The notes under the pieces were generated by a model. It was not told the DNA's origin, ran no database searches, and saw only the letters and a list, made by a program, of their open reading frames with translations. A DNA stretch of 35,504 nucleotides from Halieaceae bacterium (lineage in GTDB: Bacteria > Pseudomonadota > Gammaproteobacteria > Pseudomonadales > Halieaceae). The stretch is from positions 1 through 35,504 of the forward strand of contig JABHWT010000447.1 in NCBI GenBank assembly GCA_018657645.1. Reading direction: 5' to 3'. The first letter of the stretch is position 1. Every line of letters begins with the position of its first letter. The translations under genes and the position numbers were made by a program. Positions 1 to 35,504 of this stretch are shown one piece after another.

Positions 1-617
1 AGGAATGCCAGTGCAAGGTAGAGCGCCACCACGCAACCCACCAGTGCAGACTGCGCATCGCTGTTCCGAAAGTACAGCATTAATACACCCGCGAGCACCA
101 CTATCATGGTTAGCAATGTGGCCCCATAGGACATGACATAACCCTCTGCTGGCCAGGCTGTAAAAGCCGCGCTCACGGCATCACTGCTGTCTAATAATCT
201 GCTCGCAAGCTCGATACAGGCCACAATTATTAGTGCGAAACCCGCTGCGGAAAAAAGACCATGGATATTCCAGATTCCCCGTTCCGGTATCCACATAAGA
301 TAAAAAGCCAATAGGGGGAGAGAAAGGGCTGCACTGAGATAGGAACGTGCTGCAACCGGATCTGACAAACTGATTTGCAAGCGGTTCTGTACCAACCAGT
401 ACAAGGCACTAATGCCGACTGCTGCCAGCAGCAATCGGCAGAAACTGAATTGATAGGCCATAAACACTGCCACCACACAAATCAGATAAGGAAGGTTGGT
501 CAATATAATGCGGGACTCGGCCGTAAGATCGGCCAGATAGGTCCGGCCCCCAAACGCCACGACAACAAACACTAGTGGCAGTACCAGCTTGAAGATTGCC
601 CGCGGATACATCTGCAT
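1..617 (-). CDS. Multi-pass inner-membrane protein, N-terminal part, truncated by the window edge
   Basis: Reading the minus strand from an ATG at 617 gives at least 205 codons without a stop, running off base 1. The product is very hydrophobic, with about six or seven likely membrane segments near residues 8-24, 43-60, 62-78, 93-109, 120-137, 163-183 and 189-205. A short loop around residues 111-119 carries PERGIWNI. There is no signal peptide distinct from the first membrane helix. An AGGAG lies 15 nt upstream of the ATG, which is long for a Shine-Dalgarno, so a second in-frame ATG at 611 is possible. The visible part holds no catalytic domain. Membrane N-termini of this kind often precede GGDEF or kinase modules, and the gene is divergent from a c-di-GMP gene, but the missing C-terminus would decide. 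Coding status is fairly sure; function is unknown. Confidence 0.75.
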   Translation of the reverse strand, partial: MQMYPRAIFKLVLPLVFVVVAFGGRTYLADLTAESRIILTNLPYLICVVAVFMAYQFSFCRLLLAAVGISALYWLVQNRLQISLSDPVAARSYLSAALSLPLLAFYLMWIPERGIWNIHGLFSAAGFALIIVACIELASRLLDSSDAVSAAFTAWPAEGYVMSYGATLLTMIVVLAGVLMLYFRNSDAQSALVGCVVALYLALAF

Positions 618-634
618 GGTGCTGCTTTGCTGCT

Positions 635-648
635 CCTATAGCTATAGG
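635..648. promoter_or_regulatory. Perfect 14-bp palindrome in the leader of the left-edge membrane gene
   Basis: CCTATAGCTATAGG is a perfect palindrome. It overlaps the only good Shine-Dalgarno-like AGGAG upstream of the minus-strand ATG at 617. It could be an operator or an mRNA structure limiting translation, or chance; the sequence alone does not say which. Confidence 0.3.
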
Positions 649-717
649 GACCACTGTGTGCACGGCCGGCCATAGCCCAGTTATGTTTCGTTAACGCGAA
701 TTTCTTATCGTATTCTC

Positions 718-751
718 ACTAGGCGTAACGCCTCAGTAATGATAGCCTAGT
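718..751. promoter_or_regulatory. Nested inverted repeats upstream of the c-di-GMP gene
   Basis: ACTAGGC (718-724) is repeated inverted as GCCTAGT (745-751). A second, competing palindrome, AGGCGT-A-ACGCCT (721-733), shares the left arm. Both lie 32-65 bp before the start of the REC-GGDEF-EAL gene. Two mutually exclusive hairpins or a regulator site are possible. No clear -35/-10 pair was recognised. Confidence 0.35.
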
Positions 752-782
752 TCGACCATTATTAGCATCACTTCAGTGGCGA

Positions 783-2585
783 ATGTCAACACAGACAGAT
801 ACAGGGTACCGGGCCAAAATTCTTGTCAGCGATGATGACTTGAATGTGCGCCTGCTGACACGGCAGTGCCTGGAGGCCGAGGGTATGACCGTGGTGGAGG
901 CCAGTAACGGGCCCGAGACAATCGACGTGTTTGTTCGGGAGCACCCGTCTCTGGTATTCCTGGATGTAGAAATGCCAGGCATGTCAGGGCTGGAAGTGTG
1001 CAAGCGCATTCGACAAATGCCGCAAGGCGAGTCCGTTCCCATCATGATCGTCACCGGTTCGGATGATAGGCAGTCGATTGACCAGGGATTCGAAGCGGGT
1101 GCCACGCAGTATAAAACCAAGCCGGTTAATTGGTCACTACTTGGTCGCGATGTTCAGTACATGTTGCGAGCCAGCAATGCTTTTAACGCATTAAAACGCC
1201 AGGAAGACCGCCTGCGCTACCTTGCCTATTACGACCCGCTGACCAGCCTGCCCAACAGACGAAGCTTTAACGAACAACTTAATCGAATACTCAAGCGCAG
1301 CTTTCGACGTAAATCCAGTGCGGCGCTGATGTTTATCGACCTGGACCACTTCAAGCGCATCAACGACTCGATCGGACACGGTCGGGGGGATCGTTTACTG
1401 GTAGAAATTGCCAAACGACTTATTCGGGAATTACGCGAAGATGATTCGGTGAGCTATTTCACCGACAATGATGCGGTGGATTCCGACAGTGGTGAAGGAG
1501 GGACCGAGATAGCACGTCTGGGGGGTGACGAGTTTACCGTTGTATTGTCAGACATTGACGACATTGCCCATGTGGAGGCGGTCGCAAAGCGAATTCTCGT
1601 CTCCCTGTCGGAGCCCATTGCTCTGCAATCTCATAACCCAGTGGTCACACCCAGCATTGGTATAGCACTTTATCCGCAGGACGGCTCAGACCCGGATACG
1701 CTGGTACACAATGCAGATACCGCCATGTATGCTGCCAAGGCTCGCGGCCGTGCTTGTTACCGCTTCTACAATGAGCAAATGAATGCCAAGGCCGTAGACC
1801 AGCTCAAAATGGAAGAGGAGCTACGCGATGCCCTTCGGAATGATCAATTGGAACTACGCTACCAACCCCAGGTAGATACTTCAACGGGAGAAGTAGTGAG
1901 TATGGAGGCGCTGGTGCGCTGGAGGCACCCTGAACGCGGCATGATTTCTCCCGTCGATTTCATCCCCATTGCAGAGCGTACCGGCCAGATTGTGGAGTTG
2001 GGGCAATGGGTGATGGCCGAGGTAGCCAGAAACTGCACTCACTGGGATACGCAGGGCCTGAAAAAGATCCGATTCAGCATAAACATATCTCCACTGCAGT
2101 TTAATCAACCAGACCTTCCCCAGTACATTACCGAATTCCTGAAGGAAACAGGAATAGATCCAGCGCGTCTTGAATTGGAGCTCACTGAAAGTGCCATCAT
2201 GAATGATGCGGAATCGAATATCGCTAAACTGAATGAGTTAAAGGCCACCGGCCTCGAAGTGGCGGTAGATGATTTTGGAACCGGGTATTCGTCACTGAGC
2301 TATCTCAAACGCTTCCCCATAGACACACTCAAAATCGATCAGAGTTTTGTCGCAGATCTGAACACGACAGATGGAGCTGCTATTGTCGATGCAATACTGG
2401 CACTGGCTAAATCTTTGAAACTCAGGGTAGTGGCCGAAGGCATTGAAACAGAGGAACAACTGCGCTATCTGGTCACCAAGGATTGCGACCTGCTGCAGGG
2501 ATATTATTTTTCCCGCCCCATAGAGCTGAAAGATGTCCCCGCGATGCTCGAAACGACCTTCACCATGCCTGTGGATGAAGACTAA
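783..2585 (+). CDS. Response regulator with GGDEF and EAL domains (c-di-GMP synthesis/breakdown)
   Basis: This 600-residue cytoplasmic protein joins a phosphoreceiver to both c-di-GMP enzymes. The REC domain (about 10-130) has the acidic pocket D17-D19, phosphoacceptor D61 in FLDVEMPG, T91 and K113. The diguanylate cyclase domain (about 145-330) has an intact GGDEF at 247-251. The EAL domain (about 340-590) keeps EAL at 375-377, the LTES glutamate, DDFGTGYSSL, the KID lysine and QGYYFSRP, so it should be an active phosphodiesterase. An RxxD motif (218-221, REDD) is pushed away from GGDEF by an insertion of roughly 20 residues rich in Asp, Ser and Gly, so product inhibition through a normal I-site is doubtful. 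The ATG start has only a weak upstream Shine-Dalgarno. The S8 protease gene begins 30 bp downstream, probably on the same transcript. The cognate kinase is unknown; two sensor kinases lie 3-8 kb downstream. Confidence 0.95.
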   Translation: MSTQTDTGYRAKILVSDDDLNVRLLTRQCLEAEGMTVVEASNGPETIDVFVREHPSLVFLDVEMPGMSGLEVCKRIRQMPQGESVPIMIVTGSDDRQSIDQGFEAGATQYKTKPVNWSLLGRDVQYMLRASNAFNALKRQEDRLRYLAYYDPLTSLPNRRSFNEQLNRILKRSFRRKSSAALMFIDLDHFKRINDSIGHGRGDRLLVEIAKRLIRELREDDSVSYFTDNDAVDSDSGEGGTEIARLGGDEFTVVLSDIDDIAHVEAVAKRILVSLSEPIALQSHNPVVTPSIGIALYPQDGSDPDTLVHNADTAMYAAKARGRACYRFYNEQMNAKAVDQLKMEEELRDALRNDQLELRYQPQVDTSTGEVVSMEALVRWRHPERGMISPVDFIPIAERTGQIVELGQWVMAEVARNCTHWDTQGLKKIRFSINISPLQFNQPDLPQYITEFLKETGIDPARLELELTESAIMNDAESNIAKLNELKATGLEVAVDDFGTGYSSLSYLKRFPIDTLKIDQSFVADLNTTDGAAIVDAILALAKSLKLRVVAEGIETEEQLRYLVTKDCDLLQGYYFSRPIELKDVPAMLETTFTMPVDED

Positions 2586-2615
2586 ATCAGCAGAGCACCC
2601 GATTTACCCAAAGCA

Positions 2616-4634
2616 ATGAAGCGGACTCGATTTATTTTATTCCTGGTGGCCTCATTTCTGGCCAGCCCACTATTCGCGGCACCTGATAACAACCATACTG
2701 CCATGCGCTTGAGGGTCTTGCTTCAGGGCGAGTCAGCTGCGGCCCTTCGAGTGCTCGTAGAAAAAAACGGTGGCATCATTACCCACGATTTACCCATTAT
2801 CAATGCCGTCGGTGTCAGGGTCAGCCAACGACAATTGACTGAAATACTCCAGTCCAAGCTCGTAAAACGGCACATAGATGACCTGGCAGTTTCAGATAAG
2901 CCAGACACAGCTCCAGAAAGTGATTGCGATGTAGGGGGTAGTCTGGAGCTGGAGACCAGCAGCACGGGGTTTAAGTGGACACTGTTTAACAAGCGGGAAA
3001 CCCCGGTCAGACTGAAGCAACTGATCCTGTCCTGGTCCGAGTCCCTGGGAGACATCAAATCGCTAACGGTAGACAAGCAGCTGATAGACCGGCCTCTCTA
3101 CGGCGCGGGACAAAATGGCAGAATGGAAATCAACTTTGAGGAGGAATCTGCCCCGGCAATAGGGAAATCTGCAAAACTGCATGCCTCCTTCGCCAGACCA
3201 GACAGAGAAAGAGCATTCAACATTCAGCAGCAGGAATTGAGCCTTGAGGCTGGTTTTTTTGGCGGCTGCTCCACCCAATTGATCCCCGGGTATAGGGGAA
3301 ACAGCGATAACCCCTATTTCCCACGTGTTGCGGGCGCCTCCGCTTTACACACCCAGGGCATAACCGGAAAAGGGGTGACAGTAGCAATCATAGATTCGGG
3401 CCTGTGGGAACACCAGGCTCTCACCCACAATACCTCTGGCAGGCAACGCGTGATTGCGCGTTACGACGCCATTAATCATGTCGTGGGCGATCGTTTGTTT
3501 GACGAAAGCGGTCACGGCACCCACATGACCAGCGTACTTGCCCATAGCGGTGAGGTAAAACTGGGTAATCAGCCCACCGGCACTTTCAAAGGCATTGCCC
3601 CGGATGTAAACCTGGTTGCAGTTAAAGCCTTCGACATAGAAGGCCAGGGTGACTTCCTGGATATTGTTCGTGCCATACAGTTTGTAGTCGACCAGCGAGA
3701 TACCTACAATATCAAGGTACTCAATCTGTCCTTTGCCGCGAAGCCCCGGTGGAACTACTGGCAAGACCCCATTAATCAGGCTGTCATGCGCGCCTGGGCA
3801 AGCGGTATTACGGTAGTCGCCGCCGCGGGAAATGAAGGCCCCGATCCAATAACCGTGGGCTCCCCGGGCAACCTTCCCTACCTGATTACTGTCGGAGCAG
3901 TCACCGACTCCTGGACTCCCGACTTGCGGGACGACGACTATGTTCCAGATTTCTCTTCCCAGGGGCCAACACCAAATGCCCACATCAAACCAGATATTGT
4001 TGCACCTGGCGGCCACATAGCAGGCATTACCCGCCCCGGCTCCAGGCTAACCCAGGATTTCCCCGAATACTTGCTGAAAACCGGCGAGTTCGTAATGACG
4101 GGAACCTCGCAAGCCAGCGCGCTAGTCAGTGGCATTGTCGCTTTACTACTGCAACTGGAGCCAGACCTGAGCCCGGATGATGTGAAATGCATATTAACTA
4201 CCAGCGCCGAGCCCGCGATAAACCGGGACAACCTACTGGCCTATAGTCCATTTCAACAAGGAAACGGATACGTCAGCGCAACTCGGGCCGTAACCTTAGG
4301 CCAGCGAGGATGCGGCAACGAGGGCCTGAACATCCACAGGGACATAGCCGGGTTAGAGCACTTTCAAGGCCCCGCAATTGTCGAGCAAGACGGTACGATT
4401 AGCCTGCCAGGCCTCGGGAAATTGCATTCTCAGACGCCGACTGAAAAAGGCCTGAGTAAAAGTAGAAAATGGGGTGTGAAAGCGCACATAGAGCGAAAGA
4501 ACTACCAGTGGGACGAGCAGCGATCAACCGCCGCAACGCACTTTGACTGGCAATTAATGTACGCGCAAGAGAAAGCAAAAATGGAAGAACTGGCCAGGCA
4601 GCCCCAGGAAAACAAGCGCATTCCGGGCAATTAA
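2616..4634 (+). CDS. Secreted subtilisin-like (S8) serine protease with pro-region and Ig-like insert
   Basis: This is a 672-residue exported endopeptidase. A Sec signal peptide (1-21, MKRTRFILFL..., ending LFA-A) is followed by a short pro-domain like inhibitor I9 (about 30-93). Next comes a region of about 115 residues that resembles an Ig-like fold and includes STGFKWTLFN at 116-125. The catalytic domain (about 235-560) has D260 (VAIIDSG), H300 (GHGTH), oxyanion N406 (AAGNEGP) and S498 (GTSQASA), so all active-site residues are present. The C-terminal tail of about 100 residues is charged and matches no domain I know; there is no membrane anchor. The gene starts 30 bp after the c-di-GMP regulator and is followed by a hairpin, so the two probably form an operon. 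The substrate is unknown; the exported repeat protein just downstream is one candidate, on context only. Confidence 0.93.
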   Translation: MKRTRFILFLVASFLASPLFAAPDNNHTAMRLRVLLQGESAAALRVLVEKNGGIITHDLPIINAVGVRVSQRQLTEILQSKLVKRHIDDLAVSDKPDTAPESDCDVGGSLELETSSTGFKWTLFNKRETPVRLKQLILSWSESLGDIKSLTVDKQLIDRPLYGAGQNGRMEINFEEESAPAIGKSAKLHASFARPDRERAFNIQQQELSLEAGFFGGCSTQLIPGYRGNSDNPYFPRVAGASALHTQGITGKGVTVAIIDSGLWEHQALTHNTSGRQRVIARYDAINHVVGDRLFDESGHGTHMTSVLAHSGEVKLGNQPTGTFKGIAPDVNLVAVKAFDIEGQGDFLDIVRAIQFVVDQRDTYNIKVLNLSFAAKPRWNYWQDPINQAVMRAWASGITVVAAAGNEGPDPITVGSPGNLPYLITVGAVTDSWTPDLRDDDYVPDFSSQGPTPNAHIKPDIVAPGGHIAGITRPGSRLTQDFPEYLLKTGEFVMTGTSQASALVSGIVALLLQLEPDLSPDDVKCILTTSAEPAINRDNLLAYSPFQQGNGYVSATRAVTLGQRGCGNEGLNIHRDIAGLEHFQGPAIVEQDGTISLPGLGKLHSQTPTEKGLSKSRKWGVKAHIERKNYQWDEQRSTAATHFDWQLMYAQEKAKMEELARQPQENKRIPGN

Positions 4635-4642
4635 GCCGCCCT

Positions 4643-4660
4643 ATGACCCGTTTGGGTCAT
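4643..4660 (+). terminator. Short hairpin after the S8 protease gene, possible terminator
   Basis: ATGACCC (4643-4649) pairs with GGGTCAT (4654-4660) across a GTTT loop, 8 bp after the protease stop codon. The T-run that follows is short (TTTC), so termination would be weak or the hairpin may only stabilise the mRNA end. Confidence 0.45.
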
Positions 4661-4957
4661 TTCGCCACGAATATTCAAGTAATCTCATTTTTATTCTTAT
4701 ATATCATGTAGTTAGAGAACACCCTTCAACTAATTACAGTCGTTATGCGCCCTCCATGCTCGCACCGACCCGTCGGCATGCCCCATAAGGGGTATGTCTG
4801 ATTCTATATTTCCAACTTCCGCAGCCGTATAAAGAATCCATGCATCCATGTAAGAAGATGCAATTGGCATAGAAACAAGGGCATTACACAATCGAAGGAC
4901 GTCGCCAACTTGCGACGGAAATCGAAAAACAAAGTTGGATATGGCGGAGATATCAAA
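4661..4957 (+). promoter_or_regulatory. Long leader of the repeat-protein gene with three hairpins
   Basis: About 300 bp without a convincing gene. It holds an AT-rich stretch (about 4685-4710) that could contain the promoter and three inverted repeats: CCGAC-CC-GTCGG (4765-4776), CATGCCCC-ATAA-GGGGTATG (4777-4796, one G-T pair) and CGTCGC-N6-GCGACG (4900-4917). The last lies 40 bp before the start codon. GGAG at 4946-4949, 8 nt before the ATG at 4958, is a good ribosome binding site. The structure suggests post-transcriptional control or a stable mRNA; no known riboswitch was recognised. Confidence 0.45.
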
Positions 4958-5608
4958 ATGAACACTAATAGATTAGCCACAAGCATCGGAGTTTTGGGTT
5001 TAGCCACCTTTTTCACCGCGGGTATTGCAACGGGAGACTCGCAGATCGATTCTTCATATAAGGTGCTGGACAACAACCGGCAGGTAGTAAGCCACGCACT
5101 GGCTTCAAACAGCACCTATACCCAAGCCACCCGGTCCGGATTCAAATGGGGCGCGCCAAAGCCCGCCACCACCGATCACTGGGCTGCATCCGTTGCAGAC
5201 TCCAGTGGTTATAAGTGGAACCAGGACATTACAGACACAGGATCAGCTACGCAGAATTTTGCGGGGAGTGCTGGGTTTAAGTGGGGTATTCGTAACTTCT
5301 CCGACCAAGCTGGCTTCAAGTGGGGTATTCGCAGCTTCTCTGACCAAGCTGGTTTCAAGTGGGGCATTCGCAGCTTCTCTGACCAAGCTGGTTTCAAGTG
5401 GGGCATTCGCAACTTCTCCGACCAAGCTGGTTTCAAGTGGGGCATTCGCAGCTTCTCTGACCAAGCTGGCTTCAAGTGGGGTATCCGTAGCTTCTCTGAC
5501 CAAGCTGGCTTCAAGTGGGGTATCCGTAGCTTCTCTGACCAAGCTGGCTTCAAGTGGGGCATTCGCAACTCCTCCGACCAGGCTGGCTTCAAGTGGGGCA
5601 TCCGATAG
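4958..5608 (+). CDS. Exported protein with eleven G-[FY]-K-W motifs, nine in tandem 13-residue repeats
   Basis: The 216-residue product has a signal peptide-like start (1-28: a hydrophobic run from about residue 9, then AGIATG before DSQ). Residues about 30-104 contain two degenerate motifs, SGFKWG and SGYKWN. From residue 105 to the end there are eight 13-residue units AGFKWGIR[SN]FSDQ and a final AGFKWGIR directly before the stop. There are no cysteines. Within each unit F-K-W-G-I-R alternates hydrophobic and polar residues, as expected for a beta strand, and SFSDQAG looks like a turn, so a stacked cross-beta structure is plausible. The ATG at 4958 is preferred over an in-frame ATG at 4910 because GGAG sits 8 nt upstream and the signal peptide begins there. 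The gene is single, with a strong terminator behind it. I do not recognise the family. Options are a matrix, adhesin or amyloid-like protein, or a multi-copy peptide precursor. Confidence 0.85.
   Translation: MNTNRLATSIGVLGLATFFTAGIATGDSQIDSSYKVLDNNRQVVSHALASNSTYTQATRSGFKWGAPKPATTDHWAASVADSSGYKWNQDITDTGSATQNFAGSAGFKWGIRNFSDQAGFKWGIRSFSDQAGFKWGIRSFSDQAGFKWGIRNFSDQAGFKWGIRSFSDQAGFKWGIRSFSDQAGFKWGIRSFSDQAGFKWGIRNSSDQAGFKWGIR
5270..5605 (+). repeat. In-frame tandem array of 39-bp units (8 full plus a 24-bp partial)
   Basis: Units begin at 5270, 5309, 5348, 5387, 5426, 5465, 5504 and 5543, with a final partial unit at 5582-5605 followed by TAG. Units 3 and 5 are identical, as are 6 and 7. Differences are almost all synonymous third bases, apart from Asn/Ser at unit position 9 and Phe/Ser in unit 8. 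Units with Asn (1, 4, 8) use TCC for the following serine, while Ser units use TCT, so two sub-types have been shuffled by duplication. Unit 8 alone ends in CAG. Confidence 0.97.
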
Positions 5609-5630
5609 TCGCCGCCTGAATCATTTGAGA

Positions 5631-5664
5631 AAAAGAGCAGTCCAATCCGCCAGACTGCTCTTTT
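5631..5664 (+). terminator. Strong intrinsic terminator after the repeat-protein gene
   Basis: AAAAGAGCAGTC (5631-5642) and GACTGCTCTTTT (5653-5664) form a perfect 12-bp stem with a 10-nt loop ending in a T-run, 22 bp after the stop codon. It separates the repeat gene from the sensor-kinase genes. Confidence 0.92.
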
Positions 5665-5831
5665 AATTCCACGTTTATTAGAACAAAACCCTCTCCCAAA
5701 ATTACTCTGTTGCTTGTGCGTTACTGCAGATCCAAAACCGACAGCTTGTAATTAGTATTCCAGACAGAACCTACCGCGATGCTACTGCTCGCCACCGTGC
5801 TCTCGGATATCTGGTTATTCGCCTGTCGTTA

Positions 5832-5846
5832 GACTAAACTCTAGTC
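5832..5846. promoter_or_regulatory. Inverted repeat in the promoter region of the sensor-kinase pair
   Basis: GACTA-N5-TAGTC lies 46-60 bp before the GTG at 5892, just upstream of an AT-rich TATTTAAT stretch that could be a -10 region. The remaining sequence from 5665 to 5891 shows no gene. Operator function is a guess. Confidence 0.3.
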
Positions 5847-5891
5847 ATCCTTACTATTTAATAAGCAGATTAGGTAACCAGAGCAGGTACG

Positions 5892-8800
5892 GTGAGAAGA
5901 CACAATCTGTTAGCGTTATTATTTTCTCTATGTGTCCCATTAGATTCCTTTGCGGTCTCATCAGGAGATTACCATTTTGGGCGAGCTCCTTTTAATTCAA
6001 TGCTCACCCAGCTAGCGGTGAGACAAACCTTTCAAGACTCACATGGTTTCCTTTGGTTTCTCACTCAATCTGGCATTAACGTATATGATGGATACTCCGT
6101 TACACCGTACAAGTATTCGATTAGCAAAGCTGGATCTATTAGCCATAGTTCTGCTACCGGCATCATTGAGGATAAGAGTGGAGTCATTTGGATAGCGACC
6201 GAGAGCGGTCTTAATCGCTTCGATGCGGCCTCACAAACTTTCGAAGTATTCAAAAGCCGTAGAGGAAAGGATTTTCAATCACCAGCATCAGACACCATTT
6301 ACGCAATTTTTTGCGATAAGCAGGGGTTTATATGGCTTGGATATGAGAATGGATTCAGTAGCTTGGACCCCGAAACAAAAAGATTTAAGCACTACTTCAG
6401 CGAAGCGGATACAAGGCTAAGAAACTTCTATGTCAGTAACTTTCAACAAACCGCCGATGGTCTGATTTGGATTTCAACTTTGGGTGCCGGATTGCTAGTG
6501 GTCGACCCAGAATCAAACACCCAAAAAAGATACAATTCGAGTTCGATTGAACTAATGGAAGTGCCCTCTGATTATCTCAGCACTATTTTTGTGAGTTCAG
6601 ACGATCAGATTTGGATTGGCACTCAAGACCAAGGATTAGCAAGGTTCGATCGAGAAAATGGCACTTTTGAGCAGTTTCGGCATGATCCAAGCAACTCTCA
6701 TTCCCTCCCATCAAACGAAGTATTCTCGATCATAGAGGACTCTGACAAGCTTATTTGGATAGCCACATCAGACGGATTTAGCATACTTGATCCAGACTCA
6801 CGTGGCATTCTACGGTTTAGTGATAGTACTCCAGGAATTACAAACAATAGAGTTCTGAGTATTTTCCAAAGCCAAGACGGAATGTACTGGGTAGGCACCT
6901 TTGATGGATTAACTCAGGGATCAAAATCTCTGTTTGCCAGAGTCGACCAGCAGTCCGGCCTCTCCAGTAACTCCATTAATGCATTTGCATCTGCCGCCTC
7001 TGACAGTCTCTGGGTAGGAACCGACGATGGGCTGAATCTTATTTCACAATATTCAGACCAGATTCAGGTTCTCAATGAGGCCACAACGCCAGCCATTTCC
7101 AGCCCGGGTGTCATGAGCCTATTTGCCGAGGGAAACACAGTATGGGTTGGCACAGCCAACGACGGCCTTAACAAAATTGACCTGGACAAGAAAGAAACCA
7201 CTGTTTACCACCACAGTAGATTAGATGATCAAACACTTGGGAGTAATGGTATAACCTCCATTTTGAGAGACTCATATGGCAATTTGTGGGTTGGCACCTA
7301 TGGCGGAGGCCTGAATCTGTTTCTGCCTGAAACTCAAACATTCCGGCGATATCGGGCGCACACCACGGATGAAAACTCGCTTAGCAGCGATTTCGTCATC
7401 GCTCTCGAAACAGATAGCAGTGGGAATTTGTGGATTGGGACGGAACAAGGCGGGCTCAATCGATTTAACTACCATACAGGGGCTTTCTCGCGATATAAAC
7501 ATACGCCAGATAATGCGGATAGTTTATCGAGTAATACGGCCTGGACACTCCATGTTGACCCCAGCGGCGACCTCTGGGTTGGAACACGCAGCGGTGGAGT
7601 AAATCGGTGGAAAGCCGAGGATATTGAAACGGACAGACCAAGGTTCATCCACTATTCCGAAAATATTGGTTTAAGCGCACCCAGCGTTTATGCCATTGAA
7701 AGTGACGCCACAGGAAGTATTTGGATTTCCCATGAAGGCGGGTTAACGCGGTTTCATCCCGAAACCCTGGTTACCAGGCATTATGATAAAAGCCATGGCC
7801 TGCAGGATAACGAATTTAATCACAACGCCGGCCATCAGGATGCAAATGGCAAACTGATATTCGGCGGCAACCGGGGCTATAACACCATTGACCCCGGTCA
7901 GCTTACTCAACGCTCTTTTGTACCCCCACTCCAAATTACCGATGTAAAAATTCTCAACGAGCACATAAATTTTGGTAAACCCTATTACGACCTGTCTGGA
8001 ATCGAACTCACGCACAAGGACTACTCCATTTCATTTGATTTCTCTTCCCTGGACTACACAAATCCGCTAAATAATCGGTACGAGTACCGACTGGCCGGTT
8101 TCGACCAACAGTGGTTTGAAGTCGAATCCGGGCGCCGCGGACAGGCCACATACACCAATTTACCTCCAGGCGCCTACACCTTACTGGTTTCGGGTTCCAG
8201 TTCCGATGGTCTAGTCTGGAACCGGGAAGGCATAAATCTGCCCATTCTCGTTCACCCTCCACCGTGGCTAAGTTGGTGGGCATATACTATCTATGCCATT
8301 GCCTTGGGATTACTATTGCTCTATTTGGTGACCCTGCAAAGGTTAAAATCCCGGCAGGCCGTCAATAGACAGCGGGAACTCGAACGCAAGGTAAACGAGC
8401 GCACAGTCGATTTACAAGACGCCAGGCGCTCCGCAGAGGAGGCGAACCTAGCCAAGTCTGACTTCCTCGCTACCATGAGTCACGAAATCCGTACGCCTAT
8501 GCACGGTATGATTGGCATGACTGAGCTACTCCTTCACACCGACCTGACGGAGCAGCAGCACCGCTTTGCCAACGCAGCGCACAACAGTGGCGAAGAACTG
8601 CTGACCCTGATCAACGACATCCTGGATTTCTCCAAAATCGAGGCCTCCAAAGTAGAGTTGGAAAGAGTTGATTTCGATCTGGTGGAGCTGCTCGACGAAA
8701 TTTGCTATTTGCAAGGCGAACCGGCCCAAAAGCGAGGTTTGTCACTTAACAATATATGCGATGCTTCCGTTCCCGCAAAACTCGTTGGAGACCCTGCAAA

Positions 8801-10370
8801 GATACGCCAGGTGGTAATGAACCTGGTAGGCAACGCCATTAAATTTACCCACAACGGCGATGTAAATGTCAGGGTTTCATCTAAGTCAACTCCCTCCAGA
8901 AACCGCCATGTTTTAGTTCATATCACAGTGGAAGATACTGGAATAGGCATGGATGAAGACACCCAGGAAAAGGTGTTCGATGCTTTCACACAAGCGGACA
9001 CAAGTACAACACGAGAATATGGTGGAACTGGATTGGGCCTGGCCATTTCACGCCAATATATAGACATGATGGGGGGAGAGATTAATATTAAGTCGCAGGC
9101 AAACGAGGGAACCTCCATTACCGTAAGCCTTCCTTTGCGAGTATCTACTGCCGCTGAGACGCCTGACATCGATCTCGGACACTATGAAGCGCGAGTTCTG
9201 TGCGACAACGCCGCAACAGCAGAAATGGTCTCCTCCCATTTGACACGCCTGGACGTTGATTCAATCGGGGTCAGTAATATTGCAGAATTGTTTGGACAGA
9301 CTGAACCCCAGATTATTCACATAGCGGACTTTGACGCTCTCGCCGGGCTACCAGATCTTATATTCACTCTGCCAGATCACCATAATGGCGTGTTATTGAC
9401 GCCGCTAGCCGGAGCAACTGTCCCGGCCGAGTTAAGCAACTGGCTGGTGCTGACCAAGCCCATCTCCTCGGCTGCTTTACGTGACACTATTTACCGCCTG
9501 GTTAATTTGGAGCAGTCTGGGGAGACTACAACCGGGCCAGCGGAAAATCGAGAGACCGGAGGGATTGCCAGAATACTTGTGGCCGAAGATGTAGAGACCA
9601 ATCAGAAAATCGCCATGGAGATGATTCAGATGCTAGGCTGTGATGTAGTCATCGCCGCAAATGGACAGGAGGCCATCGACATGTTCCTAAATGACTCCTT
9701 TGATCTGATATTTATGGATTGTCAAATGCCGGTTGTGGATGGCTACGAAGCTACCCGGGAAATCAGAGCCTTCGAAAAAGAAAACCACTTTCAGGCTATT
9801 CCAATAATCGCATTAACAGCCGGATTCAACAAAGAAGATGAGGCGCGCTGCAATGCAGCAGGTATGAATCGTTATTTAACCAAGCCCTTTTCCATATCTG
9901 AGCTAACCGAGACACTGTCAGATTATCTTGGTCGAGATTTTGGAAAGCCTGTGTCGCGCATTGTACGACCTTCCAGTGATCACTCTCAGACTGAGACTGC
10001 TGTCCCGGCTTCCCCCATGACAGACATAATTAACATGGCCGCTGTGGGGAATATAAGAGAGGTTGAGTTGCAAACAGGCAAGTCCATTCTTCCTTCTATT
10101 TTTGAAGGTTTTGTTAATCAGATGTCTGATAAACTGATTGAATTGCAAAACGACTACCAGTCCGGCAATCTCGAATCCCTCTACCGCACCGCACATGCCA
10201 TTAAGTCGATGAGTGCGAATATAGGTGCTGAAAAAGTGAAACTTGTCAGTGGCGAGATCGAAGCGCTTGGCAGGGCCGGATCAAACAATGATGTAGATAC
10301 AAAGATAGACACCTTGCACGGTGTTTATAATGAGTTTCTGGTGGCATTCGAGGCGGAGATTACAAACTGA
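5892..10370 (+). CDS. Hybrid sensor histidine kinase with periplasmic double beta-propeller, receiver and HPt
   Basis: This 1492-residue inner-membrane sensor has a signal peptide (1-22), then about 14 Reg_prop-type blades (about 40-680; recurrent [LI]W[IV]GT..GGLN), enough for two seven-bladed propellers. A Y_Y_Y Ig-like domain (about 700-785) precedes a single membrane helix (about 793-818). Inside the cell are HisKA with phospho-acceptor H864 ([10 protein letters not shown]), HATPase_c with N, G1 (DTGIGM) and G2 (GGTGLGL) boxes, and a degenerate receiver (about 1095-1215) that lacks the Asp but keeps a KP. A true receiver with D1276 (FMDCQMP) and a C-terminal HPt with H1435 ([12 protein letters not shown]) follow. 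It thus carries a full His-Asp-His relay but no DNA-binding output; an external response regulator must take the phosphate. The layout resembles HTCS polysaccharide sensors without the HTH. The GTG start has a weak AGCAGG upstream. The second sensor gene follows after 51 bp. Confidence 0.95.
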
Positions 10371-10421
10371 GTTTCTAGCACATCCCACCAATCACGGGCT
10401 CCAACAGAAGGATAATTGCCA

Positions 10422-13400
10422 ATGATCAGTTGTCGTTGGATTTACGCCATCACTGCTCTCTCGCTACTACAAAGCGGGGCACTTTGGAGCCAAGCAACTC
10501 AGCAATACAATATCGGCCCCACTTCCGTGTCTTCTCTTTTGAGTCAGCCATCAGTTTCTACAATACTTAAAGACAACACTGGTTTTCTATGGATAGGCAC
10601 ACAACACGGTCTTCACAGATATGACGGCACAAAGGTAACCATATTCTCAGCCAAGAACAAGTCAGCCCATTGGATTCCCAACTCGGATATAAGCCAAATT
10701 ACTCAGGACAAAGAGGGTACTATTTGGGCAGCCACTTACGGAGGTGGCTTAGCAAAGCTCAATTTCAAGCAAGATCGTTTCGATGCCGTCTTCTCAGACT
10801 CAGTAAAGGAGTACTCCTCCCTAACAACCCTTACTGTTTCTGACAAAGGAAATGTATGGTTCGGAACCGCGAACGTCGGAGTAGGAATGTACAACCCTCG
10901 ATTGCAGAACCATGCCACCTGGCTGGCTTCTAACCCTGCAAACGAGGACATAGGCCTGGTTTCGGATATATTGCAGGATGGACTGGGGTATATATGGGTG
11001 GCCGGCGAAACCGGACTGCACAAAATCGATCCAGCGAGGCGCTCAATTAGCGCCTACAGGCCGCGAGCGCTGAATGGTTCCATTACCTCAAATTCTAAAA
11101 TGACAGCTCTGGAACTCGATGCAAATGGAATTCTGTGGATTGGGACCAGTGTGGGAAAAGTGTTTCAGTTTGACCCGGAGTCCTTATCTTTTACTCTCAG
11201 TGAGACTATAAACAAAGCGGGCATCAGCACCGTATCTGCACTCGCATTTAGTGGCGACACATTGTGGATAGGTACGCACAGCGGATTAGCATCATTTCAA
11301 ACGCGGCAGTCTACTATCGAGCTGTATTTGGCGAGTAACTCTGACCTTTCGAACAATGACGTCACAAGCCTTCATGTCAGCAAAGAAGCGGTTTGGGTTG
11401 GTACATATCAGGGACTTGATTTCGTGGCGGCCACAGGTTTCGAGAAATACCACCACAGTAACAGTGGTGTATTTAATGACGTTTTATCCTTCACTCAAGA
11501 TTCATCTAAACGAATATGGGTGGGGACTTATGATGGAGTCTTTTTACTTACAGCGCAGCCTCCCTTACATAGGTCACTTGATTCAATTTTCGAAAAGATA
11601 GACTTGGCAGACCATCGGGTAATGACGATTGCGGCAAAAGATCAGGAACTTTGGTTGGGTTTTCGTCAAAACGGAGTGCAAGTCGTAAACCTAACCAACG
11701 GATCCACTCATAAGCCAGAGATTCCCGGAAATAGTGGATTAGCTGTTACTAAGATATTGCACACTAGCGAGGGATCCACATGGGTTGCGACGTTTAACAA
11801 AGGCCTCTTTAGACTCTATCCGGACGGGATACGATCTTTCAATCAAATGACCGCGAACTTCTCTGAACCAACTGTGGTGGTATTACTTGAGTACACCAAA
11901 AACAAGCTCATAATTGCCACTGAGCGCAAAATTTATAGTTTGGATCTGATCTATAACGAGCTTGATTTCCTCGATTTGCGTTTTGGGGATCGCAACCAGC
12001 CTGTAACAATACACTCCATTACACAAAATGCTAATGGGGATATCTGGATCGGCACCAAAGATTCCGGCCTTTACATTTGGACTCACAAAAATCAAGCATC
12101 TGGGAATTTGGACCTAATCTCCCTTGGAGGGGAACCAAGTCTGCCAAGCGATACTATTTATGCAATAGTGTTTGACTCAATGAATGACGCCTGGGTTTCC
12201 ACTGCTCGCGGCCTGACAAAGCTGAGTCAAAAAGGTGAAGTGCTCAAAAGCTATACAGGAGTAGACGGCCTACAGGGTGCAGATTTTAACTTCGGAGCAT
12301 CCTTTAAAGACCAACAAGGCCGTATTTACTTTGGCGGCACCAGCGGCTACAACAGATTCAACCCAAACAAAATTGACACGGGATCGCCACCTCCTCCTCT
12401 TGTTTTAACGGAACTTAGTATCGCAGGGGAGCAGCCTCCTCTGCAGGCACCGTTGCATAAGGTGAAATCCATCGAGCTTTCCCATACCGATCATTTTGTC
12501 ACCCTGGTTTTCAGTGCTTTGGACCTCCTTAACAAAAACAGTAGCCGCTATCGCTACAAGCTCGAGGGCTTTGATCCACAGTGGATAGAGCCCGGCGGCA
12601 GGAACAGCGCCACGTATACCAACATCCCAGCCGGGGATTATACTTTTCGGGCTCAGGTCGCCAACGCCGCTGGCACATGGGGACTACAAGGCCTGTCGCT
12701 GAATATAAGAGTATTCCCTGCTCCCTGGTACAGCTGGTGGGCAATTACCTGCTACGTGCTACTGGCACTTGTCTTGCTGCGGCTCACCAAGGGCTTCTAC
12801 GATACCTACATTTTGAAAGAAGAAGCCACCGCCTACGCATTGGAGACACAAGCCATTGCCGACAAGGCAGCAGATGACCTCCAGGAGCAGCTCGAGATTC
12901 AAGACGACTTAATGAGGTCAGCCAACAAACATAATGTAGAGTCAATGCAGATTATCTCGAGTTTGATATCCGAGCAGCTGGATCACACCTCCGACCCGCT
13001 AACCAGGGATGCAACACAAAGTAATCTCAGCCGTGTGGCTGCTCTTACCCGCCTGGAGTCCTGCCTGTATTACCAGGATGATTGCGTACTGGCTGACCTT
13101 CACAAGTACACCGACATCATTATCGATGTCATCCTGAAGGACAGCCCAATCCCGGCTGAGCGCATCACTACAATAAATGAGGTCACCGCCACTCTGCTGC
13201 CTGCAAAGCAGGCTTCACTTCTGTCAGTGGTAATCTTCGAATTGGTAAACAACTGCGTACAACACGCTTTTAATCACTCTTCCTCAGCAAACTACATACA
13301 CATCCGACTCGGCCCTGTCGATGAGCAAATATCCCGCTTGCGGCAACTGCAGCTGATTGTTCAGGACAATGGTACTGGCATTGCGGGGAGCGTCGTGCCC

Positions 13401-13529
13401 GATACCGCAAAGAGCATGGGGTTTTCAGCTGTCCGCACCATTGCTGGAATGTTATCTGCGAGCATGGAGATATCTGTCGATAACGGTACCCAGGTATCTA
13501 TGTTGTTTCCCCAACAATTGGATTCATGA
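10422..13529 (+). CDS. Sensor histidine kinase with periplasmic double beta-propeller and HisKA_2-like transmitter
   Basis: The 1035-residue protein is a partner or paralogue of the preceding sensor. It has a signal peptide (1-24, ending WSQA), about 14 Reg_prop-like blades (about 45-650), a Y_Y_Y domain (YRYKLEGFDPQWIE, about 660-765), one membrane helix (about 768-788) and a cytoplasmic linker likely to be coiled coil. The transmitter is unlike its neighbour's: H837 in NKHNVESMQIISSLIS resembles the HisKA_2 H-box, followed by an ATPase domain with ELVNNCVQHAF, DNGTGI and MGFSAV. There is no receiver or HPt. The start is placed at the ATG at 10422, because AGAAGGA (10406-10412) lies 9 nt upstream; an in-frame TTG at 10416 would sit too close. 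It is probably co-transcribed with the gene before it. The ligand and response regulator are unknown. Confidence 0.93.
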   Translation: MISCRWIYAITALSLLQSGALWSQATQQYNIGPTSVSSLLSQPSVSTILKDNTGFLWIGTQHGLHRYDGTKVTIFSAKNKSAHWIPNSDISQITQDKEGTIWAATYGGGLAKLNFKQDRFDAVFSDSVKEYSSLTTLTVSDKGNVWFGTANVGVGMYNPRLQNHATWLASNPANEDIGLVSDILQDGLGYIWVAGETGLHKIDPARRSISAYRPRALNGSITSNSKMTALELDANGILWIGTSVGKVFQFDPESLSFTLSETINKAGISTVSALAFSGDTLWIGTHSGLASFQTRQSTIELYLASNSDLSNNDVTSLHVSKEAVWVGTYQGLDFVAATGFEKYHHSNSGVFNDVLSFTQDSSKRIWVGTYDGVFLLTAQPPLHRSLDSIFEKIDLADHRVMTIAAKDQELWLGFRQNGVQVVNLTNGSTHKPEIPGNSGLAVTKILHTSEGSTWVATFNKGLFRLYPDGIRSFNQMTANFSEPTVVVLLEYTKNKLIIATERKIYSLDLIYNELDFLDLRFGDRNQPVTIHSITQNANGDIWIGTKDSGLYIWTHKNQASGNLDLISLGGEPSLPSDTIYAIVFDSMNDAWVSTARGLTKLSQKGEVLKSYTGVDGLQGADFNFGASFKDQQGRIYFGGTSGYNRFNPNKIDTGSPPPPLVLTELSIAGEQPPLQAPLHKVKSIELSHTDHFVTLVFSALDLLNKNSSRYRYKLEGFDPQWIEPGGRNSATYTNIPAGDYTFRAQVANAAGTWGLQGLSLNIRVFPAPWYSWWAITCYVLLALVLLRLTKGFYDTYILKEEATAYALETQAIADKAADDLQEQLEIQDDLMRSANKHNVESMQIISSLISEQLDHTSDPLTRDATQSNLSRVAALTRLESCLYYQDDCVLADLHKYTDIIIDVILKDSPIPAERITTINEVTATLLPAKQASLLSVVIFELVNNCVQHAFNHSSSANYIHIRLGPVDEQISRLRQLQLIVQDNGTGIAGSVVPDTAKSMGFSAVRTIAGMLSASMEISVDNGTQVSMLFPQQLDS

Positions 13530-13580
13530 ACGGTCGGGAGGCCGTCCCGGGGCTACCGAATGCGGGCTATTGAGTTATTT

Positions 13581-14339
13581 TCACTTGCCAGTAAATTGGG
13601 GCCTGCGCTTTTCTCGCTGGGCAGCAAGCCCCTCCTGCAAATCATCAGACTCTGCACAGCGCCTGGACAACTCCCCCGCCATTGCATTGTCCACAGTTCC
13701 GCTCGCAACCTGGCGTAACACCTTTTTCATGGCATCAACCGCCAGTGGTGCCAACCCGGAAATATGCTCGGCCATTTGATTTGCTCTGCTGACCAACTGT
13801 GACGCCGGCACCAGGTGGTCGAGAAAGCCGATACTCAGCATGGCCTCGTCATTGAACTCCTCGGCGGCGATTAGAATGCGTTTGGCCAGATTTACACCCA
13901 ACCTTTCCACAAACCGATTGATGCCTCCCAATGGGTAGCAAATTCCAATTTCAGCAGCGGGGACTTTCATGCGACTGCCTTCAACCCCAATTCTGAAATC
14001 ACAGCTAAGCGCCAGTTCAACACCGCCACCGAACACGTTGCCGTTGAGCGCGCAGATGGTAGGTATTGCAAGCGAAGCAAGCTGGTCGGTGGTGGCCTGA
14101 AAACTGTCGCCACTGATTCGCCCCGAGCCCAATTGCTTCAGGGAAGCACCCGCACAAAACGTTTTGTCCCCGGCACCCGTAACAACAAGCACTCGAATCT
14201 GCGGGTCATTGGCTATTATTTTGAAGTGACCCTGCAGGGACTCCAGCTGTTCCTGGCCCAGGGAGTTGTGACTTTGCGGGTTATTCAGCACCAACCGACC
14301 AATGTGGTCTGTGGCACTATACAATATAGTATCTGACAT
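13581..14339 (-). CDS. Enoyl-CoA hydratase/isomerase family protein
   Basis: This 252-residue crotonase-fold protein probably hydrates 2-enoyl-CoA in beta-oxidation. The oxyanion-hole regions FCAGASL (61-67) and NVFGGGVELA (101-110) are present. Both catalytic glutamates have counterparts, E108 in GGGVEL and E130 in PAAEIG, so hydratase activity is plausible, though crotonase family members catalyse several reactions. The start is set at the ATG at 14339 (MSDTILYS); an upstream in-frame start would add 19 residues with no family likeness. The gene converges with the second sensor kinase (51 bp apart, with a small CGGGA/TCCCG inverted repeat at 13535-13549) and diverges from tag. The true substrate is not evident. 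Confidence 0.88.
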   Translation of the reverse strand: MSDTILYSATDHIGRLVLNNPQSHNSLGQEQLESLQGHFKIIANDPQIRVLVVTGAGDKTFCAGASLKQLGSGRISGDSFQATTDQLASLAIPTICALNGNVFGGGVELALSCDFRIGVEGSRMKVPAAEIGICYPLGGINRFVERLGVNLAKRILIAAEEFNDEAMLSIGFLDHLVPASQLVSRANQMAEHISGLAPLAVDAMKKVLRQVASGTVDNAMAGELSRRCAESDDLQEGLAAQREKRRPQFTGK

Positions 14340-14473
14340 CTCTGGTTCGCCATAAGAATTGCGCGAAGTGTCGCACAGGCTCGTCCTCTTCGCCACCGCA
14401 AAGGCACCGTCGTGGACATCGCTTTATCTTCACCGCATACTGGGTCATCTGTTTCGCCAAAAAGGATTGATGA

Positions 14474-15046
14474 ATGAAAACCCGCTGTGCCTGGTGCGGA
14501 GATGACCCGCTTTATCTTACGTACCACGACGAGGAGTGGGGTGTACCCGTTCGCGATGACAAAACCCTGTTCGAGTTCCTTATCCTGGAGGGGGCTCAGG
14601 CCGGCCTGGCCTGGATCACAATCTTACGCAAGCGAGAGGGGTACCGTACCCTTTTCGACGGTTTCAACGCGGAGAAAATAGCCCGCTATAGCGACAAAAA
14701 GCTCGAGAAATTGCTTTTGGACCCCAGAATTATCCGCAATCGCCTGAAGGTATTTGGCGCTCGCAAGAACGCCCGTGCATTTTTGGACATTCAACAAGAA
14801 CGCGGCTCGTTCAGCGACTACATCTGGGACTTCGTCGACGGCCAACCCCTTCAAAATAGCTGGAAGTCACTTTCTCAAGTGCCCGCAACCACACCGGTTT
14901 CCGACGCCCTGAGCAAGGACATGAAAAAGCGCGGTTTTACTTTTGTAGGGTCTACCATCCTCTACGCTCACATGCAGGCAACTGGTATGGTAAATGACCA
15001 CTCTGTCGACTGTTTTCGTCACCGCGAGTGCAAAGACCTGGCTTAG
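14474..15046 (+). CDS. tag: DNA-3-methyladenine glycosylase I
   Basis: This 190-residue base-excision enzyme removes 3-methyladenine from alkylated DNA. It matches the Tag family end to end: the start MKTRCAWCGDDPLYLTYHDEEWG, EGAQAGLAWITIL, RKNARAFL, SDALSKDMKKRGFTFVG and NDHSVDCFRH. The zinc-snap ligands C5, H18 and the C-terminal His and Cys of NDHSVDC are in place. AAGGA (14462-14466) lies 7 nt before the ATG. The MATE gene follows on the same strand after 58 bp and may share its transcript. No Ada box was recognised. Confidence 0.97.
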   Translation: MKTRCAWCGDDPLYLTYHDEEWGVPVRDDKTLFEFLILEGAQAGLAWITILRKREGYRTLFDGFNAEKIARYSDKKLEKLLLDPRIIRNRLKVFGARKNARAFLDIQQERGSFSDYIWDFVDGQPLQNSWKSLSQVPATTPVSDALSKDMKKRGFTFVGSTILYAHMQATGMVNDHSVDCFRHRECKDLA

Positions 15047-15104
15047 TGCGCCAGTAACCCCAACAAGCTGTTAGAATACGGGCCCAATTCAGGAACCCCG
15101 ACCC

Positions 15105-16472
15105 TTGCCCGACACCAGCACAAAAACCTCGTCCTCGACCAGTCGTCGCGTGTGGCAGCTTGCCTGGCCCACTATTTTGTCGAACTTGCTGTTTACGACA
15201 GTGGGTTTTATGCATATCAAAATTGTCGCCAGTCTGGGTACCAGCTCGGTAGCTGCGGTAACAACGGGACACCGCGTGTTTTTCCTTATTCAGGCCATTC
15301 TAATGGGCGTTTCCGTGGCAGCCACCGCACTGATAGCGCGTAGTTGGGGAGCAAAACAGGTAGAACAGGCAGAGATGGTCGCCTGGACCTCCCTGATCAT
15401 GTCTCTGGTCCTGGCCGCGGCTCTTAGCATTCCTGTCATATTCATCCCGGAGGCGATAGCCGGATTGTTCGGGTTGGACCAGGAAACAACGCATGCCGCA
15501 GCCACCTTCATTTTCTGGTTGGGACTTTTCAATATTTTTTCTGCTGCCAGCATGATGCTCTCCACCGCGCTTCGCGCTGCAGGAGATGTCATTACACCGC
15601 TGTGGTTCCTGTTCTTCAGTTCAATACTCAATATTCTGTTTGCCTATTTCCTGGCCTATGGTATTGGGCCTTTTCCTGCCATGGGAGTGGCAGGCGTCGC
15701 TTTTGGAGGAGGGTCCGCCGGACTGGTCATAAGCTGTTTGTTCGTCGCCTCGTGGTGGCGTGGGAAGTTCCGAATAAAACCTGTAAAACGCGCCACCGTG
15801 GATTGGGCAGCAGCCCGCCAGCTCTTCGTCATCGGGGGGCCCGCTATTCTTGAGCAAGGCATCATCCAGATTGCATTTCTGGCTTTCTTTTCGATCATGG
15901 CCCAATACGGCACATCTGCCTATGCGGCCTACGGAATTGGAATTACCCTGGTGTCCTTTTCTCTCGTCATCGGCTTCGGATTCGGCATTGCAACGGCTAC
16001 CCTGGTCGGCCAGCAACTGGGCGCCGGCCATCCCGATTTAGCTATGGCCGCCGGCTGGCGGTCGCTGCGTATGGCACTAGTGGCAATGATTACCCTCTCC
16101 GCCCTGTTGGCATGGAATGCCCGGACCCTCGCTCAATTCATGATTCCCGACCCCGAGGTTATCGATCTGACTGTCGCCTTTATATACATAATCGCCCTGT
16201 CACAGCCCATGATGGCTTGCGAATTCACACTGGCTGGTGCACTTCGAGGCGCAGGCGATACCCGTTTTCCACTAATCGCAACATTCTGCGGGATAATTTT
16301 GGGGCGCCTGATTCCGGCCTGGGTGGTTTCACGCCTGGGTTTTTCCGTGTACTGGATTTTCGGGGTCATGATGCTGGACTACACAATTAAAGCGACATTA
16401 TTGCTCTACCGATACAAATCCCGAAAGTGGCTCGATGTCAGTTTGTCCGGGCACCGAAGACCATCCGATTGA
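15105..16472 (+). CDS. MATE family efflux transporter
   Basis: This 455-residue inner-membrane protein is of the multidrug and toxin extrusion (MatE) type, which exchanges Na+ or H+ for cationic compounds. About twelve membrane helices fall into two similar halves. Both halves carry typical signatures: AWPTILSNLLFTTVGF, ALRAAGDVITPL in the first and GAGHPDLA and GALRGAGDTRFPL in the second. The start is a TTG at 15105 with AGGAA 9 nt upstream; no in-frame ATG exists before the first helix. Downstream are two tandem 12-bp repeats and the double TetR gene. The exported compound cannot be told from sequence. Confidence 0.93.
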   Translation: MPDTSTKTSSSTSRRVWQLAWPTILSNLLFTTVGFMHIKIVASLGTSSVAAVTTGHRVFFLIQAILMGVSVAATALIARSWGAKQVEQAEMVAWTSLIMSLVLAAALSIPVIFIPEAIAGLFGLDQETTHAAATFIFWLGLFNIFSAASMMLSTALRAAGDVITPLWFLFFSSILNILFAYFLAYGIGPFPAMGVAGVAFGGGSAGLVISCLFVASWWRGKFRIKPVKRATVDWAAARQLFVIGGPAILEQGIIQIAFLAFFSIMAQYGTSAYAAYGIGITLVSFSLVIGFGFGIATATLVGQQLGAGHPDLAMAAGWRSLRMALVAMITLSALLAWNARTLAQFMIPDPEVIDLTVAFIYIIALSQPMMACEFTLAGALRGAGDTRFPLIATFCGIILGRLIPAWVVSRLGFSVYWIFGVMMLDYTIKATLLLYRYKSRKWLDVSLSGHRRPSD

Positions 16473-16492
16473 CACAACTATTGACACAGCTA
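16469..16492 (+). repeat. Two tandem 12-bp direct repeats (TTGACACA[AG]CTA)
   Basis: TTGACACAACTA and TTGACACAGCTA lie back to back, with a weaker third copy after them, overlapping the MATE stop codon. Each contains TTGACA, a -35 consensus, but no -10 sits at the right distance. They may serve as direct-repeat regulator sites for the TetR gene 105 bp downstream. Confidence 0.4.
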
Positions 16493-16596
16493 TAGACAGC
16501 GACAAAAAAAATACTTAAAGTTGGAATATTAGAATAGCAAGTAGGTTTGGATAATGATCAACCTCTGCGCACCATCCAACGCTGGTAATTGAGAGT

Positions 16597-17892
16597 ATGT
16601 CAAATGGCAGCAAGAAAACGCCTGCGCCCCCGGCTTCTCCCTTCAACAAAACGGCACAGCACGATGCCAAGCGCGCGGCCATTTTGTCGCAGGCAGCCAG
16701 GCTGTTTAATTCTCACGGGGCCCGCACTACCACACTGAAAGACATTGCAAAAAATCTCGGTCTTACCAAAACCAGCCTGTACTACTACGTAAAAACCAAG
16801 GAAGAACTTATTTATCAGTGCTATATGGCTGCACTGGAGCGACACCACAAGGCCCTGGATGACTGCGACCAGACTTACCAGTCTCCAATGGACCGGGCAG
16901 CGGCTTTTTTCCGCCAGCACGTCAATAGCCTGATTGCCGCGCGGGAGGGGAAGGCTAATCACATTGCAGCCCTTCTGGAAATCGCCTCGCTCAAGGGCTC
17001 CCACCGAGCAGAGGTGGAGGCGCAGTACATCTCAATGTTCAAGCGATTGCGTCAGTATATACGCGACGGCGTTAACAGCGGCTCACTACGGCAATGTGAC
17101 GCCACCTCGGCTACCCGTGCAATACTGGGCTCTATGGAATGGACTTTTTTCTGGCTCCACAGCATACCGCCAGAGCAACTGCCCAAGGTTGCCGATCGGG
17201 CGCTGGATATTCTGGCCCACGGATTATATGCCAAGCCGGGAGAGTTCCAGGCGCCCGGCCTTGAATTAGCAGACACCAGTGATATTGGATTGCAGGGCTT
17301 TGATCGCGAGGAGCAAAATCGTTTAAAGCAAGAAGCGTTTTACAAGGCCGGAACCTGGTTCTTCAACAAGCAGGGCTTTGATGGCACATCGCTGGACGAG
17401 ATTGCCGAGCACCTGAATGTCTCCAAGGGGGCTTTTTACTACCACATCAAGAACAAGGAGGATTTGCTGTTTCACTGCTACAGCCGATCGCTCGATATTA
17501 TTGCAGCCATTCACGCTGAGGCGGCAAAAACCCGGGAGACCGGACTGGAGAAAGTCGACCGCACGTGCCGCCGAATTTTCTTTTTCCAGAACTCTGATCA
17601 CGGGCCGCTAATTCGGTATCATTCGATCACCTCACTGCCTATGGCCCGCCGCAAGCAAATCCTGCAGCGTACCGAGACCAAGAACCAACATTTTGGCGAT
17701 TTTCTACGAGAGGGGATGGCGGACGGTAGTGTCCGCCCGGTCAACATCGATATCGCCGCCAACCTCATTGGCGGCGCAATCAATGCATCCATGGACATTC
17801 ACCTTTGGCGCAGGGTAGATGATGTCGATGCAGCGGCTATCGACTACTTCGACATTATTTACAATGGCCTTTTACCACGCGCAAAGCCGTAA
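16597..17892 (+). CDS. Transcriptional regulator with two TetR-type modules in one chain
   Basis: The 431-residue protein is two TetR regulators fused head to tail. The first HTH (about 24-75) contains LKDIAKNLGLTKTSLYYYVKTKEEL, followed by a ligand-domain-like region to about 215. The second HTH (about 245-300) contains SLDEIAEHLNVSKGAFYYHIKNKEDL, followed by a second all-helical region. Both HTHs keep the usual TetR signature, so both could bind DNA. Ordinary TetR proteins are about 200 residues and work as dimers, so this chain could act as an intramolecular pseudo-dimer or bridge two sites. GAGAG lies just before the ATG. tesB follows after 20 bp, and acyl-CoA genes surround it, so control of fatty-acid metabolism is a reasonable inference; the ligand and operator are unknown. 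Confidence 0.92.
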   Translation: MSNGSKKTPAPPASPFNKTAQHDAKRAAILSQAARLFNSHGARTTTLKDIAKNLGLTKTSLYYYVKTKEELIYQCYMAALERHHKALDDCDQTYQSPMDRAAAFFRQHVNSLIAAREGKANHIAALLEIASLKGSHRAEVEAQYISMFKRLRQYIRDGVNSGSLRQCDATSATRAILGSMEWTFFWLHSIPPEQLPKVADRALDILAHGLYAKPGEFQAPGLELADTSDIGLQGFDREEQNRLKQEAFYKAGTWFFNKQGFDGTSLDEIAEHLNVSKGAFYYHIKNKEDLLFHCYSRSLDIIAAIHAEAAKTRETGLEKVDRTCRRIFFFQNSDHGPLIRYHSITSLPMARRKQILQRTETKNQHFGDFLREGMADGSVRPVNIDIAANLIGGAINASMDIHLWRRVDDVDAAAIDYFDIIYNGLLPRAKP

Positions 17893-17912
17893 CATTTCCC
17901 GGGAGCCCTATA

Positions 17913-18767
17913 GTGGCCTTTGATCTGAACAAACTGCTTGGCTTGCTGGAAGTTGAGCGCATCGACAAATACCTGTTTATCGGCCGGAGCCCCAGCCGGC
18001 CGGCGCGAGTATTCGGTGGTCAGGTGCTAGCCCAGTCGCTGAATGCCGCCCTCCGAACTGTAAGCGAGGACCGCGTCGCCCATTCGATGCACGCTTATTT
18101 TTTGCGCCCGGGGAACCCGCTAAAACAGATTGTCTATGAAGTAGACCCTATTCGGGACGGCCGCAGCTTCACCACCAGGCGAGTTGTTGCCAAACAGGAA
18201 GGCATCGCTATTTTCAACACCTCAATTTCCTTCCAGGTTGAAGAACAAGGCCTGTCCCACCAGTCCAACATGCCGACAGTAACGCCACCAGAAGAACTGG
18301 AGTCCGACCACATCTACTGGGCCCGGTTGGCAAAGGAACATCCAGGGCAGTTTGATACACCTGCTGCCCAGCCTATTGAGCGAAAAACAGTGGATCGCCC
18401 CGACCACATTAACCCGCGCCCGGAGTCTCCAATTCAGTATGTCTGGTTCCGCGCCCGGGGAGAGCTGGGCGATGACAGGGCCAGGCACCAAACCCTGCTG
18501 GCTTACATGTCGGATCACTCCTTGCTTGGGACAACCCTGCGTCGCCACCCGTATACCAGCTGGAATAAGAATATACAGGCGGCCAGCCTGGATCACGCAA
18601 TCTGGTTCCACCGCCCATTCAGGGCGGACGAAGACATACTGTATGAAATAGAGAGTCCCAGCGCCTCTGGCAGTCGCGGTTTCAGTCGCGGTACTTTTTA
18701 CACCAGAGATGGTGCTCTGATCGCCTCGACAACCCAGGAGTCACTGATACGTCGCGTTGATCCATGA
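17913..18767 (+). CDS. tesB: Acyl-CoA thioesterase II
   Basis: This 284-residue double-hotdog enzyme releases free fatty acids from acyl-CoA; E. coli TesB has 286 residues. The first half has GRSPSRPARVFGGQVLAQSL and HSMHAYFLRPG; the second has LDHAIWFHRPF, whose Asp is catalytic in the family, and the C-terminal TTQESLIR with the conserved Gln. The start is a GTG at 17913 with GGGAG 7 nt upstream. It is very likely co-transcribed with the double TetR gene and converges with aceK 100 bp downstream. Confidence 0.95.
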   Translation: MAFDLNKLLGLLEVERIDKYLFIGRSPSRPARVFGGQVLAQSLNAALRTVSEDRVAHSMHAYFLRPGNPLKQIVYEVDPIRDGRSFTTRRVVAKQEGIAIFNTSISFQVEEQGLSHQSNMPTVTPPEELESDHIYWARLAKEHPGQFDTPAAQPIERKTVDRPDHINPRPESPIQYVWFRARGELGDDRARHQTLLAYMSDHSLLGTTLRRHPYTSWNKNIQAASLDHAIWFHRPFRADEDILYEIESPSASGSRGFSRGTFYTRDGALIASTTQESLIRRVDP

Positions 18768-18867
18768 CATGCATTACAGCTGACTTTCCCGCCGCTGAAA
18801 TTTGCGCTTCCCGTTGTCCGCAGTGCACAGAGTGTCGTGTTCACCAATCGCCGAAGAACAAACGGTG

Positions 18868-20610
18868 CTATGTCTCCGCCCGAGCTGAGGATTCCGACCG
18901 GTCAAACCGCAACCGGCGCCGATAGGGAAAGAAGTCCTCCACCTGTCCACCTCGAATAAACTCCTGTAACCCCTGCCAGAACGAGGCCTGGTAAATATCG
19001 CTGTGAATCTCGTCAAACACCTTGCGAGCACGCTGATTTCCGGAAAAAAACAGCCGGAACTCCTCGGGAAAAATGTCCGCAGGTCCCACCGGATACCAGG
19101 GTCGACTGGCCATCTCTTCCTCAATACTGCGCGGGGGCGGAATTACTCTGAAATTGCAATCGGTCAAGGGCACGATTTCATCGTAATCATAAAATACAAC
19201 TCGCCCATGGCGGGTTACACCGAAGTTCTTGAGCAGCATATCACCCGGAAAAATATTAGCCGATGCCAACTCCTTAATAGCATTGCCGTACTCATCCATA
19301 ACATCAATCATTTGCTCGTCTGTTGCGTCTTGCAGGTACAGATTCAAAGGCGTCATTCGCCGCTCTACATACACGTGCTTGATAACCAGAGCCTTGCCGT
19401 GTTCCTCCATAAGCGAGGGAGCAACCTCGCGTAATTCCTCCATTAAGGCAGCTGAAAAACGGTCGCGAGCAAAGGCCAGGTTGGTAAACTCGTGGGTATC
19501 CGCCATGCGGCCCGCCCGGTCGCGACGTTTCACCAGGCGGTATTTCTCTTTCACCTGAGCCCGGGTCATTTCCTTGGGTGGAGTAAATTTGTCTTTAATA
19601 ACCTTAAATACAAAATCGTAAGAAGGCATGGTGAAAACACTCATTACCATACCCTTGATTCCGGGCGCGACCATAAACTGATCGGTAGTGCTCTCCATAT
19701 GCCGATGGGCGCAACGATAATAGTAGGTTTTGCCGTGCTTGTTATAGCCCATGGCGCTATATATTTCGGAAATGGGTTTGGCCGGCATGAGTTGCTGCAA
19801 AAATAAAACGTATTGAGACGGGACCGTCGCATAGACCATAAAATAGGAACGGGTAAAGCTGAAAACCACGCTGATCTTGTCCGCCCCAAACAGCACGGTA
19901 TCGACATAGACCTTACCCTCGCCGTTGTGCAGAATGGGTATTACGAAAGGCATCGACGCCGAGCCAGACACAATTCGCCCCACTATGTACGCACCTTTGT
20001 TTCTGAAAAAATGGTGCTCGAGAGCCTGAATTTCAACATTACCCGCCGACAAGTCAAAGTGGCGAGTTAGGTATTTCTCGGATACGGTAATGATATTGTG
20101 AATGTCGCGCTGCAAATCCTCGTAGGGAATGCTAAAGCTGTAATCGAGAAGCATTGCCTCCAACAAGGTCGCCAGTGAGCCCTCCAGGAAATATGTTCTG
20201 TAAACCGGGTTGGGAAACACCGGTGGTATATCGCCGTGCGGAGAAAAGACAAAGGCATGCGCATTGCGGATTTTGCGATGTCTGAATACAGAGCAGTACA
20301 CCGAGTTGTAAAATGTCTCTGCAATTTCAAAGTTGTCGTGGTCTTTAATCAGTCCCGCATAAACCTGCCGCGCCTCGCTCCAGAATATGAAGTCTCGCAG
20401 TTGGTCACCAGCGATCAGTTCGACAAACTGAATAACCTTTGCCGTTTTAGTTTTGTAAAGGTCAATGCGCTGAGTGGACGTGTCGTGCATTCCCTGCCAA
20501 TCGGCATTTTCAAAACGCGACTTGGCCGCCAGCGTAATATTCTGGAAGTCGGCAAAGTAAGACTCAAACCCATTCAGTATTGTGTGCGCAAAGCGCTCGT
20601 GTTTTTCCAC
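18868..20610 (-). CDS. aceK: Isocitrate dehydrogenase kinase/phosphatase
   Basis: This 580-residue bifunctional enzyme (578 in E. coli) phosphorylates and dephosphorylates isocitrate dehydrogenase, sending carbon into the glyoxylate shunt during growth on acetate or fatty acids. Diagnostic regions are present: the ATP-loop region APGIKGMVMSVFTMPSYDFVFKVIKD, the phosphatase/kinase core ANIFPGDMLLKNFGVTRHGRVVFYDYDEI, and SRPWYPVGPADIFPEEF. The start is a GTG at 20610, 21 bp after the stop of the oxidoreductase gene. No aceB or aceA is in the window; instead aceK appears to be the last gene of an acyl-CoA dehydrogenase operon. Confidence 0.97.
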   Translation of the reverse strand: MEKHERFAHTILNGFESYFADFQNITLAAKSRFENADWQGMHDTSTQRIDLYKTKTAKVIQFVELIAGDQLRDFIFWSEARQVYAGLIKDHDNFEIAETFYNSVYCSVFRHRKIRNAHAFVFSPHGDIPPVFPNPVYRTYFLEGSLATLLEAMLLDYSFSIPYEDLQRDIHNIITVSEKYLTRHFDLSAGNVEIQALEHHFFRNKGAYIVGRIVSGSASMPFVIPILHNGEGKVYVDTVLFGADKISVVFSFTRSYFMVYATVPSQYVLFLQQLMPAKPISEIYSAMGYNKHGKTYYYRCAHRHMESTTDQFMVAPGIKGMVMSVFTMPSYDFVFKVIKDKFTPPKEMTRAQVKEKYRLVKRRDRAGRMADTHEFTNLAFARDRFSAALMEELREVAPSLMEEHGKALVIKHVYVERRMTPLNLYLQDATDEQMIDVMDEYGNAIKELASANIFPGDMLLKNFGVTRHGRVVFYDYDEIVPLTDCNFRVIPPPRSIEEEMASRPWYPVGPADIFPEEFRLFFSGNQRARKVFDEIHSDIYQASFWQGLQEFIRGGQVEDFFPYRRRLRFDRSESSARAET

Positions 20611-20631
20611 GCTTGTGTTCCACCACCGCTT

Positions 20632-21672
20632 TTACAACAGTTCCCCTGCCAGTAATTCCATAACCACCGGGTCGTGAACACCCAGTAGCATGGTTCCCAC
20701 CTCGCCGCGTTTACCCGCCTCCTTCCAGGGGCCCAGGCGCTCGATAATCCGCTCTTTTGACCCAATCAGGGATACTTCATCGAGCAGCGAGTTTGGCACC
20801 AGTGCCTCTGCCTCTGTTTTCTGGCCAGCCAGATACAGGTCCTGGATTCGGCCTGCGACGTCACCATAACCAAGCGCCGTAGCATAGTCGTGGTAGAAGT
20901 TCTTACCTTTTGCTCCCATACCGCCAATGTACAGGGCTATCCAGGGACGCAGCGCATCGAAGGCACTATCCAGATCATCGTTCAATACTACAGAAACAAA
21001 GGGTGCTATATCAAAGTCCTTCAGCCCCTTGCCATTTCCCGCCGTAGCAAAGCCGGCCTCCAGGTGTTCACCCAGCACGGCGTATTTATTGGGGTCCATC
21101 CACACCGGGAACACGCCATCTGCCACCTCACCGGCACATCGCAGGCCCGCCGGAGTAATAGAGGCAGTATAGATCGGAATATCGGGCTGCGCCGACAGAA
21201 TTGACTTCAAGGGCTTACCCAGACCGGTGGTGCCCTGCCCCTTGTTTGGCATTTGGTACATCTTGCCATCGAATTCTACCGGGCCAGAGCGCGCCATAAT
21301 GGCTCGCATAATCTTGACATATTCGCGGGTGCGCGTCACCGGCATGCCATAGGGCACACCGTGCCAACCTTCAACAACCTGGGGGCCGGAGGCGCCCAGG
21401 CCGGCGACAAACCGACCGCCGGATAGCTGTGCAAGAGACATAGAGGTCATCGCGCACATTGCCGGAGTTCTTGCCGGCATTTGCATAATTGCCGTGCCAA
21501 CACGGATTTTTTCAGTTTGAGACAAGACCCAGGTAGCAGCTGTTACGGCGTCATTACCGTAAGCTTCTGCTGTCCACACCGAATCGAAACCAAGGGATTC
21601 GGCATGCTTGATAAGATCCATTGGAATGTGAATTTGTTTACCGGAATAGCCCAGCAAAAACCCCAGTTTCAT
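20632..21672 (-). CDS. Luciferase-like (LLM class) flavin-dependent oxidoreductase
   Basis: The 346-residue protein has the bacterial-luciferase TIM-barrel pattern: MKLGFLLGYSG at the start, HAESLGFDSVWTAEAYGNDAVT, VGTAIMQMPARTPAMCAMT, and GGRFVAGLGASGPQVVEGWHGVPY. Such enzymes use FMN or F420; the cofactor cannot be settled here, although the pattern resembles the subgroup usually annotated as F420-dependent. The start is the ATG at 21672, with GGAG about 7 nt upstream; a TTG six bases earlier is too close to it. The gene lies 46 bp after the small acyl-CoA dehydrogenase and 21 bp before aceK, so it probably acts in the same catabolic route. The substrate is unknown. Confidence 0.88.
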   Translation of the reverse strand: MKLGFLLGYSGKQIHIPMDLIKHAESLGFDSVWTAEAYGNDAVTAATWVLSQTEKIRVGTAIMQMPARTPAMCAMTSMSLAQLSGGRFVAGLGASGPQVVEGWHGVPYGMPVTRTREYVKIMRAIMARSGPVEFDGKMYQMPNKGQGTTGLGKPLKSILSAQPDIPIYTASITPAGLRCAGEVADGVFPVWMDPNKYAVLGEHLEAGFATAGNGKGLKDFDIAPFVSVVLNDDLDSAFDALRPWIALYIGGMGAKGKNFYHDYATALGYGDVAGRIQDLYLAGQKTEAEALVPNSLLDEVSLIGSKERIIERLGPWKEAGKRGEVGTMLLGVHDPVVMELLAGELL

Positions 21673-21718
21673 AGTCAATCTCCAAGTAAGGCCACCGCGT
21701 GGCTCAATGATCTACAGG

Positions 21719-22864
21719 TTAATCTGTTCGGGCATAGCGCAGGGCATTGAATTTCCCGAGGTGGTAATCGCCATTACCAAATGTGGTGTTTATCATCATC
21801 AGGCGCTTGGCGTAGTGGCCAATATCCAGGTCATCGGTAAGCCCCATCCCGCCATGCATTTGAATCGCCTCCCCGAACACCAGTTTCCCGGCGCGGTCTA
21901 TCATTACCTTAAGCGCATGAATAACCGGGGCCGCATCTTCATCACCATTGCTCAGGGCGCATACCGCCCGGTACAGCAGCGATTTGGTCTGCTCGTAGGC
22001 CATAAAGGTCTCGACCATGCGGTGCTGCAGTGCCTGAAAACTGCCAATAGCCACCCCAAACTGCTCGCGGGTCTTGGTGTATTCCAGAGTTTTGGCATTC
22101 AGCTCGCCCATGATGCCCACGGCCTCGGCCGCAAGCCCCAGATTGGCCTCCATCACAACCGACTCGATCAGTGCGCTGGCCTCACCCAAGTTACCAACCA
22201 GGTCAGCAGCGGGCACCTGCACATCCTCGAATGTCAGATTCGCAACCTGCTGGCCATCCATCATGCTGTAGCTCAGCAGGGACACTCCGGCGATATCCGC
22301 CGGCACCAGAAACAGGCTGACGCCCTGTGTGTCACTCTGTTCTCCCGAGGTGCGAGCGGAGACAACCAGATAATCGGCGTTGCCCCCATTAAACACCACA
22401 ACTTTTTCGCCATTTAACCGATAGTGATCACCTTCCTTAACAGCGCTGGTCATCACGTCGGCCATCTCGAACCGGCTCTGCCGCTCCAGGTAAGCAAAGG
22501 CACCCAGACGGCTGCCGTCGATAATTTTTGGAATGTGGGCCTCGCGCTGCGCCTGGCTTCCACCTTTTTGAATCAGGCCACCAAATAGTAAAACCGTCGC
22601 CAGATAGGGCTCGGCCAGCAAACCCTTGCCAAATTCTTCCATTACCAGCATGGTGTCGACCGCACCGCCACCAAAACCACCGTGCTCCTCGGCAAATGGC
22701 ACCGACAACCAGCCCAAATCAGCGAAGGTCTGCCAGGTTTCCCTGCTCATTCCCTCCTGAGATGCCACAGCACTGCATCGCGTTTCAAACGCGTAATCTT
22801 CTTTGATGAAGCGCGCAACGCTGTCCCGGAGCATGACCTGTTCTTCTGAAAAATCAAAGTTCAT
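21719..22864 (-). CDS. Acyl-CoA dehydrogenase, PimD-like (small) subunit
   Basis: This 381-residue flavoprotein of the acyl-CoA dehydrogenase fold has the N-terminal helix MNFDFSEEQVMLRDSVARF, GWLSVPFAEEHGGFGGG, a central beta domain and IQMHGGMGLTDDLDIGHYAKRL at the C-terminus. It resembles the small subunits of two-gene acyl-CoA dehydrogenases (PimD of pimeloyl-CoA dehydrogenase and related FadE types). Its C-terminus lacks the usual Y-E/G-G-T/S-x-E/Q-[IV]-Q segment, as expected of such partners. The gene starts 25 bp after the large-subunit gene, so the two products probably form a heteromeric enzyme that oxidises an acyl-CoA with FAD. The substrate could be a dicarboxylic, branched or cyclic acyl-CoA. 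Confidence 0.88.
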   Translation of the reverse strand: MNFDFSEEQVMLRDSVARFIKEDYAFETRCSAVASQEGMSRETWQTFADLGWLSVPFAEEHGGFGGGAVDTMLVMEEFGKGLLAEPYLATVLLFGGLIQKGGSQAQREAHIPKIIDGSRLGAFAYLERQSRFEMADVMTSAVKEGDHYRLNGEKVVVFNGGNADYLVVSARTSGEQSDTQGVSLFLVPADIAGVSLLSYSMMDGQQVANLTFEDVQVPAADLVGNLGEASALIESVVMEANLGLAAEAVGIMGELNAKTLEYTKTREQFGVAIGSFQALQHRMVETFMAYEQTKSLLYRAVCALSNGDEDAAPVIHALKVMIDRAGKLVFGEAIQMHGGMGLTDDLDIGHYAKRLMMINTTFGNGDYHLGKFNALRYARTD

Positions 22865-22889
22865 CTGTGTGTTACCTCAGTATTCGGGT

Positions 22890-24068
22890 TTACAAGCCAA
22901 GCACAGCTTTGGCGATAATATTTTTCTGGACCTCATTGGAGCCCCCGTAAATGGTTGCCGCGCGGCCATACATATAGGATTGACGGGCTGCCCGGCCAAA
23001 GCTGTGACCCAGTTGCTCCACACTAAGATCATCCACCAACAGACCCTGATAATATCCGGCTACTTCCATTTGTAATTCCTGGATAGCCTGCTGAACTTCG
23101 GTGCCCTTAATTTTGAGCAGCGAAGATTCCGCCCCCGGTGCGCCGCCAGCGGAAACCGCGGCAAGCACCCGCAACTCGGTATACTCCAGCGCCATCAAAT
23201 CAATATCGATGGACGACAAGCGAGACTGGAACACCGGGTCGTCAATGAGCGCCACGCCACCATTAATTTCCTTCTTCGCAAACGTCCGAACCTGCCCAAG
23301 GCTACGTTTGGAGTCTGCAACACCGGCAATATTTGTGCGCTCGTGCGCCAACAGGGCCTTGGCGTAGGTCCAACCCTTGTCCTGTTCACCAATACGATTT
23401 GCAATGGGCACGCGAACATCCGCGAACTCGACCTCATTCAGGCTGTGGTGGTCATCAATAGTAGCAATGGGTTTGACGTTTATCCCCGGCGTCGTCATGT
23501 CAATCAGTAAAAATGAAATTCCCTCCTGCTTTTTCCCCTCTGTGCTGGTGCGTACCAGACAGAAGATCCAATCCGCATGTTGGGCGTAGCTGGTCCATAT
23601 TTTGGCACCGTTCACAATATAGTCATCGCCGTCGACGACCGCACTGGTTTTGAGCGACGCCAGATCCGAGCCGGAACCGGGCTCCGAGTACCCCTGGCAC
23701 CACCAGTCATCACTGTTCAGAATGCGAGGCAGGAAACGAGCTTTCTGCTCTTCATTTCCAAAGGTATAAATAACGTGCCCTACCATGGCCAACCCAAATG
23801 GGATGACATCGGGAATGCCGGCAGCGGCCCGCTCGGTCTCATAAATGAACTTCTGAGTGGAGTTCCAGCCTGTGCCTCCGTGTTCAACCGGCCACCCGGC
23901 CGCAACCCAACCCTTGTTGTAGAGCCGTCTTTGCCAGTCAATAACCGCCTCTTTGTATGTACTGAGATCAGCCAGTCGGCCCTGCAGTTCTTCGTCGTAA
24001 GCTTCAGCGAAAAACGCGCGCACTTCATCGCGAAATGCAAGATCCTCAGTTGCAAAACTCGTATCCAC
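22890..24068 (-). CDS. Acyl-CoA dehydrogenase, PimC-like (large) subunit
   Basis: The 392-residue protein closely follows the PimC/large-subunit pattern: LAFRDEVRAFFAE, WPVEHGGTGWNSTQKFIYE, DDWWCQGYSEPGSGSDLASLKT, TSYAQHADWIFCLVRT, KKQEGISFLLIDM, LNEVEFADVRVP and the C-terminal TIYGGSNEVQKNIIAK. The Glu that is catalytic in MCAD-type enzymes (YEGT) is Gly here (YGGS), as in the heterotetrameric subfamily where each active site is built differently. It is the first gene of the minus-strand set PimC-PimD-LLM-aceK. The upstream 234 bp holds repeated GAGTAT half-sites. Confidence 0.9.
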   Translation of the reverse strand: MDTSFATEDLAFRDEVRAFFAEAYDEELQGRLADLSTYKEAVIDWQRRLYNKGWVAAGWPVEHGGTGWNSTQKFIYETERAAAGIPDVIPFGLAMVGHVIYTFGNEEQKARFLPRILNSDDWWCQGYSEPGSGSDLASLKTSAVVDGDDYIVNGAKIWTSYAQHADWIFCLVRTSTEGKKQEGISFLLIDMTTPGINVKPIATIDDHHSLNEVEFADVRVPIANRIGEQDKGWTYAKALLAHERTNIAGVADSKRSLGQVRTFAKKEINGGVALIDDPVFQSRLSSIDIDLMALEYTELRVLAAVSAGGAPGAESSLLKIKGTEVQQAIQELQMEVAGYYQGLLVDDLSVEQLGHSFGRAARQSYMYGRAATIYGGSNEVQKNIIAKAVLGL

Positions 24069-24302
24069 TGTAATACCTCTCTACCTTCGGGGTTAATAAA
24101 GATCAAAGGGCCGTAGCGCTCGACAGGGACAGTGCAAGCGAACGCGACACAGCCGTACTCAGATCTATGGGAGTATTTTTGACCTTTGAGTATGTTTTCT
24201 TGATAATTCGGGATGTACCATAGCGATTACCCCACTAGAAAACAAGGCTTGAACAAACACATTTATTGACCCGGAGAGACTTCCAGGCCACCACCAGGGA
24301 CA
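24069..24302 (-). promoter_or_regulatory. Promoter region of the acyl-CoA dehydrogenase operon with repeated TACTC/GAGTA half-sites
   Basis: No gene is seen in these 234 bp. TACTC (24156-24160) and GAGTA (24171-24175) form an inverted repeat with a 10-bp spacer. GAGTAT at 24171-24176 recurs at 24188-24193, 17 bp further on. This looks like a regulator site, and the double TetR protein is one candidate. On the plus strand TTGACC (24179-24184), a 17-bp spacer and GATAAT (24202-24207) make a sigma-70-like promoter pointing towards the 3' end of cnoX, with no gene downstream. Confidence 0.4.
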
Positions 24303-25157
24303 TCAGTAAAGCAAGCTGAAAAGTTTGCGCTGGTACTCGGCAGCCAGGGGGTCGCCTTTACCCAGCGTTGCTATGGTATCGAGTAGTGTCTTCTTGGTGG
24401 CGCCCTCTCCGTGGTCAATATCCTGCCTTAGAATACTTATAAGCTGCTCGAGCGCCTCCTTGAACTGGCCGAGGTTTGTGTACTGAACCGCCAACTGGTG
24501 ACGCACGTCCATATCGTCCGGATTCGCTTCCAGCTGCTGCTCCAGTGCTTCGACCTCCGGTGATTTGGCGGCCTCGCGCTTAAGCGCTAATTGCGCATTC
24601 AGCTGCTCGTAGGCGGCATCCTGATCTGCCAGGCGGATTTCGGACAGCACGGCCTCGGCCTCGTCCAGCCGGTGGCACTCTATCAGGGCCTGTACATAGG
24701 CCACTGTTATCTGGTACTCCTTGCCAGATTCAGTCCAGGCCTGGCGCAGCGGCGCGAGAGCCGCTGTAAAATCTCCCTGCTGCATGGCCTCAAGGCCCTG
24801 TTGCAGCTGCCCATCCCAGGGCTTGGGCAGGTATTTTGCCAACAGTTGACGAATCTGACTCTCGTCCTGGGCACCGGCAGCCCCATCCACAGGCTGGCCA
24901 TTCTCTATCACCAGCAGCGTGGGCAGGTCGCGTGCGCCCAACTGCTGGGCTATCCCCGCTTGCTCGTCTGCATTGATCCGGGCCAGCAGAAAAGCGCCGT
25001 TGTACTCGGTGGCGATTTTCTCCAGTATCGGCGTCATTTCAGCGCTGGCTGGGCTTCTCGCAGACCAGATATCGACCACAACGGGACGATTCTGCGACTC
25101 CTCAATCAGCAGTTGTGCGGCATTTGTTTCATCAATGTTAACAATGAAGTCGGACAC
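24303..25157 (-). CDS. cnoX: CnoX-type thioredoxin-TPR chaperedoxin lacking active-site cysteines
   Basis: The 284-residue protein joins an N-terminal thioredoxin fold (about 1-108, with cis-proline segment RDLPTLLV) to TPR-like helices (about 115-284). This is the architecture of CnoX/YbbN, a holdase that in E. coli hands clients to GroEL and DnaK/J/E. The position of CxxC is S35-P-A-S38, so no redox chemistry is possible there; E. coli CnoX keeps one Cys (SxxC) and some orthologues keep both. The only cysteine seen is in the TPR part (ALIECHRL). The start is a GTG at 25157 with GGAG 8 nt upstream. It lies 21 bp after dapB in the dnaJ-dapB-cnoX set, which fits a chaperone partner role. Confidence 0.88.
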   Translation of the reverse strand: MSDFIVNIDETNAAQLLIEESQNRPVVVDIWSARSPASAEMTPILEKIATEYNGAFLLARINADEQAGIAQQLGARDLPTLLVIENGQPVDGAAGAQDESQIRQLLAKYLPKPWDGQLQQGLEAMQQGDFTAALAPLRQAWTESGKEYQITVAYVQALIECHRLDEAEAVLSEIRLADQDAAYEQLNAQLALKREAAKSPEVEALEQQLEANPDDMDVRHQLAVQYTNLGQFKEALEQLISILRQDIDHGEGATKKTLLDTIATLGKGDPLAAEYQRKLFSLLY

Positions 25158-25178
25158 TGTAGGTTCTCCGGTGGGTGT

Positions 25179-27121
<1,943 letters not shown>

Positions 27122-27160
27122 AGACACTTCAGTTTTTGATCTGCTATTTCAGATACGACT

Positions 27161-27183
27161 ACGCGGGCACTCAGGTCCCGCGT
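27161..27183 (-). promoter_or_regulatory. Hairpin between dnaK and dnaJ
   Basis: ACGCGGG (27161-27167) pairs with CCCGCGT (27177-27183) over a 9-nt loop, with a smaller GGAGG/CCTCC hairpin nearby at about 27202-27215. No T-run follows on the minus strand, so partial attenuation or RNA processing that lowers dnaJ relative to dnaK is more likely than full termination. Confidence 0.45.
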
Positions 27184-27238
27184 TGTCATGGTTTTTTCAG
27201 AGGAGGTATCCCTCCATCTGCGATAGAAGAACTATCGT

Positions 27239-29164
27239 TTACTTCGGATCGTCCTTCACCTCTTCAAACTCGGCGTCGACCACATCCTCGGCCGCGGGCT
27301 CAGCCTGTGCCTCGGCAGCACCTTCAGCTTCCCCCTCTGCCGCAGCCTGTGCAGTGTACATCTTCTGCGCAACCGGACCGGTGGCTTCCGTCAGTTTAGT
27401 CGCCGCTGCATCAATGGCTTCTTTATCGTCGCCCTTGAGTGCTTCTTCGGCTTCGGAAATCGCACTTTCAATGGCTGCTTTTTCCTCGTCGGTAGCGTGC
27501 TCTGCGGCCTCCTCGAGGGTTTTCCGCGATGCGTGCACCATGCCTTCACAGGTGTTGCGGGCCCCGACAAGCTCTTCAAACTTGGCATCCGCTTCGGCAT
27601 TGGCTTCAGCGTCAGCTACCATTGATTCAATATCTTCATCGGTCAGACCACCGGAGGCTGTAATGCGAATCGACTGCTCCTTACCGGTTGCCTTGTCCTG
27701 GGCAGCAACATGCAAAATACCGTTTGCGTCCAGGTCAAAGGTGACCTCGATCTGGGGCATGCCGCGCGGTGACGGTGGAATGTCGGACAAATCAAAGCGT
27801 CCCAGAGATTTGTTCTGGGCGGCCTGCTTACGCTCACCCTGCACCACGTGAATGGTAACCGTGGACTGGTTGTCATCAGCAGTAGAGAAGATCTGCGATT
27901 TCTTGGTTGGAATCGTGGTGTTCTTCTCAATCAATGAGGTGGCCACGCCGCCCATTGTCTCAATGCCCAGCGTTAATGGGGTAACATCCAGCAACAGGAC
28001 GTCTTTCACATCCCCTGCCAGTACCGCACCCTGAATTGAGGCACCCATGGCAACCGCTTCATCCGGGTTTACGTCCTTGCGTGGCTCCTTGCCAAAGTAG
28101 TCGGCCACCGTTTTCTGTACCATTGGCATACGTGTCTGGCCGCCCACCAGAATGACATCATCAATCTCGCTGGGGCTCAAACCGGCATCTTTCAATGCTG
28201 TTTTAACCGGCCCCATGGTATTGGTAACCAGTTCGCCAACCAGTGATTCGAGCTTGGCACGGGACAGCTTCACTACCAGGTGCTTGGGTCCGGATGCATC
28301 GGCAGTTATGTAGGGCAGATTGACCTCGGTCTGCTGTGCACTGGACAGCTCGATCTTGGCTTTTTCTGCCGCCTCCTTGAGCCGTTGCAGGGCCAGTGGA
28401 TCGTTGTGCAGATCAATGCCACTCTCTTTCTTGAATTCAGCTGACAGGTATTCAATCAGGCGCATATCGAAGTCTTCTCCACCCAGGAAGGTGTCGCCAT
28501 TGGTAGAGAGCACTTCAAACTGGTGTTCGCCATCGACTTCGGCAATTTCGATGATGGAGATATCGAAGGTACCACCACCTAAGTCATACACGGCAATGGT
28601 GTGATCGCCCCTGGACTTGTCCATGCCATAGGCCAGGGCGGCCGCTGTCGGTTCGTTAATGATTCGCTTGACCTCCAGACCGGCTATCTTGCCCGCATCT
28701 TTGGTGGCCTGGCGCTGGGAGTCGTTGAAGTAGGCCGGCACCGTAATGACCGCCTCTGTAACCGACTCTCCGAGATAGTCCTCGGCGGTTTTCTTCATTT
28801 TTCCCAGTATTTCAGCCGACACCTGAGGCGGTGCCATTTTTTCTTTCTTAACCTGAACCCAGGCATCGCCGTTATCGGCCTTGATAATTTTGTAGGGCAC
28901 CATGCTGATGTCTTTCTGAACCACATCGTCGGTGAACTTACGCCCTACCAGGCGCTTTACCGCAAACAGTGTATTGTGGGGGTTGGTTACCGCCTGCCGC
29001 TTGGCGCTCTGTCCAACCAGTACCTCGCCATCATCGGTATAACCGACCAGGGAGGGCGTGGTGCGATCGCCCTCTGCATTTTCAATAACCTTGGACTTGC
29101 CACCATCCATCACGGCTACGCAAGAGTTGGTCGTTCCCAGGTCAATTCCAATAATTTTACCCAT
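27239..29164 (-). CDS. dnaK: Chaperone protein DnaK (Hsp70)
   Basis: The 641-residue Hsp70 folds nascent and heat-damaged proteins with DnaJ and GrpE. The N-terminal nucleotide-binding domain has [24 protein letters not shown] and [11 protein letters not shown]. The linker and substrate-binding domain include [19 protein letters not shown]. The lid ends in a Glu/Ala-rich tail and EEVKDDPK, like the EEVKD end of E. coli DnaK. GGAG lies 7 nt before the ATG. A sigma-32-like promoter (29225-29252) sits between grpE and dnaK, so dnaK can be induced independently of grpE. Confidence 0.99.
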
Positions 29165-29224
29165 TACTAGTCTCCATTTCCCTTGGCCTGCTACAGCCAG
29201 CTATTTTCAATTGAGTTGTTGTCT

Positions 29225-29252
29225 ATATTGGTCCCATGCGGCCAATTTCAAG
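29225..29252 (-). promoter_or_regulatory. Sigma-32 (heat-shock) type promoter of dnaK
   Basis: On the minus strand CTTGAAA (29252-29246) is a perfect -35, followed by a 13-nt spacer and ACCAATAT (29232-29225), matching 6 of 8 positions of the CCCCATNT-type -10. It starts 2 bp past the grpE stop codon. Confidence 0.7.
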
Positions 29253-29253
29253 G

Positions 29254-29826
29254 CTAGTCCGCCGTTTTGCTTACTACAACCATCGCCGGGCGCACCAGGC
29301 GCGCATTGAGCGTATAGCCTTTTTGCATCACCATGGTGACGGTATTAGGTTCTACCTCGTTGTTCTCAACCATACTCATCGCCTGGTGGAACTGCGGATC
29401 GAAGGGCTCGCCCACCGGGTCTACGGCCTCGATATGGAATTTTTTCATCGCGTCGAAGAAACTCTTGAGTGTAAGTTCCACACCCTCTGCGATGGGCTTG
29501 ATCGCGTCGTCGCCCGAAGCGGCCTCCAGTGCGCGCTCAAGGTTGTCGACCACTGGCAGCAGCTCTTTGGCGAACTGTTCCAGGGCAAATTTACGGGCTT
29601 TTTCAACGTCCTGCTCAGCGCGACGCTTCACATTCTGGGCGTCTGCCTGAGCGCGCAGGGATGCCTCCTTTGCGACAAGTACATCATCCTGCAACTGGTT
29701 AACCACATCGGCCAGGGAGGGCTCCTCAGCCTCGCCCTCTACCTCGCCTGCCTCGACACTTTGCTCAGCCTCAGATTGCTCGCCTTCATGGCCCACCTCG
29801 GGCTGATCTGGATCTTGCTCGGTCAC
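29254..29826 (-). CDS. grpE: Nucleotide exchange factor GrpE
   Basis: The 190-residue dimeric co-chaperone (197 in E. coli) releases ADP from DnaK. It has an acidic, disordered N-terminus, a long helix ([34 protein letters not shown]..., about residues 40-85) and the beta-domain signature [17 protein letters not shown]...[23 protein letters not shown]. The start is set at the GTG at 29826 because GGAG lies 7 nt upstream; in-frame starts further upstream would encode an unrelated 25-residue tail and fall in the leader. A sigma-32 promoter is 143 bp upstream, giving a leader of about 135 nt. Confidence 0.95.
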
Positions 29827-29827
29827 T

Positions 29828-29849
29828 CTTGCACTCCATTTATTGCTAA
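29828..29849. promoter_or_regulatory. CIRCE-like half-sites with shortened spacer at the grpE ribosome binding site
   Basis: On the minus strand TTAGCAATA (29849-29841) and GAGTGCAAG (29836-29828) each match 7 of 9 bases of the CIRCE arms TTAGCACTC and GAGTGCTAA, with 6 contiguous matches each. The spacer is 4 bp instead of the canonical 9. The site covers the grpE Shine-Dalgarno. HrcA binding is uncertain. Confidence 0.25.
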
Positions 29850-29921
29850 AGAAGCCCGTCTGGCGTAATGCTTCCCCCTCCCGGAGGGGCATTAAACCCA
29901 ACAGACTCCATAGATATTTTG

Positions 29922-29950
29922 CAGTGCGCTATCAATTTTCAGTCGCACTG
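29922..29950. promoter_or_regulatory. Inverted repeat in the grpE leader
   Basis: CAGTGCG (29922-29928) and CGCACTG (29944-29950) are perfect inverted copies 15 bp apart, just downstream of the sigma-32 -10 element on the minus strand. A second hairpin-forming palindrome, CCCCTC-CCG-GAGGGG-like, lies at about 29875-29889. They could fold the leader RNA or bind a regulator. The arm order is opposite to CIRCE. Confidence 0.35.
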
Positions 29951-29968
29951 TTTTGCGCTTCAGGGGTG

Positions 29969-29996
29969 ATATGGGGGCGCCGACGTTTTTTTCAAG
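29969..29996 (-). promoter_or_regulatory. Sigma-32 (heat-shock) promoter of grpE
   Basis: On the minus strand CTTGAAA (29996-29990), a 13-nt spacer and CCCCATAT (29976-29969) match the sigma-32 consensus at every defined position. It lies between hrcA and grpE. Confidence 0.85.
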
Positions 29997-30029
29997 ACGT
30001 AGCACAGCAGATAATTGTATTTTTTAGCT

Positions 30030-31064
30030 TTAGCGCGAAAGCGCGGAACTCAACATTCTGGCCGTAATATCCACCACCGGAATTACCCGCTCGTAGGCCA
30101 TGCGGGTGGGACCAATGACACCCAGCACTCCCAGTGCCCTGGCGCCATTGTGATACTGGGCTGTTACCACGGAGTAATCCCCAAATACCTCGTAGCCGGC
30201 CTCCTCGCCAATAAATATCTGGATACCCTCTGCTCTGGCACAGCGCTCCAGTAGATGCAGCAGGTCTTTTTTTCGCTCGAAGGCCTCAAATAGCTCCCGT
30301 AGCTTGGCCAGCTCTTCCACGGTGGCGTTACCAAGCAACTGGGCCTCGCCGGCGACCAGACATTCTCCGGCGTTTTCTTTCTGGTCCAGAGCCTGGTTGG
30401 CGAGGACCAGAGTAGCCTGCATATAGCTGTCGATCCGGCTATGGGCCTCCTGCATTTCCCGCAGGATCTGCTGTTGGGCCAGTTCAAGGGGTTGACCGGC
30501 AAAGCGCTGATTAACCATCGCCGCAGCTTCGCGGAGCTCCGCCGCGGTGTAAACGCGCTGTGTGTGAATAATCCGGTTTTGCACCTCGCGCTCGTTAACC
30601 ACCAGAATGACCAATACCCGGTCGCCGGACAGGGGTAAAAACTCCACCTGACGCAATTGCTGGGACTCCTGCCGGGGCACTGTGACCAGCCCGGCCTGGG
30701 AGGTAATGTTAGACAGCAGCGACGAGGCCGCCTGCACTAATTCAGTGGCTGATTTATCGGGGTTCAGCTCCGTCCGCAAGGCCGATATGTCTGCATCTTC
30801 CGGTGGCCTGACCTGTAGCATGCTGTCGACAAACAGGCGATAACCCAAGGCCGTGGGGACACGCCCCGCCGAGGTGTGGGGAGACAGGAGATAGCCCCGC
30901 TCTTCCAGATCGGCCAGGACATTGCGGATTGTGGCTGCGCTGACGGGCAGCCCCGCCTCTTCCATAAGGGTGCGAGAGCCCACGGGTTGGCCGTCCCTGA
31001 TATGACGCTCAACCAGGGCCTTTAATAAAACGCGCGCGCGCTCCGAGATTTCGCTGCCTGCCAT
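30030..31064 (-). CDS. hrcA: Heat-inducible transcription repressor HrcA
   Basis: The 344-residue repressor normally binds CIRCE operators upstream of chaperone genes and needs GroE for activity. The N-terminal winged helix covers about 1-75 (SERARVLLKALVERHIRDGQPVGSRTL, AATIRNVLADLEERGYLLSPHTSAGRVPT). The rest is the HrcA GAF-like/dimerisation domain, ending GVIGPTRMAYERVIPVVD. GAAGG lies 6 nt before the ATG. Its place beside grpE-dnaK-dnaJ is typical of hrcA-bearing bacteria, but many gammaproteobacteria lack it. No canonical CIRCE is visible near hrcA, grpE or dnaK, while grpE and dnaK carry sigma-32 promoters. An 8-bp inverted repeat lies just upstream of hrcA. Confidence 0.97.
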   Translation of the reverse strand: MAGSEISERARVLLKALVERHIRDGQPVGSRTLMEEAGLPVSAATIRNVLADLEERGYLLSPHTSAGRVPTALGYRLFVDSMLQVRPPEDADISALRTELNPDKSATELVQAASSLLSNITSQAGLVTVPRQESQQLRQVEFLPLSGDRVLVILVVNEREVQNRIIHTQRVYTAAELREAAAMVNQRFAGQPLELAQQQILREMQEAHSRIDSYMQATLVLANQALDQKENAGECLVAGEAQLLGNATVEELAKLRELFEAFERKKDLLHLLERCARAEGIQIFIGEEAGYEVFGDYSVVTAQYHNGARALGVLGVIGPTRMAYERVIPVVDITARMLSSALSR

Positions 31065-31092
31065 TACAAGCCTTCATTAAGTGCTCACCTCA

Positions 31093-31123
31093 GGTTGTAA
31101 CACAGCGCCTGTAAATTACAACC
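31093..31123. promoter_or_regulatory. Long imperfect palindrome between hrcA and recN
   Basis: GGTTGTAA (31093-31100) and TTACAACC (31116-31123) are perfect inverted arms. Inside them ACAG-CGC-CTGT continues the symmetry with a 2-nt bulge. It lies 29-59 bp upstream of the hrcA ATG in the divergent hrcA-recN region, where an operator would sit. It is not a CIRCE sequence. Confidence 0.5.
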
Positions 31124-31161
31124 GATAGCGAGAATAATTTAATCAATGACGTGGGCTGGTG

Positions 31162-31195
31162 TTTATGCAAGGCTATAACTGGGGTATAAATAGCC
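31162..31195 (+). promoter_or_regulatory. Possible recN promoter with flanking inverted repeat
   Basis: TATAAA (31185-31190) could be a -10 region, with a poor -35 (TTTATG, 31162-31167) 17 bp upstream. GGCTAT (31171-31176) and ATAGCC (31190-31195) form an inverted repeat around it. No LexA box of the CTG-N10-CAG type is present. Confidence 0.35.
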
Positions 31196-31215
31196 AAACA
31201 GGACAATTTGCCTTT

Positions 31216-32874
31216 ATGCTCAGCCACCTCAGTATCAGTAATTACACCATCGTCTCCTCCCTGGAAATGGAGTTTGAGGCCGGCATGACCGTGATCACCG
31301 GTGAAACCGGGGCCGGAAAGTCCATTATGCTCGATGCCCTGAGCCTGTGTCTGGGCGACCGGGCCGACCCCAAGGCCGTGAGACAGAACTGTGATCGGGC
31401 CGAGATCAATGCCAGCTTTGATATCAGCGCTATTCCAGCGGCCCGCCAATACCTCGAATCTCGCGACCTGATTACCGGCGAGGAATGTATTTTACGCCGC
31501 GTGATCACAGCTGAGGGAAGAAGCCGCGCCTATATTAACGGCAGTGCCTCCACCTTGCAGGACTGTGCTGAGCTGGGCGCGATGTTAATCGACGTTCACA
31601 ATCAGCACGCCCACCAGTCGCTCCTGCGCAAGGAGGTACAGCGCCAGTTACTCGACGCCTTTGCCAACCTGCACAACAGCACCCGGCAACTGGAGCAGAT
31701 TGCATCGGACTGGCTTCGCACCCGACGCGAACGGGAAATGCTGCTTGGCGCCAGCGACGACCACGGCGCTCGTATTCAGCTCCTGTCCTATCAAATTAGC
31801 GAATTGGACGAATTAGCCCTGGCCCCGGACGAACTGGCGGCCCTGGAGAAAGAGCAGAAGACCCTGGCCAATGCCGAGGAGATTTTGCAATCTGCTCACC
31901 GGGCCCTGGAACTATGCGAGGCGCAGGAAGCGGGTACACGACAGGCACTGCAACTACTGCAGAGTGACGCACATGTTGCCCAAACAGCCGCAAACGCAAG
32001 AGATCTGCTGGACTCAGCGGCCATTCAACTCAACGAAGCCCGGGATGAAATTCAGCGTTATATCGACACCGTGAAAATCGACCCACAGCGACTGGAGAGC
32101 GTGCAGAGAAGGTTAGAGCTTGTTTATGACATAGCCCGCAAACACAAGGTGAAGCCGGAGCAACTGACAACCCTGCACACGAGCCTGCAAAGTGAAATTC
32201 AAGGACTGGCCGACAGCAGCGAGCGCCTGGATGAATTTGAGCAACAAATGGCAGACCTGGCCAGCCGCTACCAGCAGGCCGCCTCAAAACTGAGCAAACA
32301 GCGCCGCAGCGCGGCCAAAAAGCTGGTAAAGAAAGTGAGTGTCCAACTGGCCACCCTGGCCATGGAACAGTGCACTTTTGAGATTGCGCTCCACCCCAGG
32401 GCATCCGACGACCCGCACCCCCATGGGCAGGAGGATATCGAATTTCTGATCAGCACCAATCCCGGCGCCTCGCCCCAGTCATTGGGGAAAATAGCTTCGG
32501 GCGGCGAACTATCCCGTATCAGCCTGGCTATTGGCGTAGTGACCGCCAGTACCGGGGCCGTATCCAGTATGGTTTTCGACGAGGTGGATGTGGGCATCGG
32601 TGGCGCCGTGGCTGAAGTGGTGGGAAAACTACTGCGCACCCTGGCCGACCAGGCGCAGGTGCTGTGTGTAACCCATTTGCCCCAGGTAGCGGCCCAGGGC
32701 CACCACCATTTACAGGTAACCAAAACCAGTGCTGACAGCTCGGTGGAGGCTACTTTGAGCCGGCTCGACCAACAGAACAAGGTTCGCGAAATTGCCCGTA
32801 TGCTGGGCGGTATAAAGGTGACCGAGCAGTCGCTGGCTCATGCCCGGGAAATGGTCGAAAGCTCCGCTACCTAA
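31216..32874 (+). CDS. recN: DNA repair protein RecN
   Basis: This 552-residue SMC-like ATPase (553 in E. coli) takes part in recombinational repair of double-strand breaks. The N-terminal Walker A is in MTVITGETGAGKSIMLDAL, followed by NQHAHQSLL and long coiled-coil stretches (about residues 150-370). The C-terminal ATPase half has ASGGELSRISLAI (signature) and MVFDEVDVGIGG (Walker B), then CVTHLPQVAAQGHHH. The ATG at 31216 (MLSHLSISNYTIV) gives the family N-terminus; an in-frame ATG at 31159 would add 19 unrelated residues. The gene diverges from hrcA and converges with fur. Confidence 0.97.
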   Translation: MLSHLSISNYTIVSSLEMEFEAGMTVITGETGAGKSIMLDALSLCLGDRADPKAVRQNCDRAEINASFDISAIPAARQYLESRDLITGEECILRRVITAEGRSRAYINGSASTLQDCAELGAMLIDVHNQHAHQSLLRKEVQRQLLDAFANLHNSTRQLEQIASDWLRTRREREMLLGASDDHGARIQLLSYQISELDELALAPDELAALEKEQKTLANAEEILQSAHRALELCEAQEAGTRQALQLLQSDAHVAQTAANARDLLDSAAIQLNEARDEIQRYIDTVKIDPQRLESVQRRLELVYDIARKHKVKPEQLTTLHTSLQSEIQGLADSSERLDEFEQQMADLASRYQQAASKLSKQRRSAAKKLVKKVSVQLATLAMEQCTFEIALHPRASDDPHPHGQEDIEFLISTNPGASPQSLGKIASGGELSRISLAIGVVTASTGAVSSMVFDEVDVGIGGAVAEVVGKLLRTLADQAQVLCVTHLPQVAAQGHHHLQVTKTSADSSVEATLSRLDQQNKVREIARMLGGIKVTEQSLAHAREMVESSAT

Positions 32875-32875
32875 C

Positions 32876-33020
32876 AGCAGCGTGTTGAAAAAGTCTCTTC
32901 CCGAGTGCAGTACGAGGCGTTTTCAGGGGAAAAAGCGGAGTTTATATGCCAATAAATGAGCATTTTGAGCCTGGAAACAACGAAGTAATGTGCTGCCAGA
33001 GGGTTTTTCAGCACGCTGCT
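32876..33020. mobile_element. 145-bp element with 17-bp terminal inverted repeats (MITE- or REP-like) between recN and fur
   Basis: AGCAGCGTGTTGAAAAA (32876-32892) recurs inverted at 33004-33020 with one mismatch. Further in, GTTTTCAGG (about 32919-32927) and CCTGGAAAC (about 32970-32978) pair with one mismatch, so much of the element can fold into a long imperfect hairpin around a loop of about 40 nt. It encodes nothing. It fills the gap between convergent recN and fur and includes the last bases of fur up to its stop, so it may also act as a two-way terminator. No target-site duplication was identified. Confidence 0.6.
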
Positions 33021-33438
33021 AGTCGTCGCTGCTTTTTCGCACATAGAGCACCAATGAGTGGTCTATCAACTCAAACCCATGCTCCTGTGCTATCTGACGC
33101 TGACGCTCTTCTATCAGGGAGTCGGAAAACTCGATAACCTCACCTGAGGACAGGCAGACCATGTGATCGTGGTGATCATCCTTGGCTATTTCAAACATTG
33201 AGTGGCCTGTCTCAAAATTATGCCGGGTCACAATCCCCGCCGTCTCAAACTGGGTGAGAACCCTGTAGACAGTGGCCAGGCCAACATCTTCGCCCGATTG
33301 CAGCAGGGCACGATACACATCCTCTGCGCTCATATGCCGACTGCCAGGATCCGCAGATTCGAGGATTTGCAGGATCTTGATACGCGGCAATGTCACTTTC
33401 AAACCCGCGTTGCGCAACTCTTGATTTTCGGCAGCCAT
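33019..33438 (-). CDS. fur: Ferric uptake regulator Fur
   Basis: The 139-residue metal-dependent repressor of iron uptake genes has the winged helix (about 1-85: GLKVTLPRIKILQILE, DVGLATVYRVLTQFETAGIV) and the dimerisation/metal domain with DDHHDHMVCLSSGEVIEF. Only the first Cys of the CxxC seen in E. coli Fur is kept (CLSS), as also in Pseudomonas Fur, so structural zinc bound by that pair is not expected. AGGA lies 5 nt before the ATG. It is divergent from bamE (115 bp between starts), the usual fur-omlA arrangement. The fur stop codon touches the end of the 145-bp repeat element. Confidence 0.97.
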   Translation of the reverse strand: MAAENQELRNAGLKVTLPRIKILQILESADPGSRHMSAEDVYRALLQSGEDVGLATVYRVLTQFETAGIVTRHNFETGHSMFEIAKDDHHDHMVCLSSGEVIEFSDSLIEERQRQIAQEHGFELIDHSLVLYVRKSSDD

Positions 33439-33553
33439 GGCTATCCTATAGTCGTTGCTGAATCAGCGGCGCATGAACCGGTTGCCCGCTGGGGCTTCTC
33501 TACGGTGTAATGTAGAGGTATCATGCCATCCGAACCAACGAAGTGGAAGCTTA

Positions 33554-33955
33554 ATGCAAATGCGTATCATATTCATCTCCCTTGCAATCCTCTGCCTGAG
33601 TGCCTGTGGGGTAGTGGGTTTCCCCGGCGTTTATCGCATCAACGTGGAGCAAGGCAATATCGTGACGCAGGAAATGGTCGATCAGCTTAAGCCCGGCATG
33701 AGCCCACGGCAGGTGAAATTTATTCTGGGCACCCCGCTCATAGAGGACAGCTTCAACAAGAATCGCTGGGACTACAGCTACATGGTGCGCAACGGGTTGA
33801 CTGTCATCAACGAAACCCGGCTGTCGGTGTTCTTCGAGGACGATAAGCTGACTCACTTTGCCGGCAGCCTTTCACCCTCGCCGGAAGACAGCGAGACCGA
33901 GGAAGACAGCGAGACCGAGGAAACCACGGAAGACGAGAGTAGCGACGAGGGTTAA
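33554..33955 (+). CDS. bamE: Outer membrane protein assembly factor BamE (SmpA/OmlA lipoprotein)
   Basis: This 133-residue lipoprotein belongs to the beta-barrel assembly (BAM) complex. The lipobox LSAC follows a short signal sequence; Cys19 would be lipidated. The fold is recognised by QLKPGMSPRQVKFILGTPLIEDSFNKNRWDYSYMV. The last about 25 residues are an acidic tail containing two identical 18-bp units (33884-33901 and 33902-33919) encoding EDSETE, longer than in E. coli BamE. The ATG at 33554 is taken; an ATG at 33560 is better spaced from GGAAG (33545-33549) and equally possible. Its stop overlaps that of rnfH, which converges on it. Confidence 0.95.
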   Translation: MQMRIIFISLAILCLSACGVVGFPGVYRINVEQGNIVTQEMVDQLKPGMSPRQVKFILGTPLIEDSFNKNRWDYSYMVRNGLTVINETRLSVFFEDDKLTHFAGSLSPSPEDSETEEDSETEETTEDESSDEG

Positions 33956-34269
33956 CCCGCCTTCTTTTTGGCCCGCCGCTCGCGTGCCTCGGCTGCCCTA
34001 ATTCTGCGCACTTCCTTGGGGTCCACGAGTAACGGGCGATAAATTTCCACCCTGTCTCCGGCCTGCAGCACCTGACTTTTATCGACCGCTTTACCAAATA
34101 TTCCTAAATTAGCCTGATCCAGATCCAGGCCGTCAAAGCTCTTTTCGATGCCCGACTGCCTGGCAGCCTCTATGGCCGTAGTGCCCGGCGCAACGTCCAC
34201 GACGACAATAGACTGGCGCTCGGCCAGGGCATACGCCACTTCGACACATAGGGTTTGATTTTCTGTCAT
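33952..34269 (-). CDS. rnfH: RnfH/RatB family ubiquitin-fold protein
   Basis: This 105-residue protein of the UPF0125 family has a beta-grasp (ubiquitin-like) fold, shown by VEVAYALAERQSIVVVDVAPGTTAIEAARQSG and GIFGKAVDKSQVLQAGDRVEIYRPLLVDPKEVRRIRAAEARERRAKK. The basic C-terminal tail is typical. The ATG at 34269 starts 4 bp after the ratA stop, so the pair is translated from one mRNA, as in many gammaproteobacteria. Cellular function is poorly defined; a toxin-antitoxin role suggested for ratAB is not established. Confidence 0.93.
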   Translation of the reverse strand: MTENQTLCVEVAYALAERQSIVVVDVAPGTTAIEAARQSGIEKSFDGLDLDQANLGIFGKAVDKSQVLQAGDRVEIYRPLLVDPKEVRRIRAAEARERRAKKKAG

Positions 34270-34273
34270 TGAT

Positions 34274-34705
34274 TCAACCGTACACCTGTTTTGCCCGTTT
34301 GCCCAAGGCATCGATCAGATTATTTGTCACCCGATTAAACAACTTGGCTGCCGCCATTCCCCGCACGGCGCCGCTGACGCCAAATTCGATTTGCAAGCTG
34401 ACCTTGCAGGCGTCATCGCCCAGTGCCATAAATCCCCACTGCCCCTCAAAATGATCAAAGGGGCCGTCGATCAACTCCAGTTTGATGGCCCGCGACTCCA
34501 GCGACCGGTTGCGGGTACTGAAACTGTGCCTGAGGCCGCCCCTGGCCAGGTCCAGCCGCGCCTCCAGAACACCCTCCTCCCGGCGCAATATTTCGGCACC
34601 CACACAGCCGTCCATGTATTGCGGGTAGGCTTCGATGTCGCTGACCAGCTCAAAAATCTGCTGCGCGCGATAGGGCAGCAACGCGCTGCGATCAATCAGG
34701 GTCAT
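34274..34705 (-). CDS. ratA: RatA/COQ10-like START-domain protein
   Basis: The 143-residue protein of the polyketide cyclase/START superfamily has MTLIDRSALLPYRAQQIFELVSDIEAYPQYMDGC at the start and SLQIEFGVSGAVRGMAAAKLFNRVTNNLIDALGKRAKQVYG at the end. Relatives bind ubiquinone (COQ10) or, in E. coli, were reported to block 70S ribosome assembly (RatA). It heads the ratA-rnfH pair. smpB, often divergent from ratA, is not in the window; a transporter gene lies 77 bp upstream instead. Confidence 0.93.
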   Translation of the reverse strand: MTLIDRSALLPYRAQQIFELVSDIEAYPQYMDGCVGAEILRREEGVLEARLDLARGGLRHSFSTRNRSLESRAIKLELIDGPFDHFEGQWGFMALGDDACKVSLQIEFGVSGAVRGMAAAKLFNRVTNNLIDALGKRAKQVYG

Positions 34706-34782
34706 AATTTGACAGATGTCTGGCGGTTATCCGCGACGATCGGGTACCGATCTGCATTGAAGTTGCTACCCATTATTATGGC

Positions 34783-35504
34783 TCATGTCACTAATGCTAC
34801 CAGCATAACCAGTACAATAGCTGGCGGTGCAATATACCGCAGACAGCGTTGCCATAGTGAGAAAAACAATTCTGTTTCGCGATCGAGTTGCACCCGCAAC
34901 AGCTCGGGTCGCATCCGCCAGCCAACAAATACAGCAATTATCAGCGCTACCAGAGGTAATAAGAAGTCAGCAGTGACGACTTCCAGAAACTGGAACAAGT
35001 TCCATTTTCCAAACCACGTGACCTCGCTCCACGCACCCAGCGACATAATTACGCCCAGGCCCAATAGCCACACCACAAGCCCGACCACCAGCACCGAGGG
35101 TAATCGCCGCCAGGACGCGCCCTGCATCAGCATTCCAGTTAGCGAATCCAGTATTGCAACCACCGAACCCAGCGCCGCCACCGTTACCAGCACAAAGAAC
35201 AGGGTGCCGTACAGATTGCCCTGCGCAATGTTGCCAAAGGCATAGGGCACGCTGATAAACATTAACCCCGGCCCCATGGACGGCGCGACATTCAGGGCAA
35301 ATACAATCGGAAAAATCGCCAGCCCCGCCAGCAGCGATACCAGGGTATCAAATACGGCAACGGCAGCCACCGTGCGCCCCATGGGAATGCGATCGGGTGC
35401 GTAGGCTCCATAGCTGATGCCAACACCCACCCCAATACCCAGAGTGAAAAAAGCGTGACCCAGAGCAACCAGTACCGTGCGGGGGGTAAAATCAATCCAC
35501 TTGA
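34783..35504 (-). CDS. Sodium-dependent transporter (SNF/NSS family), C-terminal part
   Basis: At least 239 residues of an inner-membrane Na+-coupled amino-acid-type symporter are encoded; the reading frame continues open past the right edge, so the N-terminal half is outside. Visible signatures include LVALGHAFFTLGIGVGVGISYGAY, FIPV-like membrane helices, GLMFISVPYAFGN and LDSLTGML. About six or seven membrane helices remain. The substrate cannot be told. No Shine-Dalgarno or start is visible because the 5' end is missing. Confidence 0.9.
   Translation of the reverse strand, partial: KWIDFTPRTVLVALGHAFFTLGIGVGVGISYGAYAPDRIPMGRTVAAVAVFDTLVSLLAGLAIFPIVFALNVAPSMGPGLMFISVPYAFGNIAQGNLYGTLFFVLVTVAALGSVVAILDSLTGMLMQGASWRRLPSVLVVGLVVWLLGLGVIMSLGAWSEVTWFGKWNLFQFLEVVTADFLLPLVALIIAVFVGWRMRPELLRVQLDRETELFFSLWQRCLRYIAPPAIVLVMLVALVT

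Follow-up and report, generated by a model that had tools for sequence, protein, structure and literature searches.

The 145-bp stretch between recN and fur at positions 32876-33020 of the window (the whole stretch of DNA analysed here, 35,504 nucleotides of contig JABHWT010000447.1 from a Halieaceae bacterium) is a multicopy repeat with inverted arms and very probably represents a non-autonomous IS5-type transposable element (MITE). We regard it as a real MITE, ordinary in its probable movement and unusual in its interior, and what most deserves pursuit is its core, which is found across phyla with differing ends. The usual picture of a MITE is a deletion derivative of a single parent insertion sequence (IS) in which the ends are conserved; here this is reversed, the interior being conserved over phyla while the ends change.

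The element in the recN-fur gap

A reading made from the sequence alone had placed a terminal-inverted-repeat element in the recN-fur gap, and the anatomy of the stretch confirms it. The inverted arms (32876-32898 and 32998-33020) comprise 23 nt each, are 87% complementary and are separated by 99 nt; their outer 17 nt match the 17-bp ends with one mismatch described earlier, and coding capacity is indeed lacking, as no listed frame of 80 aa lies inside 32876-33020. Because target copies can be recognised at the borders, the ends of the element move by 2 bp, and the element proper spans 32878-33018, i.e. 141 bp with 18-bp inverted ends. The window reads ACCTAA-CAG, then the element, then CTAGTCG, so that CTAA at recN stands against CTAG at fur and the presumed duplication is inexact here. 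Slippage of a CAG unit would suffice to account for the extra bases at the left end, and a point change for the G/A difference. The neighbours had been named correctly, as judged by NCBIfam models, and the right end does more than adjoin the fur stop codon: the stop at 33019-33021 (minus strand) sits within the terminal CTAG. The features are as follows.

31159-32874, plus strand: recN, DNA repair protein RecN (NCBIfam NF008121, E 1e-175, and reading frame; stop TAA at 32872-32874; start codon putative)
32871-32874, no strand: left target copy CTAA, containing the recN stop (the overlapping stops of relatives are CTAG or CTAA in 7/23)
32875-32877, no strand: three extra bases CAG between target copy and inverted repeat (sequence compared with own-genome copies; absent at the right end)
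32878-32895, plus strand: left terminal inverted repeat CAGCGTGTTGAAAAAGTC (16/18 bases as in the left end of an IS5-family transposon)
32899-33000, plus strand: core, a conserved imperfect hairpin of 102 nt (covariance model R1, 104.6 bits, E 3.0e-27, the window copy itself being among the 20 sequences that built R1)
32940-32957, plus strand: apical hairpin GTTTAT-ATGCCA-ATAAAT, whose stem is conserved most (lowest pair G-U in 101/101 sequences with letters there)
33001-33018, minus strand: right terminal inverted repeat, CAGCGTGCTGAAAAACCC on the minus strand (sequence and inverted-repeat search)
33019-33022, no strand: right target copy CTAG, containing the fur stop (sequence and relatives)
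33019-33438, minus strand: fur, ferric uptake regulator (NCBIfam NF006999, E 3.5e-59; stop TAG at 33021-33019)

We looked for empty sites in relatives. The fur gene was found in 59 of 61 family genomes and the best 30 loci, the window among them, were fetched; in six of the other 29 the fetched stretch contained no recN, leaving 23 for comparison. The element is absent from all 23, in which recN and fur lie together and are convergent as in the window. That the element was inserted between the two genes follows from these relatives. The stop codons of recN and fur overlap in 7/23 relatives, as CTAG in four and as CTAA in three (e.g. ACCTAGTCTTCC in L113), and are 2 to 327 bases apart in the remaining 16. 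These overlaps lend good support to the view that the element entered where the stops of recN and fur overlapped, an arrangement that would have been present in the window's own lineage before the insertion. As CTAG and CTAA each give a stop to both genes (left TAG/TAA, right TAG), such an insertion is cheap. The earlier suggestion that the element was inserted without harm is accordingly plausible, the target probably being the overlap of two stops and both genes retaining a stop; little damage would be expected wherever the target itself is a stop codon on one or both strands that is duplicated and thus restored. In the proposed mechanism an IS5-family DDE transposase, supplied in trans, would have recognised the element by its 18-bp inverted ends and inserted it at the CTAG/CTAA of the overlapping stops, duplicating the tetranucleotide, after which recN and fur would each have retained their stop; we infer both the mobilisation in trans and the kind of transposase. 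The recN-fur gap of a relative from another genus (G021, L123) holds a different palindrome-like stretch with ends near GCGGGCGAG and without a match to the core model, and the gap may therefore tolerate insertions.

The plus strand of the element folds as a single long hairpin (-63.8 kcal/mol versus -38.2 ± 4.15 kcal/mol in shuffles, z = -6.2), and the minus strand reaches -42.4 kcal/mol (z = -3.8). A long hairpin between convergent genes, with an A-run and a T-run in its arms, is what one would expect of a plain bidirectional recN/fur terminator that evolved in place and is immobile. A consensus scan of 32700-33200, however, found no canonical intrinsic terminator (G+C-rich stem followed by a T run), and a single copy kept at the same site in relatives, which the sequence-only reading had named as favouring such a terminator, is not what we observed: the genome contains 24 matches to the core, and the site is empty in every relative compared. 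As an account of the element's origin the in-place terminator is already refuted, and we leave it hardly any probability. A terminator function shared by recN and fur, as the sequence-only reading proposed, may have been acquired later. Searching Rfam with the region and 19 related loci gave no match above the curated threshold. A snoRNA match overlapping the element of L234, which came from a laxer Rfam search of five loci (E up to 5), scored 25.8 bits versus a gathering score of 95 and was taken as chance.

Copies in the own genome and related transposons

The own genome assembly (5.4 Mb, 491 contigs, 88.9% complete) gave 62 alignments at E <= 10 when searched with the element region, and it contains further near-full copies with 75-97% identity to the window copy. 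The 19-bp end matched 68 times at up to three mismatches, the reversed control pattern not once, and the covariance model of the core produced 24 matches (150 of 809 candidates scored). The model is specific, as all nine matches below E 1e-8 in 435 kb of this genome are known copies and a tenth, at E 0.21, falls at a known fragment. The genome-wide count that had been proposed as a check thus shows a multicopy element with about two dozen copies. Thirty own loci were fetched, of which 22 near-full copies were examined and eight short fragments (L021, L024-L030) omitted; with L014, L015, L018, L022 and L023 also set aside, the 17 complete copies are 82.6-98.6% identical to a 144-base consensus, indicating that the family is not freshly amplified. 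The flanking sequence varies between copies. A core variant in which part of the apical region is swapped for a G+C-rich extra segment (L086, at 5838-6000 of own contig C361; L208; L232) is present in the own genome and in Litchfieldella.

The four-base borders of the 22 copies are CTAG on both sides in six, on one side in 14 and on neither side in two. Equal borders were found in seven copies (six CTAG, one CTAA), and the other 15 comprise 13 with unequal borders and two with one end missing. Taken alone, the own copies are compatible with a 2-bp TA duplication, as several fit N-TA/TA-N, as well as with a 4-bp duplication.

Nearly the same ends were found on transposons in another genome of the order, G052. 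There, two insertion sequences related to each other have left ends identical to CAGCGTGTTGAAAAAGTC in 16 of 18 bases. One of them (L479:832-2105) comprises 1,274 bp, has CTAA on both flanks and encodes a transposase of the IS5 family (NF033581, E 1.3e-75; DUF772 and DDE_Tnp_1); its relative in L494 has the borders CTAA/CTAG and a reading frame split in two. For IS5, duplication of YTAR, with CTAG the most frequent form, is described in the available text of two sources (PMC5493358, PMC10359306). The element thus resembles IS5-family insertion sequences in its nearly identical 18-bp ends and, as far as those same texts describe it, in the target CTAG/CTAA, but differs in having no transposase and in carrying a conserved hairpin that is missing from the insertion sequences of L479 and L494. 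Beyond the IS of L479, at a distance of about 880 bp, there is one weak match to the core (21.4 bits, E 2e-4), and miniature elements with similar ends also occur in G052 (L068, L078, L177).

The search for a parent transposase with the same ends, which had been suggested earlier, therefore succeeded in part: G052 holds an IS5-family insertion sequence with nearly the same ends, but no convincing one was found in the own genome. There, neither the end pattern nor 20 further stretches around end matches yielded a convincing pair of the element's ends around an insertion sequence, and searches by PF13358 and PF01609 returned no transposase gene with convincing matching ends; the sole DDE_Tnp_1 locus (L482) has different ends. 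One weak end pair, with two and four mismatches and 2,073 bp apart, was seen in L099. The proposal that the stretch is a MITE is nonetheless supported by its multicopy state, its inverted ends, the empty sites and the transposon with nearly the same ends elsewhere in the order.

A conserved hairpin core with changing ends

A first search of 58 genomes, including the own, gave a match in 15, and in distant genomes the inner part alone matched, while the arms differed yet still paired. The starting alignment comprised 20 sequences (five own, 15 from other genomes) and 28 pairs, 21 of them with changes on both sides, and the covariance model built from it was used for the scans of the order and the phyla. 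The core is present in genomes of Pseudomonadota, Bacteroidota and Desulfobacterales. Core matches were obtained in 100/244 genomes and 58/113 genera of the order, in 109/398 genomes and 43/213 genera of the phylum (own order included) and in 38/296 genomes of the phylum of an Alistipes genome; 10-16 candidates were scored per genome in the order and phylum scans, so that copy numbers are lower bounds. An exact search with the 24 fixed bases of the apical hairpin matched at least 120 stretches, and the 80 among the matches listed include Halomonas, Litchfieldella, Salinicola, Pseudomonas, Marinospirillum, Alistipes, Rikenellaceae, Flavobacteriales, Desulfobacterales, Thermodesulfobacteriota, Nitrosomonadales and others, the organisms being taken from titles and many being MAGs, whose bins may contain foreign contigs. 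All 21 genomes searched from these gave at least four core matches each. Counts per genome reach 108 in a Desulfobacterales MAG, 54 and 38 in two Alistipes, 43 in Halomonas elongata and 13 in a Flavobacteriales MAG, and since copies repeat within a genome, the explanation by stray contigs is weakened. Eight plasmid records matched at E <= 0.01, and a Halomonas copy searched against phages and E. coli gave no match. Two Halomonas copies (L368, L372), each from a different species, exceed the usual length by about 71 bp because a further hairpin-like segment interrupts the core stem at an identical position, and L160 (G245) carries two core elements (1313-1413 and 1501-1601) that point the same way and are 188 bp apart.

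Frames within 3 kb of the 80 named loci were clustered, and no helper gene in the form of a widely shared neighbour family was found near the copies. The two largest of the 15 clusters listed (27 and 17 loci) consist of frames overlapping the element, and the others comprise at most six loci and are, by eye, housekeeping genes or read-through frames. This bears on the idea that the repeats are of the REP/REPIN type and moved by a RAYT transposase, with which a palindromic, intergenic, many-copied element with a mismatched hairpin would agree. Apart from the element-overlapping frames, however, the loci share no such neighbour, and the copies have inverted ends with target duplications, making this the least probable of the explanations we considered.

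To compare the ends, copies with flanks were taken from five genomes, namely the best 20 of 108 in the Desulfobacterales genome G681, 18 of 27 in the gammaproteobacterium G687, 20 of 43 in H. elongata (G295), 12 of 29 in G688 and 9 of 15 in P. oryzagri (G686), of which 1/20 in G681, 9/20 in G295 and 1/9 in G686 were left out for want of a tested end. Copies in G681 have the ends CAGCCCGTTGAAAAAC and exact 4-bp direct repeats in 14/19 cases (ATAA, TTAA, GTAA, TTAG, CTAA and others), and those in G688, with the ends CAGGTTGTTGAAAAAG, have exact 4-bp repeats in 8/12, seven of them palindromic. In H. elongata the ends GAGGGTGTTTACAAA are flanked by 3-bp TNA repeats in 11/11 copies, the other nine of the 20 fetched having other or unclear ends; in P. 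oryzagri (ends GAGCCTGTTCACGATC) TCA repeats were seen in 3/8, and in G687 (ends GAACCTATCTCAAAAT) TA alone is repeated in 17/18. Across the five genomes, a single core is thus accompanied by ends and duplications of at least three classes. Further copies in H. elongata (L439, L440) have GGTCTTGTACGAAAAG-like ends, and a GGTCTTGTACGAAAAG-like end, with one mismatch per side, bounds an IS in H. halmophila (L478) whose transposase frame of 169 aa belongs to the IS5 family (NF033580, E 1.5e-45); the ends of an IS in P. oryzagri (L486) are similar to those of the L478 IS. The GAGGGTGTTTACAAA end resembles that of ISPsy19, given as an IS5-family member with a 3-nt duplication in the portion of PMC3189936 available. 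A search for a parent IS with GAGGGTGTTTACAAA ends in six Halomonas-group genomes (15 stretches, part of the matches) yielded only miniature copies, truncated ends and contig breaks. The core appears to have been combined with, or kept through the divergence of, several IS5-like ends, and gradual divergence of the ends within the IS5 superfamily is possible.

These data also bear on a MITE of the IS630/Tc1-mariner kind that duplicates TA alone. The unequal borders would suit it, with several own copies reading NTAG on the left and CTAN on the right, as would the TA-only duplication in 17/18 copies of G687 and a preference of IS630 for CTAG, which is stated in the title of a paper. On the other hand, the transposon with nearly the element's ends belongs to the IS5 family, G681 has the same class of ends and 4-bp direct repeats, several of them non-palindromic, and the only PF13358 gene found in the own genome (L327) has other ends. 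We therefore consider TA-only duplication improbable for the element in the recN-fur gap, the 4-bp reading leaning on the exact repeats of G681. The PF13358 (IS630-type) gene itself, at about 467-1626 of L327 (own contig C442), lies between TGTAGGTCGTCA repeats flanked by CTAG, inside an apparent transporter frame, and its ends are unrelated to the MITE.

The association with stop codons extends beyond recN and fur. In 13/22 near-full own copies the stop of a neighbour gene, called by coding score, lies within the border tetranucleotide. In 435 kb of the own genome, elements included, CTAG is found at 35 stops and at 132 intergenic and 220 intragenic positions, and comparison of the 13/22 copies with the 35/167 non-coding CTAG sites at stops gives p of about 1e-4, with two custom-made gene callers of slightly different thresholds for border stops and CTAG census. 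Neighbours are convergent at 8/22 copies versus 52/323 (p 0.02) and divergent at 1/22 versus 47/323 (p 0.16). In the five other genomes an open frame of 50 codons or more terminates at the border of 43/68 analysed copies (6/19, 14/18, 8/11, 8/12 and 7/8 copies). As a control, 136 copy sides had 48 stops in the 8-nt border window versus 15, 5, 8 and 7 in the four successive windows beyond it; four genomes show this excess, but G681 does not (6 versus 6, 4, 4 and 2). The stop-bearing gene lies at the right end, in core orientation, in 11/13 own copies (p 0.02), but G681 has the opposite tendency (left five, right one), and we draw no conclusion on the orientation of the ends for that reason. Selection against insertions within genes surely contributes to the stop-codon positions.

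For the structure of the core, 99 loci were hand-picked for diversity, 38 of them from the 80 loop-pattern loci. In the alignment of 102 sequences, which was fitted to the model and so favours pairing figures, 95.8% of the cells are paired. Changes on both sides were observed in 26/28 pairs versus 17.9 expected by shuffling, a value as high being reached in 0/500 shuffles, and shifting the pair partners along the alignment abolished the covariation signal. Among pairs whose commonest form is Watson-Crick, G-U was counted 114 times versus 37 for A-C, and 40 versus 12 times in the 38 sequences that were found by the loop pattern among the 80 listed loci and that all passed the model as well. As related sequences are not independent, the covariation and G-U counts overstate significance. 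The unpaired loops of the core are conserved, too.

Covariation could also result from repair of a DNA palindrome, one arm being copied onto the other, rather than from selection on a folded strand: the whole element is a near-palindrome, and arm copying likewise yields matched changes. Repair, however, would have no strand preference, yet G-U exceeds A-C about three to one, similarly in the loop-pattern set, and the conserved loops are unpaired, even if kinship makes the counts non-independent. We rate palindrome repair as rather unlikely. As it would prefer no strand, a folded single strand is seemingly under selection; the selected one seems to be the plus strand of the window, reading GCGGAGTTTA, and is likelier RNA than single-stranded DNA.

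A dispersed structured RNA or regulatory hairpin could have spread by virtue of its function, without a transposase, the ends being its lower stem, and the conserved loops, the covarying stems, the excess of G-U over A-C on one strand and the positions at gene 3' ends all agree with it. Against this, the ends are sharp and bear direct target repeats (14/19 in G681, 11/11 in G295), and transposons with similar ends indicate transposition, so that we hold spread by function without a transposase to be doubtful, although less so than palindrome repair. The structured-RNA and the transposition readings can be true together. The likeliest role of the core would be that of a single-strand hairpin, probably RNA at the 3' ends of the flanking genes, that makes insertions tolerable, putatively in the form of 3'-end protection or termination. 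Tentatively, and with a little less than even confidence, we propose that the core forms a module in its own right that folds strand-specifically and predates all of its ends, was repeatedly given IS5-type ends in at least three phyla and persists by landing on stops and by a useful or harmless fold (RNA or single-stranded DNA) at gene 3' ends. If this were true, the core would constitute a mobile 3'-end module with exchangeable transposon ends.

Relation to described repeats

The nearest described element is MITEPsy1 of Pseudomonas syringae, which, in the sections available of PMC3189936, is likewise small and has 18-nt ends similar to those of ISPsy2 (IS5 family), but differs in its length of 99-100 nt. 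According to the same sections it duplicates CTAG or YTAA and is reported to transpose, and relatives are suggested to be widespread (PMC3189936). Membership of the present family in the MITEPsy1 family was considered and rejected: an element with MITEPsy1 ends on plasmid pRSB105 (L502:31626-31724) has no core, and the present family is therefore distinct from MITEPsy1, although it would move in a similar way.

QMITE1 of Coxiella burnetii, compared by description, also combines variable ends with a conserved core, but varies within one genome and is described as a family unique to the species in the accessible part of PMC5896051. Repeats of P. fluorescens (R0, R2, R6, R178 and others) form hairpins, some with ends identical to those of a resident IS, and show a bias for tail-to-tail genes as described in excerpts of PMC2718517, the likeness being one of description and not of sequence.

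In the open-licence literature, supplements excluded, we found neither a paper containing the sequence motifs of the core nor a recognised description of a hairpin core that is shared across phyla and whose ends differ. Short palindromic repeats such as REP/REPIN, ERIC and Correia are dispersed intergenic palindromes without coding capacity. Setting them apart by description, we know of none among REP/REPIN, ERIC and Correia that joins one cross-phylum core to different transposon ends.

If the reading of one core with changing ends is true, it would offer a tractable case of a non-autonomous element serving several transposases, and one covariance model would annotate many repeats that are at present unrecognised. 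It could also explain spurious small proteins read through copies. Open frames that read through the element, e.g. with a KMLIY stretch, occur in the 80 named loci and could be annotated as small hypothetical proteins.
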